64,000 nt of DNA, taken from the NCBI GenBank assembly GCA_016790515.1, contig JAEUOY010000079.1, positions 16,768 through 80,767 on the forward strand, given 5' to 3'. The notes under the pieces were generated by a model that had not been told where the DNA came from, ran no database searches, and was given only the letters and a program-made list of their open reading frames with translations. Made by a program: the position numbers and the translations under genes. Shown piece by piece: positions 1-64,000 of this stretch. How positions within the stretch are numbered: position 1 is the first letter of the stretch; each line of letters begins with the position of its first letter. This stretch comes from Burkholderiaceae bacterium. GTDB taxonomy: Bacteria > Pseudomonadota > Gammaproteobacteria > Burkholderiales > Burkholderiaceae_C.

Positions 1-1605
1 CGGCGCGAAGGCGGTGCCGCCGGCGACGAGGCGACCCAGCTGCGGCTGGAGAGCGACCGCAACCTAGTGCAGATCGTCACGATCCACAAGAGCAAGGGGC
101 TGGAGTACCCAGTGGTGTTCTGCCCCTTCCTGTGGGACGGCCGGCTGCGCCCGGCCGGCGATGGCATCGAAGGCGCCGCCCGCCACGACGACGACGGCGA
201 GGCGGTGATCGACTTCCGCGCCGGGCTCGACGACGGCTTCGACGAGGCCGCGGCCAAGGCCGAGGCCCGGCTCGAGGCCGCCGCCGAGACGATGCGCCTG
301 ATCTACGTGGCGCTGACCCGCGCGATGCACCGCTGCTACCTGGTCGCCGGCAGCTACCGCAGCCGCGCCGGCCGCTACTGGAGCACCGCCGAAAGCCGCC
401 GCAGCGCGCTGAACTGGCTGGTCGCCGGCGGCGGCAGCGCGCCCGAAGCCTGGTTCGCCGCGAAAAGCCAGGCTGCCGCCCCGGCGACCGTCGACGCGGC
501 GTGGGCCGCGCTGGCCGACGGCGATGGCGCTGCGCCGGCGTTCGCGGTCGCGCCGCTGCCGCCGGCCTGGCGCCAGCCGTTGCCGGTCCAGCACGACGGT
601 GCAGCAGCGCCGCAGGCGCTGCCGCCGCCGCAGGACCTGGGCGCCGCCTGGTGGATCGGCAGCTACAGCGCGATGCTGCGCACGGCGGACGGGCCCGCCG
701 CCGACACGGTGCCGGCAGCAGCGCCGCCGCCGCTGCGCCCGAGCGACGAGCGCGAAGCGGGCGGCCGCGCCGCCGCCGACCACGACCTGCTGGCCAGCGC
801 CGAGACCGCGGCGGTCGAGCCCGGGCCCGGCGGCGCGGCGCTGGCGGCCGACGACATCCTGGGCTTCCCGCGCGGCGCGGTGGCCGGCGAATGTGTTCAC
901 GCGCTGTTCGAGGAGGCCGATTTCGGCGACCGCAGCCACTGGCCGATGGCGGTCGCCCGCGCATTGCAGCGACACCCGCCGACGACCGATGCGGCCGCCG
1001 CCGCGCGGGCACCGGGCCAGCTGCAGCGCCTGCTGGCCGACGTGCTCGACACCCCGCTGCCGCTGGGCGGCAGCCGGCCGCTGCGGCTGGCCGAGCTGCC
1101 TGCGCAGCGGCGGCTGGCCGAACTGGAGTTCCACCTGCCGGTGCCGCGGCTGGCCAGCGCGGACCTGGCAGCGCTGCTGGCGAAGCTGGGCTATGCGGGC
1201 GCGGCGCCCGACTTCGGCCTGCTGCAGGGCTACCTGAAGGGCTTCATCGACCTGGTGTTCGAGCACGACGGCCGCTTCTTCGTGGCCGACTGGAAGTCGA
1301 ACCACCTCGGCGACGCGGCGGCCGACTACGGCGAAGAGCCGATCGCCGCGGCGATGGCCGAGCACCACTACCACCTGCAGTACCTGCTGTACACCGTGGC
1401 GCTGCACCGCTGGCTGGGCCGGCGGCTGGCCGCTTACGACTACGAGCGCCATGTCGGCGGCGTGCTGTACCTGTTCGTGCGCGGGCTGCGGCCGCCCTGG
1501 CGCGACGCCGGCGGCCGGCCGACCGGGCTGTTCTTCCACCGGCCGGCGGCGGCGGCCATCGAGTCGCTGTCGGCACTGCTCGCCGGCGACGAGGGTCCGC
1601 AGTGA
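1..1605 (+). CDS. recB: RecBCD exonuclease V, RecB subunit (3' part only)
   Basis: C-terminal part of the RecB helicase-nuclease; the gene begins before the window and the reading frame is open from base 1. The first residues carry the late superfamily 1 helicase motif (IVTIHKSKGLEYP, bases 73-111) followed by the motif VI-like stretch IYVALTRAMHRCYLV near 301-345. The C-terminal nuclease domain is recognisable by DLVFEHDG and VADWKSNHLG (about 1250-1310), the acidic/lysine core of RecB-family nucleases. RecB loads RecA after degrading DNA ends together with RecC and RecD. The stop TGA overlaps the GTG start of recD, so the two are translationally coupled. Identity is secure; only the missing 5' end limits the call. 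Confidence 0.95.
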   Translation, partial: RREGGAAGDEATQLRLESDRNLVQIVTIHKSKGLEYPVVFCPFLWDGRLRPAGDGIEGAARHDDDGEAVIDFRAGLDDGFDEAAAKAEARLEAAAETMRLIYVALTRAMHRCYLVAGSYRSRAGRYWSTAESRRSALNWLVAGGGSAPEAWFAAKSQAAAPATVDAAWAALADGDGAAPAFAVAPLPPAWRQPLPVQHDGAAAPQALPPPQDLGAAWWIGSYSAMLRTADGPAADTVPAAAPPPLRPSDEREAGGRAAADHDLLASAETAAVEPGPGGAALAADDILGFPRGAVAGECVHALFEEADFGDRSHWPMAVARALQRHPPTTDAAAAARAPGQLQRLLADVLDTPLPLGGSRPLRLAELPAQRRLAELEFHLPVPRLASADLAALLAKLGYAGAAPDFGLLQGYLKGFIDLVFEHDGRFFVADWKSNHLGDAAADYGEEPIAAAMAEHHYHLQYLLYTVALHRWLGRRLAAYDYERHVGGVLYLFVRGLRPPWRDAGGRPTGLFFHRPAAAAIESLSALLAGDEGPQ

Positions 1606-3536
1606 GCACCATCGAACAGGTCCCCGAAGCGGCGCTGGCCGAGGGCTTCGCCCGCCAGGTGCAGCGCTGGGCGACGGCCCGCGGCGCGAGCCCGCCCGCC
1701 GCCGCGGCGGTGGCGGCGGCGGCGCGGGCGGTCAGCCTGGCGACCAGCGACGGCCATGTCTGCCTCGACCTGGCCGAATGGCTGGCCCTGCCGCCGGGGG
1801 CAGACCCGGCGCCCGACCGCGCCGCGTGGCGCCAGCGGCTGCTGGGCTCGGGCCTGGTCGGCACGCCGCAGCAGCCGGGCGTGCTGCCGCTGATCCTCGA
1901 CGCCGCCGATCGCCTGTACCTGCACCGCTACTTCGACTTCGAGCGCCGGCTGGCGCAGCGGCTGGTGCGCTGCATCGCCGCGCCGAATGAAGGCCTCGAT
2001 GAAGGCCTCGACGGGGCGGACACCGCAGCGCTGCTGACCCGGCTGTTCGGCGCCGACGCTGTCGAGCCATCGCCCGACTGGCAGCGGCTGGCCGCCGCGC
2101 TGGCGCTGCGCAAGCGCCTGACGGTGATCAGCGGCGGCCCGGGCACCGGCAAGACCACCACCGTGGTCAACCTGCTGGCCTGCGTGCTGGCAGGCCAGCC
2201 GGGCTCGCGCATCGCGCTGGCCGCGCCCACCGGCAAGGCCGCGGCGCGGCTGGCCGAGGCGCTGCGCCAGCGCGCCGGCCACCTCGACGAGCCGCTGCGC
2301 CGGCTGCTGCCCGACGAAGCCTTCACGGTGCACCGGCTGCTGGGCGTGCGGCCCGAGGGCAGCCCCGACGCCGCCGACGGGCCGTTCGTTCACCATGCCG
2401 GCAACCGCCTGCCGCTGGACCTGCTGGTGGTCGACGAGGCCTCGATGCTCGACCTGGCGCTGGCCACCCGGCTGCTGGAGGCGGTGCCCGACAGCGCCCG
2501 CATCGTGCTGCTGGGCGACAAGGACCAGCTCGCCGCGGTGGCCGCGGGCGCGGTGTTCGCCGAGCTCGGCGCCGACCCGTCGCTGAGCCCCGCCTGCCGC
2601 GAGCAGCTCGGCGCGCTGTGCGCCGTCGCGCCGTCGCGCATCGTGCCGGCCGCGCCGCTGCAGCCCAGCGTGCTCGCCGACAGCGTGGTCTGGTTCGACC
2701 GCAACTTCCGCTTCGCCGCCGATTCGGGCATCGGCCGGCTCGCCGCCGACACCGTCGCCGGCCGCAGCGACGCGCTGCTGGGCTGGCTGCGGGCCGGCGC
2801 CGACGCCTCGGTGCAGTGGCTGGCCGACGCCGACGAGACCTTGACGCCGGCCATGCTGGCGGCGATCGACCAGGGCTTTGCCGGCTACCTCGCCGCGCTG
2901 CGCGCGGGCCTGGCCGATGCCGACGCGCCGGCGCGCATCACCGAGGCCTTCGGCGCCTTCCGCGTGCTGTGCGCGCTGCAGGACGGGCCGCGCGGCGTCG
3001 CCGCGGTCAACCAGGCCGTCGGCCGCCGCGTCGTGCAGGCGCTGGGCGAGGTCGCGCCACGGCCCGACCCGCGCTCGGCGTGGTTCACCGGCCGGCCGGT
3101 GATGGTGCTGCGCAACGATGCCGCGCTGAAGCTGTTCAACGGCGACATCGGCATCACGCTGCCCGGTGCCGACGGCGCGCTGCAGGTCGTCTTCCCCGCC
3201 GCCGACGGGGGCTTTCGCGCGCTGTCGCCGCTGCGGCTGCCGCCGCACCAGACCGCCTTCGCGATGACGGTGCACAAGTCGCAGGGCTCGGAATTCGACG
3301 CGGTGCTGGTGCTGCTGCCGGCGCGCCAGAGCCGGGTGCTGAGCCGCGAGCTGGTCTACACCGCGGTCACCCGGGCGCGGCGCCGCGTCGCGCTGGCCGC
3401 CCCGGCGCCGGTGCTGGCCGCGGCGCTGCAGGCGGTCACGCGTCGCCACTCGGGGCTGCTGGACCGGCTGCGCGAGGCGGTGGCCGCAACGGCCGGAGCG
3501 GCCGCGACGGTGGCGCCCGCGGTCCCGCCGGTGTAG
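1602..3536 (+). CDS. recD: RecBCD exonuclease V, RecD subunit
   Basis: The 644-aa 5'-3' helicase subunit of RecBCD. I chose the GTG at 1602 because it overlaps the recB stop (GTGA) and gives a normal RecD length; the frame is open far upstream only because it runs through recB. The Walker A motif [10 protein letters not shown] lies at residues 178-187, the DEAS Walker B ([10 protein letters not shown]) near 280, and the C-terminal motifs [12 protein letters not shown] and [13 protein letters not shown] near 555-600. A long alanine-rich N-terminal domain precedes the motor, as in proteobacterial RecD. It works in the cytoplasm with RecB and RecC; recC presumably lies upstream of recB outside the window. 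Confidence 0.95.
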
Positions 3537-3571
3537 GCTGGCCGGACCGCCAACCGCCTGAGGAGCACCGC

Positions 3572-3781
3572 ATGTCGAGCCATGTCTACAAGATGCTGGA
3601 ACTCGTCGGATCGTCGACCGTCGGCACCGACGACGCGATCCGCAACGCCATCGCGACGGCGTCGAAGACGCTGCGCCACATCGACTGGTTCGAGGTGCTC
3701 GAGACGCGCGGCCACATCGCCGACGGCAAGGTGGCGCATTTCCAGGTCACGCTGAAGGTCGGCTTCAGGCTCGAGGCCTGA
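3572..3781 (+). CDS. Dodecin family flavin-binding protein
   Basis: A 69-aa protein that matches dodecins in length and sequence: start [15 protein letters not shown], the WFEV segment with the flavin-stacking tryptophan (residues about 36-39), and the C-terminal strand [15 protein letters not shown]. Dodecins form 12-subunit shells that store riboflavin or FMN and buffer flavin or CoA in the cytoplasm. An AGGAG ribosome-binding site ends 6 bases before the ATG. It sits 35 bp after recD on the same strand, but its function has no evident link to recombination. The next gene is convergent. Confidence 0.93.
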
Positions 3782-3805
3782 ATCCCGCCTGATCCGGGCC
3801 GGCCT

Positions 3806-4966
3806 TCAGCGGCTCAGGCCGCGCGCCGCGACCGGCCAGATCGCCTCGACGATGCCGCCGCGCAGCGCAACGATGTCGTCGTGCAGGTTCAGCGTCGGGT
3901 CGCAATGGCCCGGCACCAGCAGCAGCTGTGCGCCCAGTTCAGGCCGCGGCGCGGCCGCGTCGCGGCAGCGGACGATGCCGTGCTCGTCGTTGGCCGCGGC
4001 GTAGACGAGCTGCGGGCTCTCGGCGCCGGCGTGCCAGACCGTGGGCAGGCCCGAGTCGACCGCCAGCGACTTGAGCCCGGCGTCGACGATCACCCGCGTG
4101 CCGTCGCCGACGCTCATCACCGTGCAGGCGAGGAACAGGCTGTGCTCGAAGCGCCATGCCGAAGACGCATCGTTGCGGCCGTAGTCGCCGTCCATGAAGA
4201 CGTACGAGCCCGGCTGCAGCTCGGTGTAGACGCCGCTGGCCAGGTCGAACTCGACGCTGCCGGTGCCGCCGCCGGTCACCGTCGGGCAGGCGACGCCGGC
4301 CTGCGCGAGCGCCGCGACGACCTCGCCGGCGCGCGCCGCGGCGCGTTGCGCGGCGTCGCGCCGGTCGGCCTGGCGCCGCACGTGCTGCACCCCACCCTGG
4401 TAGGCCTGCAGCCCGCCGAAGCGCAGCTGCGGGTGCGCCGCCAGCGCGTCGAGCAGGCGCAGCACCGCCGGCGCGTCGGGCACGCCGCAGCGGCCCTGGC
4501 CGATGTCGACCTCGACGAACACCGCCAGGGCGCTGCCGTGGCGGGCCGTGGCCTCGGCCAGCGCGGCCACCTGCGCGGGATGGTCGACGCAGACGCTGAA
4601 GCGGCCCTGCCGCGCCATGCGCGCCAGCAGGTCGGCCTTGGCCGCCCCGACGACCTCGTTGCTGACGTGGATGTCGGCGATGCCGGCGGCCAGGAAGGGC
4701 AAGGCCTCGCTGACCTTCTGGCAGCAGATGCCGACTGCCCCGCGCCGCAGCTGCGCCAGTGCGATCGCCGGGCACTTGTGCGCCTTGGCATGCGGGCGCA
4801 GCGCGACGCCGGCGGCGCCGGCGGCGGCCTGCAGGCGGTCGAGGTTGCGCTCGAACGCGTCGAGGTCGAGGACCAGCGCGGGGGTGTCGACCGCCGTGAG
4901 CGGGTCGCCCGGGCGGGCCGCGGGCGGCAGGGCCAGGTTCGGAGGGTATGCAGTGGTCTGGGTCAT
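3806..4966 (-). CDS. DSD1-family PLP-dependent enzyme (D-threonine aldolase / 3-hydroxy-D-aspartate aldolase-like)
   Basis: A 386-aa fold-type III PLP enzyme. The N-terminal alanine-racemase-like domain opens with DTPALVLDLDAFERNLDRL and LRPHAKAHKCP, whose lysine (about residue 62) is the expected PLP Schiff-base residue. The C-terminal half carries the D-serine dehydratase-like metal site, with LVPGHCDPTLNLHD supplying the conserved His-x-Cys pair. Family members cleave D-3-hydroxy amino acids or dehydrate D-serine; substrate cannot be fixed from sequence. It lies 23 bp downstream of mtnA on the same strand and may be cotranscribed, though methylthioadenosine salvage does not need such an enzyme. 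Confidence 0.85.
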   Translation of the reverse strand: MTQTTAYPPNLALPPAARPGDPLTAVDTPALVLDLDAFERNLDRLQAAAGAAGVALRPHAKAHKCPAIALAQLRRGAVGICCQKVSEALPFLAAGIADIHVSNEVVGAAKADLLARMARQGRFSVCVDHPAQVAALAEATARHGSALAVFVEVDIGQGRCGVPDAPAVLRLLDALAAHPQLRFGGLQAYQGGVQHVRRQADRRDAAQRAAARAGEVVAALAQAGVACPTVTGGGTGSVEFDLASGVYTELQPGSYVFMDGDYGRNDASSAWRFEHSLFLACTVMSVGDGTRVIVDAGLKSLAVDSGLPTVWHAGAESPQLVYAAANDEHGIVRCRDAAAPRPELGAQLLLVPGHCDPTLNLHDDIVALRGGIVEAIWPVAARGLSR

Positions 4967-4989
4967 GGTTGCCGGGTTCGCCTGCTGGT

Positions 4990-6065
4990 TCAGCCCGCCG
5001 CCCGCAGCGCGGCCTCATTGGCCGGCCACACGCCGCGTTCGGTGACCAGGCCGGTCACCAGCCGTGCCGGCGTGACGTCGAAGGCCGGGTTCAGCGCCGC
5101 GCTGCCGTCGGGCACCAGCTGCACCTCGGCGAGGCCGCCGTCGGCGGCGCGGCCGCTGACATGCGTCAGCTCGCGCGCCGACCGATGCTCGATCGGGATC
5201 TCGGCCAGGCCGTCGTGCAGCCTGCGGTCCAGCGTCGACAGCGGCATCGCGACGTAGAACGGCACGCCGTTGTCATGCGCGGCCAGCGCCTTCAGGTAGG
5301 TGCCGATCTTGTTGCAGACGTCGCCGCGGGCGCTCACCCGGTCGGCTCCGACGATCACCACATCGACCTGGCCGTGCTGCATCAGGTGGCCGCCGGCGTT
5401 GTCGGCGATCACCGTGTGGGCCACGCCCTGCTGGCCCAGCTCCCAGGCCGTCAGGCTGGCGCCCTGGTTGCGCGGCCGGGTCTCGTCGACCCAGACATGC
5501 ACCGCCAGCCCGGCCGCCTGGGCCTGGTAGACCGGCGCCAGCGCGGTGCCCCAGTCGACCGTCGCCAGCCAGCCGGCGTTGCAGTGGGTCAGCAGGTTCA
5601 GCGGCCGGCCAGGGCTGTGCGCCGCCAGCGCCTGCAGCAGCGCCAGGCCGTGGCGGCCGATCGCGGCGTTGACCGCGACGTCCTCGTCGGCGATGGCCTC
5701 GGCCTCTCGCCAGGCCGCCGCCTGCCGCTGCGGCAGCGGCAGCGGCAGCAGCGCGGCCAGCATGCGCGAGGTGGCCCAGGCCAGGTTCACCGCGGTCGGT
5801 CGGGCGCCGTCCAGCGTCGTCTTGGCCGCATGCAGCGCCTCGTCGTCCACCGCATCGGCGCATTGCAGCGCGATGCCGCAGGCGGCCGTGGCGCCGATCA
5901 GCGGCGCGCCGCGCACCACCATCTCGGCGATCGCCGCCCTGACATCGGCCAGGCTGGACAGGCGGGCGACCTCCAGCCGGTGCGGCAGCCGGCGCTGGTC
6001 GATCGCGAAGCAGGCCCGCCGATCCGGCGCCGGCCACAGGCTGCGGCGATGGACGCCGGCGACCT

Positions 6066-6069
<4 letters not shown>
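4990..6069 (-). CDS. mtnA: S-methyl-5-thioribose-1-phosphate isomerase
   Basis: A 359-aa aldose-ketose isomerase that converts 5-methylthioribose-1-phosphate to 5-methylthioribulose-1-phosphate in methionine salvage. The start is taken as the GTG at 6069 because it overlaps the mtnP stop (GTGA) and gives the typical N-terminus KVAGVHRRSLW; the longer frame upstream is only the shadow of mtnP. The catalytic cysteine lies in LLTHCNAGWLAT (C163) and the catalytic aspartate in VIVGADRVSARGD (D243), matching Cys160 and Asp240 of the Bacillus enzyme. It is directly coupled to mtnP, which makes its substrate. Confidence 0.94.
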
Positions 6070-6980
<911 letters not shown>

Positions 6981-6995
6981 GAACGCTCCGTCAGT

Positions 6996-8027
6996 TCAGG
7001 AAACCGCATTGTCGACGGCCGCGGCGCCGAGCCGGGCCTGGTGGGCCTGCCGGGCCACCTCGCGCAGCGGCAGCACCTTCATCCGGTGGTCGCTCCAGAC
7101 CTGGCGCCAGCGGCGCGCGCCGGGGCAGCCGTTCCACAGCCCCAGCATGTGGCGGCTGATGTGCGGCCAGGGCACGCCGTGGGCGGCCTGCTGGGCGTCG
7201 GCGTAGTCCCACATCCGTTCTTCGAGTGCCAGGCGCCAGTCGTCGTCGACCGCCGGCGCGCTGCCCTCGAGCCAGAAGCGCGCGTCCCAATCGGCCATCA
7301 GGCTCGGGTGGTGGTAGGCCTCGCGGCCGATCATCACGCCGTCGACCACGGCCAGCTGCTCGGCGATCCGGTCGTTGCTGCGCAGCCCGCCGTTGATCAG
7401 CACCGTCAGCTGTGGCATCTCGCGCTTGAGCCGGTGCACCAGCTCGTAACGCAGCGGCGGCAGCTCGCGGTTGTCCTTGGGGCTGATGCCCTGCAGCCAG
7501 GCGTTGCGGGCGTGCACGATGAACACCGTGCAGCCGGCCTCGGCCACGGTGGCGACGAAGTCGCGCAGGAAGTCGTAGCGCTCGATGCGGTCGATGCCGA
7601 TGCGGTGCTTCACCGTCACCGGCAGGTCGTCGCCCAGCACGTCGCGCATCGCCTTCACGCCGTCGCGCACCAGCGCCGGCTCGGCCATCAGGCAGGCGCC
7701 GAAGGCGCCGCGCTGGACCCGTTCGCTCGGGCAGCCGCAATTCAGGTTGATCTCGTCGTAGCCCCATTGCCGCGCCAGCCGCGCGGCCTGCGCCAGCTCG
7801 GCCGGCTCGCTGCCGCCAACCTGCAGCGCCAGCGGATGCTCCGCGGCGTCGAAGTCCAGGTGGCGCCGCAGGTCGCCGTGCAGCAGCGCGCCGGTGGTCA
7901 CCATCTCGGTGTAGAGCCGGGTGCGGCGGGTGATCAGACGGTGGAAGAACCGGCAGTGGCGGTCGGTCCAGTCCATCATCGGCGCGACGGACAGGCGCCA
8001 GGGGCTGAGTGTTTGTCTGGATTGCAC
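6996..8027 (-). CDS. dusA: tRNA-dihydrouridine(20/20a) synthase
   Basis: A flavin-dependent enzyme that reduces U20/U20a in the tRNA D-loop. The conserved start of the TIM barrel is LSVAPMMDWTDRHCRFFHRL; the catalytic cysteine lies in EINLNCGCPSERVQRGAFG; the tRNA- and FMN-binding KHRIGID and INGGLRSND segments are present, and the C-terminal helical domain ends in the DusA-like HMLGLWNGCPGARRWR. I favour the GTG at 8027 (343 aa), 4 bases after GAGGGG and close to the usual DusA length; the ATG at 8102 would add a 25-residue leader with no clear ribosome-binding site. It is 15 bp from mtnP on the same strand. Confidence 0.93.
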   Translation of the reverse strand: MQSRQTLSPWRLSVAPMMDWTDRHCRFFHRLITRRTRLYTEMVTTGALLHGDLRRHLDFDAAEHPLALQVGGSEPAELAQAARLARQWGYDEINLNCGCPSERVQRGAFGACLMAEPALVRDGVKAMRDVLGDDLPVTVKHRIGIDRIERYDFLRDFVATVAEAGCTVFIVHARNAWLQGISPKDNRELPPLRYELVHRLKREMPQLTVLINGGLRSNDRIAEQLAVVDGVMIGREAYHHPSLMADWDARFWLEGSAPAVDDDWRLALEERMWDYADAQQAAHGVPWPHISRHMLGLWNGCPGARRWRQVWSDHRMKVLPLREVARQAHQARLGAAAVDNAVS

Positions 8028-8383
8028 TGATCCCCTCGATCCCGGCCCGGCACCTTGCGCCACGAATGAAACGCCTGCATCGACCCTCGCGACGCGGTTC
8101 ATGCATGGTAATCAATCGGTTGAGCACGGTGATCGGGCTTCGGCGCGCAGGGCCGTGACGCCCTTGCGGTCCGCCCTGCCCGGTGCCGGTGCTGCCGATT
8201 CGCCACGACCCTCGCACCTGCCGTCGCGGACGCGATCCGCGCCGACGAAATGCGCAACCTGGAGCAGCGCCCGGCTTCCTGTCCCAGCCAGCCTTCGGGC
8301 CACGCAGTCGGCAGGCTGCAGGACGCCCGGCGACCCCGAGCGGCCCCAGGGAATCAGGGCGAGCAGTCACCCGCTGCCAGCGG
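8028..8383. other. Gene-free stretch between dusA and the truncated GTPase
   Basis: About 350 bases with no frame that looks like a conserved protein on either strand. It lies exactly where the missing C-terminal half of the COG0523 GTPase would be expected, but no residue pattern of a CobW C-terminal domain can be made out in any frame. The sequence is slightly less GC-biased near 8100. I see no convincing promoter or terminator. Confidence 0.4.
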
Positions 8384-9004
8384 TCAGCCCTTGGCGGCCA
8401 CGCACTGCGCCAGCCCGTCGAGCGGCAGGTCGTCGATGGCGGCCACGCCGTGTCCCGCTTCGCCGATCCTGGCGCGCGGGTTCATCTGCACCGGGCGCTG
8501 GCGCAGCCGCGCCACGTCGGCCGGTTGGACCACGTCGGTCTGGGTGATCAGGATGCGGTCGGCAAATCCCACCTGCTCCTGGGCCTCGTGGTGCTCGTCG
8601 AGCTGTTGCGGCGCAGGCCTGGCGTCGACCATCGTGACGATGGCGTCCAGCAGGTACTGCCGGCCGATCTCCTCGTCGACGAAGAAGGTCTGCGCCACCG
8701 GGGCAGGGTCGGCGAGACCCGTGGTCTCGATGATCACGCGGTCGAATTCCAGCTGCCCGGCTGCCTTCCTGGCGTGCAGCTCGCCGAGGATGCGCACCAG
8801 GTCGCCGCGCACGGTGCAGCAGATGCAGCCGTTGTTCATCTCGATGACCTGCTCGCCCTGGTCCTGCACCAGCAGTTCGTTGTCGATGCCGGCCTCGCCG
8901 AACTCGTTCTCGATCACCGCGATGCAGTGCCCGTGCTGCTCCTTCAGGATGCGGTTCAGCAGCGTGGTCTTGCCGCTGCCCGGGAAGCCGGTGAGGATGG
9001 TCAC
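8384..9004 (-). CDS. COG0523 (CobW/YjiA/ZagA-type) metal GTPase, C-terminally truncated
   Basis: A 206-aa P-loop GTPase of the G3E family used in zinc or cobalt trafficking. Walker A is GFPGSGKTTLLN (residues 6-17), the family CxCC metal motif is CICC at 60-63, Walker B-like IIETTGLADPAPV follows, and ITQTDVV is the base-recognition motif. Relatives are usually 300-400 aa; here the frame stops soon after GHGVAAID, so the CobW_C domain is absent. The only in-frame start is GTG. An ATG 14 bases upstream (MSLTP then TGA) would give the usual family N-terminus if one base were restored in the CCCC run, so the gene may be damaged at both ends. Its place in a Zur-type island supports a zinc-allocation role. 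Confidence 0.75.
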   Translation of the reverse strand: MTILTGFPGSGKTTLLNRILKEQHGHCIAVIENEFGEAGIDNELLVQDQGEQVIEMNNGCICCTVRGDLVRILGELHARKAAGQLEFDRVIIETTGLADPAPVAQTFFVDEEIGRQYLLDAIVTMVDARPAPQQLDEHHEAQEQVGFADRILITQTDVVQPADVARLRQRPVQMNPRARIGEAGHGVAAIDDLPLDGLAQCVAAKG

Positions 9005-9049
9005 GGGGTGAGGCTCATGGGCCGTTCTCCAGAGGGGCGGACGCCATGA

Positions 9050-9799
9050 CTAGGCGCGTGGGGCCGAGCCGTTGCGCAGCGCGCTCGAAGCGCCGTACGC
9101 CGACAGCGCGAGCGCGACGCAGGCTCCGCTGGGGGCATCGAAGCCCCAGCTGGCGGCCAGGCCTGCCGCGCAGGCGGCCACCGCACCGGCCCAGGCCAGA
9201 AGGCGAGCGGCGCCGGCGCGTTGCCACAGCGCCGGTGCGATCAGCGCGGCGAATACCAGGAACAGGCCGAGCACCGGCACGGCCAGGCTGGCCACGATCG
9301 CAAACAAGGGGAAGAAGACGCCGTCTCGCGCCAGGCGCCGGCCGGCCACCAGCACCACCGCGGCACAGACGGCCAGCACCGCCACCTGGGGCCACTGGGC
9401 CCACAGCACGTCGGCGGCGAGCAGCTCGGACATGCGCTCGCGGCCATGCGGGTCCTGGCGCGCGCCCAGCAGTGCGACGCTGGCGCCCAGCACGTACAGC
9501 AGCCCGATCAGCGCCTCGCGCTGCTCGGGCCAGCGGCGCGACAGCAGCGCCACGGCGCCAGCGCAGGCCAGTGCGCCGGCCACGGCGAACGCCTGGGTGG
9601 CGAGCCAGTCGGGGTGATCCACCAGCGAACCCACCCACAGCGCCGAGGCAGCCGCGGCCTGCGCGACGGCGAGGTCGATGAACACCACGCCGCGCGCCAG
9701 CACCTGCGCACCCAGCGGCGCCAGGGCCAGCACGCCGAACAGCAGCGCGGCCATCGGCAGCTCGAACCAGGCATGCCGCAACAGTGCCTGCACGCTCAC
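9050..9799 (-). CDS. Zinc/manganese-type ABC transporter permease (second copy)
   Basis: A 249-aa integral membrane protein of the ABC-3 (ZnuB-like) family, with about seven hydrophobic segments. Typical family features are GAQVLARGVVFIDLAVAQ near the N-terminus and LFLVFAALIAPAL in the C-terminal half. I chose the GTG at 9799 because it overlaps the stop of the preceding substrate-binding protein gene (GTGA). It is shorter and more divergent than the AztB permease at 14719, and no ATPase gene accompanies it; it may share AztA, or work with a distant ATPase. Cotranscribed with the genes at 9796-13177. Confidence 0.8.
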   Translation of the reverse strand: MSVQALLRHAWFELPMAALLFGVLALAPLGAQVLARGVVFIDLAVAQAAAASALWVGSLVDHPDWLATQAFAVAGALACAGAVALLSRRWPEQREALIGLLYVLGASVALLGARQDPHGRERMSELLAADVLWAQWPQVAVLAVCAAVVLVAGRRLARDGVFFPLFAIVASLAVPVLGLFLVFAALIAPALWQRAGAARLLAWAGAVAACAAGLAASWGFDAPSGACVALALSAYGASSALRNGSAPRA

Positions 9800-10734
9800 C
9801 GCCCGGCCACCTGCAGCAGTTCGCGCAGCAGGCCGTCGAACCAATGTGCGAGCTCACGCTCGCCGCCGTCGTCGGGCACCGTGGCGGGCAACACCAGCAA
9901 GGGCACGCGTGCGCCGGCGCTCGCCAGTTGCCCGCTGAGCCAGCGACCCGGGCGCGGGTCCTGGTAGCCCGAGATCACCACGGCCATCGGCGGTGCTGCA
10001 CGCAGACCGTCCAGCAGGCGCTGCAGATGCCCGGGCGTCGGCGACATGCCCGGCTTGGGCTCCAGGTCGGCCGTCTGCCGGATGCCCAGCCAGTGCCACA
10101 GGTAGCCGAACCCGGTGTGCTGCGCCGCCACCTGCCGGCCGCGCAGCGGCGCAGCGAGACGCTCCCACTCGAGGATGCGTTGCCGCCAACGCAGCTCGAA
10201 CGCCGAGCGGCGCGCCTCGATGCCGGCACGTTCGGCGGGCGCTTCCTTGCCCAGGCGCTCGGCAAGTGCCTGGGTCACTTCGAGCAGCTTGCGCGGATGC
10301 ACATGCAGGTGCGGGTTGCCCTCGGCATGCACGTCACCGGCCCAGGGCGTGCCGATGGCGCCGGGTTGCGGATCGATCAGCTCCACATGATCGGCGGCAA
10401 GGAACACGTCGCGCGCGCGCGCATTGCCGGCACGCTCCTGCAGCGACGGCAGCCAGCCCGACTCGAGCGACGCGCCGGTGCACACCGCCAGATCGGCCGA
10501 GCGCAGCTGTGCGATCAGCGCCGGCCGCGCCTCGATGTGATGCGGATCCTGCCCTGCGTGCGTGGCCACGTGCACACGCGCCGTGGGCAGCAGCACACGC
10601 GTCAGCGCGGCCCACTCGGGCTCGCAGGCGAACACGGTGAACGCGGCGGCCGGCGTCGCCAGCCCCAGGCTCGCCCACACCGGCAAGACGGCGCCAAGCC
10701 GCCCCAGGCCCCGTTCAGTAGGCGTGCGCACCAT
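9796..10734 (-). CDS. Zinc ABC transporter substrate-binding protein (second copy)
   Basis: A 312-aa periplasmic protein of the ZnuA/TroA cluster, with a signal peptide (about 30 residues ending near ATPAAA). Candidate zinc ligands are the histidines in GQDPHHIEARP, GNPHLHVHP and AAQHTGFGYLWHW. The fourth ligand of classical ZnuA (an Asp near the C-terminus) is not obvious. It lacks the long acidic His-rich loop of enterobacterial ZnuA. The start overlaps the 3' end of the porin gene by 20 bases and its stop overlaps the permease start, so these genes are coupled. In its context it probably binds zinc. Confidence 0.8.
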   Translation of the reverse strand: MVRTPTERGLGRLGAVLPVWASLGLATPAAAFTVFACEPEWAALTRVLLPTARVHVATHAGQDPHHIEARPALIAQLRSADLAVCTGASLESGWLPSLQERAGNARARDVFLAADHVELIDPQPGAIGTPWAGDVHAEGNPHLHVHPRKLLEVTQALAERLGKEAPAERAGIEARRSAFELRWRQRILEWERLAAPLRGRQVAAQHTGFGYLWHWLGIRQTADLEPKPGMSPTPGHLQRLLDGLRAAPPMAVVISGYQDPRPGRWLSGQLASAGARVPLLVLPATVPDDGGERELAHWFDGLLRELLQVAGR

Positions 10735-11869
10735 GAGCCCCGAAAGCGATCACGTACTGCAGTTGCACCGTGCGCTTCGCCGGATCGGCGAACCCGACCG
10801 CGTCCCATTGGGTCGTGAACTGCAGCCGCAGCGACTGCATGTGGCTGGGCTTCCAGACCGCCATCAGCGCCGCCTCGCGCAGCAGGCCGTTGTCGAAGTG
10901 CTCGCCGTGCTGGATGCGCACGCGCAGCCAGTCGGCGCGGGCGCCCACCTCCCAATCGGGCCGGAAGCGCCAGACCCCCCGGATCGAGTTCGACTCGTCG
11001 CGGTCCTGCGGCGTGGCGTAGCGGTTCAGATCGGTGATGCGCCCCGCCTCGAAGCCCGCGCGCAGCTGCTGATTGCGGCTGTTGCCGTCGGGCGCCCATT
11101 TCCAGACGCCGTCGATCATCCAGGTCTTGCCGCCGGTGAACTGCGCGCCGTGGTGGTGGTCGTGGTCGTGCTCGTCCTCTTCTTCTGCATGGTCCTCGAC
11201 GGCTGCCTCGCGGCGGTTGCGGATGTACGACAGGCCCAGCTGCCAGCTGTGCGAACGCCCGAGGTCGGCGCCGGTCTTGACGACGAAGGTCGTCACCCCG
11301 GGTCGGCCCGGCTCGTTGGCGGTCTCTTCGACCAGGCGCTTGCCTCGGAAGGCCTCGACGCCGAGCATCAGGTAGAACGGCGTCGGCGCGGTCCAGTTCA
11401 GGCGCAGCCCGTCGTCGTTCCAGTGACCGCCGTAGAACCCGCGGTACAGCAGCGGACGCTCGACGAAGTCGTCCGCGTGCGGGTGCTGCTGGTTCAGGTA
11501 GCCGATCTGCGACGCGAAACGGCCGGCCCGCATCTGCAGCCCGGCTGGCAGGCGCGTGGTCTCGAGCCAGGCCTCCTCGAGGGCGCCCTCGAGCTTGCGC
11601 TCGTGCGTCTCGACGGTGGCGGTGAGCTTGGCCGTGAACCACGAGCCCAGCGGGCCGCTGGCCGTGAGGTCGCTGTGGCCGAGCTGCGGCCCCTGGTCGC
11701 GGCCGCCGAGGGCGAGCGTGTGGGTGGTGTAGGCGACATCCAGCACCGCGCCGAACTGCCAGCCGCCGAGGCCGGGGGCGCCCTGGGCGCGGGCGTGGCC
11801 GGGCAGTGCACAGAAGGTGGCCAGCAGCATCAGGCACGGCCACGTGGCACGAACGCATGCGGTTCTCAA
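10715..11869 (-). CDS. Outer-membrane porin-like beta-barrel with a His/Asp-rich loop
   Basis: A 384-aa exported protein: signal peptide of about 29 residues (cleavage near ARAQ), then alternating aromatic strands typical of a beta-barrel (GWQFGAVLDVAYTT, LQLQYVIAFG at the C-terminal side). In the middle, around residues 228-245, lies an acidic His cluster (EDHAEEEDEHDHDHHHG) that could hold Zn2+. It is not a TonB-dependent receptor: there is no plug domain or TonB box and it is too short. Its place between an AztD-like lipoprotein and a zinc SBP suggests zinc passage through the outer membrane. The terminal residues HAHAY also contain histidine. Confidence 0.7.
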   Translation of the reverse strand: MRTACVRATWPCLMLLATFCALPGHARAQGAPGLGGWQFGAVLDVAYTTHTLALGGRDQGPQLGHSDLTASGPLGSWFTAKLTATVETHERKLEGALEEAWLETTRLPAGLQMRAGRFASQIGYLNQQHPHADDFVERPLLYRGFYGGHWNDDGLRLNWTAPTPFYLMLGVEAFRGKRLVEETANEPGRPGVTTFVVKTGADLGRSHSWQLGLSYIRNRREAAVEDHAEEEDEHDHDHHHGAQFTGGKTWMIDGVWKWAPDGNSRNQQLRAGFEAGRITDLNRYATPQDRDESNSIRGVWRFRPDWEVGARADWLRVRIQHGEHFDNGLLREAALMAVWKPSHMQSLRLQFTTQWDAVGFADPAKRTVQLQYVIAFGAHGAHAY

Positions 11870-11879
11870 TGCGTGCTCC

Positions 11880-13177
11880 TCAACGGTTGATGCCCAGCCA
11901 CGCGAGACCCGAAGGCGTGTAGCCGAGGTCGCGCCGCGTCACCACGGCGCCGGTGGTGCTGTCGACCACCACCAGCTGCCGCGCCACCGGGTCGGTGTGG
12001 TAGACCTCGTCGCGTGCGCCGTTGGCGGCGATGGCAGGCCAGGGCGCGGCGGTGGGCATCGCGGGAATCGCGCCGGCCACGCGCGCCAGATTCACCCAGC
12101 TGCCGCCCTGGCGCTGCGCGACAGTCAGCGTGCCCTGATCGTCGACGATGAAGAAGCGCTGGCCGCTGCGGTCGAAGCCATGCGCGCGGCGTACGCGGCC
12201 GGTGGCCCAGCCCTCGGGCGTGAAGTCGCTCACCGTGGCCGTTTCGCCGTTCACGGCGTAGAAGCGCGTCGTCACCGGTGCCGGCGCGGCGCCTTCGGTC
12301 GCGATGCCGATGAAGTGGTCCGGCAGCCTCGGGTGGCCCGCGATCGTGCCCACGCGCAGCGCGGTGGCCAGGCGCTGGCCGTCGCTGACGGTCGTCGCCG
12401 TCGGGTGCCTGACCAGCATCATGCCGTCGATGCAACCCACCAGCGTGCTGCTGCCCGTGCTGAAGCTGCCGTGCATGCCGTTGCAGGCCGTCGGCAGTTC
12501 ACGATCGAGCAGATAAGCGGTGCCGTTGCGTTGATGCAATGCCAGGCGGGTGGGCAAGGTGTCGGCACCCGCGCTCCAGCCGGCCAGGAGCTTGGCGCCC
12601 ACCGGCTCGGCCAGGCCGTGCATCGGCGAACCCAGATCGAGCGAGGCGACCACGCTGCCGGCGGCGATGGAGGCATCCGTCAGCAGGCGCACGCCGGCGT
12701 TCTGCACCGGCGAGTCCGCGCTGTTGCCGTCCAGGAAGACGGCCGCCTGGACGCCGGCCTGGATGTCGTAGTGCGTAGGGCGCGAACCCGCCAGCACGAA
12801 GCTCATGAGGCGCGACGCCTGCTTGTAGTCGTGCAGGTGGTCTGCAGGTCCTCCTGCCAGATGTCGCCGTCGACGAACTGCACCCGATCCTGGGTGCGCT
12901 GCGGTACCACGGCGTAGCGACCGCCCGGGCTGGCGTACACCGCCGATGGGGCGCTCTGCATGACATGGCTGGCTTCGACGCTGCCGCTGTCCAGGTCGTG
13001 CACGCGCAAGGTGGTGGCATTCGCCTCCGCGACCGCCAGGCGCCCCGCGGTGTCGATCGTGACCTCGTCGTGATCGTGGTCGTCTTCGCTGTCGACGCCG
13101 CCACCGCATGCGGCAAGCACGGACGTGGCGGCCAGGCCGGCCAGCAGCCACCGGCGGATCGGGTTCTCGGGTCTCAC
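11880..13177 (-). pseudogene. aztD: AztD-like periplasmic zinc chaperone lipoprotein, frameshifted
   Basis: Two overlapping frames together make one protein of about 430 aa. The first (ATG at 13177, running to 12803) has a lipoprotein signal peptide with lipobox-like VLAAC (Cys at 23) and a zinc-loving DDHDHDEV segment. It loses the frame after DGDIWQEDLQ near 12848; the next frame resumes with DHLHDYKQASRLMSF and runs to the stop at 11880. Restoring one base (CAG-GACCACC instead of CAGACCACC) joins them. Repeated strand patterns (VSDGQ, FYAVNGETATV, LVVVDSTTGAVV) fit the beta-propeller fold of AztD, the metallochaperone that hands zinc to AztC. The neighbourhood of zur and aztABC supports this. 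The family call is by memory of fold and context; a sequencing error is possible. Confidence 0.6.
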
Positions 13178-13318
13178 CGTGGTTTCCTCCTGGTTGCGTG
13201 GTTCAGAGTTCGTGGACGTCCGTGCGCCTGGGCCGCGACCTCGGTGCGCTGCCAGTTCGAGAGGGGCTCGGGCAGGCGAGGAGGGCTCATGTCGGCGGCG
13301 CGAGCGACCCGGGTCTTA

Positions 13319-13345
13319 TTCGTAATGGTAATGCATTATCATGTA
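13319..13345. promoter_or_regulatory. Zur-type operator between divergent zinc operons
   Basis: A near-perfect palindrome, TGGTAATGCATTATCA (13326-13341; 14 of 16 positions symmetrical), in an AT-rich patch that stands out from the GC-rich surroundings. It lies 92 bp before zur and about 140 bp before the leftward aztD-like gene. Fur-family proteins such as Zur bind AT-rich palindromes of this kind. It could control both directions and autoregulate zur. Assignment to Zur rather than Fur is inferred from context. Confidence 0.7.
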
Positions 13346-13432
13346 AGCCGACCGATGCGCTGAGGGCGACGCCTGCCGGTCCCGCCACATTGCGACCGAA
13401 GGCCACCCCTCCACTTCCGGTACCCTTGATGC

Positions 13433-13876
13433 ATGGAACGCAACACCCGACAGCGCAGCGCGATCCGCGACGCCATCGCGCAGGCCGACCGCCCCCTGCT
13501 GCCGCAGGAGGTGCTGGATGCCGCCCAGAAGGAAGTGCCGGGCCTCGGCATCGCGACCGTCTATCGCAATCTCAAGGTGCTGGTCGAGGAAGGCGAGTTG
13601 CAGGCGGTCAACCTGCCCGGGGAGAACCCGCGCTTCGAGCTGGTGGGGCACCAGCACCACCATCACTTCCAGTGCCGGCAGTGCCAGCGTGTGTTCGACG
13701 TGCATGCCTGCCCGGGCGACCTGTCGCGGCTGGCGCCGCAGGGTTTCACGGTCGAGGATCACGACCTGACGCTGTATGGACGCTGCAGCGACTGCGGGCC
13801 GCCGACTCGCCCCGCCCGGCGCGTGGCGGCCAAGTCAGCCGCGGCACACGGCCACACGCACCGGCATCGGGGCTGA
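13433..13876 (+). CDS. zur: Fur-family zinc uptake regulator
   Basis: A 147-aa Fur-family repressor. The N-terminal winged helix ends with the recognition helix GLGIATVYRNLKVLVEEG; the dimerisation domain carries HQHHHHFQCRQCQRVFDVH and a second cysteine pair in GRCSDCG, giving C81/C84 and C118/C121 for the structural zinc. A His-rich tail (HGHTHRHRG) follows. The gene lies between two divergent zinc-transport operons and directly downstream of the palindrome at 13326, so Zur is much likelier than Fur or PerR. It opens the rightward operon. Confidence 0.85.
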   Translation: MERNTRQRSAIRDAIAQADRPLLPQEVLDAAQKEVPGLGIATVYRNLKVLVEEGELQAVNLPGENPRFELVGHQHHHHFQCRQCQRVFDVHACPGDLSRLAPQGFTVEDHDLTLYGRCSDCGPPTRPARRVAAKSAAAHGHTHRHRG

Positions 13877-13901
13877 CCCGGCAGCCCGTCAGGGGCCTGG
13901 C

Positions 13902-13991
13902 ATGTTGACGGCGGGCGCCGCCGTGCGCCTGGCCTGGGCCAGCGTGGCGATCGCCGCGATGTGGCTGGCCGTGGGGTGGGCGCTGTCGTGA
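13902..13991 (+). CDS. 29-aa membrane micropeptide coupled to aztA
   Basis: A small frame from ATG 13902 to TGA 13991 that encodes 29 residues with a single hydrophobic helix (residues about 8-27, including LAWASVAIAAMWLAVGWAL). Its stop overlaps the GTG start of aztA (GTGA), the same coupling seen between aztA and aztB. It lies in the 111-bp zur-aztA gap. There is no strong ribosome-binding site. I do not recognise a family. Either it is a translational coupler, or a transporter accessory peptide, or chance; coupling and hydrophobicity favour a real gene. Confidence 0.5.
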   Translation: MLTAGAAVRLAWASVAIAAMWLAVGWALS

Positions 13992-14722
13992 GCCCCGCCG
14001 TGCGCATCCGCGACCTGACGGTGGCCTACCGCGGCCACCCGGCGGTCCATCACCTCAGCGGCGACTTCGGCAGCGGCCAGTTGACCGCCGTGGTCGGCCC
14101 CAATGGCGCGGGCAAGAGCAGCCTCCTGGGCGCGCTGGGCGGCACGATCCGCGACTACGAGGGCCGCATCGAGCGCGACCCGGCGCTGCCTGTGGCCTAT
14201 TTGCCGCAAGCCTCGGCACTGGACCGCAGCTTTCCGGTGCGCGTGAGCGAGGTCGTGGCAATGGGCTTGTGGGCGCGCATCGGCAGCTTCGGCGGACTGC
14301 GGCGCGACGAACGCGTGCGCATCGACCAAGCGCTGGCCGCCGTGGGCCTGAGCGGGTTCGGGCAGCGCTGGCTGGGCGAGCTCTCGGCCGGCCAGGCGCA
14401 GCGTGTGCTGTTCGCCCGCGTGCTGGTGCAGGACGCCGGGCTGATCCTGCTCGACGAACCCTTCAACGCCATCGACGCTCGCACCACGGCCGACCTGCTG
14501 GCGCTGCTGCATCGCTGGAAGCACGAGGCGCGAACCGTGATCGCCGTGCTTCACGACCTGGAGCAGGTGCGCGAGCACTTCGAGCAGGTGCTGTTGCTGG
14601 CCCGCGAGCGCGTGGCCTGGGGGCCGACGGCCGAGGTGCTGAGGGCCGAGCACCTGTTCAAGGCACGGCAGATGGCCGAAGCCTGGGACGAGTTCGCGCC
14701 GCGCTGCGAGGTGTCGTCGTGA
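13988..14722 (+). CDS. aztA: Zinc ABC transporter ATP-binding protein
   Basis: A 244-aa ABC ATPase of the ZnuC/AztA group. Walker A is GPNGAGKSS (residues 37-45), the Q-loop is AYLPQASALDRSFP, the signature is LSAGQAQR, Walker B is LILLDEPFNAID and the H-loop is VIAVLHD. The GTG start at 13988 overlaps the micropeptide stop, and the TGA overlaps the aztB start. The segment DRSFPVRVSEVVAMGLW is characteristic of metal importers of this type. It energises import of zinc bound by AztC and perhaps serves the second permease at 9050 as well. Confidence 0.85.
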   Translation: MSPAVRIRDLTVAYRGHPAVHHLSGDFGSGQLTAVVGPNGAGKSSLLGALGGTIRDYEGRIERDPALPVAYLPQASALDRSFPVRVSEVVAMGLWARIGSFGGLRRDERVRIDQALAAVGLSGFGQRWLGELSAGQAQRVLFARVLVQDAGLILLDEPFNAIDARTTADLLALLHRWKHEARTVIAVLHDLEQVREHFEQVLLLARERVAWGPTAEVLRAEHLFKARQMAEAWDEFAPRCEVSS

Positions 14723-15597
14723 GTCTTCCGGCTGCAGCGTTGTGGGAGCCGTTCGTCGAGTTCGCGTTCATGCGCCGCGCGTTGGTGGCCACGCTGGCGC
14801 TGTCGCTGGGCTGCGCCCCCATCGGCTGCGTGCTGGTGCTGCGCCGCATGAGCCTGGTCGGCGATGCGATGGCGCATGCCGTGCTGCCCGGTGCGGCGGC
14901 GGGGTTTCTGCTCGCCGGGCTGTCGCTGCCGGCCATGAGCCTGGGCGGCTTCGTCGCCGCGCTGGCGGTGGCGCTGGCGGCCGGCTTCGTCACCCGCGGC
15001 ACGCCGCAGCGCGAGGACGCCAGCTTCGCGGCCTTCTACCTGATGGCGCTCGCACTCGGCGTGCTGCTGGTGTCGTGGCGTGGCAGCCAGGTCGACCTGA
15101 TGCACATGCTGTTCGGCAGCGTGCTGGCGGTGGACGACGCCGGGCTGCTGCAGATCGCAGCGGTGACCAGCGCCACGCTGTGGGCGCTGGCGCTGATGTA
15201 CAGGCCGCTGGTGCTGGAGAGCTTCGACCCCGGCTTCCTGCGCAGCGTGGGCGGCCCGGGGGCACACGCACACATGCTGCTGCTGGTGCTGCTGGTGGCC
15301 AACCTCGTCAGCGCCTTCCAGGCGATCGGCACGCTGATGGCCGTCGGCCTGATGATGCTGCCGGCCGCCGCCGCGCGATTCTGGGTCGCCGGACTGCCGG
15401 CGATGGCGGCCTTCGCGGTCGCCATCGGCGCTGTGTCCGGCACGGCCGGGCTGTTGCTGAGCTATCACGCCGAACTACCCTCCGGCCCTAGCATCGTGCT
15501 GGCCTGCGGTGCGGCCTACATCGCCTCGGTGCTCCTCGGCGCCCGCGACGGCATCGTCACGCGGCGCCTGCGCGCCACGGTCCACCTCGTCCGTTGA
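14719..15597 (+). CDS. aztB: Zinc ABC transporter permease
   Basis: A 292-aa ABC-3 family inner-membrane permease with about eight hydrophobic segments. Family features include RRMSLVGDAMAHAVLPGAA after the first helices and the conserved FQAIGTLMAVGLMMLPAAAARF in the C-terminal half. The GTG start overlaps the aztA stop, and aztC follows after 5 bases, giving a compact A-B-C order as in the aztABC operon of Paracoccus. Transports Zn2+ from periplasm to cytoplasm, by family. Confidence 0.85.
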   Translation: MSLPAAALWEPFVEFAFMRRALVATLALSLGCAPIGCVLVLRRMSLVGDAMAHAVLPGAAAGFLLAGLSLPAMSLGGFVAALAVALAAGFVTRGTPQREDASFAAFYLMALALGVLLVSWRGSQVDLMHMLFGSVLAVDDAGLLQIAAVTSATLWALALMYRPLVLESFDPGFLRSVGGPGAHAHMLLLVLLVANLVSAFQAIGTLMAVGLMMLPAAAARFWVAGLPAMAAFAVAIGAVSGTAGLLLSYHAELPSGPSIVLACGAAYIASVLLGARDGIVTRRLRATVHLVR

Positions 15598-15602
15598 ACA
15601 CC

Positions 15603-16496
15603 ATGAGACCCATCCGTCGCCGAGCCTTCTGCCAGGGCAGCGCCGCCCTGACCACGCTGTTCCCGCTGGCGATCGGGGCGCAGCCCCCCGCGCCCCGCGT
15701 CGTCGCCAGCTTCTCGATCCTGGCAGACATGGCGCAGGAACTCGTGCCCGCCGGCGTGCAGGTCACGGCCCTCGTGGGCCCGGATTCCGATGCGCATGTC
15801 TACGAGCCCAGCCCGGCCGACGGCAAGCGTCTGGCCCAGGCCGACCTGGTGCTGGTCAACGGACTGGGGTTCGAAGGCTGGATCGAACGCATGGTCAAGG
15901 TCTCGGGCTACCGCGGCCCGGTCGCCGTGGCGAGCCAAGGCATCCAGCCTCGCAGCGGCGGTCACCACGACGGCGATCCCCACGCCTGGCAAGACCTGGC
16001 CCTGGCACGCCGCTATTCGGCCAACATCAGTGCAGCCATCGCCCAGCGCTGGCCAGGCCAGCGCGACGAGATCGCCAGGCGCAACGCCGACTACGTGGCG
16101 CGCATCGACCTGCTCGACGTAAGGGTGCGCCAGTGGCTGGGCGCCGTGCCGCGCGCGCAGCGCCGCGTGATCACGTCGCACGACGCCTTCGGCTATTTCG
16201 GTGTCGCCTACGGCGTGGACTTCCTGGCGCCGCAGGGCTGGAACACGCACAGCGAGCCCTCGGCAGCCGCGGTGGCGCGGCTGATCCGCCAGATCAGGAA
16301 GGACGAGGCGCGCGCGATCTTCGTCGAGAACATCAGCGACCCGCGCCTGGTGGAGCGCATCGCCCGCGAGGGCGGCGCACGCGTTGGAGGAACGCTCTAC
16401 TCCGACGCGCTGTCCAAACCCGGCGGTCCTGCCGCGACCTACCTGCAGATGTTCGAGCACAACGCGCGCAGCCTGGCAGCCGCCCTGCAGGTCTGA
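15603..16496 (+). CDS. aztC: Zinc ABC transporter substrate-binding protein
   Basis: A 297-aa periplasmic cluster A-I binding protein with a twin-arginine-like leader (PIRRRAFCQGSAAL) and cleavage near IGAQ. All four expected ligands are visible: His in DSDAHVYEPSP, His in GDPHAWQD, His in VITSHDAFGYF, and Asp in YSDALSKPGGP. A short GGHHDGD stretch replaces the long His-rich loop of ZnuA, as in AztC. It is third in the aztABC operon, 5 bp after aztB; a TTG at 15594 is a possible alternative start. Confidence 0.85.
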   Translation: MRPIRRRAFCQGSAALTTLFPLAIGAQPPAPRVVASFSILADMAQELVPAGVQVTALVGPDSDAHVYEPSPADGKRLAQADLVLVNGLGFEGWIERMVKVSGYRGPVAVASQGIQPRSGGHHDGDPHAWQDLALARRYSANISAAIAQRWPGQRDEIARRNADYVARIDLLDVRVRQWLGAVPRAQRRVITSHDAFGYFGVAYGVDFLAPQGWNTHSEPSAAAVARLIRQIRKDEARAIFVENISDPRLVERIAREGGARVGGTLYSDALSKPGGPAATYLQMFEHNARSLAAALQV

Positions 16497-16530
16497 CGCC
16501 CTCTACACCCCCCTGCCGAAGGAGCCTCCA

Positions 16531-17082
16531 ATGCACCGACCCGCCTTCACTCGCTCAATGGTCGCCCTGGCCATCGCATGCAGCGGGGGCGCCAGCGCGG
16601 TCTGGGCCGCCGGCAAGGCCCACGAGCACGGCGCCCTCAGGCTCGACGTGGCCATCGAGGGCAACAAGCTCACCATCGCGATGGAAGCGCCGCTGGACAA
16701 CCTGCTCGGCTTCGAACGCGCACCGCGCACCGATGCCGAGCGCAAGGCGGCGGCCGACCTGCTGGCCCGCCTGCGCAGCCCCGGCACGGGCGTGCCGCTG
16801 TTCGCGCCGGACGCGGCGGCGCAGTGCACGCTGAGCCGGTCCGACGTGCAGGCACCGGTGCTCGAACCCGGGGCCGGGCCGGCGGCGAAGGATGAACATG
16901 CCGACCTCGATGCCAGCTACGAGTTCAGCTGCGCGAAACCCGACGAACTGCGCACGCTGGACGTCGGCCTGTTCGAGGCCTACAAGCGCACCCAGCGGAT
17001 CGACGTGCAGGTGGCCGGTCCGAAGGGCCAGGCCAGGGTGACGCTCAAGCGGCCGGCGCGCACGGTCCGGCTGGCGCGGTGA
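16531..17082 (+). CDS. ZrgA-like zinc uptake accessory protein (DUF2796)
   Basis: A 183-aa exported protein with a signal peptide ending near AVWA and the family pattern KAHEHGALRLDVAIEGNKLTIAMEAPLDNLLGFERAP right after it. Later segments YEFSCAKPDELRTLDVGLFEAY are also typical. DUF2796 proteins (ZrgA in Vibrio) bind zinc in the periplasm and help import, usually together with an ABC ATPase and an FtsX-like permease. AAGGAG precedes the ATG. Here the partner ATPase that follows is a wreck, so ZrgA has lost its transporter genes locally and may assist AztABC. Confidence 0.8.
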   Translation: MHRPAFTRSMVALAIACSGGASAVWAAGKAHEHGALRLDVAIEGNKLTIAMEAPLDNLLGFERAPRTDAERKAAADLLARLRSPGTGVPLFAPDAAAQCTLSRSDVQAPVLEPGAGPAAKDEHADLDASYEFSCAKPDELRTLDVGLFEAYKRTQRIDVQVAGPKGQARVTLKRPARTVRLAR

Positions 17083-17336
17083 GCAACGGGGCCGGGCCGT
17101 CCCCGGCGGCGCTGACGCTCGACGGCCTTCGCTATCGCCGGCCGCGCGCCGGCGCCGACACGCTGGGCCTCGAGCGCCTGCACCTGCAGCGGGCCGAACG
17201 CGTGCTGGTGCCGCAAGCCGGACAGGTCTGCCTGCCGGGCCAGGACTGGCGGACCCTGTCCGCCGGTCGGCGCGACCGCCCGCGTGCCCACTACATCGGC
17301 GACATCCTCCAGCAATCCGACCTGCTGCCTGGCTGA
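17079..17336 (+). pseudogene. Relic of a ZrgB-like ABC transporter ATPase, Walker A deleted
   Basis: An 85-codon frame starting at a GTG that overlaps the zrgA stop. Its start (LTLDGLRYRRP, then LERLHLQRAER) and its end (VLVPQAGQVCLPGQDW, DILQQSDLLPG with a Q-loop glutamine) match the two sides of a LolD/FtsE-type ATPase, but the roughly 20 residues with the Walker A loop between AER and VLVPQ are gone and nothing remains after the Q-loop. It cannot hydrolyse ATP. The deletion is in frame; the 3' truncation coincides with an IS3 remnant just downstream. Confidence 0.65.
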
Positions 17337-17446
17337 CGACCATCACCTTGGTCGGCTGACGACGACGGTCTTGGCCGGTTGGGGCCGACGCCGGGCAGGT
17401 CCGGGGTGGCCTTGCCCGCGTTTCCCGGATCCCATAGCTGAGACTG

Positions 17447-17547
17447 TCATGCGGCTTGCCTTTGCTGGGCGGCAAGCCATTGCCCCTCGAACTTCATGGG
17501 GCTGACGTAGCCCAGCGACAAATGCAGTCGCCGGTAGTTGCGGTGCG
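17447..17547 (-). mobile_element. 3' remnant of an IS3-family transposase gene
   Basis: On the minus strand about 31 codons read RNYRRLHLSLGYVSP then KFEGQWLAAQQRQAA and stop, which is the C-terminal end of IS3-family OrfB (the conserved R-x-H-x-x-L-GY-x-SP motif). Nothing of the catalytic DDE region or of the other end of the element is present. It lies exactly at the border where both flanking genes lose their ends, so it marks an old insertion and deletion. Confidence 0.75.
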
Positions 17548-17549
17548 GG

Positions 17550-18105
17550 ACCAGGCGGTGACCGCCTACTTGCGCGGCGACAGCCGAGCAGCGCGGCAGG
17601 AACTCGACCGCGCGCGCAGCGAGATTGCCCGCACCGGCAGCACCGACCTGCTGGCGCGCTCCGAGCTGACGGGCTGCGCCGCCAGGGTCGCCAGCCTCGA
17701 ATTCGGTCGCTGTGACGCCTTCGAGCCGCTGCGGCCCGACGCCGCGGCAGCCGAGCGGGCCTATGCCGGCTACCTGGCCGGCCAGCTGCCACCCGCCCAG
17801 GCGGCAATGCTGCCGCCGGCGCAGCGCAGCGTGGCCGTATCGGACGATGCCGACAGCGCCGCCGCAGCGCTGTCGCAGATCGCCGATCCGGTCTCGCGCC
17901 TGGTCGGCGCCGCGGTGCTGTTGCAGACCGGCCGCGCAAACCCGGCCGCCATCGTGCAGGCCGTCGATACCGCGTCGGCCCAGGGCTGGCGCCGACCGCT
18001 CTGGCCTGGCTGGGGGTTCAGCTGGAGCGCGCCGAGCAGGCCGGCGACGCCGGCCCGGCGCAGCGCCTGCGGCGCCGCATCGCGCTGGTCGCGGGGCTGG
18101 CCTGA
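17550..18105 (+). pseudogene. Truncated, frameshifted conserved hypothetical (lipoprotein-like)
   Basis: Coding character begins right after the IS3 remnant with AVTAYLRGDSRAARQELDRARSEIARTG and continues through ASLEFGRCDAFEPLRPD and SDDADSAAAALSQIADPVS. The frame breaks near 17998: the natural continuation LLAWLGVQLERAEQAGDAGP and RLRRRIALVAG lies in another frame ending at 18105, and adding one base after CGACCGCT restores it. The helical, alanine-rich sequence resembles a conserved betaproteobacterial protein of unknown role, but I cannot name it. Its 5' end, with any signal peptide, is lost. Confidence 0.55.
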
Positions 18106-18147
18106 ACGTGCCCGCCCATGAAGGGTCGGCAAGCGACGCGCAACCGG

Positions 18148-18339
18148 CTACCCGGCATCGTCACTCAGCGCCGGCGGCTGGACCAGGTCGGCATCGATGT
18201 TCATGAGCATGCTGGCCAGCGACAGCGCGCGCCAAAGGTCGTCCGGCATCACCAGGATGGCTTCGGGGCTCCGCACCCGGGTCACCCGCGCGTGGATGCG
18301 CGCATGCTGATCCGGGGTCAGCAGGTGGCGCTGCCGCAT
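18148..18339 (-). CDS. Small conserved-looking hypothetical protein
   Basis: A 63-aa frame starting MRQRHLLTPDQHARIHARV and containing PEAILVMPDDLWRALSLASMLMNIDADL. The composition is protein-like, with a helical start. I do not recognise the family. It sits downstream of the hexuronate genes and of an aldehyde dehydrogenase relic, on the same strand. The preceding in-frame codons (TLDD) suggest the true start may have been slightly upstream before a TAG arose there. Function unknown. Confidence 0.4.
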   Translation of the reverse strand: MRQRHLLTPDQHARIHARVTRVRSPEAILVMPDDLWRALSLASMLMNIDADLVQPPALSDDAG

Positions 18340-18351
18340 GTCGTCCAGGGT

Positions 18352-18513
18352 CTACATCGCTCGTCTTTCGGTCTGGCCGGCGCTCGTTTGCCTCCTTGCC
18401 CCATCATCGCGTCCGCCCGAGCCTGCTCGCTGGTGCAGCGGCGCCGCCAGCGCCACGCCGTCGGGCAGTGCTTCACCCAGCGGGAAGACTTGCTTCAGGT
18501 CGCCGAGGATCAT
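18352..18513 (-). pseudogene. N-terminal remnant of a GapN-like aldehyde dehydrogenase
   Basis: An ATG at 18513 overlaps the kdgK stop (ATGA) and opens a 53-codon frame: ILGDLKQVFPLGEALPDGV and ALAAPLHQR look like the start of an NADP-dependent glyceraldehyde-3-phosphate dehydrogenase of the ALDH superfamily. The sequence then turns into a low-complexity tail and stops; no NAD-binding or catalytic part follows. A GapN would fit the pathway, since KDPG cleavage yields glyceraldehyde-3-phosphate. Assignment rests on about 28 residues, so it is tentative. Confidence 0.4.
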
Positions 18514-19448
18514 GCGCTGCGGCGTTCGACAAGACGGTGGACTTGTTCCGAGGTCGGCAGCGGATCGACCGCGCCGAAGCCGGTCGTCGCCAGGGCCGCG
18601 GCGGCGCTGGCCCAGCGTGCAGCCGTCACCGGGTCGGCGCCCTTGGCCACTTGTGCGAGATACGAGCCGTCGAAGCAGTCCCCGGCACCGGTGGCATCGA
18701 CCGCGTCGACCGGGTGCGCCGCAACCGCAACGCAGCGCCGGCCGTCGGAGACCAGCGACCCGTGGCGACCGAGCTTCAGCACCACCGTCTTGGCGCCGAT
18801 GCGGTGGCACCAAGCGACGATGTCCTCGGGCGCCGTCAGTCCGGAGACCAACTGCACGTCGTCCAGGCTGGGCAGGAAGTGATCGCAAAGCGGGATCGTC
18901 GCCAGGATGACCTCGCGCGCCAGCGCCAGCGGCCAGAGCTTCAGGCGCAGATTGGGGTCGTAGGCAATCAGCGCCCCGACCTCGCCTGCCAGGCGGATGG
19001 CGTGGGCGATGGCCTCGGTGGCCGACAGACTGATCGCCTGGCTGATGCCCGAGACATGCAGGATCTTCGTGCGCCGCAGCAGCGCCGCGGGCAGGTCGGC
19101 AGGCTGCATGCGGCTGGCGGCCGATCCGGCGCGCAGATAGCTGAACGAATGGCCGCTGTGATCGTGGCAGACGAAGTAGATCCCGGTCGGCGCCGACGCA
19201 TCGACGGCGACCGTATCGGTGGTGACGCCTTCGCGCTGCCACAGGTCCAGCAGCATGCGGCCGAAGTCGTCATCACCCAGTCGGGTGAAGTACGCGCAGC
19301 GTGCACCCTGCCGGCTGGCTGCGATCACGGCATTCGAGGTGTCGCCGCCGAAGCCTTGCAGGTAGGTACGGCCGCCCAGGTCGCCGGTCTGGTTGAACTC
19401 CACCATCGCTTCGCCGATGGCGACGATGTCGAAGGACTTGTCGTGCAT
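18510..19448 (-). CDS. kdgK: 2-keto-3-deoxygluconate kinase (PfkB family)
   Basis: A 312-aa ribokinase-family sugar kinase. The start ATG at 19448 follows the dehydrogenase stop by one base and opens with MHDKSFDIVAIGEAMVEFNQTG. The substrate part GFGGDTSNAVIAASRQGA is the typical KdgK pattern, GIYFVCHDH and YLRAGSAASRM follow, and the C-terminal catalytic/anion-hole motif is DATGAGDCFDGSYL with the base Asp. It phosphorylates 2-keto-3-deoxy-D-gluconate to KDPG. Its gene follows manD, whose product is KDG, so the pathway assignment is strong. Confidence 0.88.
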   Translation of the reverse strand: MHDKSFDIVAIGEAMVEFNQTGDLGGRTYLQGFGGDTSNAVIAASRQGARCAYFTRLGDDDFGRMLLDLWQREGVTTDTVAVDASAPTGIYFVCHDHSGHSFSYLRAGSAASRMQPADLPAALLRRTKILHVSGISQAISLSATEAIAHAIRLAGEVGALIAYDPNLRLKLWPLALAREVILATIPLCDHFLPSLDDVQLVSGLTAPEDIVAWCHRIGAKTVVLKLGRHGSLVSDGRRCVAVAAHPVDAVDATGAGDCFDGSYLAQVAKGADPVTAARWASAAAALATTGFGAVDPLPTSEQVHRLVERRSA

Positions 19449-19449
19449 T

Positions 19450-20484
19450 TCAGCTGTCCAAGCCGAAGTCGAGCAACACCTTGCAGCTTTCGCGCGGGTT
19501 GCGCTCGGCAATGTCGAAGGCGCCACGCACGTCGCGGAAATCGACCTGGTGGGTGATGATCTGGCCGGGGTCGACCAGGCCGCGCGCGATCCAGTCGATC
19601 ACGGTCGGGAACATCGCGCAGTTCAGCCGCGAGGCGTAGAGCGTCAGCTCCTTCTTCGTCAGCTCCTGCTGCGGGATCGCCGACGGCGTGTTCGAGAAGC
19701 CGAGCACGCCGATGCGCCCGGCCGGCGCGGCAATGCGCACCGCTTCCTCGAGGATGGACGGGTGGCACACCGCGTCGTAAATCAGCGTCGGCCCGCCGGC
19801 CACGCCACGCCGCGCCAGCGCCTCGGGCAGCGGTTCGCGCAAGGTGTTGATGGTCTCGTCCTCGGCCGCACCGATGCTGCGCGCAAGCGCCAGGCGTTCG
19901 TCGAAGTGGTCGGTGATGTAGGCCTTGATGCCGTAGACCTTCTTCAGCACCTGCAGCAGGTTCAGGCCGACCGGGCCAGCGCCGTAGATCAGCGCGATGT
20001 CGCTGGGCAGCACGCCGGTGCGGTGCGTGACGTTGGCCGCCACCGCGAAGGGTTCGATCACCGATGCACTTGGCAGCGCGAGGCCGGCCGGGATGACATA
20101 GGCGTTCTTCTCCGGCGCGCAGACAAACTGGCTGAAGCCGCCGTCGCGGTGCACGCCGATGACCTGCAGCCGGCTGCAGACGTTCTGCCGGCCGATGCGG
20201 CAGGCGTGGCACTGGCCGCAGCTGATCACCGGGTCGACGACGACGGTCTCGCCGATGCGCGACGGGCTGACACCCTCGCCCACTGCACCGATGCGGCCGA
20301 CGAACTCGTGGCCGATGATGCGCGGGTACAGCACGAACGGGTTCATGCCGTGGAAGATGTGCAGGTCCGAGCCGCAGATGCCGGCGAAGCGCACACGCAC
20401 GCGCACCTCGCCCGGCCCGGGTTCGGGCATCGGCCGTTCCAGGACGGCCATGCTGTTGGGTTGATCGACGACGACGCTCAACAT
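19450..20484 (-). CDS. Zinc-dependent medium-chain dehydrogenase (RspB-like)
   Basis: A 344-aa MDR-family alcohol/polyol dehydrogenase. Catalytic zinc ligands are in GICGSDLHIF (Cys) and GHEFVG (His-Glu); the structural-zinc lobe is CGQCHACRIGRQNVC with four cysteines; the nucleotide fold has IYGAGPVGLNLLQV. The ATG at 20484 gives the natural N-terminus. In Escherichia coli rspB sits next to rspA, a mannonate dehydratase homologue, just as here it follows manD. Likely substrates are hexonates such as L-galactonate or L-gulonate; not fixed by sequence. Confidence 0.82.
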   Translation of the reverse strand: MLSVVVDQPNSMAVLERPMPEPGPGEVRVRVRFAGICGSDLHIFHGMNPFVLYPRIIGHEFVGRIGAVGEGVSPSRIGETVVVDPVISCGQCHACRIGRQNVCSRLQVIGVHRDGGFSQFVCAPEKNAYVIPAGLALPSASVIEPFAVAANVTHRTGVLPSDIALIYGAGPVGLNLLQVLKKVYGIKAYITDHFDERLALARSIGAAEDETINTLREPLPEALARRGVAGGPTLIYDAVCHPSILEEAVRIAAPAGRIGVLGFSNTPSAIPQQELTKKELTLYASRLNCAMFPTVIDWIARGLVDPGQIITHQVDFRDVRGAFDIAERNPRESCKVLLDFGLDS

Positions 20485-20534
20485 GATTTGAAGTTTCCTC
20501 GGGGTTCGGGGGTGTTCAGGTGAGGTGGACTGGC

Positions 20535-21743
20535 TCACCAGTTCCACATCGAGCCGTCGCGCAGCCGCGCCACCGGCAGGTAGGCGCGCTCGTACGGGTA
20601 CTTGGCGGCCAGCGCTTCGTCGATGTCGACGCCCAGGCCCGGCACCTCGTCCATCACCAGATAGCCGTCCTCGAAGCGGTAGTTGTGCGGGAAGACCTCA
20701 TCGGTCAGCGGCGTGTGCGGCATCAGTTCCTGGACGCCGAAGTTGGGCACCCACAGGCCGAAATTCACCGCCGCGGCCATCGTCACCGGCGACAGGTCGG
20801 TGGCGCCGTGGAAGCCGGTGCGCACCTGGTGCATCGCGGCGAAGTCGGCGATGCGCCGCACATGGGTGATGCCGCCGGCATGCACGATGGTCGAGCGGAT
20901 GTAGTCGATCAGCTGCTCGCTGATCAGCTGCTTGCAGTCCCAGATCGAGTTGAACACCTCGCCCACCGCCAGCGGCGTGGTCGTGTGCTGGCGGATCAGC
21001 CGGAAGGCTTCCTGGTTCTCGGCCGGCGTCGCGTCCTCGATCCAGAACAGGTGGTGCGGCTCGAGTTCCTTGCCCAGGCGCGCGGCCTCGATCGGCGTCA
21101 GCCGGTGGTGGGCGTCGTGCAGCAGGTGCAGGTCGGGGCCGACCGCATCGCGCACTTTGCGGAACAGTTCGGGCGTGTGGCGCAGGTAGAGCGCGGTGTC
21201 CCAGGGTTCTTCGGGCGGCAGGCCCTTCTCGGCCGGCTCGTAGAAACCCTGGGTCTTGCCGACGCCGTAGGTCTTGGCCAGGCCCGGCACGCCCGACTGC
21301 ACGCGGATTGCCTTGTAGCCCTCCTCGACATGCTGCTGCACCGCCTCGACCGCCTCGGCGTGGTCGCGGCCGTTGGCGTGGCCGTAGACCATCAGTCCGC
21401 TGCGGCTCTTGCCACCGAGCAGCTCGTAGACCGGCATGCCGGCGAGCTTGCCCTTGATGTCCCACAGCGCCATGTCGATCGCCGCGATCGCGGTCATCGT
21501 CACCGGGCCGCGCCGCCAGTAGGCACCGCGGTAGAGGTACTGCCAGATGTCCTCGATCTGGCGCGGGTCGCGACCGATCAGGCAGGGCACGACATGCTCC
21601 TCGAGGTAGGCCTTGACCGCCAATTCACGCCCGTTGAGCGTGGCGTCCCCGAGGCCGTAGACACCGTCGTCGGTGACCACCTTGACGGTGACGAAGTTGC
21701 GTCCCGGGCAGGTGACGATGAGCTGGATGCGTTCGATCTTCAA
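20535..21743 (-). CDS. manD: D-mannonate dehydratase (enolase superfamily, ManD)
   Basis: A 402-aa enolase-superfamily acid sugar dehydratase that converts D-mannonate to 2-keto-3-deoxy-D-gluconate. The start is TTG at 21743 ([18 protein letters not shown]), with GAGGAT 7 bases upstream; no ATG fits. The metal-site acids appear in [10 protein letters not shown] (Asp, His), [12 protein letters not shown] (Glu) and [11 protein letters not shown] (Glu); the ManD loop [18 protein letters not shown] and the C-terminal [12 protein letters not shown] are also present. Length is exactly that of the family. RspA-type members with low activity exist, but kdgK nearby supports the catabolic form. Confidence 0.9.
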
Positions 21744-21775
21744 GGCAGATCCTCGGTGAGGCCTCAAGGGGCGGG

Positions 21776-22567
21776 TCAATCGGTGAAGTAGCTCGCCGGC
21801 GCCTGCTGACGCAGCGCGGCGAGGTGTTCGGTGATGTGGTTGATGTGCGCGGCCACACTGGCGCCCAGCCCGGCGACGTCGCGCCCGGCCATCTGGGCGA
21901 GCATCTGCTCGTGTTCCCGCAGCGCGCGGTCGGCGTGCCCGGCGACATGGCCGAGCAGCAACCAGCGCACCCGGTCGAACTGGCGCTTGATCGGCTCCAG
22001 CATGGTCCAGACATGGGCGCGGCCGGCGAACTCGAACAGGCGCCGGTGCATCAGCTCGTCGAGTTCGGAGAACTGGTCGACCTGGCCATCGGCCACCGCC
22101 TGGCGCTGGCGCTCGACGATGCGACCGAACTCGGCCAGCTGCTCGGGCGTGATCGCCAGCGCCAGCTGTACATGGCTGGCGCATTCAAGCGTGCTGCGCA
22201 CGAAGCGGCCCTCCTCGAGCAGCGACAGGCTGACCGGCGCAACCAGCGTGCCGACCTGGCGGTAGATCTGCACCAGCTGCTCCTCGGCCAGCTGGGCCAG
22301 CGCTTCGCGCACCGGCGTGCGGCTGACGGCGATCAGCGACGAGATCGTGGCCTCAGACAGCGCCGTGCGCGGGGGCAGCACACCGCGCAGGATGGCTTGC
22401 TGCAGCGCGTCGTGCACCTGCGCGGTGTACGAACGCGCCGGATCGAGCTTGAAGTCCGCCAGTGCCGCCGCCAACGCGCCGTCGACGGCCGATTCTTCGG
22501 GCTTGCTGTCGCGGCTGGTGGGGCGGGTGGTCATGGCGGAGCCTGGGTTCGATTTGTTGGTCTTCAT
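21776..22567 (-). CDS. GntR-family (FadR/FCD subgroup) transcriptional regulator
   Basis: A 263-aa regulator with an N-terminal winged helix (residues about 45-110: [40 protein letters not shown]) and a C-terminal FCD ligand-binding domain with the metal-site pattern [28 protein letters not shown] and [15 protein letters not shown] regulators of hexuronate operons (UxuR, ExuR) bind the substrate sugar acid. It is the first gene of the leftward operon and faces the oxidoreductase gene across a 185-bp region holding two identical operator-like sites. Confidence 0.87.
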
Positions 22568-22571
22568 GTTA

Positions 22572-22585
22572 CACCATGGTAGTGT
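22572..22585. promoter_or_regulatory. Operator-like site 1 (probable GntR/FCD regulator binding site)
   Basis: CACCATGGTAGTGT, with a perfect ACCATGGT core palindrome, just 5 bases upstream of the regulator's ATG. The same 14 bases recur at 22668. Position suggests autorepression of the leftward operon. Confidence 0.55.
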
Positions 22586-22667
22586 GTTGTAAACTGAGCT
22601 TTATTTAAGGGTTTACACGGATAAGTTTGGTCAATTCCGCCGTCTATGATGCGTCAAGTCGCCATGG

Positions 22668-22681
22668 CACCATGGTAGTGT
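22668..22681. promoter_or_regulatory. Operator-like site 2 (probable GntR/FCD regulator binding site)
   Basis: Second exact copy of CACCATGGTAGTGT, 96 bp from the first, in the same orientation and about 70 bp upstream of the rightward ATG at 22753. A spacing near nine helical turns would allow looping. Position suits control of the rightward oxidoreductase-TRAP operon. Confidence 0.55.
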
Positions 22682-22752
22682 TCAGAGAGATAGCACTGAT
22701 TCTGCAACCTCCACAGGCCCCGAGAGATGCACCTGACCCGGTCGATTCAACG

Positions 22753-24222
22753 ATGAGCCCGTCGAAGACAAGGCTGTCGCAAGCGAGCCTGGCCGCGCTG
22801 AACGGCGCGGTCGAGCGCCCGGCCTACGACCGCAGCCAGCTGGCCACCGGCATCGTCCACCTCGGTCTGGGCGCCTTCCACCGCGCCCACCAGGCGGTCT
22901 ACACCGAGGCGCTGCTCGCCGGCGGCGACAAGCGCTGGGGCATCGTCGGCGTCAGCCTGCGGGACCCGCGCCCGGCCGAAGCCCTGGCGGCGCAGGACCA
23001 TCTGTACTCGGTCACCGAGCGCCATGGCGAATCCGCCCGCACCCGTGTCGTCGGCGCGCTTCGCGGCGCGCTGTTCGCGCCGCGGGCGATGCCGGCGGTG
23101 ATCGCCGCGATCGCCGACCCGGCGACCTCGATCGTCACGCTCACCGTCACCGAGAAGGGCTACAGCCAGAACCCGGCGACCGGCGAACTGGACCTGGCCG
23201 ACCCCGGCATCCGGCACGACCTGCTGAACCCCGACACGCCGCAGACCACGCTGGGCGTGCTGGCCGCTGGCCTGCGCCGCCGCGCCGCCGGCGCGCCGAT
23301 CTCGATCGTCTGCTGCGACAACATGGCCGGCAACGGCGATACGCTGCGCAAGTTGCTGGTGCAGTACGCCAGCCAGGTTGACGCCACACTGGCGCGGCGT
23401 ATCGAGTGCGACATCGGCCTGCCCAACAGCATGGTCGACCGCATCGTGCCGGCCGCCACGCCCGATTCGCTGGACTGGGCCGCCGCCCGGCTGGGCCAGC
23501 GCGACGAAGCGGCGATCGTCTGCGAGCCGTTCACGCAATGGGTCATCGAAGACCGGTTCAGCGGCCCGCGCCCGGCCTGGGAAGACGCCGGCGCGGTGCT
23601 GACCAGCGACGTGCGCCCGTACCAGGCGATGAAACTGCGCCTGCTCAACGGCACCCATTCGGCGCTGGCCTACGCCGGCCAGCTGTGCGGGCTGGAGACG
23701 GTGTCGGACGCGATGCAGCACCCGCAGGTCGGCGCATTCGCACGCCGGCTGATGCTGGAAGACCTGCGCGCGACCGTCGCTGCGCCAGCCGGCTACGACG
23801 TGCTGGCCTACTGCGGCGAGTTGCTGACGCGCTTCCAGAATCCGGCGCTGGCCCACCGCACCCAGCAGGTCGCGATGGACGGAACGCAGAAGGTGCCGGT
23901 GCGCTGGCTGCCGGCACTGCGCGAAAGCCTGGCTGCCGGCTTCGAGCGGCCCCAGCTCGAGCGCGCGCTGGCTGCCTGGCTGCATTACCTGGCCAGCGGC
24001 CGCAGCGACCTCTGCACTGCGCTGGTGATCAGCGACCCCGGCGCGCCGGCACTGGCCGACAAGTTGCGCTCGGCCGCCGATCCGCGCGCAGCGGTACAGG
24101 CCGCGCTGGCCCAGACCGCCGTGTTCGGCGCCGACCCCTGGCCAACGGCCTTCGTCGACCGGTTGGCCACGCATCTCTCGACCCTGCGCCGCGGCGGCAT
24201 CAGCGCCCTGCTCGGCGCCTGA
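22753..24222 (+). CDS. Mannitol dehydrogenase family oxidoreductase (D-mannonate/fructuronate reductase-like)
   Basis: A 489-aa polyol-specific long-chain dehydrogenase. GIVHLGLGAFHRAHQAVYTEALL is the N-terminal nucleotide-binding motif; SIVCCDNMAGNGDTLRK and IGLPNSMVDRIVP are family marks, and the catalytic lysine lies in YQAMKLRLLNGTHSALAYAG. UxuB members reduce D-fructuronate to D-mannonate, the substrate of the ManD encoded 1 kb away; mannitol or arabinitol activity is the alternative. I used ATG 22753; the frame is open for a further 126 bases upstream but that would run through operator 2. Confidence 0.83.
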   Translation: MSPSKTRLSQASLAALNGAVERPAYDRSQLATGIVHLGLGAFHRAHQAVYTEALLAGGDKRWGIVGVSLRDPRPAEALAAQDHLYSVTERHGESARTRVVGALRGALFAPRAMPAVIAAIADPATSIVTLTVTEKGYSQNPATGELDLADPGIRHDLLNPDTPQTTLGVLAAGLRRRAAGAPISIVCCDNMAGNGDTLRKLLVQYASQVDATLARRIECDIGLPNSMVDRIVPAATPDSLDWAAARLGQRDEAAIVCEPFTQWVIEDRFSGPRPAWEDAGAVLTSDVRPYQAMKLRLLNGTHSALAYAGQLCGLETVSDAMQHPQVGAFARRLMLEDLRATVAAPAGYDVLAYCGELLTRFQNPALAHRTQQVAMDGTQKVPVRWLPALRESLAAGFERPQLERALAAWLHYLASGRSDLCTALVISDPGAPALADKLRSAADPRAAVQAALAQTAVFGADPWPTAFVDRLATHLSTLRRGGISALLGA

Positions 24223-24260
24223 CCCGTTCCCTACTGCGACACCTCACTGGAGACCCCTAC

Positions 24261-25277
24261 ATGACGATCAACCTGACCCGGCGCCAGTTCGGCACCGCCT
24301 TCGCCGCCACCGGGCTGGCCACCAGCTTCCCCAGCGTTTTCGCGCAGGGAAGCGAGATCAAGCTGAAGTACGGCACCGCCTTCCCGGCCGACCACCCCGG
24401 CACGCTGCGCATCAAAGAAGCCGCCGAGGCGATCCGCAAGGACACCGGCGGCAAGGTCGACCTGCAGGTCTACCCGACCAGCCAGCTCGGCAGCGAGCCC
24501 GACATGATCTCGCAGACCCGCGCCGGCGCGATCGACTTCATGTCGACGGCCGGCACCAACCTGCAGACCCTGGTGCCCACCGCAGGCATCAACGGCGTGG
24601 CCTTCGCCTTCAAGGACTACGACACCGTGTGGGCCGCGATGGACGGCGATCTCGGCGCCCATGTGCGCACGGCGCTGGCCAAGGTCAACCTCCACGCCTT
24701 CGACAAGGTGCTGGACAACGGCTACCGCAACATCACCTCGGCGACCAGGCCGATCGTCACGCCGGCCGACCTGAAGGGCTTCAAGATCCGTGTGCCAGGC
24801 ATCCCACTGTGGATCTCGATGTTCAAGGCGCTGGGCGCTTCGCCCACCGCAATTCCGTTCGGCGAGCTGTACTCGTCGCTGCAGACCAAGGTGGTCGACG
24901 GCCAGGAGAACCCGCTGGCGCTGATCCAGAGCGCCAAGCTCTACGAAGTGCAGAAGTTCTGCTCGCTGACCGGCCACACCTGGGACGGCCACTTCATCTT
25001 CGGCAACGCGAAGAAGATGCAGTCGCTGCCCAGGGAAGTGCAGGAGGCGCTGACCAAGCACCTCAATGCCGCCGCGCTGAAGCAGCGCGAGGACATCGCC
25101 CGGCTGAACCACGATGCGCAGGCGCAACTGACCAAGCTCGGCATCGCCTTCAACAAGCCCGATGCCGCGCCGTTCCGCGACCTGCTCAAGAGCGCCGGCT
25201 TCTACACCGAATGGAAGGCCAAGTACGGCGACGAAGTCTGGGCCAAGCTCGAGAAGTATTCGGGCAAGCTGGCCTGA
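24261..25277 (+). CDS. TRAP transporter substrate-binding protein (DctP family)
   Basis: A 338-aa periplasmic solute receptor with a signal peptide (LTRRQFGTAFAATGLATS, cleavage near VFAQ; the RR suggests possible Tat export). TRAP features: KYGTAFPADHPGTLRIKEA, TSQLGSEPDMISQTRAGAIDF, the ligand-carboxylate arginine in GFKIRVPGIPLW, and SLQTKVVDGQENPL. The arginine binds the carboxylate of sugar acids in this family. It is followed after 42 bp by the fused membrane component, and preceded by the mannonate oxidoreductase, so a hexuronate or hexonate is the likely cargo. Confidence 0.88.
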   Translation: MTINLTRRQFGTAFAATGLATSFPSVFAQGSEIKLKYGTAFPADHPGTLRIKEAAEAIRKDTGGKVDLQVYPTSQLGSEPDMISQTRAGAIDFMSTAGTNLQTLVPTAGINGVAFAFKDYDTVWAAMDGDLGAHVRTALAKVNLHAFDKVLDNGYRNITSATRPIVTPADLKGFKIRVPGIPLWISMFKALGASPTAIPFGELYSSLQTKVVDGQENPLALIQSAKLYEVQKFCSLTGHTWDGHFIFGNAKKMQSLPREVQEALTKHLNAAALKQREDIARLNHDAQAQLTKLGIAFNKPDAAPFRDLLKSAGFYTEWKAKYGDEVWAKLEKYSGKLA

Positions 25278-25319
25278 GCGGCCGCTTCCCAGACCCCACG
25301 CATCGCACAGGAGTCATCG

Positions 25320-27179
25320 ATGTCGATCGCTGCCGATCCACTCGTTCCCGCCGCGCCGGCAACGTTCCCCAGGCTGGACCGGCTGCTGGCCTGGATCACC
25401 GAACTGCCCGCCGCGGCCCTGGTGATGGCCGAGATCGTCATCCTCGGGGGTGGTGCGTTTGCGCGCTATGCGCTGCACGCGCCGATCCCCTGGACCGATG
25501 AACTGGCCAGCATCCTGTTCCTGTGGCTGGCGATGCTGGGCTCGTGCATCGCGCTGCGCCGCGGCGCCCACATGCAGCTGACGACCTTCGTGAAGGACTT
25601 GTCGCCCGAGCGGCGGGCCTGGGTCGACGCGCTGGGCCTATGCCTGGTTGTGGGCTTCCTGCTGATGCTGGTGGGTCCGGCCTGGGAGCGTCTGCACGAG
25701 GAACTCGAGGTCTCGACACCGGTGCTGGAGATCAGCGAAGGCTGGCGCGCCGCCGCGGTCTGTGTCGGCGCAGTGCTGATGCTGGTCACTGCGGTGACCC
25801 GGCTGCTCGAACAATCGGCCCGCAAGCAGATCATCGTCAGTGCGGTCGCGGTGGCCGTGGCGGGTGCGGCGTTCTGGGCCCTGGCCCCGGCGCTGTCCAG
25901 CCTGGGCAACCTGAACCTGGTGATCTTCTTCCTGCTGATGCTGGTCGGCTGCATCGTGATCGGCGTGCCGATCGCGTTCGCCTTCGGGCTGGCGACGATG
26001 TCCTACCTTGCCTTCTCGACCTCGACGCCGCTGTCGATCATGCCGAACCGGGTGCAGGAGGGCATGTCGCACCTGATCCTGCTGGCGGTGCCGCTGTTCG
26101 TGTTCCTCGGTGCGCTGATCGAGATGACCGGCCTGGCGCGGGCGATGATCAACTTCCTGGTCGGCCTGATCGGCCATGTGCGCGGCGGCCTGCAGTATGT
26201 GCTGCTGGGCGCGATGTACATCGTCTCGGGCATCTCGGGCGCCAAGGCGGCCGACATGGCCGCGGTGGCGCCGGCGCTGTTCCCCGAGATGAAGAAGCGC
26301 GGCAGCAAGGACGGCGACCTGATCGGTCTGCTGTCGGCTTCGGGGGCGATGTCGGAGACCATCCCGCCGAGCATCGTGCTGATCACCGTCGGCTCGGTCA
26401 CCGGCGTTTCGATCACCGCTCTGTTCATCGGCGGCCTGATTCCCGCGGTGGTTGGCCTGGTGCTGATGGCCGGGGTCGTCTGGTTCCAGACCCGCAAGGA
26501 GGACATGACCGGCGTGAAGCGGGCCACGCGCGCGGATATCCTGAAGCTGCTGGGCATCGCACTGCCGGCGCTGGCGCTGCCGGTGATCATCCGCACTGCG
26601 GTGGTCGAGGGCGTCGCCACGGCGACCGAGGTTTCGACCATCGGCATCTTCTACACGCTGCTGGCCGGGCTGTTCGTCTACCGCCAGTTCGACTGGCGCC
26701 GCATCTACCCGATGCTGCTCGACACCGCGTCGCTGTCGGGGGCGATCCTGCTGATCGTCGGTTGCGCCACCGCGATGGCCTGGGCGCTGACGCAGTCGGG
26801 ATTCGCCCAGGACCTGGTCAAGATCATGACCGCGGTGCCCGGCGGCAAGATGGGCTTCCTGCTGGTCTCGGCGCTGGCCTTCGTGATCCTGGGCAGCCTG
26901 CTCGAAGGCATCCCGGCGATCGTGCTGTTCGGCCCGCTGCTGTTCCCGATCGCCAAGCTGGTCGGCGTGCACGAGGTGCACTACGCGATGGTCGTGATCT
27001 TCGCGATGGGCCTGGGCCTGTTCGCGCCGCCCTTCGGTGTCGGCTTCTACGCTGCCTGCGCGATCGGGCGGGTCTCGCCGGACGTCGCGATGCCTCGCGT
27101 GTGGCCGCACATGGCGGCCTTGTTCGTCGCGCTGCTGTTGCTGGTGTTCGTGCCCTGGTTCTCGATCGGCTTCCTGTGA
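25320..27179 (+). CDS. TRAP transporter fused small and large membrane subunits (DctQM)
   Basis: A 619-aa inner-membrane protein. Residues 1-170 are the four-helix DctQ part (WTDELASILFLWLAMLGSCIALRRGAHM); from about 190 on is the DctM part with VGCIVIGVPIAFAFGLATM, the scaffold GAMYIVSGISGAKAADMAAVAPALFPEM, and SGAMSETIPPSIVLITVG. Fused QM proteins are common for sugar-acid TRAP systems. Na+-coupled import is expected. GGAG precedes the ATG by 6 bases. The operon seems to end here; the next 690 bases are decayed DNA. Confidence 0.9.
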   Translation: MSIAADPLVPAAPATFPRLDRLLAWITELPAAALVMAEIVILGGGAFARYALHAPIPWTDELASILFLWLAMLGSCIALRRGAHMQLTTFVKDLSPERRAWVDALGLCLVVGFLLMLVGPAWERLHEELEVSTPVLEISEGWRAAAVCVGAVLMLVTAVTRLLEQSARKQIIVSAVAVAVAGAAFWALAPALSSLGNLNLVIFFLLMLVGCIVIGVPIAFAFGLATMSYLAFSTSTPLSIMPNRVQEGMSHLILLAVPLFVFLGALIEMTGLARAMINFLVGLIGHVRGGLQYVLLGAMYIVSGISGAKAADMAAVAPALFPEMKKRGSKDGDLIGLLSASGAMSETIPPSIVLITVGSVTGVSITALFIGGLIPAVVGLVLMAGVVWFQTRKEDMTGVKRATRADILKLLGIALPALALPVIIRTAVVEGVATATEVSTIGIFYTLLAGLFVYRQFDWRRIYPMLLDTASLSGAILLIVGCATAMAWALTQSGFAQDLVKIMTAVPGGKMGFLLVSALAFVILGSLLEGIPAIVLFGPLLFPIAKLVGVHEVHYAMVVIFAMGLGLFAPPFGVGFYAACAIGRVSPDVAMPRVWPHMAALFVALLLLVFVPWFSIGFL

Positions 27180-27873
27180 GAGCGGGGTATCCCTGTCGTT
27201 CGAAGCCAGCAGGACCATGGTGGTCGAGGTCGGAGGATCACAAACGGTCGGTCTGGAGAAGTCGTTCTATCACCTTCGACGAGGTGCTTGGGCCGAACGT
27301 GCCACTTGGCGATCCTTGACTGCCGGTTCCCGGACGGCCGTGGCAATCCGCGCGCTGCGCCGCCTCAGCAGGTCACGAGGTCAGTTTGCGCAAGTCCCTT
27401 CGTGTAGTCGAGAACGGAGACGATCTCCGGAATGACACGAAAGACAGCGACATCATCCGGCGCAGGCATCGTCATCTGAGTGGTCGCGGGCGGTGCGTGG
27501 GGGTACTTCTTTGGCAGCATCCCGAGCACCACCACGCGAGCGGCGTCGTAACCCTGCTCGACCGACAGTTCGACGCCCAGCTCGCCGGTGACCAGGCTGC
27601 CATGGGCATAGATCCTTCTGCTGTGACTTCCTTGTTTCCTGCAAAGAAGTTCAGTGCATGACGCCGGCATAGACGTTCGGGAAGTGGTGCTCACGCAGAT
27701 GCATGGTGGTGCCCATGACCTTGCACCCGTAGTCGGTGACGCGCCAACGCCGGGTGCGCGGAATCTTGGCGATGAGTCCGTGAGCGTGCAGCCGCCTGAA
27801 GCAGCGTGACCTTGCCCCCGAAAACCGGATCCCTTGCTGAGTGATTCAATCCATGCAAGGAGAACGTGCCCGG
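27180..27873. other. Decayed intergenic stretch with gene fragments
   Basis: Nearly 700 bases without an intact gene and with lower GC than its flanks. On the minus strand a frame at 27365-27694 contains GSLVTGELGVELSVEQGYDA, resembling part of a RidA-family protein, but lacks both ends of the fold. A second relic lies at 27651-27806. CCTTGCCCCCGAAAACCGGA near 27810 looks like a mobile-element border, without a matching partner that I can see. Confidence 0.45.
27651..27806 (-). pseudogene. C-terminal fragment of a winged-helix-like hypothetical
   Basis: 51 codons on the minus strand, LHAHGLIAKIPRTRRWRVTD followed by YGCKVMGTTMHLREHHFPNV, ending in a TGA. The pattern (L-x-x-HGLI-x-K-x-P-x-T-x-R-x-x-VTD-x-G) is that of a helix-turn-helix or winged-helix tail found at the C-terminus of a widespread family often seen near mobile elements. 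The upstream part is missing. Function unknown. Confidence 0.45.
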
Positions 27874-28803
27874 CTACGCGCCCGTCGGCGGATCCAACAA
27901 TGCATCGACCAGCGCACGAACCGTGTTCAGTGCCGCGCCCTGTGGCGTGATGCAGATGAGCAGTCGCCTCCGCGCCCAGGGGTCTGACAACGGAAGCACC
28001 CGGGTACCCAAGTCAAGGTAACGGGTCGCAGCACTCTCCGGCATCACGGCGGCACCGGCGCCCGCCGCCACCAGCCGCGCGACGGCGTCGAACCCGCCCA
28101 GGCGCACCCGATGACGAGGTACGCGACCGCTGCGGCTGGCCTGGGCGGCCAGGAAGCGGCTGAGCCCGCTGTCGCGCGGCAGGCCCACCAGGGGCCCCTC
28201 CAGCAGTTCGCCGTAGCGGACGCTGCGTCGACGCCCGATCGCGTGGTGGCCTGGCAGCAGGGCCACCAGGCGGTCTTCGATCCATGGCTTCACGAGCAGT
28301 CCGGACGTGTCGACGTGGTCCGCCACGATGCCGAGATCAGCCGTGCCGCGGCGCAAGGCGTCGATCACGGCCTCGCTCGGCAACTCCTGCACGTCGACAT
28401 CGAGGTCTGGCGTCGCCGAGAGGAAGCGCCCGATCCTGCTCGGCAGTGCCTCGGACATCGCCGCGGTGTTGCACAGCAGTCTCAACGTGCCGCGCAGCCC
28501 GTGGCCGAAGCTGGCCATGTCGACATGCAGCGACTCGAGCTCGGCCAGCACGCGGTTGGCGTGCCTGGCAAGGGCTCGTCCTGCATCGGTGGGTCTGACA
28601 CCGGCCTTCGAGCGCTCCAGCAGTCGCGCGCCGGTAGCGTCCTCCAGGGCCTTCAGGCGGGCGCTGGCCGCGGCCAGCGACAGGTTCACCGCCGCGGCCG
28701 CGGCCGTGATGGTGCCGTGCTGCATCACCGCTGCGAACAGGTACAGATCGAAGGGGTCGATCCGGTAGTCGAGGGTTCGGCGTGCCCTGGCCATGGCGCG
28801 CAT
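27874..28803 (-). CDS. LysR-family transcriptional regulator
   Basis: A 309-aa LysR regulator. N-terminal winged helix at residues about 10-70: PFDLYLFAAVMQHGTITAAA, LSLAAASARLKALEDATGARLLERSKAGVRPT. The effector-binding domain follows, ending in ITPQGAALNTVRALVDALL. ATG 28803 and ATG 28794 are both possible starts. It is divergent from a TauE/SafE permease gene 66 bp away; such pairs are common and suggest that this protein controls export or import of a sulfonate or organic acid. No operator could be singled out. Confidence 0.88.
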   Translation of the reverse strand: MRAMARARRTLDYRIDPFDLYLFAAVMQHGTITAAAAAVNLSLAAASARLKALEDATGARLLERSKAGVRPTDAGRALARHANRVLAELESLHVDMASFGHGLRGTLRLLCNTAAMSEALPSRIGRFLSATPDLDVDVQELPSEAVIDALRRGTADLGIVADHVDTSGLLVKPWIEDRLVALLPGHHAIGRRRSVRYGELLEGPLVGLPRDSGLSRFLAAQASRSGRVPRHRVRLGGFDAVARLVAAGAGAAVMPESAATRYLDLGTRVLPLSDPWARRRLLICITPQGAALNTVRALVDALLDPPTGA

Positions 28804-28869
28804 CCTACGGAACTGCCGAAGCCTGGGTGCGCACCCTTGCGATGGACGGCGCCTGGGAGGATCGACACC

Positions 28870-29622
28870 ATGGGGTGCATGGACCTGTGGCAATTCGTGT
28901 CGATGAGCGGGGTGTTCGTCCTCGCCGGTGGCGTCAAGGGCATCACAGGCATGGGCCTGCCCACCGTGGCCATGAGCCTTCTCGGTCTGTGGATGACGCC
29001 GGTGCAGGCGGCGGCCATGCTCGTCGTCCCATCTTTGGCCACCAACGTGGCGCAGTGCCACGGCCCCCATCTGCGCCGGCTTGCCGTGCGGCTGTGGCCG
29101 GGCTGGCTGGCCATCGCCGTCGTGACCATCGCCGCGCCCGGTTTCGGCGGTACCGCCTCGACCGAGTCCGCGAAGCGTTGGCTGGGTGCCATCCTCATCG
29201 TCTATGGCGCATGGGGGCTTTGGCGACCGGCGCTGCCTGATTTCTCGCGCCGCAACCCTTGGCTGAGCGCCGTTGCAGGCGCGGCCACCGGCATGGTCAC
29301 CGCATCCACCGCCGTCTTCGTGCTGCCTTGGGTTCCGTACCTGCAGTCGCTGCGGCTGAGCAAGGACGAAATGGTTCAAGCCCTCGGCCTCTCGTTCACG
29401 GTCGCCACCTTGGCACTGGCGGTCCGGGTACAGGCGTCGGCACCGCCGGGGTGGCTGTCCGCGTCAGGCATCGTCTCGGTCTGCCTGGCGCTCGCCGGCG
29501 CCTTTGCCGGACTGAAACTGGGTGAGGCGGTGCGCGGGCGCATCGCGGGCCCCGCGTTTCAGAAGGCGTTGTTCATCGTCTTCATCGCACTCGGCGCGGC
29601 AAACCTGTCGCGTGCCGGGTGA
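28870..29622 (+). CDS. TauE/SafE-family (COG0730) membrane permease
   Basis: A 250-aa membrane protein with about eight helices in two related halves. The family motif GVKGITGMGLPTVAM is at the start, and the second repeat begins AAATGMVTASTAVFVLPWVPYLQ. TauE/SafE proteins move sulfite, sulfoacetate or other organosulfur anions; substrate here is open. ATG 28870 is preceded by GGGAGGATCG. Divergent from the LysR gene, which probably regulates it. Confidence 0.85.
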   Translation: MGCMDLWQFVSMSGVFVLAGGVKGITGMGLPTVAMSLLGLWMTPVQAAAMLVVPSLATNVAQCHGPHLRRLAVRLWPGWLAIAVVTIAAPGFGGTASTESAKRWLGAILIVYGAWGLWRPALPDFSRRNPWLSAVAGAATGMVTASTAVFVLPWVPYLQSLRLSKDEMVQALGLSFTVATLALAVRVQASAPPGWLSASGIVSVCLALAGAFAGLKLGEAVRGRIAGPAFQKALFIVFIALGAANLSRAG

Positions 29623-29743
29623 ACGCCGGATGGACTGCGCCGCGGATTGCCGGCGCTCGCGGCGATGCTGGAACGGGCCTACCGGCCGTCGCTGGTGGCG
29701 CAGGACGACCCGCCGTCCGCAGCCTCGATCTCTCGACCAGGTC

Positions 29744-30086
29744 TCAGGCGACGACGCCATGGAACGGCGACCAGCGCTGGGGCTCGACCCGGCGTGCCCG
29801 CAGTTCCGTCAATTCCACCTCGATCGGCCACTTGCCGCCCGGCATGGCGTGGCCGTTGGACTGGCGCGCGCGCGTCGTCGGCGCTGTCCCGCCCGGCCTC
29901 TGCGGTCGCGATCATCCGCGCCAGGCGCTCGGCCCGTTCGCCCTGCTGCGGCTTCAGCGCCTCTTCCCGCCGGCGGACCGTGGCCGCCGGGAGGGCCCGC
30001 TGCATCGAGGCCTTCGCTTCGGGCGCGGCGCCCTGGACCTGGCGCGCCACGGCGCCGAGCGACGCCTTGGGCAAACCGGCCTCCAC
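29744..30086 (-). pseudogene. Broken Xre/MbcA/ParS (DUF2384) type antitoxin
   Basis: From GTG 30086 the frame reads VEAGLPKASLGAVARQVQGAA, then ERAERLARMIATAEAG and DSADDARA, which is the usual middle of MbcA/ParS antitoxins. Near 29855 the frame is lost; the expected C-terminus GHAMPGGKWPIEVELTELRA and RRVEP-RWSPFHGVVA lies in another frame and ends at TGA 29744. Several normally conserved residues are altered as well, so it looks genuinely decayed. No RES-domain toxin (MbcT-like) is visible next to it. It starts just after the exported-protein gene. Confidence 0.6.
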
Positions 30087-30146
30087 TTGCCTTACGAGCT
30101 GTTCGACCGATGGGACCGCTTGACCGGGATCCTGGAACCGGCCCCG

Positions 30147-30689
30147 CTATTTCGATCCCAGCCCGGCGCGTTCGCGGCACATCGCGCGCTCGTTCTCGTC
30201 GGCGATCGCGGCGCAGCGAACTGCGTCATCGTTGAGCGAACTGCCGGGGGCGGTGCCCGGCGCGCGCGCCGGGCCGTGGGTCGAATCCGGCGGCTTGCGG
30301 CCCAGCGGGATGCTGATCTGCGGTGCGACCTGGCGCTCGGGCTGCAGCTCGCCGGGCGCCATCATCGTGTCGCGCTTTTCCTCGGTGGTCAGCGGTCGCG
30401 GACTCGGCTTGCCGCGATAAGGCGTCGAGGCTGCCGGCGTGACGACGACCGGCGGCGCCGAGGCCGCGGCAGCCGGGCCCGCCGGCTTGGCGGCGGCCTT
30501 GTTGTTGGTCGCCTTGCTGTTGGCCGGAGCAGCCGGCGCCCTGGCCGCCGGCTTGCTCGCGGTGGCGGCCGCAGCGGCCGCAGCGCCATTGGCCTGGGCC
30601 ATCGCGGCGGGGGCGCCAGCGGCGAGCGTCAGGGCGGCCGCCAGGACGGCCCCCCGCGAGATCATCGTGGGAATCGAGCGGAGCATCAT
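30147..30689 (-). CDS. Exported Ala/Pro-rich hypothetical protein
   Basis: A 180-aa protein: signal peptide from ATG 30689 (or 30686), cleaved near AAMAQA; an alanine-rich low-complexity linker (residues about 30-80); then a better-ordered part with TPYRGKPSPRPLTTEEKRDT, QISIPLGRKPPD and a C-terminal DDAVRCAAIADENERAMCRE holding two cysteines that could form a disulfide. No known domain recognised. Its start is 88 bp from, and divergent to, dbpA. Confidence 0.6.
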   Translation of the reverse strand: MMLRSIPTMISRGAVLAAALTLAAGAPAAMAQANGAAAAAAATASKPAARAPAAPANSKATNNKAAAKPAGPAAAASAPPVVVTPAASTPYRGKPSPRPLTTEEKRDTMMAPGELQPERQVAPQISIPLGRKPPDSTHGPARAPGTAPGSSLNDDAVRCAAIADENERAMCRERAGLGSK

Positions 30690-30777
30690 GGCCTGTATTC
30701 TGGACCCGATCGCGCGACGGTTCGAAGGCGCGACCGGGCCGGGCCGGCCGCTCGCCCCAGATCGCCGACAATCACGC

Positions 30778-32220
<1,443 letters not shown>

Positions 32221-32751
32221 CCGGCGTCCTGGCGTCCGGTCGACCTCGGTGTCGATCGCCGCGGCCAGTGCCACGCTGATCGGGCAACAAGCCGACGCGA
32301 CCCTGCGCGCCGCGCGTCGATGCCGAGCGGCCGCCGCGGCGTCGGCAAGTCGTCGATCCTGCGCCAGGACGCCGGGTATCTGCGCTTGCCGCTGCCAAGC
32401 GGCGGGCATCCCGCTGCTCGACGAGCTGACCGCCGCCGAGGCGCGGTCGGCCATCGCACGGGCACGGCGCTGGCCGACCGGATGTTCCGCTTCGACGTCC
32501 AGTCGGCGATCGACGCCTTCCTCGACCACGCGCTGACCACCGGCGTCGAGCACGAGGTGATGGCCGACTCGCCTGCCAGGCGGGCTCGTCCAGCGCGGCC
32601 AGCGACACGCCGGTGACGACGGCGCCCAGCGTGGCGCCGGTGGGTACGATCTTCGGCGCGGGCATCGCGATCCCGTCTCGTCGTGTCGGCCGGGCTCGCA
32701 GCGCGAACCTACCCGGTCGGTGCGAGTCGGCCGCTGCAGGCGGCGGCCGGG
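32221..32751. other. Gene-poor stretch with decayed coding sequence
   Basis: About 530 bases between dbpA and the convergent radical SAM gene. On the plus strand a coding-like run (MFRFDVQSAIDAFLDHALTT, about 32482-32541) has no recognisable family and no intact frame. On the minus strand a dioxygenase start is present (see 32570-32665). No terminator hairpin is evident. Confidence 0.4.
32570..32665 (-). pseudogene. N-terminal scrap of a TauD/TfdA-like dioxygenase
   Basis: From ATG 32665 the minus strand reads PAPKIVPTGATLGAVVTGVS followed by LAALDEPAWQ, the N-terminal strand pattern of TauD/TfdA-family Fe(II)/2-oxoglutarate dioxygenases (P-x-GA-x-LGA-x-VTGVDL). The remaining roughly 250 residues with the HxD metal site are absent. 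Based on about 30 residues, hence modest confidence. Confidence 0.4.
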
Positions 32752-34095
32752 TCAGGCCGGCGCAGCGAGCCTGCGAACATCGCGCACGCTGTACGACAGG
32801 CCATGCTTCGAGCAGGTGGCACAGAACGGGTGCCGGTACTTGGCTGCCTCCAGTTCGGCATGCGGCGTGGCCAGGAAGTCCAGGCCGAGCATGTTGGGCT
32901 TGTCGTAGACGCTGCAGCACAGCGCGACGCTGCCGTCGTGGTTGATCACCGTCTGGTTGAAGCGCAGTTCGCAGTCATGCTGCTCGCTGCGTTGGGCGCG
33001 GATGCGCGGCAGGTAGACCTGCGGCGGCTCGATCAGCGAATCGAGGATCGGATCGGGGGTGCCACGACCTTCGAGCAAGTCGACCAGGCGCTCGAGCGGC
33101 TGGTAGAACGCGGCGATCGGGTGGTGCTCGAAACCCAGTTCGTCGCACAGGGCCCGCACCGCCGCCACCTCGGCCTCGCCGCCCTTGTACAGGTGGTGGC
33201 CCACCCAGACGCGGGTCGAGGCCTTGGCCTGGTCGAGCCAGTAGCGCAGCAGGTACATGTTGGCCTTGACCAGCCGAAGGTCGCCGCGCGCATGGGTGCG
33301 GGCATAGGACGCCGGCGTGAAGCCCGACAACGAGATCTTCAGGTTGTCGGGGTTGGCGCGCGCCAGCTCGCGCAGGCCGCGGTCGACATTGAGGTTGGTC
33401 GACAGATGCACTGCAAGACCATGCCGGCGCACCGCGCCGATCAGCGCCGGCAGATCGGGGTGCAGCAACGGCTCGCCCCAGTTGAAGAGCCAGACCGCGG
33501 GCCGTTCGGCCACCCGCTCGGCGACGATCTTGTCGAGGATGCGCTCGAACAGCGCCAGTTGCATGAAGCCCCTGGGCCGGTCGGCGGCTGCGAAGTTGCC
33601 GACCGGGCAGGTGGGACAGCGCAGGTTGCAGGTGCCGACGACATCGATCGCATAGACATAGGTCGCCGACTCGCGCGGCGCATGGCGCAGCAGCATGCGG
33701 CCCTGGGCGGGATCGAAGACCTCGGGCGCCAGGTGCTCTCGCGGACGGACCCGGTCGAGGGCTGCCTGCACCGCGGCATCGGGCATCCGCCGGGTCGCCG
33801 AACGCTCCAGCCAGTGCAGTGCGACCTCCCACAGCCCCAGCTCGTACAGCCGCATGCCGATCAGCGGCAGGCTGTCGAACCAGCAGGCGTGGCCGCCGTC
33901 CTCGGCGAAGGCCCGCTCCAGCAGGTCCAGCGCCGGCGCGACGGCCCGTTGCTCGAGCCGGATCATGCCCAGGTTGTGGCGCAGCCCGGGCTGCCAGGGA
34001 TCGCCGGCCAGCAGCGTCTCGTAGGCGCTGGCGGCGGCGTCGAACCGCCCCTGGCGGTGCAGCGCCAGCGCCTGTTCGACCGCGTCGGCGCTCAA
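32752..34095 (-). CDS. Radical SAM protein with N-terminal TPR-like region and SPASM-like tail
   Basis: A 447-aa protein. The TTG start at 34095 overlaps the stop of the glycosyltransferase gene (TTGA). Residues 1-100 are helical TPR-like repeats (ALALHRQGRFDAAASAYETLLAGDP). The radical SAM cluster motif CNLRCPTC (CxxxCxxC) is near residue 153, followed by LFNWGEPLLHPDLPALI, and the C-terminus has CCSVYDKPN and FCATCSKHG cysteines of a SPASM-like auxiliary cluster. Such enzymes modify peptides or sugars. Third gene of a coupled operon with a repeat-rich PEP-CTERM protein and a GT41 enzyme; that repeat protein is the obvious candidate substrate, by inference only. Confidence 0.83.
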   Translation of the reverse strand: MSADAVEQALALHRQGRFDAAASAYETLLAGDPWQPGLRHNLGMIRLEQRAVAPALDLLERAFAEDGGHACWFDSLPLIGMRLYELGLWEVALHWLERSATRRMPDAAVQAALDRVRPREHLAPEVFDPAQGRMLLRHAPRESATYVYAIDVVGTCNLRCPTCPVGNFAAADRPRGFMQLALFERILDKIVAERVAERPAVWLFNWGEPLLHPDLPALIGAVRRHGLAVHLSTNLNVDRGLRELARANPDNLKISLSGFTPASYARTHARGDLRLVKANMYLLRYWLDQAKASTRVWVGHHLYKGGEAEVAAVRALCDELGFEHHPIAAFYQPLERLVDLLEGRGTPDPILDSLIEPPQVYLPRIRAQRSEQHDCELRFNQTVINHDGSVALCCSVYDKPNMLGLDFLATPHAELEAAKYRHPFCATCSKHGLSYSVRDVRRLAAPA

Positions 34096-36002
34096 GCGCT
34101 CACCTCGCCGGCCTGCAGCGCGGCGACGCGTCTCGCGTACACCGCCTCCAGCGCCCGCGCCAGGCCGGTGGCCTGCGCCAGCGGACTGGCCAGCAGCCGG
34201 CCGCGCAGGCTGCTGCGCCAGATTGCCCGGCGCTCGGTGTCGGCGGCCAGCGCAGCAGCGCGCTCGACAAACTCCTGCGGTGTGTCGACGGCGAGTTCGG
34301 GCAGGCCCAGGGACTGCACGATGGCCAGGGTCTGGCGCGACACCGGACGCTGCCACGGCAGCGTCAGCACCGGCACGCCCATGCAGAGCGCCTCCAGCGT
34401 GGTCTGCAGGCCCGAGAACGGGAACGGGTCGAAGGCGATGTCGATCTCGTCGTACTCGGCCAGCATCGCCGCGTGCGGCGAAGCCGGGCGCAGTTCGAGC
34501 CGGTCGGCGCCGATGCCGTGGGGGGCGAAGCGCCGGCGGGTGTGTTCGGCAAAGGCCGGGTCGGCGAAGCTGGCCCACTTCAGGATCAGCCGGCTGGCCG
34601 GCACCCGCAGCAGCACCCGCGACCACAGCGCGACCGCCGCATCGCCCAGCTTCGCCGGGTTGTTGAACGAGCCGAAGCTCACCACGCCCATGCGCTGCGA
34701 CGGCAGGCTGGACGCGAACGGCGGCAGGTAGGCGGGCGGCTGGTAGACGAAATGCAGCCCGGGCAGCCGCTCCAGCGGCTCGGTGAAGAAGGCCTCGGCA
34801 CCCGGGCCGGCCAGACGGTCGCCCAGCACGACCGCATCGACCTCGGCCAGCCCGGTGCTCGCGAACCAGCCCAGCCACGACAACTGCACCGGTGCCGCGC
34901 GTTGCGCCAGCACGCCCGGGCGACCGTGCTCGGTGTGGCCCGACAGGTCGACCAGCACGTCGATGGCGTGCCGGCGGATCCGCTGGCCCAGCGCGGGGTC
35001 GTCCAGCGATGCCACCTCGTGCCAGTGTTCGGCATCGCGGCGCATCTGCTGCGCCAGCGCATCGGGCGGGCCGGGCTGGCGCCGGTGGTCGAAACAATGG
35101 ACTTCGACGGCATCCCGGTCATGCGCGGCGAGCAGGGGCGCAAACAGCCAGCCCACCGGGTGCTGCCAGAAATCGCCGCTGAGGTAGCCGATGCGCAGCC
35201 GGCCGGCGCGGCGGCGCGGAAACGGCAGCGATTCGGCGGCCGGCCACAGCCCGCCAGCATGGGCGGCGGCCTGGCGCAGTTCGCTGGCCGCCGGCGTGGG
35301 GTCGTACTGCATCGCCAGCAGCAGGTTCGAGGCGGCACGGCGATCACGCGGCGCGCAGCGCAACGCCTGCGTCAGCGCGGCGCGCGCCGATGCGACGTCG
35401 CCGCTGCCCAGCAGCGCCACGCCCAGGTTGATCCAGCCTTCGGTCAGGTGCGGATCGCGTGCCAGCGCATAACGGTACGCCGCGATCGCGTCGAACAGGC
35501 GGCCCTGGGCCTGCAGCGCGATGCCGGCGTTGACATGCACCGCCGCCTGTTCGGGATCGAGCCGCAAGGCCTGCTGGTCGGCCGCTGCGGCGCCGGCCGC
35601 ATCGCCGAGCTGGCGCAGGGCGAGCGCCAAGTTGACCCAGGCGGCCGCCAGCCCCGGCTCCAGTGCGAGCGCCGCGCGGTGGCGCTCGGCGGCCTCGGCC
35701 GGACGGCCCGACTCGTACAACAGCAGCCCGTGGTTGGTGAGCGCGGCTGCCGACCGTGGCGCCGCGACCACCGCCAGCCGCAGCACCGCCTCCGCCAGCG
35801 CGGTATCGCCTGCCGCGCGATGCTGCTGCGCCAATGCCAGCCGGGCGACCAGCAGCCGATCCGCGCCCGCGGCGGCGCAGGCCGATTCGAAGCCCCGCAA
35901 GTCACCACTGCCCTGCGCCGCAACCGCCATCGCGGGCCAGCGCCCGGGCGAACGGCCGTCTCGGATCGCCGCGAGGTAGCGCTCGCGCGCCGCTGACCTC
36001 AC
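34092..36002 (-). CDS. TPR-containing GT41-family glycosyltransferase (SPINDLY/OGT-like)
   Basis: A 636-aa protein. GTG 36002 overlaps the stop of the PEP-CTERM gene (GTGA). Residues about 55-230 are TPR repeats (AAWVNLALALRQLGDAAGAA, LTEGWINLGVALLGSGD). The catalytic part starts with RIGYLSGDFWQHPVGWLFAP (the His-Pro of OGT-type enzymes), continues with VDLSGHTEHGRPGVLAQRAAP and SFNNPAKLGDAAVALWSRVL, and ends FSGLQTTLEALCMGVPVLTLP. Bacterial homologues transfer GlcNAc or other sugars to Ser/Thr (or Asn) of proteins. Placement between the surface protein and a radical SAM enzyme suggests protein modification before or during export. Confidence 0.88.
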   Translation of the reverse strand: MRSAARERYLAAIRDGRSPGRWPAMAVAAQGSGDLRGFESACAAAGADRLLVARLALAQQHRAAGDTALAEAVLRLAVVAAPRSAAALTNHGLLLYESGRPAEAAERHRAALALEPGLAAAWVNLALALRQLGDAAGAAAADQQALRLDPEQAAVHVNAGIALQAQGRLFDAIAAYRYALARDPHLTEGWINLGVALLGSGDVASARAALTQALRCAPRDRRAASNLLLAMQYDPTPAASELRQAAAHAGGLWPAAESLPFPRRRAGRLRIGYLSGDFWQHPVGWLFAPLLAAHDRDAVEVHCFDHRRQPGPPDALAQQMRRDAEHWHEVASLDDPALGQRIRRHAIDVLVDLSGHTEHGRPGVLAQRAAPVQLSWLGWFASTGLAEVDAVVLGDRLAGPGAEAFFTEPLERLPGLHFVYQPPAYLPPFASSLPSQRMGVVSFGSFNNPAKLGDAAVALWSRVLLRVPASRLILKWASFADPAFAEHTRRRFAPHGIGADRLELRPASPHAAMLAEYDEIDIAFDPFPFSGLQTTLEALCMGVPVLTLPWQRPVSRQTLAIVQSLGLPELAVDTPQEFVERAAALAADTERRAIWRSSLRGRLLASPLAQATGLARALEAVYARRVAALQAGEVSA

Positions 36003-37549
36003 CGGCGCGTGACGCGTCGGCGCACGGACCAGCGCATCAGGCCGAGCGCCGCCAGGGCCGCAACCACCAGGCCGGGGCTGCCCGGCTCCGGCACGCCCTG
36101 GGCCGCAAAGGTACCGGTGAACTCGAAGACGACATCGCGGCCGTCGGCCCCCGGGTCGGCGAACTGATCGGTGCCCAGCGTCAGCGTCAGCGAGAACGGG
36201 CCAGGGCCCACGCCGGCGTGAACCTGCAGCAGCAGGTTCAGGTCGCCGCCGAACGGCATCAACAGGCTGCCTGGCACGAAGCCCAGCAGGTCGAACGCGC
36301 CGGCGTCGGCCCCACCGAGCATCGCGCTCAGCAGCCGCAGCCCGGTCAGTTCCGGCGGAAATCCGCCATCGCTGCTGGCGTTGAAGACATCGACGCCGAA
36401 GCCCTGGCCCGGCGCGAGCGGGCCGAGCGCATGACTGCCGCCGGTGCCGTAGTTGCTGTCGAACTGCGGGCCGACCGCCGCGCTGCCGGCGTAGGTCGAC
36501 GACGTGATCCGGCAGGCCGCGGCGGCCCCGTACGAACTGCTGCCGGCCTCGCACGCGATCGCCTGGGTCGACCCCGCTGTGGGCACGTAGAAGCCCGGCG
36601 GCGCGGGATTGGGTGCCGTCGCACCCACGACGTCGACAAAGCTGCCCACCGGCGCCAGCAGCGCCGCCGACTGGCCGGCCGTCGGGACGTAGGTCCCCAC
36701 CGGTGCCAGCAAGGCCGAGGTCTGACCGGACATTGCCACGTAGCTGCCGGGGGGCGCCAGCTGCGCTGCCGACTGGCCGGGCGTCGGCACGTAGCTTCCC
36801 GGAGCTGCTGGTGTCGGGGCCGTGGCGCCGCCGGTGGAGTAGCTGCCGGCCGGCGTGACGGTCGCCGCTGTCTGGCCGATCAGGTCCACGTAGGTGCCGG
36901 GCGGTGCAGCGGTCGGTGCCGTGGCACCGAAGGACGAAACGAAGCTGCCGGCGGGCGCCGGCAGCGCCTGCGACTGGCCGGCCGTCGGCACGTACCTGCC
37001 GGGTGGCGCGAGCAAGGCCGTGGTCTGGCCCGCCAGCGGCACGTAGCTGCCCGCAGGCGCCAGCAGCGCTTCGGACTGGCCGGCCAGCGGCACATACCTG
37101 CCCACAGGCGCCAGCTGTGCAGCAGACTGGCCGGCCGACGCCACGTAGCTGCCCGCGGGTGCCGGCGTCGGCGTGATGGCTCCGCCGGTGGTGTAGGTGC
37201 CGGCCGGCGTGAGGGTCGCCGCAGACTGGCCGATCGAATTCACATAGGTGCCGGGTGGCGCAAGCGTCGCGGCCGTGGCGCCGGAACTCGGCACGTAGCT
37301 GCCGGCAGGTGCCAGCTGGTAACTGGTCTGGCCGCTGGTCGGGACATAGGTGCCCGGCAAGGCGGCCATGCAGGGTTCGTTGCCCGAGCTGCTGTAATAG
37401 CCCGGAGTGCATGCGGTATCCGCCCAGGCCATCGGGGACAGACCGAGCGCGCACAAGGCTGCCACGCTGGCATTCGGAACCCAGGGGAATCGGCCGGCAG
37501 GCGGCGCGATCGACTTGCGTCCGACCTGCGTCGGGATGGGCTTGTGCAT
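35999..37549 (-). CDS. Repeat-rich exported PEP-CTERM protein
   Basis: A 516-aa exported protein. The N-terminal leader is long, with the hydrophobic core SVAALCALGLSPMAWA (about residues 28-43). Residues 62-334 hold about 16 copies of a 17-residue unit with core PAGSYVPxxGQSxAxLA. A cysteine-bearing unit (ACTPGYYSSSGNEPC) precedes them. Residues about 340-485 form a non-repetitive globular part with FNASSDGGFPPELTGLRLLS. The C-terminus is a textbook exosortase signal: VPEPG at 486, a hydrophobic helix, then a basic tail (RRRVTRR). No exosortase gene is in the window. First gene of the PEP-CTERM/GT41/radical SAM operon. Confidence 0.85.
   Translation of the reverse strand: MHKPIPTQVGRKSIAPPAGRFPWVPNASVAALCALGLSPMAWADTACTPGYYSSSGNEPCMAALPGTYVPTSGQTSYQLAPAGSYVPSSGATAATLAPPGTYVNSIGQSAATLTPAGTYTTGGAITPTPAPAGSYVASAGQSAAQLAPVGRYVPLAGQSEALLAPAGSYVPLAGQTTALLAPPGRYVPTAGQSQALPAPAGSFVSSFGATAPTAAPPGTYVDLIGQTAATVTPAGSYSTGGATAPTPAAPGSYVPTPGQSAAQLAPPGSYVAMSGQTSALLAPVGTYVPTAGQSAALLAPVGSFVDVVGATAPNPAPPGFYVPTAGSTQAIACEAGSSSYGAAAACRITSSTYAGSAAVGPQFDSNYGTGGSHALGPLAPGQGFGVDVFNASSDGGFPPELTGLRLLSAMLGGADAGAFDLLGFVPGSLLMPFGGDLNLLLQVHAGVGPGPFSLTLTLGTDQFADPGADGRDVVFEFTGTFAAQGVPEPGSPGLVVAALAALGLMRWSVRRRVTRR
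36548..37366 (-). repeat. About 16 tandem 51-bp coding repeats (17-aa units)
   Basis: Tandem units of mostly 17 residues within the PEP-CTERM protein: G-[ST]-[YF]-V-x-x-x-G-[QA]-[ST]-x-A-x-L-A-P. Units 2-6 and 9-13 correspond in order, including two shorter 16-residue units (TPAGTYTTGGAITPTP and TPAGSYSTGGATAPTP), so a seven-unit block was duplicated after the basic repeat formed. Confidence 0.85.
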
Positions 37550-37657
37550 GTTCGCATCTCCGATGCGTCGCCAAGCCCGGACGCCGACGCCGTTGGACAG
37601 CTCGGATTCGGAAACGCTCGAACGATTCTAGGGTGGCGACCTCGTCGCGATTCACAC

Positions 37658-37689
37658 GGCGGCCCCCCCTGGATCGCGGGGGCACCGCC
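37658..37689. terminator. GC-rich hairpin after the aminobenzoate cluster
   Basis: GGCGG and CCCCC arms pair with GGGGG and CCGCC (37658-37689), starting right at the stop codon of the CoA ligase gene. No T-run follows, so it is not a classical intrinsic terminator, but it could stall transcription or protect the 3' end before the PEP-CTERM operon. Confidence 0.4.
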
Positions 37690-39317
37690 TAGGTCTGCCG
37701 CAGCCTGAAGCGCTGCAGCTTGCCGGTCTCGGTGCGCGGCAGGCCGCTGCGGAACTCGACGGCGCGCGGGTACTTGTACGGCGCGATGTTCGCCTTGACG
37801 TAGTCCTGCAGCGCCCGCGCGCAGGCCGCGTCGCCGGCCACGCCGGGCTTCAGCACCACGAAGGCCTTGACGACCTGGCCGCGCTCGTCGTCGGGCACGC
37901 CGATCACCGCGCATTCGGCGACGTCGGGATGGCGCAGCAGCATGTCCTCGACCTCGGGGCCGGCGATGTTGTAGCCGGCCGAGACGATCATGTCGTCGGT
38001 GCGCGACTGGTAGAAGAAGTAGCCGTCGGCGTCCTGCACATAGGCGTCGCCGGTGAGGTTCCAGCCGCCCTGCACGTACTGCGACTGGCGCGGGTCGTCG
38101 AGGTAGCGGCAGCCGGTCGGGCCCTTGACCGCCAGCCGGCCGACCTGCCCCGGCGGCAGCGGGTTCAAGCGCTCGTCGACGACGCAGGCGCGGTAGCCCG
38201 GGACGGCCTTTCCGGTGGCGCCGGGCCGCGCGGTCTGCTCGTCGGCCGAGATGAAGATGTGCAGCATCTCGGTGGCGCCGATGCCGTCGATCAGCTCGAT
38301 CCCGGTGGCCTCGCGCCACAACGTGCGGGTGGCCGCCGGCAGCGCCTCGCCGGCCGAGACGCACTTGCGCAGCGTGCCGCCCTGCGGCTGCGACAGGCGG
38401 CGCTGCCGCGTGGCCTCGGCCATCGCCCGGTACGAGGTCGGCGCGGTGAACAGCACGGTGGCGCGGTGGCGCGCGATGCCGTCGAGCAGGTCGGGCGGCG
38501 AGGCCTTGGCCAGCAGCACCGTCGCCGCGCCGACATGCATCGGGAACAGCAGCAGCCCGCCCAGCCCGAAGGTGAAGGCCAGCGGCGGGCTGCCGATGAA
38601 CACGTCGTCGGCGCCGGCGCGCAGCACATGCCGCGGGAAGCAGACGCAGGCCGCCATCACGTCGCGATGGCCGTGCATCGTGGCCTTGGGCTGGCCGGTG
38701 GTGCCCGAGGTGAAGGCCAGCAGGCAGATGTCGTCGGCCGCGGTGTCGACCGCCGCGAACCGGTCGCTCTGGCGCGCCATCCGCGCCTCGAGGCTGCATT
38801 CGGCCGTGGTGCCGAAATGGCGAACCTCACGCAGTGCCGGCGCGGCGGCCGCCGCCTGCGCCAGTTCGTCGGCCAGCGCCGCGTCGCACAGCGCGTGCGA
38901 GACCTGGGCCTTGTCGATGATCTGCGCCAGCTCCCGGGCGCGCAGCATCGGCATCGTGCCGACCGCGATGCCGCCGGCCATCACCACCGCGAACCAGCAG
39001 GCCGCCAGCATCGGCGAGTTGGCGGCGCGCAGCAGCACCCGGTTGCCGGGCACCAGGCCCATGTCCTGCACCAGCACGTTGGCGATGCGGTGGGCCCGGG
39101 ACTGCAGCTCGGCATAGGTCCACGTCGTGCCGTCGGGCGCGATCAGGCAGCGGCGTTCGCCCCAGCCCTGCCCGATGCGCTTGTCGAGCAGCTCGGCCGC
39201 GCAGTTCAGCCGCCCGGGAAACTGCAGTTCGGGCAGCTCGAACAGGAACTCGGGCTGGTCGGCCGGCGCCGGCAGCCGGTCGCGGGCGAAGGTGTCGAGG
39301 TGGGCGGTGTAGGGCAT
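37689..39317 (-). CDS. 2-aminobenzoate-CoA ligase (benzoate-CoA ligase family)
   Basis: A 542-aa ANL-superfamily acyl-CoA ligase. AMP-binding P-loop LLAFTSGTTGQPKATMHGH; IDGIGATEMLHIF; hinge region TDDMIVSAGYNIAGPEVE; C-terminal catalytic lysine in RTETGKLQRF. The IGATE-HIF pattern and overall length match the benzoate/2-aminobenzoate-CoA ligase group (abmG in Azoarcus evansii). It activates anthranilate to its CoA thioester, the substrate of the fused monooxygenase/reductase at 41154. Last gene of the cluster. Benzoate or salicylate as substrate cannot be excluded. Confidence 0.8.
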   Translation of the reverse strand: MPYTAHLDTFARDRLPAPADQPEFLFELPELQFPGRLNCAAELLDKRIGQGWGERRCLIAPDGTTWTYAELQSRAHRIANVLVQDMGLVPGNRVLLRAANSPMLAACWFAVVMAGGIAVGTMPMLRARELAQIIDKAQVSHALCDAALADELAQAAAAAPALREVRHFGTTAECSLEARMARQSDRFAAVDTAADDICLLAFTSGTTGQPKATMHGHRDVMAACVCFPRHVLRAGADDVFIGSPPLAFTFGLGGLLLFPMHVGAATVLLAKASPPDLLDGIARHRATVLFTAPTSYRAMAEATRQRRLSQPQGGTLRKCVSAGEALPAATRTLWREATGIELIDGIGATEMLHIFISADEQTARPGATGKAVPGYRACVVDERLNPLPPGQVGRLAVKGPTGCRYLDDPRQSQYVQGGWNLTGDAYVQDADGYFFYQSRTDDMIVSAGYNIAGPEVEDMLLRHPDVAECAVIGVPDDERGQVVKAFVVLKPGVAGDAACARALQDYVKANIAPYKYPRAVEFRSGLPRTETGKLQRFRLRQT

Positions 39318-39329
39318 GGCTGGCGCGCC

Positions 39330-39722
39330 TCAGTCCGGGATCACCGCGGTGGCCTCGATCTCGACCCGCGCGCGGTCCTCGATCAGCGCGACGACCTGCA
39401 CCGCGGTCATCGCGATGTCGAAGTGGCCGATGATCTCGCGGAAGGCCTTGCCGACCTCGCGGCCGGCCGCCAGGTACTCGCGCTTGTCGACCACGTACCA
39501 GGTCATGCGCACGATGTGCTCGGGCCTGCCGCCGGCCTCGGCCAGCACGTCGACGATGTGCTGCAGCGCCTGGCGCGCCTGGGCCGCGAAGTCGTCGGTC
39601 TGGAACCGGCCCTGCGCGTCCCAGCCGATCATCCCGGCGATGAACACGGGGCGGCCGCGGGCCATGACACCGTTGGCATAGCCCTTGGGCCGCGGCCAGC
39701 CGGCCGGAAGCAGCGCTTGCAT
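39330..39722 (-). CDS. RidA-family protein of the aminobenzoate cluster
   Basis: A 130-aa YjgF/RidA protein: [20 protein letters not shown] and [21 protein letters not shown], then [15 protein letters not shown] and [11 protein letters not shown] with the usual C-terminal strand, although the canonical active-site arginine region reads DRARVEIEA. RidA enzymes hydrolyse enamine/imine intermediates. That fits this pathway: the fused oxygenase/reductase makes an aminated, partly reduced ring that must lose ammonia. ATG 39722. It lies 12 bp from the ligase gene and 26 bp from the hydratase gene. Confidence 0.82.
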
Positions 39723-39748
39723 GGGGGGGTCTCCTCGGGACGGCGGCG

Positions 39749-40618
39749 TCAGTTGCCCTGGAACACCGGCCTGCGCTTCGCGACGAAGGCCTGGTAGGCG
39801 CGGTGGAAGTCCTGCGTCAGCATGCACAGCGCCTGGGCCTGGGCCTCGGCCTCGATCGCCTGCTCGATCGTCATCGCCCATTCCTGCTGCAGCATGGTCT
39901 TGGTGATGCCGTTGGCGAAGGTCGGCCCGGCGACCAGCTCGGCGGCCATCGCCTGCGCGTCGGCCAGCACCGCCTCGGGCGTGCAGAGCCGGTTGAAGAA
40001 GCCCCAGCGCTCGCCCTCCTCGCCGCCCAGCGTGCGGCCGGTGTAGAGCAGTTCGCTGGCCCGGCCCTGGCCGACGATGCGCGGCAGCATCGCGCAGGCG
40101 CCCATGTCGCAGCCGGCCAGGCCGACGCGGTTGAACAGGAACGCGGTCTTGCTGCGCGCGGTGCCGAAGCGCAGGTCGGAGGCCATCGCGACGATCGCGC
40201 CGGCGCCGGCGCAGACGCCGTCGATCGCCGCGACGATCGGCTGCGGACACGATCGCATGTTCTTCACCAGCTCGCCGGTCATGCGGGTGAACATCAGCAG
40301 CTCGGGCGCGCTCAGCCGGATCAGCGGGCCGATGATCTCGTGCACGTCGCCGCCCGAGCAGAAGTTGCCGCCGGCGCCGGTGACCACCACCGCCTGCACG
40401 TCGTCGGCGAACTTCAGTGTCGCGAACAGGTCGCGCAGTTCGGCGTAGGCGGAAAAGGTCAGCGGGTTCTTGCGCTCGGGCCGGTTCAGCGTGACGGTGG
40501 CGACGCCGCCGGCGACCTGCCACTGGAAATGGGTCGCGCGGTGGTCGGCGAGCTGCAGGCGGTTGCCGGCGATCAGCGCCGGGTCGACGCGGTCGGGATC
40601 GGTGGGGGTGTCGTTCAT
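39749..40618 (-). CDS. Enoyl-CoA hydratase/isomerase family protein
   Basis: A 289-aa crotonase-fold enzyme. Oxyanion-hole residues come from [13 protein letters not shown] (about residues 88-100) and [40 protein letters not shown] follows. It begins with an N-terminal extension of about 30 residues. Within this cluster it may hydrate or open the dearomatised ring of 2-amino-5-oxocyclohex-1-enecarbonyl-CoA. The ATG overlaps the marR-like gene's stop (ATGA). Confidence 0.83.
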
Positions 40619-41157
40619 GGGGTCTCGTCCAGGGGGTTGTCCTTCAGCCGGGTCAGGTGCGTCAGGTGCACGCGCAGCACGCCGAGCTGTGCGTGCAGCT
40701 GCTGCACCGCATGGGCGTCGAGCCCGGCGAACAGCTCGAGGATCCACTGCTCGTGCTCGGCGGCCATCGCCTCGAAGCCGCTGCGGCCGGCTTCGGTCAG
40801 CCGCACGATCCACGACCGGCGGTCGGTCGGGCTGCTCTCGCGCTGCACCAGGCCCTCGCGCTCGAGCTCGTCGGTCAGCCCGGTGACGTTGCCGCCGGTC
40901 ACCATCAGCTGGCGCGACAGTTCGCTCATCTTCAGGCCCTGCGGCGCGCGGTGCAGCTGGGCCAGGTAGTCGAAGCGCGGCAGCGAGATGCCGAAGCGCA
41001 GCCGCAGCCGGCGGCGGATCTCGTCCTCGACCTGCGTCGTGGTGGCCAGCAGGCGCAGCCACAGCTTCAGCGCTGCGTGGTCGCCGCCTTCGGCGCGGGC
41101 CTCGTGGCCCAGGCCGTCGGCCTGGCTCAGCAGCGCACGGCTGGCGTCGGCGTTCAT
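40615..41157 (-). CDS. MarR-family transcriptional regulator
   Basis: A 180-aa winged-helix regulator: [21 protein letters not shown], the recognition helix [19 protein letters not shown], and the wing [16 protein letters not shown]. MarR proteins in aromatic-degradation clusters usually bind the CoA thioester of the substrate. Its gene lies inside the operon, coupled on both sides (ATGA overlaps), so it would autoregulate. The perfect palindrome at 43540 over the operon promoter is its likely site. Confidence 0.85.
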
Positions 41158-43496
41158 GCCGGTTCGACCTTGGCCGGCGCGGCCGCGGCGCGCTCGCGGG
41201 CAAATCCCGCCTCGAGCTGGCTCTTGGCCGAGCGGTAAGGCTGCGGCCAGGCTATTGCCGTGTAGCCGATGCGCGCGGCCTCGGTCAGCGTCCAGGCCGG
41301 GTTGGCCAGGTGCGGCCGGGCGATCGCGCAGAGGTCGGCGCGGCCGGCGGCGATGATGCTGTTGACATGGTCGGCCTCGCTGATCGCGCCGACCGCGATC
41401 GTCGCGATGCCCGCTTCCTGGCGGATGCGGTCGGCGAACGGCGTCTGGTACATGCGGCCGTAGGTCGGCTGCTGGGCGGCGCTGACCTGGCCCGACGAGC
41501 AGTCGATCATGTCGGCGCCCGCGGCCTTGAACGCGCGGGCGATTTCCACCGCGTCGGCCGGCGTGGTGCCGCCGGCCATCCAGTCGTGCGCCGAGATCCG
41601 CACCGACATCGGCCGCTCGACCGGCCAGGCCTCGCGCACCGCGGCAAACACCGCCAGCGGGAAGCGCAGCCGGTTGGCCAGCGAGCCGCCGAACTCGTCG
41701 CCGCGCCGGTTGGTCAGCGGCGAGATGAAGCTCGACAGCAGGTAGCCGTGGGCGCAGTGCAGCTCGAGCCAGTCGAAGCCGGCGTCGGCGGCGCGGCGGG
41801 TGGCGGCGACGAAGTCGGCAGTGATGCGCGCCATGTCCTCGTGGGTCATCGCGTGCGGCACGGCACCCTCGGGCAGGTACGGCACCGGCGACGCGGCCAG
41901 CAGCGGCCAGTTGTCGTCGTCCAGCGCCCGGTCGGCGCCCGCCCCCTGCCAGGGCACCTGGGTCGAACCCTTGGGCCCGGCATGGCCCAGCTGAATGCCG
42001 ATGCGGGCGTCGCTGTCGGTGTGCACGAAGTCGACGATGCGCCGCCAGGCGTCGCGCTGGTGGTCGTTCCACAGCCCCGGGCAGCCCGGCGTGATGCGCG
42101 CGTCGGCCGAGGTGCAGGTCATCTCGGCCATCACCAGCGCGGCCCCGCCCATCGCCCGTGCGCCCAGGTGCATCAGGTGGTAGTCGCCGGGCACGCCGTC
42201 CTGGCAAAGGTACTGCGCCATCGGCGAGACGACGACGCGGTTCTTCAGCGTGAGGCCGCGCACCGTCAGCGGCGTGAACATCGGCGGCGGCGCCGGCTGG
42301 TCGTCGGCCACGTTCAGCCCGGCGCGGCGGGCGAACCAGCGCTCGAAGCCGCCCAGCCAGCGCGCGTCGCGCAGCCGCAGGTTCTCGTGGCTGATGCGCT
42401 GGCTGCGGGTGAGCATCGAGTACATGAACTGCGCTCCGTCGAGCTGGTCGCAGTAGCGCTCGCCGCAGACCTCGAACCACTCCATCGCGTTCCAGGCGGC
42501 GTTCTGCAGCCGCAGCACGTCGATGCGGCGCAGCGCCTGGTAGCGCTGCAGCACCGCGGGCAGCGAGTCGGCGCCGTGGCCGGCCTCGTGCAGCAGGCCG
42601 GCCAGTTCGATCGCATCCTCGATCGCCAGCTTGGTGCCCGAGCCGATCGCGAAGTGCGCGGTGTGCACCGCGTCGCCCATCAGCACGACATGGCTGCGAC
42701 CGTTGAAGAACGACCACTGCGCGCAGCTCACGCGCTGGAAGTTCAGCCAGGCCGAGCCGCGCAGGTGGCGCGCGTTGCTCAGCAGCGGCTGGCCCTGCAG
42801 GTTGGCGGCGAACAGCCGTTCGCAGAAGGCGATCGACTGCGCGGTGTCGGCCTGGTCCAGTCCGTGCGCCTTCCAGACCGGTTCGGGGCATTCGACGATG
42901 AAGGTCGAGGTCTGTTCGTCGAACTTGTAGATGTGGGCCTGGAACCAGCCGTGCTCGGTCTTCTCGAACAGGAAGGTGAAGGCGTCGTACAGCCGCCTGG
43001 TGCCCAGCCAGATGTAGCGGTTGGGCCGGGTCACGATGTCGGGCTGGAAGACCTCGGCGTGGGTGCTGCGCACCCGCGAGTTGATGCCGTCGCTGGCGAT
43101 CACCAGGTCGGCATCGGGATAGTCGGCATCGCTCCCTGCCTCGCACTCGAACACCAGTTCGACGCCCAGCGCCTCGCAGCGCGCCTGCAGGATGTTGAGC
43201 AGCCGCTTGCGGCCGATGCCGACGAAGCCGTGGCCGCCCGAGCGGATCACCTGGCCCTTGAAGTGCAGCTCGATGTCGTCCCAGTGGTTGAAGGCCTGCT
43301 CGATCTCGGCGGCGGTGACCGGGTCGCAGCGCCGCATGTTGTCCATCGTCGCGTCGCTGAACACCACGCCCCAGCCGAAGGTGTCGTAGGGCTTGTTGCG
43401 CTCGACCACGGTGATGTGGTGCGCCGGGTGGCGCAGCTTCATCAGCAGGCCGAAGTACAGGCCGGCGGGGCCGCCGCCGATGCAGACGATCTTCAT
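41154..43496 (-). CDS. Fused 2-aminobenzoyl-CoA monooxygenase/reductase
   Basis: A 780-aa two-domain flavoprotein. Residues 1-380 are a PHBH-type FAD monooxygenase: [19 protein letters not shown], then [10 protein letters not shown] and [19 protein letters not shown] (GD motif). Residues about 395-780 are an OYE/NADH:flavin oxidoreductase domain: [41 protein letters not shown], and a phosphate-binding [10 protein letters not shown]. This fusion is characteristic of 2-aminobenzoyl-CoA monooxygenase/reductase (also annotated as salicylyl-CoA 5-hydroxylase). The start is ATG 43496; the longer frame to 43577 would run through the operator. First gene of the cluster. Confidence 0.87.
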
Positions 43497-43539
43497 GCGC
43501 GCTCCAGCACACCGGCGGGCTGCCGGCAGGCGATCGATG

Positions 43540-43560
43540 AGGAGTAAATACTTTACTCCT
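43540..43560. promoter_or_regulatory. Perfect 9-3-9 palindrome, probable MarR operator
   Basis: AGGAGTAAA, spacer TAC, TTTACTCCT: a perfect inverted repeat, AT-rich in a GC-rich region. It lies 44 bp upstream of the first gene of the aminobenzoate cluster and covers the putative -10 box. The size is right for a MarR dimer; the regulator is encoded in the same operon. Confidence 0.7.
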
Positions 43561-43577
43561 AAACAATCTGCCGTCAA
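43550..43577 (-). promoter_or_regulatory. Putative sigma-70 promoter of the aminobenzoate cluster
   Basis: On the minus strand TTGACG (43577-43572) and TAAAGT (43555-43550) are separated by 16 bases. The -10 box sits inside the palindrome, so a bound repressor would block it. Confidence 0.5.
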
Positions 43578-43618
43578 GCCGGGACGGGCCCTGGGGCCCG
43601 ATCAGCGGGCCCGCCGAT

Positions 43619-44668
43619 TCACACCGGTTCGACCGTCACCGCCACCACCGGCGGTGCCAGACCGCCGCCGCGGATCACGCCGCGCAGCGGCGCCACGTCG
43701 CCGTAGTCGCGGCCCCAGGCCAGCGTGACATGGTCCTGGCCGGCGCCGATGTCGTTGGTCGGGTCCAGCGCCACCCAGCCGTGCAGCGGGCACCACACCG
43801 CCACCCAGGCATGGCTGGCGTCGGCGCCGACCAGCCGCGGCTGGCCCTCGGGCGGGTGGGTCAACAGGTAGCCGCTGACATAGCGCGCGGCCAGCCCCAG
43901 GCTGCGCATCGCGCCGATCATCAGGTGGGCGAAGTCCTGGCACACGCCCTGCCCCTGCTCCAGCGCCTGCAGCGCGTTGGTGGCGACGTCGGTCGCCTGC
44001 GGTTCGTAGTCGATGCGCTGGTGGATGCGGCCCATCAGCGCCCATGCGGCTTCGAGCAGCGGCCGGCCGGGCTCGAACAGGTCGCGCGCAAACGCTGCCA
44101 GCCGGGCGTGCTGCGGCGCGAAGTGGCTGGGCAGCACGAACTCGACCGCGTCGGGCTGGGTGACGCCGGCCCGGTAGCGCAGCGCCTGGGCGGCTTCCTC
44201 CCAGGGCGGGCTGTGTTCGGCGTCGAACCGTGGCGGCACCGCCAGCAGCACCTGGAAGCGGCTGGTCACCGTCAGCCGGTCGTGCACCCGCGAATGGCTG
44301 AAGCCGTGACGCCAGTTGCCGAACACGTCGCGGCTTTCCTGCACCGCGGTGTCGGGCTCGGGGTCGATCTGCAGCGCCCAGCGCTGCACCTGCTGCAGTT
44401 CGGTGTCGCGCGGCCGCAGCCAGGCGCTGTGGTGCGCCACCTCCACCGGGGTGTCGTAGTCGTAGCGGGTCTCGTGGGTCACCGCCAGCAGGCGCGGCAG
44501 CAGCGGCCGGACCTCGCGCGCGTTGCTCGCCCTGCTCGCGCCGGCCGTCGGTGGTGGTGCCGGTGGCGGCGCCTGCGGTGGCGCTGCAGACTGGGTCTGG
44601 GTCTGATGCGGTGCGGGGCCGTCCGCGTCGGGGCCCGGGTCGCGCGCGACCGCCGGCGGTTGGTTCAT
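43619..44668 (-). CDS. Transglutaminase-like protein (short form)
   Basis: A 349-aa protein. The first 50 residues are Pro/Ala-rich and probably disordered; then comes a bacterial transglutaminase N-terminal beta-domain (AVTHETRYDYDTPVEVAHHSA). The papain-like catalytic triad is complete: C243 in GQGVCQDFAHLM, H286 in ASHAWVAVW, D302 in ALDPTND. No signal peptide is seen, so it is probably cytoplasmic. Its ATG overlaps the stop of the ATP-grasp/alpha-E fusion gene (ATGA). Such enzymes may cleave, cyclise or cross-link peptides made by the neighbouring ATP-grasp ligases. It is the last gene of the operon. Confidence 0.85.
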   Translation of the reverse strand: MNQPPAVARDPGPDADGPAPHQTQTQSAAPPQAPPPAPPPTAGASRASNAREVRPLLPRLLAVTHETRYDYDTPVEVAHHSAWLRPRDTELQQVQRWALQIDPEPDTAVQESRDVFGNWRHGFSHSRVHDRLTVTSRFQVLLAVPPRFDAEHSPPWEEAAQALRYRAGVTQPDAVEFVLPSHFAPQHARLAAFARDLFEPGRPLLEAAWALMGRIHQRIDYEPQATDVATNALQALEQGQGVCQDFAHLMIGAMRSLGLAARYVSGYLLTHPPEGQPRLVGADASHAWVAVWCPLHGWVALDPTNDIGAGQDHVTLAWGRDYGDVAPLRGVIRGGGLAPPVVAVTVEPV

Positions 44669-47304
44669 TGCCACACCGTCCGGTCGGGCGAAGCGACGTG
44701 GGCGAACAGGTGGCGCCCGACCTCGTCGGACAGGTTGCGCGCAGCGGCGCTGCAGTCGCGCAGGCGGCCGATCAGCTCGGCGTGGCATCCCTCGGCATCG
44801 GGGCGGGCCAATGCCGCCAGCGGCCAGTGCTGGGGCTCGGGCAGTCCGGCGGTCACCGCCTGCGCCCAGTCGGCGTCCTGGCGCGCCAGCTTGCGCAGGC
44901 GGTCACGCATCGTCCGCGCGACCCAGGCCAGGCTGCGCGGGTTGTCGGTGTCGGCCACCACCAGGTGCAGCAGCGGCAGCACCTCGCGCCGGCCCTGGAA
45001 CTGCGCGCGGTAGGTGATCACGCTGTCGAACAGGCCCAGCAGCAGGTCGAAGCCGTCGTCGGCCTCGTGCACCTTCAGCTCGAAGCCCAGCGCCAGCGCG
45101 TGCGAGAGCATGTGCAGCCGCTCGATCTGGCGGCCCACGCTGAGCAGGCGCCAGCCGTCGTCGCGGGTCATGCGGTCGGTCTGGGCGCCGGTGATCGCGG
45201 CCAGGTGGGTGGCGGCGCGGCCCAGCACGCCCAGCACGTCGGGCGCCGGCGCGGTGCCCTCGCCCAGTGCCAGCACCACCGACAGGTGCTGCTCGAAATG
45301 GTCGTCGACCTCCTGGATCAGCTTCCAGTGCTCGGGCGACAGGCGCTCGCGCAGCGTCTGTGCACATTGCCGAAGGCTGCGCAGGTTGTGCGCGACGCTG
45401 GTGGTGCGGCTGGGGTGAGGGCTGGACGCGGCCACCGCGCCGCCTGCGCCCGGCCGGTCGACGGCCAGGCCGTTGAGCAGCGCCCGCTCGAAGACCCGCG
45501 GCGCCTTCTGCAGCGCGGGCACGCCAGGCCCGATCAGGCCATGGAAGCGGGCCAGCCGGTCGAGCAGCCTGAGCACCGGCTCGCTGGCATCGTGCAGGCT
45601 CTCCAGCATCACGCGCACCAGGCGCACCGAGTTCTCGGCGCGCTCGGTGTAGCGGCCCAGCCAGAACAGGTTCTCCGCCGCCCGGCTGGTGACGGTGCGA
45701 TGCCAGCCGGCCAGCTCGTCGGCGGTCAGTGGCATCGGCAGCAGCGAGGTCTGGTCGACCACGCCGCGGGTGATGACCCAGGTGTCGACGCTGGAGCTGC
45801 CATGCTGCATCGACAACCAGGGGTCGTGCTGGCCGGCCCCCTGCTCATGGTCGCGCCCGGCCACCCGCGTCAGCGCGCCCGGCAGCACCCGCCAGCCGCC
45901 GGCGCCATCGGCCAGCGCGAACACCCGCAGCACCGCGGCGCGCGGATGCAGCTGGCCGCCGACCCAGACCGGCGTCTCGCTGGGGCGCACCCGGGCCTGC
46001 AGCGTGTAGGCGGCCGGCTGCTCGTCGATACGTTCGGCCAACGACTCCTGCTCGGCGTCGGACAGTTGGGCCACCACCCGGGGGCCGAAGCCGCTGTCGG
46101 GGAAGGTCGGCGCGGCGACGAACTCGGCCAGCCGGCTGCGCTGCGCACGCCACACCGCCGCCTCGCCGCACCACCAGCTGGTCGATGCCGGCAGCAGCAG
46201 GTCCTCGTCCAGCAGGCGCTCGGCCACGCCGGGCCAGAAGGCGGCCAGGCCCGGGCTTTCGAGCACGCCGGCGCCGGGCGCGTTGGCCATCACCACCTCG
46301 CCGGCGCGCATCGCCTGCAGCAGGCCGGGCACGCCCAGCTGCGAATCGGGGCGCAGCTCCAGCGGGTCGAGGAACTCGTCGTCGACCCGGCGCAGCAGCA
46401 CATGCACCTGCTCCAGGCCGTGCAGCGTCTTCAGGAAGAGCTTGTTGCCGCGCACCGTCAGGTCGCTGCCCTCGACCAGCGTGATGCCCAGGTAGCGGGC
46501 CAGGAACACCTGCTCGAAGTAGGTCTCGTTCAGCGGCCCCGGGGTCATCAGCACGATGCGGCTGCGTTCACCGGCCGGGCTGGCGCGCATCAGGCCGTCG
46601 AGCAGGGTGCGGAAGGTGGCGGCCAGGCGCTGCACATGCAGCCCGGCGAACTGGTCGTGGAACTGCGGCGCGATGATCAGCCGGTTCTCGAGCAGGTAGC
46701 CCAGCCCGGACGGTGCCTGCAGGCGCTGCGCCAGCAGGCGGAAACTGCCGTCCGGCGAGCGCGCGAGATCGAACGCGGCGATGTGCAGGCCCTGGCCCTG
46801 TCCACTCGCGCCGGCCGGCCAGACGCCGTGGGCCGGCCGCAGGTACTGCGGGTGGGCGAAGATCAGCGACGCCGGCAGCAGCGCATCGCGCAGCAGCGTC
46901 TGCGCACCGTAGATGTCGGCCAGCGTCGCCGCCATCAGCCGGGCGCGCTGCAGCACGCCGGCCTCGATCGCGGCCCATTCCTGCGGCTGCACGATGAACG
47001 GCAGCAGTTCCAGCGGCCAGGGGCGGCTGCTGTGCTCGGCATAGACGTTGTAGGTGGCGCCGTCCTCGCGCACCCGGTGCTGCACCCGCAGCGCGCGTGC
47101 GCCGAGATCGGCCCAGCCGGCGGTGCCCAGCGTGTTGAAGAAGGCCTGCCAGTGCGGCGCCGGCGGGTGGCCCGCCGCCGCAGCCGTGCCCGCGGCGGCG
47201 GCGCTCCATTCGTCGAAATGCCCGGGCGTGGCACGCCGGGCGACTGTGCTCACCAGGCTGGCCGTGTCGGGCAGGTCGTCATCGGCCAGCAGGCTGCTTT
47301 GCAT
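44665..47304 (-). CDS. Fusion of circularly permuted ATP-grasp and alpha-E domains
   Basis: An 879-aa two-part protein. Residues about 80-540 are a circularly permuted type 2 ATP-grasp (DUF404/407-like): LLENRLIIAPQFHDQFAG, VLMTPGPLNETYFEQVFLAR, VHVLLRRVDDEFLDPLELRPDS and ADSG-like FPDSGFGPRVV. Residues about 560-879 are the all-helical alpha-E (DUF403) domain: SRAAENLFWLGRYTERAENS and RLLSVGRQIERLHMLS. The same two domains are encoded separately by 52102-53535 and 50996-51952 in this operon, so this is a fused paralogue. ATG 47304 fits best. Probable peptide-bond or amide ligase; substrate unknown. Confidence 0.82.
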   Translation of the reverse strand: MQSSLLADDDLPDTASLVSTVARRATPGHFDEWSAAAAGTAAAAGHPPAPHWQAFFNTLGTAGWADLGARALRVQHRVREDGATYNVYAEHSSRPWPLELLPFIVQPQEWAAIEAGVLQRARLMAATLADIYGAQTLLRDALLPASLIFAHPQYLRPAHGVWPAGASGQGQGLHIAAFDLARSPDGSFRLLAQRLQAPSGLGYLLENRLIIAPQFHDQFAGLHVQRLAATFRTLLDGLMRASPAGERSRIVLMTPGPLNETYFEQVFLARYLGITLVEGSDLTVRGNKLFLKTLHGLEQVHVLLRRVDDEFLDPLELRPDSQLGVPGLLQAMRAGEVVMANAPGAGVLESPGLAAFWPGVAERLLDEDLLLPASTSWWCGEAAVWRAQRSRLAEFVAAPTFPDSGFGPRVVAQLSDAEQESLAERIDEQPAAYTLQARVRPSETPVWVGGQLHPRAAVLRVFALADGAGGWRVLPGALTRVAGRDHEQGAGQHDPWLSMQHGSSSVDTWVITRGVVDQTSLLPMPLTADELAGWHRTVTSRAAENLFWLGRYTERAENSVRLVRVMLESLHDASEPVLRLLDRLARFHGLIGPGVPALQKAPRVFERALLNGLAVDRPGAGGAVAASSPHPSRTTSVAHNLRSLRQCAQTLRERLSPEHWKLIQEVDDHFEQHLSVVLALGEGTAPAPDVLGVLGRAATHLAAITGAQTDRMTRDDGWRLLSVGRQIERLHMLSHALALGFELKVHEADDGFDLLLGLFDSVITYRAQFQGRREVLPLLHLVVADTDNPRSLAWVARTMRDRLRKLARQDADWAQAVTAGLPEPQHWPLAALARPDAEGCHAELIGRLRDCSAAARNLSDEVGRHLFAHVASPDRTVWQ

Positions 47305-47381
47305 GCCGGCATCATGCCCTGCGCGCGGTGGCTCGACCATCCGGCCCATCCCCTGCGAATGAATGGGCAAGGGTCAGCGAG

Positions 47382-50300
47382 TCATGCCGATGCGGTACGC
47401 AGATCCAGCGTGAACGGGAACTCCAGGCTGCGCTGCGCCTGGCCGACCACCATCCTGCCCGGCGTGTGGCCGATCGTGAAGAAGCGCGCCAGCCGCCGGC
47501 TCTCGGCCTCGAAGGCGTTGACCGGGAAGGTCTCGTAGTTGCGCCCGCCCGGGTGCGCGACGTGGTACTGGCAGCCGCCCAGGCTGCGCTGCATCCAGCG
47601 GTCGACCAGGTCGAAGGTCAGCGGCGCGTCGATGCCGATCGACGGGTGCAGCGCGCTGGGCGGCAGCCAGGCCCGGTAGCGCACGCCGGCGACGAACTCG
47701 CCGACCCGGCCGGTGGGCTGCAGCGGCACCGGCACGCCGTTGCAGGTGACCACGTGCCTGGGGTTGATCAGCCCCGAGACCTTGACCTCGATGCGCTCGA
47801 CCGACGAGTCGACGTAGCGCACGGTGCCGCCGGCCGAGCCCTCCTCGCCCATCACGTGCCAGGGCTCGAGCGCGCTACGCAGCTGCAGGTGCACGCCCTC
47901 GCTCGTCAGTTCGCCGACCTTCGGGAAGCGGAACTCGAAGTGCGGCGCGAACCAGGCGGCCTGGAAGCCGAAGCCTCCATTCGCGGCCTCGGCCATCTCG
48001 GCCATCACATGCTCGAAGTCCTGCCAGACGAAGTGCGGCAGCAGGAAGCGGTCGTGCAGCTCGGTGCCCCAGCGCACCAGGTCCTGCCGGTACGGCTCGT
48101 TCCAGAAGCGGGCGACCAGTGCACGCAGCAGCAGCTGCTGCACGATCGACATGCGCGCATGCGGCGGCATCTCGAAGGCGCGCAGCTCGAGCAGTCCGAG
48201 CCGGCCGGTGGCCGAGTCGGGCGAGTACAGCTTGTCGATGCAGAACTCGCTGCGGTGGGTGTTGCCGGTGACGTCGACCAGGATGTTGCGCAGCGTGCGG
48301 TCGACCAGCCAGGGCGGCATCTGCTGGCCGTAGACCGCCTTGTTCTTCTCGATCTCGCCGAGCGCGATCTCCAGCTCGTAGAGCTGGTCGTTGCGCGCCT
48401 CGTCGACGCGCGGCGCCTGGCTGGTCGGGCCGATGAACAGGCCCGAGAACAGGTAGCTCAGGCTCGGGTGGTTGTGCCAGTAGGCCAGCAGCGAGCCCAG
48501 CACGTCGGGCCGGCGCAGGAACGGGCTGTCGGCCGGCCGCGCGCCGCCCATCACGAAGTGGTTGCCGCCGCCGGTGCCGGTGTGACGGCCGTCGAGCATG
48601 AACTTCTCGGTCGACAGCCGCGATTTCCAGGCCGCGTCGTACAGGAACTCGGTGTGCTCGACCAGCTCGGTCCAGTTGCCCGCCGGGTGGATGTTGACCT
48701 CGATCACGCCGGGGTCGGGGGTGACCTGCAGCACCTTCAGCCGCGGGTCGCGCGGCGGCGGGTAGCCTTCGAGCACGATCGTCACCTTCTGCTCGGCGGC
48801 GGTGGCTTCGACCGCCGCGAGCAGTTCGAGGTAGTCCTCCAGCTGCTTCAAGGGCGGCATGAAGACGTACATCACGCCGCTGGGCTCGCCGACCCGCTCG
48901 GCCTTCGGGCCGTTGGCGCGGCGCGGATCGCGCACCTCGACGACCAGCGCGGTGCGGGTGATCCAGCTCGCCGATTCGCCACGCGCCGGAGTGCGCGCGC
49001 TGTCGATCGCGGTGACCTTGGCGGCGGCCGCGCCCGGGCCGGTGCCCACCGCCGGAACGCCGCCGCCGGCACCACCGCCGCCGCCGCCGCTCTCGCGACC
49101 GCCGCGCTGCGCCGCGGCGCCGGGGCCGTGCTCGAACTCATGGCCCTGCAGCGAGACCACGCCACCCTCGGCAAAGCCGCCGCCGATCACGTGCGCGGCG
49201 TACTGGCTGCGGATCTCGGCCGCCGCCGGCAGCGCATCGCGCGGCGCGAACGGGTCGCTCTCGATGTGGTACGGGTACTCGGTGGTCTTGACCCAGGGCA
49301 GGCTGTCCAGCGGCAGCCGGTAGCCCATCGGCGAATCGCCCGGGTGCAGGTACATGCGCTCGTCGCGGAAGAACCAGGGCCCGGTCTGCCAGCGGCTGCC
49401 TTCGAGCGCGGGCACGCCGTCGAGGCCGTCCGAACGCTTCAGCGGCAGCGCATAGCCGACCTCGTGCTCCAGCCCCTGGGTGAAGACGCGGCGCAGGCGG
49501 ATGCGCTCCATCTCGTCGTCGAGCTTGGAGTCGAACGGGTCGACGTTGACCGGCAGCCGGCGCTCGCGCCACAGGTGGTACCAGGTGTCCTCGTAGCCGG
49601 TCTGCAGGTACTGGTCGGTCAAGCCGAGGCGCCGGGTCAGCGCGGCCATGAAGGCCCTGGCATCGGCCGAGGTGTAGTGGGTCGGGTAGCGCTCGTCGGT
49701 GAACAGCGACGGGTCGTGCCAGCACGGCTCGCCGTCGGCGCGCCAGCAGATGCTGAGCGCCCAGCGCGGCAGCTGCTCGCCCGGATACCACTTGCCCTGG
49801 CCGAAGTGCAGGAAGCCGCCGGCGCCGTAGTGCTCGAGCAGGCGGCTGACCAGGTCGGTGGCGTACAGCCGCTTGGTCGGCCCCAGCGCGTCGGTGTTCC
49901 ACTCGGCGCCGTCGCGGTCGTCGACGCTGACGAAGGTCGGCTCGCCGCCCATCGTCAGCCGCACGTCGCCGGCCTCGAGCTGCTCGTCGACCGATTCGCC
50001 GAGCGCCAGCACCTCGGACCACTGGTCCTCGGTGTAGGGCTTGGTGACGCGCGGCGACTCCCAGATCCGGCTGATCGCCATGTGGTGCGAGAACTCGACC
50101 TCGCACTCGTCGATCGCGCCGCTGATCGGCGCCGCGCTGCCGGGCGTGGGCGTGCAGGCGACCGGGATGTGGCCCTCGCCGGCCAGCAGGCCCGAGGTCG
50201 GGTCGAGCCCGATCCAGCCGGCGCCGGGCAGGAAGACCTCGCACCAGGCGTGCAGGTCGGTGAAGTCGACCTCGGTGCCGCTGGGGCCGTCGAGCGCCAG

Positions 50301-50936
50301 GACGTCACTCTTCAGCTGGATCAGGTAGCCCGAGACGAAGCGCGCGGCCAGCCCCATGTGGCGCAGCGTCTGCACCAGCAGCCAGCCGGTGTCGCGGCAC
50401 GAGCCCGAGGCCAGCGTCAGCGTCTGCTCGGGCGTCTGCACGCCGGGCTCCATGCGGATCAGGTAGCGGATGTCCTTCTGCAGGCGCTGGTTGATCTCGA
50501 CCAGGAAGTCGATCGTGCGGCGCTTCGTGCGGTCGATCGTCGAGAGGAACGTCGCGAACGCCGGCGTCGCAGGCTCGGTCACCAGGTAGGGCTGCAGTTC
50601 GAGCTGGGTCGGCTCGTCGTACTTGAACGGGAACTGCTCGGCGTCGGGCTCGAGGAAGAAGTCGAACGGGTTGTAGACCGACATCTCGGTCACCAGGTCG
50701 ACGGTGACCTTGAACTCGGTGGCCGGCTCGGGGAAGACCAGCCGCGCCAGGTAGTTGGCGAAGGCGTCCTGCTGCCAGTTGATGAAATGGCCTTCGGGCT
50801 CGACGCGCAGCGAGTAGCTCAGGATGTTGCTGCGGCAATGCGGCGCCGGACGCAGCCGCACGATGTGCGGCGACATGCCCACCCGCCGGTCGTACTTGTA
50901 GTGGGTGACGTGGTTCAGGGCGACGTGGATGGACAC
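47382..50936 (-). CDS. Large transglutaminase-family protein with DUF2126 domain
   Basis: An 1184-aa protein. N-terminal transglutaminase: triad C180 ([13 protein letters not shown]), H229 (DLHAWCEVF), D245 (GLDPTSG). From about 330 on comes the DUF2126 region ([57 protein letters not shown]) which is typical of this long family. A glycine/alanine-rich insert lies at about residues 600-640. The C-terminal third ([20 protein letters not shown]) continues the family. It lies 59 bp after the alpha-E gene and 77 bp before the fusion gene in the same operon. Confidence 0.85.
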
Positions 50937-50995
50937 TGGATTCCTTCGGGGTCAGCGATGCTGCGATGCAGCATTGTCGGCGACAACGGCCAGGT

Positions 50996-51952
50996 TCAGG
51001 CAGGTACCAGGAAATCGCGGCTGATGCCGGCACCGATGGCATTGACACGGTCGAGGAACTGGGTCAGGAAGGCGTGCAGCCCGGTGGCCAGGATCTCGTC
51101 GATGCGGCCGAACTGCAGGTCGGCGCGCAGCCGGCCGGCGCGGCGGCGGGTCTCGGCGCTCTGCTCGTTGGCGACCAGGTCCAGGTTGACGACGACCTCG
51201 TTCATGCACGCCGCCAGCGAACGCGGCATGTCGGGCCGCAGGATCAGCAGTTCGGCGACCTTGTCGGGGCGGATCACGTTGCGGTAGACCTTGCGGTAGA
51301 TCTCGAAGCCGCTGACCGAGCGCAGGATCGCGCTCCAGTGGTAGAAGTCGACCTCGGGCGCGCTCTCGTCGGCCCAGGTGCCGAAGTAGTCGCCGGCCAG
51401 GTCGTGGAACTTCACGTCGAGCAGCCGCGCGGTGTTGTCGGCGCGCTCGAGGAAGGTGCCGATGCGCACGAAATGCAGCGATTCGTCCTGCAGCATCGTC
51501 CCCACCGCGACGCCGCGGCTCAGGTGCGAGCGGAACTTGACCCATTCGAACAGCGCCGACGGGTCGCGCTCGAAGGCGTCGCCCTGCAGCATGCGGTTGA
51601 ACTCGAGCCAGGTCTGGTTGGTGGTCTCGAACAGCTCGGTGGTCAGCGTGCCGCGCACCGCGCGGGCGTTCTCGCGCGCCGCGTGCAGGCAGGAAACGAT
51701 CGACGACGGGTTGCCCGCATCGCGCACCATGAAGTCCATCACGTCGCGGGCATTGACCGTGTCGTGCTTCTGGCCGTAGGACCAGGTCAGTTCCGAGATG
51801 CCCAGCACGCCGGCCCAGCCCTGCTCGGCGCTGTCGGCCGACTGCGGCAGCAGTGAGGTCTGGTAGTTGACGTCCAGCATCCGGGCGGTGTTTTCGGCCC
51901 GCTCCATGTAGCGGGACATCCAGAAGAGGTGGTCTGCGGTCCTAGAGAGCAT
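50996..51952 (-). CDS. Stand-alone alpha-E (DUF403) protein
   Basis: A 318-aa all-helical protein: MLSRTADHLFWMSRYMERAE at the start, then repeated helices with conserved arginines and glutamates (SIVSCLHAARENARAVRGTL, FVRIGTFLERADNTARLLDV). Alpha-E domains always occur with circularly permuted ATP-grasp proteins and are thought to help their amide-ligase reaction. The ATG at 51952 is preceded by GGAG. The gene's first 57 bases occur a second time 144 bp upstream, giving a decoy start (51965-52096). Confidence 0.85.
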   Translation of the reverse strand: MLSRTADHLFWMSRYMERAENTARMLDVNYQTSLLPQSADSAEQGWAGVLGISELTWSYGQKHDTVNARDVMDFMVRDAGNPSSIVSCLHAARENARAVRGTLTTELFETTNQTWLEFNRMLQGDAFERDPSALFEWVKFRSHLSRGVAVGTMLQDESLHFVRIGTFLERADNTARLLDVKFHDLAGDYFGTWADESAPEVDFYHWSAILRSVSGFEIYRKVYRNVIRPDKVAELLILRPDMPRSLAACMNEVVVNLDLVANEQSAETRRRAGRLRADLQFGRIDEILATGLHAFLTQFLDRVNAIGAGISRDFLVPA

Positions 51953-52097
51953 TCTTCGACTCCATCAGGCCGAAAACACCGCACGCGCTGACGCGCGCGG
52001 CTGTGTTGTGGCTTCGCCGCAAGCGCTGCGCGCTTGACCGGCCCGCTCCATGTAGCGGGACATCCAGAAGAGGTGATCAGCGGTTCTCGAGAGCATG
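51897..52097. repeat. Direct repeat of about 57 bp around the alpha-E start
   Basis: Two copies, 51897-51953 and 52041-52097, offset by 144 bp and about 88% alike. The intervening segment also contains GGCCGAAAACACCG (51970-51983), the inverse complement of CGGTGTTTTCGGCC inside the alpha-E gene (51885-51898). Confidence 0.75.
51965..52096 (-). CDS. 43-aa leader frame: duplicated alpha-E start with a different tail
   Basis: From ATG 52096 the first 19 residues (MLSRTADHLFWMSRYMERA) equal the true alpha-E N-terminus; then the frame continues GQARSACGEATTQPRASARAV and stops at TGA 51965, 12 bases before the real ATG. Coding of the duplicate keeps mostly synonymous changes (for example TCGAGAACCGCTGATCACC against TCTAGGACCGCAGACCACC), so it is not a fresh copy. 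It could be a short peptide, a translational leader, or a scar of an old duplication. Confidence 0.45.
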   Translation of the reverse strand: MLSRTADHLFWMSRYMERAGQARSACGEATTQPRASARAVFSA

Positions 52098-52101
52098 TTC
52101 G

Positions 52102-53535
52102 TCAGGCCTCCAGGACCCAGGTATCTTTGGTACCACCACCCTGGCTGCTGTTGACCACCAGCGAGCCCTCCTTCAGCGCGACGCGGGTCAGCCCGCCCGG
52201 CACCATCTGCACCGTCTTGCCCGACAGCACGAAGGGCCGCAGGTCGATGTGGCGCGGCGCGATGCCGCTGTCGACGAAGGTCGGGGTCGTCGACAAGGCC
52301 AGCGTCGGCTGGGCGATGTAGTTGCTCGGCCGGGCGATCAGCTGCTCGCGGAACTCGGCGATCTCGGCCTGGGTGCTGGCCGGGCCGACCAGCATGCCGT
52401 AGCCGCCGGCGCCGTGCACCTCCTTGACGACCAGTTCGCCGAGGTGGCCGAGCACGTACTTCAGGTCCTCGGCCTCGCGGCACAGGTAGGTCGGCACGTT
52501 CTCGAGGATCGGCTTCTCGCCGAGGTAGAACTCGACCATCTTCGGCACGTAGGGGTAGATCGACTTGTCGTCGGCGACCCCGGTGCCGATCGCGTTGCAC
52601 AGGCTGATGTTGCCCTTGCGGTAGACGTCGAGCAGGCCGGCGCAGCCCAGCGTCGAATCGGGGCGGAAGGCCTTCGGGTCGAGGAAGTCGTCGTCGACCC
52701 GGCGGTAGACCACGTCGACCCGTCGCGGGCCCTGCGTGGTGCGCATGTAGACGAAGTTGTCCTTGACGAACAGATCCTGGCCCTCGACCAGCTCGACGCC
52801 CATCTGCTGGGCCAGGAAGGCGTGCTCGAAATAGGCACTGTTGTACATGCCCGGCGTCAGCACGACGACGGTCGGCTCGTTGATGCCGGCCGGCGCCACG
52901 TCGCGCAGCGTCTCGAGCAGCAGGTCGGGGTAATGCGCCACCGGCGCGACGCGGTGCTGGGCGAACAGCTCGGGGAACAGCCGCATCATCATCTTGCGGT
53001 TCTCGAGCATGTAGCTGACGCCGCTGGGCACGCGCAGGTTGTCCTCGAGCACGTAGTAGGTGCCGCTGCCGTCGGGCTGCGCCGCACGCACGATGTCGAT
53101 GCCCGCGATGTGCGAATAGATCCGCCCCGGCAGGTCGACGCCCATCATCTCGGGCCGGAACTGCGAGTTCTTCAGCACCTGCTCGGCCGGCACGACGCCG
53201 GCCTTCAGGATCTCCTGCTCATGGTAGACGTCGTGCAGGAAGCGCTGCAGCGCGGTGACGCGCTGCGCCAGACCCTTCTGCATGCGGGCCCATTCGTCGC
53301 TGGGGATGATGCGCGGGATCAGGTCGAAGGGGATCAGCCGCTCGGTGCCGGCGCCGTCCTCGTCCTTCGCGCCGTAGACGGCGAAGGTGATGCCGACACG
53401 GCGGAAGATCATCTCGGCCTCGTCGCGGCGCGCGGCCATCAGCGCGGGCGGCTGATGCTGCAGCCAGCGGTCGAAGCCTTGGTAGTGGGTCCGCACGCCA
53501 GCGGCGGCGCGCATCTCGTCAAAACTGGGTTTCAT
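52102..53535 (-). CDS. Circularly permuted type 2 ATP-grasp protein
   Basis: A 477-aa ATP-grasp ligase-like protein (DUF404/DUF407). Marks in order: IPFDLIPRIIPSDEWARMQKG, FLHDVYHEQEILKAGVVPAE, YYVLEDNLRVPSGVSYMLEN, VVLTPGMYNSAYFEHAFLAQ, VYRRVDDDFLDP, LVVKEVHGAGGYGMLVGP and the C-terminal NSSQGGGTKDTWVL. ATG 53535 overlaps the comEC stop (ATGA). Probable ATP-dependent amide or peptide ligase working with the alpha-E and transglutaminase proteins of the operon; the substrate is unknown. Confidence 0.87.
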   Translation of the reverse strand: MKPSFDEMRAAAGVRTHYQGFDRWLQHQPPALMAARRDEAEMIFRRVGITFAVYGAKDEDGAGTERLIPFDLIPRIIPSDEWARMQKGLAQRVTALQRFLHDVYHEQEILKAGVVPAEQVLKNSQFRPEMMGVDLPGRIYSHIAGIDIVRAAQPDGSGTYYVLEDNLRVPSGVSYMLENRKMMMRLFPELFAQHRVAPVAHYPDLLLETLRDVAPAGINEPTVVVLTPGMYNSAYFEHAFLAQQMGVELVEGQDLFVKDNFVYMRTTQGPRRVDVVYRRVDDDFLDPKAFRPDSTLGCAGLLDVYRKGNISLCNAIGTGVADDKSIYPYVPKMVEFYLGEKPILENVPTYLCREAEDLKYVLGHLGELVVKEVHGAGGYGMLVGPASTQAEIAEFREQLIARPSNYIAQPTLALSTTPTFVDSGIAPRHIDLRPFVLSGKTVQMVPGGLTRVALKEGSLVVNSSQGGGTKDTWVLEA

Positions 53536-56063
53536 CGTGAAGGGGCTCCTGACCCGGGCTGTAAAGCAACATTCGCACCACCCACGGGCGCGGTCCAATG
53601 CCAGTAGCGCCTGCGCACATCCCGAGTGCAGGATGCCGTGCCATCGTGCCATACCCACGCACCGCAGCGGTCGCTTCGCACCACTTCGATGCCTCGATCG
53701 GTGTAACGGGCCAGCACATCGGGCGCCGGATGACCGAAGCGGCTGCGGTAGCCGGCCTGGACGATGGCCTGCGCCGGTCGCACCGCATCGACGAAGGCGC
53801 TGCTCGACGAGGTGCGGCTGCCGTGGTGGGGCACCATCAGCCAGGTGCTCGCCAGCCCATCGCCGCTGCGCTGGATCAGCGCCGCTTCCTGCGCGGCCTC
53901 GATGTCGCCGGTCAGCAGCAGGCTGCGGCCGGCGGCGTCGGTGGCCTTCAGCACGCAGGACAAGGCGTTGGGCTTGCGCGCGCCGGCCACGTCGTCATCG
54001 CCCGGGTGCAGCATCTCGAAGCGCACCCCGTCCCACAGCCAGCGCTGGCCCGCGCGACACGGCGCGTGCGGCACGCCGCCGGCCAGCAGCGGGTGCCCCG
54101 GTTCCAGCGAGCTGCGGATCGCCGCCACCGGGTGGCCGGCCAGCAGGCTGGCGGCGCCGCCGACATGGTCGCTGTCGCGGTGGCTGAGCACCAGCAGGTC
54201 GACCCGCGGCTCGCCGCGGTGGCGCAGCAGCGGCAGCAGCACGCGCTGGCCGGCGTCGCTCTCGCGCGAATACTGCGGCCCGGTGTCGTAGACCAGCAGG
54301 TGGCGCCGGGTGCGCACCAGCACCGCGGTGCCCTGGCCGACGTCGGCGGCGACCAGCTCGAAGCGGCCCTCGGCCGGCCGCACCGGCGGCGGCCACAGCA
54401 GCGGCAGCAGCAGCGGCAGCGCGAGGCCGCGCACGACCCAGGGCGCCGGCAGGACTGCCAGCAGCGCACCGACGAGGCCGCAGACGGCGATCCAGGGTGG
54501 CGGCGCCGCAGCCGTCCACACCGCCAGCGGCAGCTGCGCCAGCCAGCTCAAGGCCCAGGTCAGGGCCTGCACGCCCCAGCCGGCGGCCGTCCACAGTGGC
54601 GGCAGCGCCATGCCCAGCAGCGCCAGCGGCGTGATCAGCAGCGTGACCAGCGGGATCGCGAACAGGTTGGCGACCAGCCCGACCACGCTCAGCTGCTGGA
54701 AGATCACCAGCGACAGCGGCGCCAGCCCCAGCGTCGCGACGACCTGGGTGCGCAGGTGGCCGCGCAGGATCGCGGCAGCGCCGCCGGGCCGTTCGCCGCC
54801 CCGCACCGGCTCGGACACCATCAACAGCGCGACGGCGGCAAACGACAGCCAGAACCCCGGCTGCAGCAGCGCCCAGGGGTCGATCGCGGTGACGACCACC
54901 GCCGCCGTGGCCAGCACCAGCACCCAGGGCCAGCGCCAGCCCAGGCTGCGCAGCCCCACCGCCACCGCCAGCATGATCACCGTGCGCTGCGCCGGCACGC
55001 CCCAGCCGGCCAGCAGCGCATAGGCGGTGGCCAGCGCCAGCCCCAGCCAGCGGCCGGCCACCGGCGCCGGCAGCCACTGCATCAGCCGCGGGCTGCGCCG
55101 CCAGGCCCAGGCGCCCAGCGCGCCGGCCAGCCAGGCGAACATCGTCACGTGGACGCCGCTGATCGAGACCAGGTGGGCGATGCCGGTGCGGCGAAACAGG
55201 TCCCAGTCCTCGCGCTCGATCGCCGCCTGGTCGCCCACCACCAGCGCCGCCAGCACGCCGGCGCTGCGCGCATCGCCCACCCGGCGGGCGATCGCGTCGC
55301 GTACCGTCTGGCGCAGCCCCTGCACCGGGTAGCCCGCGTCGTCGGCCAGCCGCTGCGCCGCGGCCCGGCCCTGCTGCACGCGCACGTAGCCGGTGGCGCC
55401 GATGCCCTGCTCGAACCACATCAGCTCGACGTCGAAGCCGCCGGGGTTCAGCGCGCCATGCGGCTGCTTCAGCCGCAGCGGCAGCCGCCAGCGCTGGCCG
55501 GCACGCAGGTCGTCGCGCGGGTCGTCGAGCAAGGCCTCGTCCTGGAAGTTGTTGTACCAGCCCAGCGCCAGCCGCGGCGGCAGCCGCACCGGCTGGCCGC
55601 GCCATTCGGCCCGCTCGACCTCGAACCCGAAGCGGGTGCCGGCCGGTCCGGTCTGCGGCATCGTCGCGATCACGCCGGTGACCTGCAGGTCCAGGCCCTC
55701 GAGTGCGGCAGCCAGGCGCTCGGCCAGCCTGGCCTCGGCCCGCAGCCCGGTGAGGCCGAAGGCCAGCGCGGCGGCACCGCAGAACGCCAGCAGCCAGCCG
55801 AGCGCCGCGCGCGGACGCGCAGCGCCGTCGGCCGGCCGCAGCGCGCGGACGAGCGCCGCGGCCAGCGCTGCAGCGCCGGTCACGGCCAGCATCGCATGGG
55901 TCTGCGTCGACGCCAGCGCCGGCTGCTGCAGCTGCGCGGCCAGCGCGATCAGCCAGCTGGCAGCCAGCAGCGCCAGGCCGGCATCCGGCGGCAGCCCGTG
56001 GGGTGCCGGGCGAGCGGCGACAGCGCCCGGCGGTGCATGCGCTGCGCGGGCGCTGGCCGACAT
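53532..56063 (-). CDS. comEC: DNA internalisation-related competence protein ComEC/Rec2
   Basis: An 843-aa membrane protein with an N-terminal DUF4131 part (residues about 30-200), the competence helix bundle (IAHLVSISGVHVTMFAWLAG, YALLAGWGVPAQRTVIML), and a C-terminal metallo-beta-lactamase-like domain with VLSHRDSDHVGGAASLLAG and VPHHGSRTSSSS. ComEC is the inner-membrane channel for single-stranded DNA in natural transformation; the nuclease-like domain may degrade the other strand. ATG 56063 is divergent from ridA. The coupling of its stop to an ATP-grasp gene looks positional rather than functional. Confidence 0.93.
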   Translation of the reverse strand: MSASARAAHAPPGAVAARPAPHGLPPDAGLALLAASWLIALAAQLQQPALASTQTHAMLAVTGAAALAAALVRALRPADGAARPRAALGWLLAFCGAAALAFGLTGLRAEARLAERLAAALEGLDLQVTGVIATMPQTGPAGTRFGFEVERAEWRGQPVRLPPRLALGWYNNFQDEALLDDPRDDLRAGQRWRLPLRLKQPHGALNPGGFDVELMWFEQGIGATGYVRVQQGRAAAQRLADDAGYPVQGLRQTVRDAIARRVGDARSAGVLAALVVGDQAAIEREDWDLFRRTGIAHLVSISGVHVTMFAWLAGALGAWAWRRSPRLMQWLPAPVAGRWLGLALATAYALLAGWGVPAQRTVIMLAVAVGLRSLGWRWPWVLVLATAAVVVTAIDPWALLQPGFWLSFAAVALLMVSEPVRGGERPGGAAAILRGHLRTQVVATLGLAPLSLVIFQQLSVVGLVANLFAIPLVTLLITPLALLGMALPPLWTAAGWGVQALTWALSWLAQLPLAVWTAAAPPPWIAVCGLVGALLAVLPAPWVVRGLALPLLLPLLWPPPVRPAEGRFELVAADVGQGTAVLVRTRRHLLVYDTGPQYSRESDAGQRVLLPLLRHRGEPRVDLLVLSHRDSDHVGGAASLLAGHPVAAIRSSLEPGHPLLAGGVPHAPCRAGQRWLWDGVRFEMLHPGDDDVAGARKPNALSCVLKATDAAGRSLLLTGDIEAAQEAALIQRSGDGLASTWLMVPHHGSRTSSSSAFVDAVRPAQAIVQAGYRSRFGHPAPDVLARYTDRGIEVVRSDRCGAWVWHDGTASCTRDVRRRYWHWTAPVGGANVALQPGSGAPSR

Positions 56064-56127
56064 CGCTGCAGTGTAGGATGCCGGCCCGTCCCGTCCCAGC
56101 CACCTCCGAACCGCAGCAGGCCACCCC

Positions 56128-56583
56128 ATGTCCGTCTACGACAAGCTCTCGAAACTGGGCATCACCCTGCCCCCGGTGGCCACCCCGGCCGCCGCCTACG
56201 TGCCCTTCGTGCGCACCGGCAACCTGGTGTTCGTCTCGGGCCACATCGCCCGCCGCGAGGGCAAGCCCTGGGTCGGCCAGCTCGGCGGCAGCATCGCCAC
56301 CGAGGAAGGCAAGGCCGCTGCGCGGGCGATCGCGATCGACCTGATGGGCACGCTGCAGGCCGCGGTGGGCGATCTGAACAAGGTGCGGCGCATCGTCAAG
56401 CTGATGAGCCTGGTCAACAGCACGCCCGGCTTCACCGAGCAGCACCTGGTGACCAACGGCGCTTCGGAGCTGTTCGGCGAGGTGTTCGGCGCCGCCGGCG
56501 CCCATGCCCGCAGCGCCTTCGGCGTCGCGCAGATCCCGATGGGCGCCTGCGTCGAGATCGAGCTGATCGCCGAAGTCGACTGA
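56128..56583 (+). CDS. RidA-family protein (long form)
   Basis: A 151-aa YjgF/RidA-family member of the longer subgroup: LGITLPPVATPAAAYVPFVR, NLVFVSGHIARREGKPWVGQ, EEGKAAARAIAIDLMGTLQA, RRIVKLMSLVNSTPGFTEQH and SAFGVAQIPMGACVEIE. The C-terminal Arg-x-x-x-G pattern (RSAFGV) that binds the carboxylate in RidA is kept. Imine/enamine deaminase activity is likely but the natural substrate of the long form is unknown. It is 64 bp from the divergent comEC and is followed by dsbB. Confidence 0.88.
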   Translation: MSVYDKLSKLGITLPPVATPAAAYVPFVRTGNLVFVSGHIARREGKPWVGQLGGSIATEEGKAAARAIAIDLMGTLQAAVGDLNKVRRIVKLMSLVNSTPGFTEQHLVTNGASELFGEVFGAAGAHARSAFGVAQIPMGACVEIELIAEVD

Positions 56584-56585
56584 CC

Positions 56586-57077
56586 TTGGCGCAGAACACC
56601 CAGGCCCGCGGCCTGCTCGCGGCGATCGCCGCGGTCCCGCTGCTGGCGGTGATGGCGGCCTTGCTGTCGCAGCATGTCTGGGACATGCAGCCCTGCGCCT
56701 GGTGCGTGCTGCAGCGGCTGATCTTCGTCGCGCTGGCGCTGGCCGCCGGCCTCGGGCTGGTGCTGCCGGGGGCCCTCGGCTCGCGCATCGGCGCCGCGCT
56801 GGCGCTGGTGCTGGCCGGCCTGGGCCTGGCCACCGCGCTGTGGCATCACTTCGTCGCCAGCAGCTCGGCCTCGTGCAACCTGACGCTGGCCGACCGGGTG
56901 ATGGGCGCCACCGGGCTGGACAGCCTGCTGCCGCAGGTGTTCGCGGCCTACGCCTCCTGCGCCGACGCCAGGGTCGACCTGGCCGGCATGCCCTACGAGT
57001 TCTGGAGCGGTGCGCTGTTCACGCTGCTGGGCATGATGGCGCTGTGGGCGCTGCGCATGCTGCGCCGGCCGGCCTGA
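56586..57077 (+). CDS. dsbB: Disulfide bond formation protein B
   Basis: A 163-aa four-helix inner-membrane quinone oxidoreductase that reoxidises DsbA. The first periplasmic pair is in MQPCAWCVLQRLIF (CxxC) and the second loop carries SSASCNL and YASCADA. The conserved arginine of the quinone site follows the CxxC. The start is uncertain: TTG at 56586, two bases after the ridA stop, gives a normal length, and no ATG precedes the first helix. It is coupled closely to ridA. Confidence 0.88.
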   Translation: MAQNTQARGLLAAIAAVPLLAVMAALLSQHVWDMQPCAWCVLQRLIFVALALAAGLGLVLPGALGSRIGAALALVLAGLGLATALWHHFVASSSASCNLTLADRVMGATGLDSLLPQVFAAYASCADARVDLAGMPYEFWSGALFTLLGMMALWALRMLRRPA

Positions 57078-57088
57078 CCGGCCTGGTC

Positions 57089-59278
57089 TCAGCGGAACGG
57101 TTCGGCACGCGCCAGCAGCGCTTCCAGCCCGGGCTCGTTCGGATCACGCGGCAGTCCCGGGTGGATGATCGCCACCTGGCAGCTTTCGGCGGCTTCGACC
57201 AGTTGGCGGTAGGTGCCCGCCGCGAGGTCCTTGATGAAGGCCTGCTTGCGCTCGTCGTAGCCGAACATCCGGTCGTTGATCAGCTGGCACTCGTTGCAGC
57301 TGGGGCAGCGCGCGGTGTCGATCCAGGCTTCGTCCCTCGAATGCGCGGCGGGCGCCGCCTCGGCCTCGACGGGAGCGCCCGCCTTCGATGCCGCCGTCGC
57401 AGGCGCCGCCGGCGCCTGGGCTTGTTGCGCCGTCGACCACGCCGCCTTCTCGCGGGCCAACAGCCGCTCGGCATGCGAATCGTGCACGCCGCCATGCTCC
57501 TGCAGCCGGCGCCACAGCAGCAGGCAGCGCCGGGTGGCCTGCATCAGGCGGGCGTCGACGATCACCCGCTGCAGCACATCGTGTTCGTCGACCACCCACA
57601 GGAACGGCACCCGCTGCACCGCGTCGGCATCGGCGAGCGTCAGCCATTCGTCGACCGGCAGCATCTGCGCGCCCCAGCCTTCGGCGGGCACCCGCGCGAA
57701 GTGCGCGGCGTGGCGGGCATCGCAGAGCACGAAGTCGGCGAAGCTGAAGGCGCAGCGCTCGTGGGCGCGCTGCAGCGCCGCATCGGCGAAATCCAGCGTC
57801 TCGACCGACCAGTCGTCGTCGGGCTGCGGGTTGTTCTCGAGCGAGAAACGGGTCGCCCAGTTGTCGCCGGCCGTGGCGTCGTAGCTGAAGGCCGGGAAGG
57901 CGCGTGACTGCATCGCCGCGGCCGAGCTCAGGTAGGGCGGCAGCTGGCCCGCAGGCTGCGCCGAGCCGGCGAAGACGCTGAACAGTGCCGGGCCGCGGCA
58001 GGCCAGGCCGCGCGCGATGCGCTCGCGCAGCGCCCACAGGTTGGCGCTGGCCGACTGCAGCACGAACATGCCGCCCAAGCCCATCGCCGCGGTCGCCAGC
58101 CGCGCACTGCGCACGCCGAAGGCGAAGCGGCCGGTGCCGATTGACGCTTCCTCGAGCAGATCGGAAGTCTGCACCAGCACCTTGACCGGCAACCCGGACG
58201 ACAGCATCTCCATCAGGTTGGCGTTCTCCGGCGCGTCGTTGCGGTCGGGCGGGATGCAAACCAGGTAGTCGGGGAAGCGCGCCAGGTCGTCGGCGGTCAG
58301 CGCGTTGTCGTCGAAGGCCTCGAAGAACAGGTCGTGCTCGGCCTCGGCATAGCGCCCCTGCACCTCGAGTTCGGCGATCGCCAGCGCCCTGGCCAGCGCC
58401 ACCAGTTCGGGCAGGCGCTGGCCGAAGGCCTCGGCCGCCGCGGCGCAGTTGTCGAACGCGAACCCGAACCGGCGGCCGGCGCCGACGTCGTCGCCTTCGC
58501 CATCGTCGGCGGCGAAGAAGCGCTGCGACTCCAGCACCGCCAGCGTGCGCTCGAGGCGCTCACGCCGCGCCGGCGGCAGTTCGTCGCGCGGCAGGCCCTT
58601 GCCGACGATGCGCGACAGCCGGTCGAAATCGAAGGCCGACTGGTGCGGCCCGCCGACCGACGCGCGCAAGGCCTGCGGCTGCCGGCCCGCCTGCGAGTGG
58701 CTCAGCGCGGCGCGCAGGATGTCCGACAGCTTCAGCACCAGGCGCGACAGGTCGGCCCGGAACCGGCGTGTCTTGTCGCGCTGCGCGGCGCGCCAGGCAT
58801 GGCTGATCAGGCGCGCCGGCATCTCGTGCGTGCAGCCGATCACCTCGCCGTCGGCGCGCAGCGCAGCGCCGGCATGGGTCAGCACCTTTTCCAGCGTCTC
58901 GCCCTCGCGCGCGCCCAGCCGCTCGGCCGCCTGGTCCCACAGCGTGGACAGCAAGCCGGCGGCGCCGCCATCGACCGCCCGGCGGATCTCGGTCTCGAGC
59001 TGCAGCGCGTGGCGGCGCAGCCGCTCGCCCTCGATGCCGCGCGGCGCGACGTCCTGCAGCACCGTGTCGACCAGTTCGGACAAGGTGTGGCCGAACGCCG
59101 GGCCGGGCCCTGTCGCCAGGACCAGCGGGAAGTCATGGCGCAGCGCGCCGAGGTCGCGGTACGGCGCCAGCAGCGCCGGGCGCAGGCCGAGCCCGGCGAT
59201 CGCCTGCAGCCCATCGCCCGAGCGCCTGCCGCCGAGGTGGAAGATCAGCTGATCCTGGTGCTTGGCGGGCCTGTCCAT
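57089..59278 (-). CDS. 729-aa Fe-S protein of the KorAB locus
   Basis: A large protein without a recognisable catalytic domain over its first 600 residues (PHQSAFDFDRLSRIVGKGLP, FPDYLVCIPPDRND). The end is ferredoxin-like: CPSCNEC at 658-664 and C700 in AESCQVAIIHPG, spaced for one [4Fe-4S] cluster. There is an Ala/Pro linker at about 615-640. One base separates its ATG from the korB stop. It probably serves as electron acceptor or partner of 2-oxoacid:ferredoxin oxidoreductase. I know no characterised member, so the role is inferred from context. Confidence 0.7.
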   Translation of the reverse strand: MDRPAKHQDQLIFHLGGRRSGDGLQAIAGLGLRPALLAPYRDLGALRHDFPLVLATGPGPAFGHTLSELVDTVLQDVAPRGIEGERLRRHALQLETEIRRAVDGGAAGLLSTLWDQAAERLGAREGETLEKVLTHAGAALRADGEVIGCTHEMPARLISHAWRAAQRDKTRRFRADLSRLVLKLSDILRAALSHSQAGRQPQALRASVGGPHQSAFDFDRLSRIVGKGLPRDELPPARRERLERTLAVLESQRFFAADDGEGDDVGAGRRFGFAFDNCAAAAEAFGQRLPELVALARALAIAELEVQGRYAEAEHDLFFEAFDDNALTADDLARFPDYLVCIPPDRNDAPENANLMEMLSSGLPVKVLVQTSDLLEEASIGTGRFAFGVRSARLATAAMGLGGMFVLQSASANLWALRERIARGLACRGPALFSVFAGSAQPAGQLPPYLSSAAAMQSRAFPAFSYDATAGDNWATRFSLENNPQPDDDWSVETLDFADAALQRAHERCAFSFADFVLCDARHAAHFARVPAEGWGAQMLPVDEWLTLADADAVQRVPFLWVVDEHDVLQRVIVDARLMQATRRCLLLWRRLQEHGGVHDSHAERLLAREKAAWSTAQQAQAPAAPATAASKAGAPVEAEAAPAAHSRDEAWIDTARCPSCNECQLINDRMFGYDERKQAFIKDLAAGTYRQLVEAAESCQVAIIHPGLPRDPNEPGLEALLARAEPFR

Positions 59279-59279
59279 G

Positions 59280-60269
59280 TCAAGCGGCCTGCTGTGCCGG
59301 AGCTTCGTCGTCGGGCCACACGGTGACCTTGTCGAGCTCGCGGTCGAGCCCGGCGCGGATGTAGGCCGGCGACCGCAGCTGCCCGGCGTGGCGCAGGTCC
59401 TCGTAGCAGGGCGCATCGGGGTTGCGGTAGAGGATGCCGACGGGGATCGGCTCGTCCATCGACGCGATCTCGCGCGCGCGGCCGAGGTCGATCGGATCGT
59501 GCGCGCGCTGGTTGCGGTAGGCCGCCGACAGGCCGGGGCTCAAGCGCAGCCCGTTCTCGTGCGTCAGCAGCACCGTTCGCTGCGGGTCGTGCAGCCAGGG
59601 GTCGAAGGCCTTGGGCATGAACTCGGGGCAGCGCTGCAGGATGCGCACGAACGAGAAGCCGCGGTGGTGGAAGGCCGCCTTCAGGATGTCGTAGAGCACC
59701 TCGGGCACCCAGTCGACCGCCTGCGCGACGAACGAGGCGCCCTGCACGCCCAGCGTCACCGTCAACGGGTTCATCGGCTCGAGCGTCGCGCCGTAGGGCG
59801 TGGTGTTGCTCTTCAGCCCGCGCGGCGAGGTCGGCGAGGCCTGCTTCTTGGTCAGGCCGTAGACATGGTTGTCGTGCAGCACGACGGTGAGGTTCATGTT
59901 GTAGCGGATCGCGTGGATCCAGTGCGCCGCGCCGATGCTGCAGCAGTCGCCGTCGCCGGTGCTGACGAACACGTTGAGGTCGGGCCGGGCCATCTTGATG
60001 CCTTCGGCGACCGGGAAGGCCCGGCCGTGGACGCCGTGGAAACCGTAGGTCTTCATGTAGTGCGGCAGCCGGCTCGAGCAGCCGATGCCGGAGACGAACA
60101 CCGTGTTCTCGGGCGCCAGGTTCTCGTCGCTGCACAGCCGCTGCATCGCCGCCAGGATCGCGTTGTCGCCGCAGCCGCTGCACCAGCGCGGCACGCCGCC
60201 CTGGTAGTCCTCGAGGGCGTGGTGCTCCTCGTGCAGCTTGATGACACAGTGACTGAGGGGCAGGCTCAT
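59280..60269 (-). CDS. korB: 2-oxoacid:ferredoxin oxidoreductase, beta (TPP) subunit
   Basis: A 329-aa subunit that binds thiamine diphosphate and a [4Fe-4S] cluster. VPRWCSGCGDNAILAAMQR and SGIGCSSRLPHYM supply the cluster cysteines; STGDGDCCSIGAAHWIHAIR followed by NHVYGLTKKQASPT is the TPP/Mg2+ motif (GDG-x(n)-N). Probable substrate 2-oxoglutarate, judging by KorAB-type architecture. The ATG overlaps the korA stop (ATGA). With korA split by an intron, the enzyme may not be assembled. Confidence 0.88.
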   Translation of the reverse strand: MSLPLSHCVIKLHEEHHALEDYQGGVPRWCSGCGDNAILAAMQRLCSDENLAPENTVFVSGIGCSSRLPHYMKTYGFHGVHGRAFPVAEGIKMARPDLNVFVSTGDGDCCSIGAAHWIHAIRYNMNLTVVLHDNHVYGLTKKQASPTSPRGLKSNTTPYGATLEPMNPLTVTLGVQGASFVAQAVDWVPEVLYDILKAAFHHRGFSFVRILQRCPEFMPKAFDPWLHDPQRTVLLTHENGLRLSPGLSAAYRNQRAHDPIDLGRAREIASMDEPIPVGILYRNPDAPCYEDLRHAGQLRSPAYIRAGLDRELDKVTVWPDDEAPAQQAA

Positions 60270-61767
60270 GATGCATTGACCTTCCGTTGCAGCGCCTGGC
60301 GGGCGACGCGGGCGATGTCGCCGGGCTTGATCGGCTGGCCGCGCGCCTGGCTCCAGCAGTCGATGTCGACCAGGAAGCGGGATCGCAGCATCATCGCCAG
60401 CGCCGAGTAGCGGCGGTTGTCGGCGTCGATCAGTTCGTCCTCGGGCTTGTCGGACCAGTTGCCCTCGATCGTCATCACCTGTTTGAAGCGGCCGAGGATC
60501 TCGCGGATGCCCGACGGCATCGGCTGCAGAAAGCGCAGGTGCATCGAAGACACCGCCAGGCCGTCGGCGCGCAGCCTTGTCACCGCTTCCTCGATCGCCC
60601 CCATCGTGCTGCCCCAGCCGACCAGCAGCAGGTCGCCGCTGTCGCCGCCGAACACCGGCGGCGGCATCAGCGTCTTCTGCAGCGCCGCGAGCTTCAGGCT
60701 GCGCGCGCGCAGGCCCTCTTCATTGATCGCCGGGTCGTAGGCCACCTTGCTGTTGCGGTCGTGCGCCAGGCCGGTCACGGTGTGCATGCCGCCCGGCTGG
60801 CCCGGCTGGAAGCGGCGCGACAGGCCGGTGACCGGGTCCCAGTCGTAGGGCTTGGCACCCGGGGGCACCGGCGTCTGGTCGACCGGCGGCGCCAGCCAGT
60901 CCTCGCTGAAGACCGGGCGCGGGAACGGCTGCTGCGCGGTCGACAGGCTGGCGTCGGACAGCACGACCACCACCATGCCGAAGGTCTCGGCGATCTTGCG
61001 CGCGGTGATCACCGAGTAGAAGCAGTCCTCGATGCTGCACGGCGCCATCACCACCTTGGGCGCGTCGCCGTGGCTGCCGTAGATCGCGGCCAGCGCATCG
61101 CCCTGCTCGACCTTGGTCGGCTGCCCGGTGCTGGGGCCGCCGCGCTGCACGTTGACCACCACCAGCGGGATCTCGGCCATCACCGCCAGGCCGATCGCCT
61201 CCTGCTTCAGCGAGAAGCCGGGGCCCGAGGTGATCGTCACCGCGCACTTGCCGGCGTAGGACGCGCCGATCGCGAAGGCGCAGGCAGCAATCTCATCCTC
61301 GGCCTGGTGCACCAGGCCCCCGACCTTCTCGAACACCTCGCTGAGGTAATGCGAGGCCGAGGTGGCCGGCGTGATCGGGTACATCGCGCAAATGTCCATG
61401 CCCGAGGCGATGACGCCCAGCGCGATCGCGGTGTTGCCGTTGACGACGATCTGCGGCTCTTTCGATCGAGTTGCCGGGATGCGGTACTTGAACGGCAGGT
61501 TCGCCTCGCCCCAGGCGGCGCCGGCCTGGTACAGGCCGACGTTGCTGCGGATGACCTTCTCGTCCTTCTTGCCGAAGATGCGGGCGATCTGTTCGCGCGC
61601 GAGATCGGCATCCAGCCCGTACAGCTTGCACAGCAGGCCCAGCACGAACATGTTCTTGCCCTTGCGCGGGTCGCTGACCAGTTGCTTGCAGCGCTCCTCC
61701 AGCGGCACCTCGTGCACGTCGAAGCCGTCCTTGCGCAGCGCTGCGACGGTCTGGGTGTACGACGCCA
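60266..61767 (-). pseudogene. korA: 2-oxoacid:ferredoxin oxidoreductase alpha subunit, 5' part cut off by a group II intron
   Basis: About 500 codons of the KorA C-terminal part. Coding sense starts at the intron border (LASYTQTVAALRKDGFDVHE) and runs through GKNMFVLGLLCKLYGLD (end of the gamma-type domain), then the pyrimidine-binding alpha domain with AMYPITPATSASHYLSE, and VQRGGPSTGQPTKVEQGD. Full KorA proteins are about 600 aa, so about 100 N-terminal residues lie beyond the intron, outside the window. The intron runs in the opposite direction, so it cannot be spliced from korA mRNA. MHEVPL at 61717 could act as an internal start, but would lack the rest of the gamma domain. Confidence 0.8.
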
Positions 61768-62280
61768 GTGCGCCATGAAGGCGCGATTTGCAACGACAAC
61801 GAGAACAGGAGGATGAACGTCAGCGAATCGAAGCTGGCTGATTGCCGACCGGCAGCTAAAGATGCTGCCTCGCACCGGTGGAGGCCGGGCGAAAGGGGGC
61901 CGCAAAGCTTGGCCGTTTGCCGACGGCCGGGTGTCATGCGCAGAGCGGCCTGAACTGTACCGAGCGAGGGTCGCAAGATCAGCGCGTCGGGCTACCACAA
62001 GGTCTATGGTGAGGCAACGAAGCGTGCGTTGGAAGCCTCTGTATTTACAGCTACCGACCGTCGGCAACGACGGTGATCGTGGCGCGATTCGGCCGTGCTT
62101 GATGTTCGCGGCTGGAGGGTGCGACATGTCGCACTCGATGACGGGGTACCTCCCTCGGCCGTCGTCCGGAGCCACCAGGGGTAGAGCACGCCACCTGTGG
62201 ACCTGAAGGTTGGCAATCGGAACATGGGAACCGGCGACGTCTCGCCCGTGACGGACACGGGCTATCCGCGGCGAACGGGT

Positions 62281-63915
62281 ATGGGGCGTCATCGGGACGG
62301 AGCTCGCGTAGTAGTCCGAGGACGGGAAAGCCGGCCACATGGCGAAGGCGAGCAGGGAACCGATCAGCGTGCGAAGCCGCAGGAACGAGCCGTGGACTCG
62401 GATCATCAGGCCGATAAGGCCTGGCTCCTGAGCGTGCAGCGCAAGCTGTATCAGTGGAGTCGACAAAACCCCGACGAGAGTTACCGCGAGTTGTGGAACT
62501 GGATCATTGATCCGCGCAACCTGCGGTGCGCCTGGGCGCGTGTAGCTACCAATCAAGGCAAGCGCACGGCAGGCATCGACGGGAAGACCGTGGGCAGCAT
62601 CCGCCGAAACATCGGCGACCAAGCCTACTTGGAAGGGCTGCGAAGCGAGCTGCGGGCAGGCACTTACGTGCCGAGCCCATGCCGCAGGAAGCTCATCCCC
62701 AAGCCGGGCAAACCGGGGCAGTTCCGGGCCCTGGGCATTCCCACGGTGACCGACCGCGTCGTGCAAAGCGCGGTCAAGCAACTTCTGGAGCCCATCCTTG
62801 AAGCGCGCTTCAGGCATGTCTCGTACGGCTTCCGGCCGGGTCGGGGATGCCACGGCGCGCTGGAACACATCAGGATGACCCTGCGGCCCAGGCGCGTCAG
62901 CAAGATCGACGGCCTGCGGCATGAGACGCCCTACCAGTGGGTGATCGAAGGCGACATCAAGGGCTGCTTCGACAACATCGACCATCATCTGCTCATGCAG
63001 CGCGTGCGCCAGCATTGCGCTGACCAGCGGGTGAACCGATTGCTCGTGCTGTTCCTGAAAGCCGGTGTCCTCAGCGAAGAGCAGTTCCTTCGCACCGACG
63101 CCGGCACGCCGCAAGGGGGCATCATCTCGCCGCTGCTGGCCAATATCGCCTTGGGTCTGATCGAAGAGCGATACGAGCGGTGGGTGGAGCACCGAACCAA
63201 GCGGCGCGCACATAGGAAGAGCGATGGCCTGAAAGCAGCACTGGAAGCACGCAGCTCGGACCGGCGTGCCGGTCGAGTGGTAATGTTCCCGGTACGGTAT
63301 GCCGATGACTTCGTCATCCTGGTGCACGGCACGCAACAGCAAGCCGAGGCCGAGCGGGATGCTCTCGCCGAGGCACTGCGCGACGGCATGGGGCTGACCC
63401 TGTCGCCCGACAAGACGCGGATCACGGATCCTGCCGACGGCTTCCAATTCCTCGGGCATCGCGTAAGCATGCGCTGGGACGACCGCTTCGGCTGGTCGCC
63501 CCGGATCGAGGTTCCGAAGTCGAAGGCGGCGGACTTGCGGCACAAGGTTAAGCAACTGACGACGCGGCAGACCCTGCACTGGTCGCTCGACGACTTGCTC
63601 CAGAAGCTCAACCCCATCCTGCGTGGCTGGGCGCACTTCTACTGCTATTGCACCGGCGCGAAAGACGTCCTCGGCGGCCTTGACTGGTACGTGAGGGACC
63701 GTGTGTGGCGCTGGATGCGGAAGAAGTACCCTGAAGCCTCTGTGCGGTGGCTGCTCCGACATCGGCGACCGAGCCGCCACCGCCCGACGCGGCGAGTATG
63801 GCAAGGTGACCGGCACGAGCAGTACCAAATGGGCTGGCTGAAGGTGCAGCGCTACAAGCGCGGATGGATGACCCCTCCCGACTTCACCGTGGTTCCTGGA
63901 GAGCCGGATGCATAG
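62281..63915 (+). CDS. ltrA: Group II intron reverse transcriptase/maturase
   Basis: A 544-aa intron-encoded protein (start uncertain: ATG 62281, or GTG 62197; conserved sequence begins near 62410 with WLLSVQRKLYQWSRQNPDES). RT motifs: AGIDGKTV, YVPSPCRRKLIPKPG, RPLGIP-like FRALGIPTVTDRVVQSAVKQ, VIEGDIKGCFDNIDHHLL, GTPQGGIISPLLANI, and the catalytic YADDF. Domain X follows (LNPILRGWAHFYCYCTGA). No HNH endonuclease motif (paired cysteines with HH) is seen at the C-terminus, so it would be an En-minus intron. It helps splicing and retrohoming. Confidence 0.9.
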   Translation: MGRHRDGARVVVRGRESRPHGEGEQGTDQRAKPQERAVDSDHQADKAWLLSVQRKLYQWSRQNPDESYRELWNWIIDPRNLRCAWARVATNQGKRTAGIDGKTVGSIRRNIGDQAYLEGLRSELRAGTYVPSPCRRKLIPKPGKPGQFRALGIPTVTDRVVQSAVKQLLEPILEARFRHVSYGFRPGRGCHGALEHIRMTLRPRRVSKIDGLRHETPYQWVIEGDIKGCFDNIDHHLLMQRVRQHCADQRVNRLLVLFLKAGVLSEEQFLRTDAGTPQGGIISPLLANIALGLIEERYERWVEHRTKRRAHRKSDGLKAALEARSSDRRAGRVVMFPVRYADDFVILVHGTQQQAEAERDALAEALRDGMGLTLSPDKTRITDPADGFQFLGHRVSMRWDDRFGWSPRIEVPKSKAADLRHKVKQLTTRQTLHWSLDDLLQKLNPILRGWAHFYCYCTGAKDVLGGLDWYVRDRVWRWMRKKYPEASVRWLLRHRRPSRHRPTRRVWQGDRHEQYQMGWLKVQRYKRGWMTPPDFTVVPGEPDA

Positions 63916-63936
63916 CGAAAGGTGCACGTCCGGTTC
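63901..63936 (+). ncRNA. Group II intron domain V
   Basis: GAGCCGGATGC and GTGCACGTCCGGTTC pair into a hairpin with a GAAA tetraloop (CGAAAG), the catalytic core of group II introns. It overlaps the end of the maturase gene, whose stop (TAG) lies in the stem. Confidence 0.85.
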
Positions 63937-64000
63937 GGCGAGGGGGCACGCGAAACTGCCGGTCGCAAGATCGGCGCGGCGCGCGTGCTCTACTCAACCC

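Follow-up and report, generated by a model that had tools for sequence, protein, structure and literature searches.

A recurring bacterial gene trio of exported repeat protein, GT41 glycosyltransferase and TPR-radical SAM enzyme as a probable protein modification cassette

The window, that is the whole 64,000-nucleotide stretch of Burkholderiaceae DNA that was analysed, carries three adjoining genes on its minus strand that run from position 37549 down to 32752 and encode a repeat protein, a TPR-GT41 enzyme and a TPR-radical SAM enzyme. The first gene (35999..37549, minus strand, ATG start) was assigned from its translation, Pfam and NCBIfam profiles and repeat statistics to an exported repeat protein of 516 aa, within which a repeat array occupies residues 63-332 (36554..37363, minus strand), as judged from its limits and the consensus over loci. 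It is followed by a TPR-GT41 glycosyltransferase of 636 aa (34092..36002, minus strand), with a GTG start at 36002 and a stop codon ending at 34092, and by a TPR-radical SAM protein of 447 aa with a short SPASM-like C-terminus (32752..34095, minus strand) and a TTG start at 34095. The GTG of the GT41 gene overlaps the TGA of the repeat gene (GTGA) and the TTG of the radical SAM gene overlaps the TGA of the GT41 gene (TTGA); these overlaps, claimed in the initial annotation for three minus-strand genes, were borne out by the translations and the start and stop positions. The sequence GAGGTGAG lies 3 bases upstream of the radical SAM TTG start. A consensus scan covering the sigma-70 type returned no sigma-70-like promoter for the trio.

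Relatives of the locus were found by a pattern scan of genome contigs with the radical SAM protein, which resulted in 11 loci. L002 and L003 were identical over 3497 bases comprising the two enzyme genes and were therefore merged, giving 11 lineages including the window. The three genes adjoin in 8 of these 11 lineages, in one of them (L007) through contig overlap. The order repeat, GT41, radical SAM in the same direction is found in the window, L002/L003 and L004, while L005 has GT41 reversed, radical SAM, repeat; L006 has repeat reversed, radical SAM, GT41 reversed; and L011 has repeat reversed, radical SAM, GT41. At L007 a reversed GT41 gene precedes the radical SAM gene, and the repeat gene is located on a contig edge that overlaps the L007 edge by exactly 149 bp. 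The order at L012 is repeat reversed, radical SAM, GT41 reversed. Here (L012:6056-9552) the radical SAM frame is without its cofactor-binding core, the repeat gene is broken into two frames and the GT41 gene has just a short one; the locus looks broken, as would a decaying copy or an assembly error. At L009 and L010 the repeat gene adjoins the radical SAM gene and the clusters break at contig ends inside the repeats. In both genomes another contig ends in repeats beside a GT41 gene that groups with the GT41s of the trio loci (cassette GT41s), the contig ends overlapping by 24 bp in L010, which could be chance inside repeats, and not at all in L009. L008 showed no trio partner; its contig starts roughly 690 bp before the radical SAM frame, and a search of its genome at E<=1e-8 gave no repeat protein.

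The repeat protein was found in 11 of the 12 genomes searched, and every repeat-protein match listed (E<=1e-8) lies either at a trio or at a contig end compatible with one, so that none of the 24 GT41 paralogues sampled from these genomes lies beside one. Judged by eye, no fourth conserved gene was common to more than two loci, several of the contigs being short and farther partners possible. Other gene matches near the loci were set aside as shadow frames of the trio, by eye from their coordinates, or as isolated pairs. The association of the three genes is not an accident of the window genome. A functional link between them is supported, because the genes adjoin in eight lineages, fit in two more and do so in different orders.

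The repeat protein of the window consists of a signal peptide (by eye), an N-terminal C..C cap, 16 repeats, a C-terminal C..C cap, a further domain and a PEP-CTERM-like tail, the Cys-containing caps flanking both ends of the array. The claim of about 16 repeats of 17 residues thus stood for the number of units but not strictly for their length, which averages 16.9 residues with some units deviating from 17; Tandem Repeats Finder reported periods of 51 and 102 bp. The consensus over loci is A-P-[AP]-G-[ST]-[YF]-V-x-x-x-G-[AQ]-[ST]-A-x-T-x. Repeat statistics were calculated for 225 units, percentages being means over 11 sequences, in a set that left out L003 and L042, counted as a 17th window unit what is really the C-terminal cap and took L009 and L039 from one genome. 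Because units had to show the Gly spacing and belong to runs in which position 6 was aromatic in >=60% of cases, the figures for Gly4 and for the aromatic position 6 (96%) are partly built in by the selection. Gly11 was found in 86%, Ala/Gln12 in 84% and Ser/Thr13 in 85% of the units, and position 1 was A in 76% and C in 16%. The split at position 13 (48 T vs 37 S) could fit an O-acceptor, and a structural hydroxyl would look alike. Such a structural role may in fact apply to the conserved Ser/Thr, given that the repeats hit a Cys-rich family in which Gly and aromatic residues follow a similar pattern: PF07699 (Ephrin_rec_like) matched residues 50-94 of the window protein at E 7.7e-10. The protein at L005:9444-12038 contains 18 Cys-rich Ephrin_rec_like stretches in a bacterial protein (E 7.3e-105), and its repeat is apparently a Cys-containing form of the nearly Cys-less repeat of the window. 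Divergence is faster in the repeat part (window vs L004, dN 0.58/dS 1.10). The AlphaFold model of the repeat protein was unusable (pLDDT 36).

The C-terminal ends of the repeat proteins were readable in nine lineages, L008 having no repeat protein and L012 being broken. The tail of the window protein scored 14.6 bits with Pfam (cut-off 20.7) and 16.1 with NCBIfam (cut-off 16), which is borderline, and the tails of L002 (26.1 bits), L004 (22.5) and L007 (20.9) are above the Pfam cut-off. Two exosortase genes (PF09721) are present in the window's own genome and 9 of 12 genomes contain such genes. The exosortase tag proposed in the initial annotation is a weaker label than it was made out to be: the genome has two exosortases, and the tail barely reaches the NCBIfam cut-off and misses that of Pfam. 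PEP-CTERM was found in 4 of the 9 readable lineages, the other five having another tail or none recognised. The repeat protein of L009 carries Ig-like domains of the bacterial type and ends in a serralysin-type C-terminus that narrowly passes its cut-off, L056, the partner contig of L010, encodes an autotransporter beta-domain (E 7.7e-36), L005 ends in a weak dockerin-like match under cut-off, L011 has a barrel-like end by eye, and the profile scan gave no clear tail family for L006. Taken literally, this is the outcome that the initial annotation had named as refuting it, homologues being mostly (5/9 readable lineages) without a PEP-CTERM neighbour, and PEP-CTERM does not define the trio, but those five keep the repeat protein. 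The repeat is constant and the export module variable, and a PEP-CTERM reading is too narrow. As the part of the exported protein that recurs across the lineages in which it was found, the repeat region is the obvious candidate for a common substrate. The repeat protein at L004:3712-6051 has both a type V extended signal peptide (PF13018, E 3.3e-12) and a PEP-CTERM tail.

The second gene had been described as a TPR/OGT-like GT41 enzyme, a description with which the profile scan agrees: PF13844 matched at E 2.3e-31 and 109.1 bits, well over the cut-off of 25, together with TPRs. The nearest solved structure by sequence was SPINDLY (E 7.6e-78). Membership of the HMW1C-type NGTs was considered and rejected, as the NCBIfam NGT model NF049992 gave 24.6 bits against a cut-off of 1000 and Asn accounts for only 67 of 3825 repeat residues in the 225 units. 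The active-site Lys corresponding to SPINDLY K665 is kept in 10/10 cassette GT41s and 24/24 paralogues, and the His corresponding to H495 in 9/9 readable cassette GT41s, L012 being without the His region and outside this count, and in 23/24 paralogues. Mutants of these two residues are dead in SPINDLY according to the published study (PMC9715652). By this measure the cassette GT41s look active, as do nearly all paralogues. The position of SPINDLY Tyr744, at which human OGT has Cys (PMC9715652), is Phe in 9/10 cassette GT41s vs 3/24 paralogues, and that of Thr748 is changed in 8/10 vs 4/24. As a result of these altered donor-site positions, the donor sugar of the GT41 cannot be read off SPINDLY or OGT.

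GT41 matches occurred in 12 of 12 genomes, several in most, and it could be argued from this abundance that the two enzymes serve other targets, for example general surface glycosylation, with the repeat protein a mere neighbour. We regard this as improbable. The three genes occur together in different orders and orientations, the listed repeat-protein matches all fall at trio loci or fitting contig ends, and the cassette GT41s group apart from the paralogues. In an unrooted tree they split from the 24 sampled paralogues with a support of 91/91, which is below the strict mark of 95, and in 0/500 shuffles; G789:C62, G790:C34 and C46, G791:C125 and C313 and G792:C120 are among the paralogues left out of this sample.

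The window radical SAM protein matched PF04055 at E 7.7e-10, together with TPRs, and among the cassette radical SAM proteins PF04055 was matched in 10/10 and TPR_19 in 8/10. In an alignment of 10 proteins, made without L003 and L012, identity to the window protein is 35-75%, and the CX3CX2C cysteines C156, C160 and C163 are invariant in 10/10, as are five Cys outside this motif (C375, C393, C394, C425 and C428). A full SPASM domain has seven Cys. The SPASM-like cysteines put forward earlier are therefore present as five invariant extra Cys, but these are fewer than seven and the SPASM score of the window protein, 15.3 bits, is under the cut-off of 21.5; the C-terminus appears to be a shortened SPASM/twitch-like end. 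A structure model (pLDDT 84.4) gave radical SAM folds as best matches, namely SuiB, anSMEcpe, a sactipeptide maturase and DesII, with EpeE also matched, at low query-normalised TM-scores (0.35-0.42 for the first ten matches) and 10-17% sequence identity. We take SuiB, anSMEcpe and EpeE to be peptide or protein modifiers and DesII to be a sugar enzyme.

Non-cassette relatives of the radical SAM enzyme are roughly 27-40% identical over the catalytic part, and no TPR match was found in the five that were scanned. The cassette enzymes are separated from five outgroups with a clade support of 78/98 and long branches. Several non-cassette relatives are located in polysaccharide or sugar-nucleotide loci, some of them on plasmids; one (L027) adjoins genes for a DegT aminotransferase, a sugar dehydratase and a nucleotidyl transferase. 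Tandem radical SAM genes were observed beside apparent sugar-nucleotide genes at L029:8565-12354 and near asparagine synthase and perosamine synthetase genes at L030:13392-17321, on a plasmid of Deltaproteobacteria Smac51.

The trio is found in hosts labelled as Pseudomonadota, Thermodesulfobacteriota and Bacteroidota, based on record titles in which labels of MAGs may be wrong. By title, the betaproteobacterial hosts are Burkholderiaceae (one a Pseudacidovorax), Oxalobacteraceae (including strain BJB404) and another betaproteobacterium, and the others include Lysobacterales, Acetobacteraceae, Rhodospirillales, Phenylobacterium, a Cryomorphaceae MAG and Desulfosediminicola flagellatus IMCC35005, which is represented by a complete genome. 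Two hosts are recorded under strain names, not as MAGs. In the family, 399 genomes were searched for the radical SAM gene and for the repeat gene; among the matches listed, both searches pointed to one pair of genomes, that of the window and the L003 host, 3-4 candidates having been scored in each genome. Among other genomes related to the L005 and L004 hosts, 0/116 and 0/119, respectively, had a match at E<=1e-80 among the matches listed, no more than 14 candidates being scored in each genome. Apart from the own genome, 398 genomes of the phylum yielded only distant radical SAM genes, in three genomes (best 266 bits vs 735), and a PF07699 search of 398 phylum genomes gave one match (a 190-aa frame) but was insensitive, missing the own genome. 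Among plasmids, the radical SAM protein matched two distant records. Viral contigs contained six distant radical SAM genes, with best segments 27-32% identical, and no repeat-protein or GT41 match in the stretches around them. Comparison of the window with the same-genus genome (L003/L026) placed every DNA match inside the radical SAM and GT41 genes and none in the flanks compared. Rarity together with the absence of a flank match in a same-genus genome points to transfer of the trio as a unit.

Pairwise distances of the radical SAM and GT41 proteins agree over nine lineages (r 0.84, 1/20000 permutations; L003, L008 and L012 not included), an agreement that is also expected from shared descent. 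Between the window and L002, dN/dS values were 0.20/0.62 for the radical SAM gene and 0.41/0.96 for the GT41 gene. The repeats and TPRs are compositionally simple and the GC content of the window is 71%, and chance clustering of TPR-rich, GC-rich genes, with the similarity between loci being low-complexity noise, could therefore be proposed. This explanation was rejected and is exceedingly improbable, as it is contradicted by linkage across lineages in hosts labelled as three phyla, by the level of identity and invariant cofactor Cys of the radical SAM proteins, and by dN being lower than dS.

We propose that the trio works as a dedicated cassette that moves horizontally and modifies a single surface or secreted repeat protein, a reading that we consider probable from the sequence comparisons. 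Most likely, O-glycosylation of the repeats by the GT41 enzyme would take place in the cytoplasm, with a second modification, to peptide or sugar, added by the radical SAM enzyme. In the window the overlapping genes would let ribosomes continue from the repeat protein straight into the two enzymes on a single message, other lineages having other orders. By analogy with OGT and SPINDLY, the TPR domains of both enzymes may hold the extended, low-complexity repeats. The GT41 would then put a sugar on repeat hydroxyls, most likely on the conserved Ser/Thr of G-[AQ]-[ST], before export, and the radical SAM enzyme would make its change on the same repeats, more likely on the peptide than on the attached sugar. 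The product would exit by the module encoded in its own gene, through Sec and exosortase in the window and apparently through type I secretion or autotransport elsewhere, as the modules suggest. The end product could be a polymer at the cell surface that bears one composite modification in many identical copies, and a role in adhesion or matrix is our guess. The modification system suggested in the initial annotation, with the repeats as acceptors, is thus retained as a proposal on account of the linkage and the shared repeat, while its PEP-CTERM part proved too narrow.

The radical SAM target may be sugar rather than peptide, because relatives of the enzyme sit in polysaccharide and sugar-nucleotide clusters. 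Action on a nucleotide sugar or on the GT41-attached sugar, by deoxygenation or epimerisation for example, would yield an unusual O-glycan on the repeats and is the most serious competitor, though we rate it as rather doubtful. Besides the plasmid loci of polysaccharide type and the sugar-nucleotide neighbours of L027, DesII among the closest folds and the atypical donor site of the GT41, with its changed Thr748 position, speak for it. Set against this are the TPR that leads most cassette enzymes (8/10) but was not found in the five non-cassette relatives scanned, which suggests a protein-bound substrate, and the finding that no sugar-nucleotide gene is common to the cassette loci in the stretches compared.

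A description of the trio was not recognised in open-licence literature, which is weak evidence of absence and in line with what had been claimed, and no open-licence papers were found joining "Radical SAM" with "GT41" or "Ephrin_rec_like" with "radical SAM". If the proposed cassette is real, it would provide a GT41 system whose acceptor protein is indicated by gene linkage and presents its acceptor site many times over, along with a radical SAM enzyme that acts on a long protein destined for export; a repeat tag modified many times could serve for making decorated protein polymers. The more far-reaching claim of a secretion-independent, phylum-hopping system, whose SPINDLY-like glycosyltransferase and TPR-guided radical SAM enzyme would together place a single composite modification of a kind not seen before on each unit of a long tandem-repeat surface protein, is put forward tentatively, as conceivable rather than probable.

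Several known systems resemble parts of the proposed cassette. RiPP precursors are short and consist of leader and core, and a RiPP precursor system was rejected for the trio, the candidate substrate being 516 aa long with a signal peptide (by eye). An anSME modifies a protein that is exported afterwards. Like anSME and other radical SAM/SPASM modifiers such as SuiB and EpeE, the trio enzyme has a radical SAM fold with extra C-terminal Cys, but it differs in having a TPR in front, a shorter Cys set and a long repetitive candidate substrate. The Ephrin_rec_like family (PF07699) shares the repeat motif with the window and L005, but its Cys at repeat position 1 is mostly Ala in trio repeats. PEP-CTERM/exosortase proteins share the sorting tag, in four lineages (borderline in the window), with exosortase in the own genome, in contrast to the other ends in five readable lineages of the trio. 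In one study, the Ser/Thr/Asn enrichment of PEP-CTERM proteins is taken as a hint of carbohydrate linkage (PMC1569441), and another reports adjoining genes for radical SAM and glycosyltransferase proteins on a Brachyspira plasmid, with function predicted only (PMC4267127). HMW1C/NGT adhesin glycosylation (PMC3012730) likewise pairs a GT41-related enzyme with an exported adhesin, whereas the trio misses the NGT cut-off, has repeats nearly without Asn and adds a radical SAM enzyme. With SPINDLY and OGT (PMC9715652), the trio GT41 has in common the TPR superhelix, the GT41 catalytic lobes and the kept Lys and His, but it is bacterial, adjoins the gene of one exported repeat protein and, across the cassette GT41s, has the Thr748 position mostly changed and the Tyr744 position mostly occupied by Phe.
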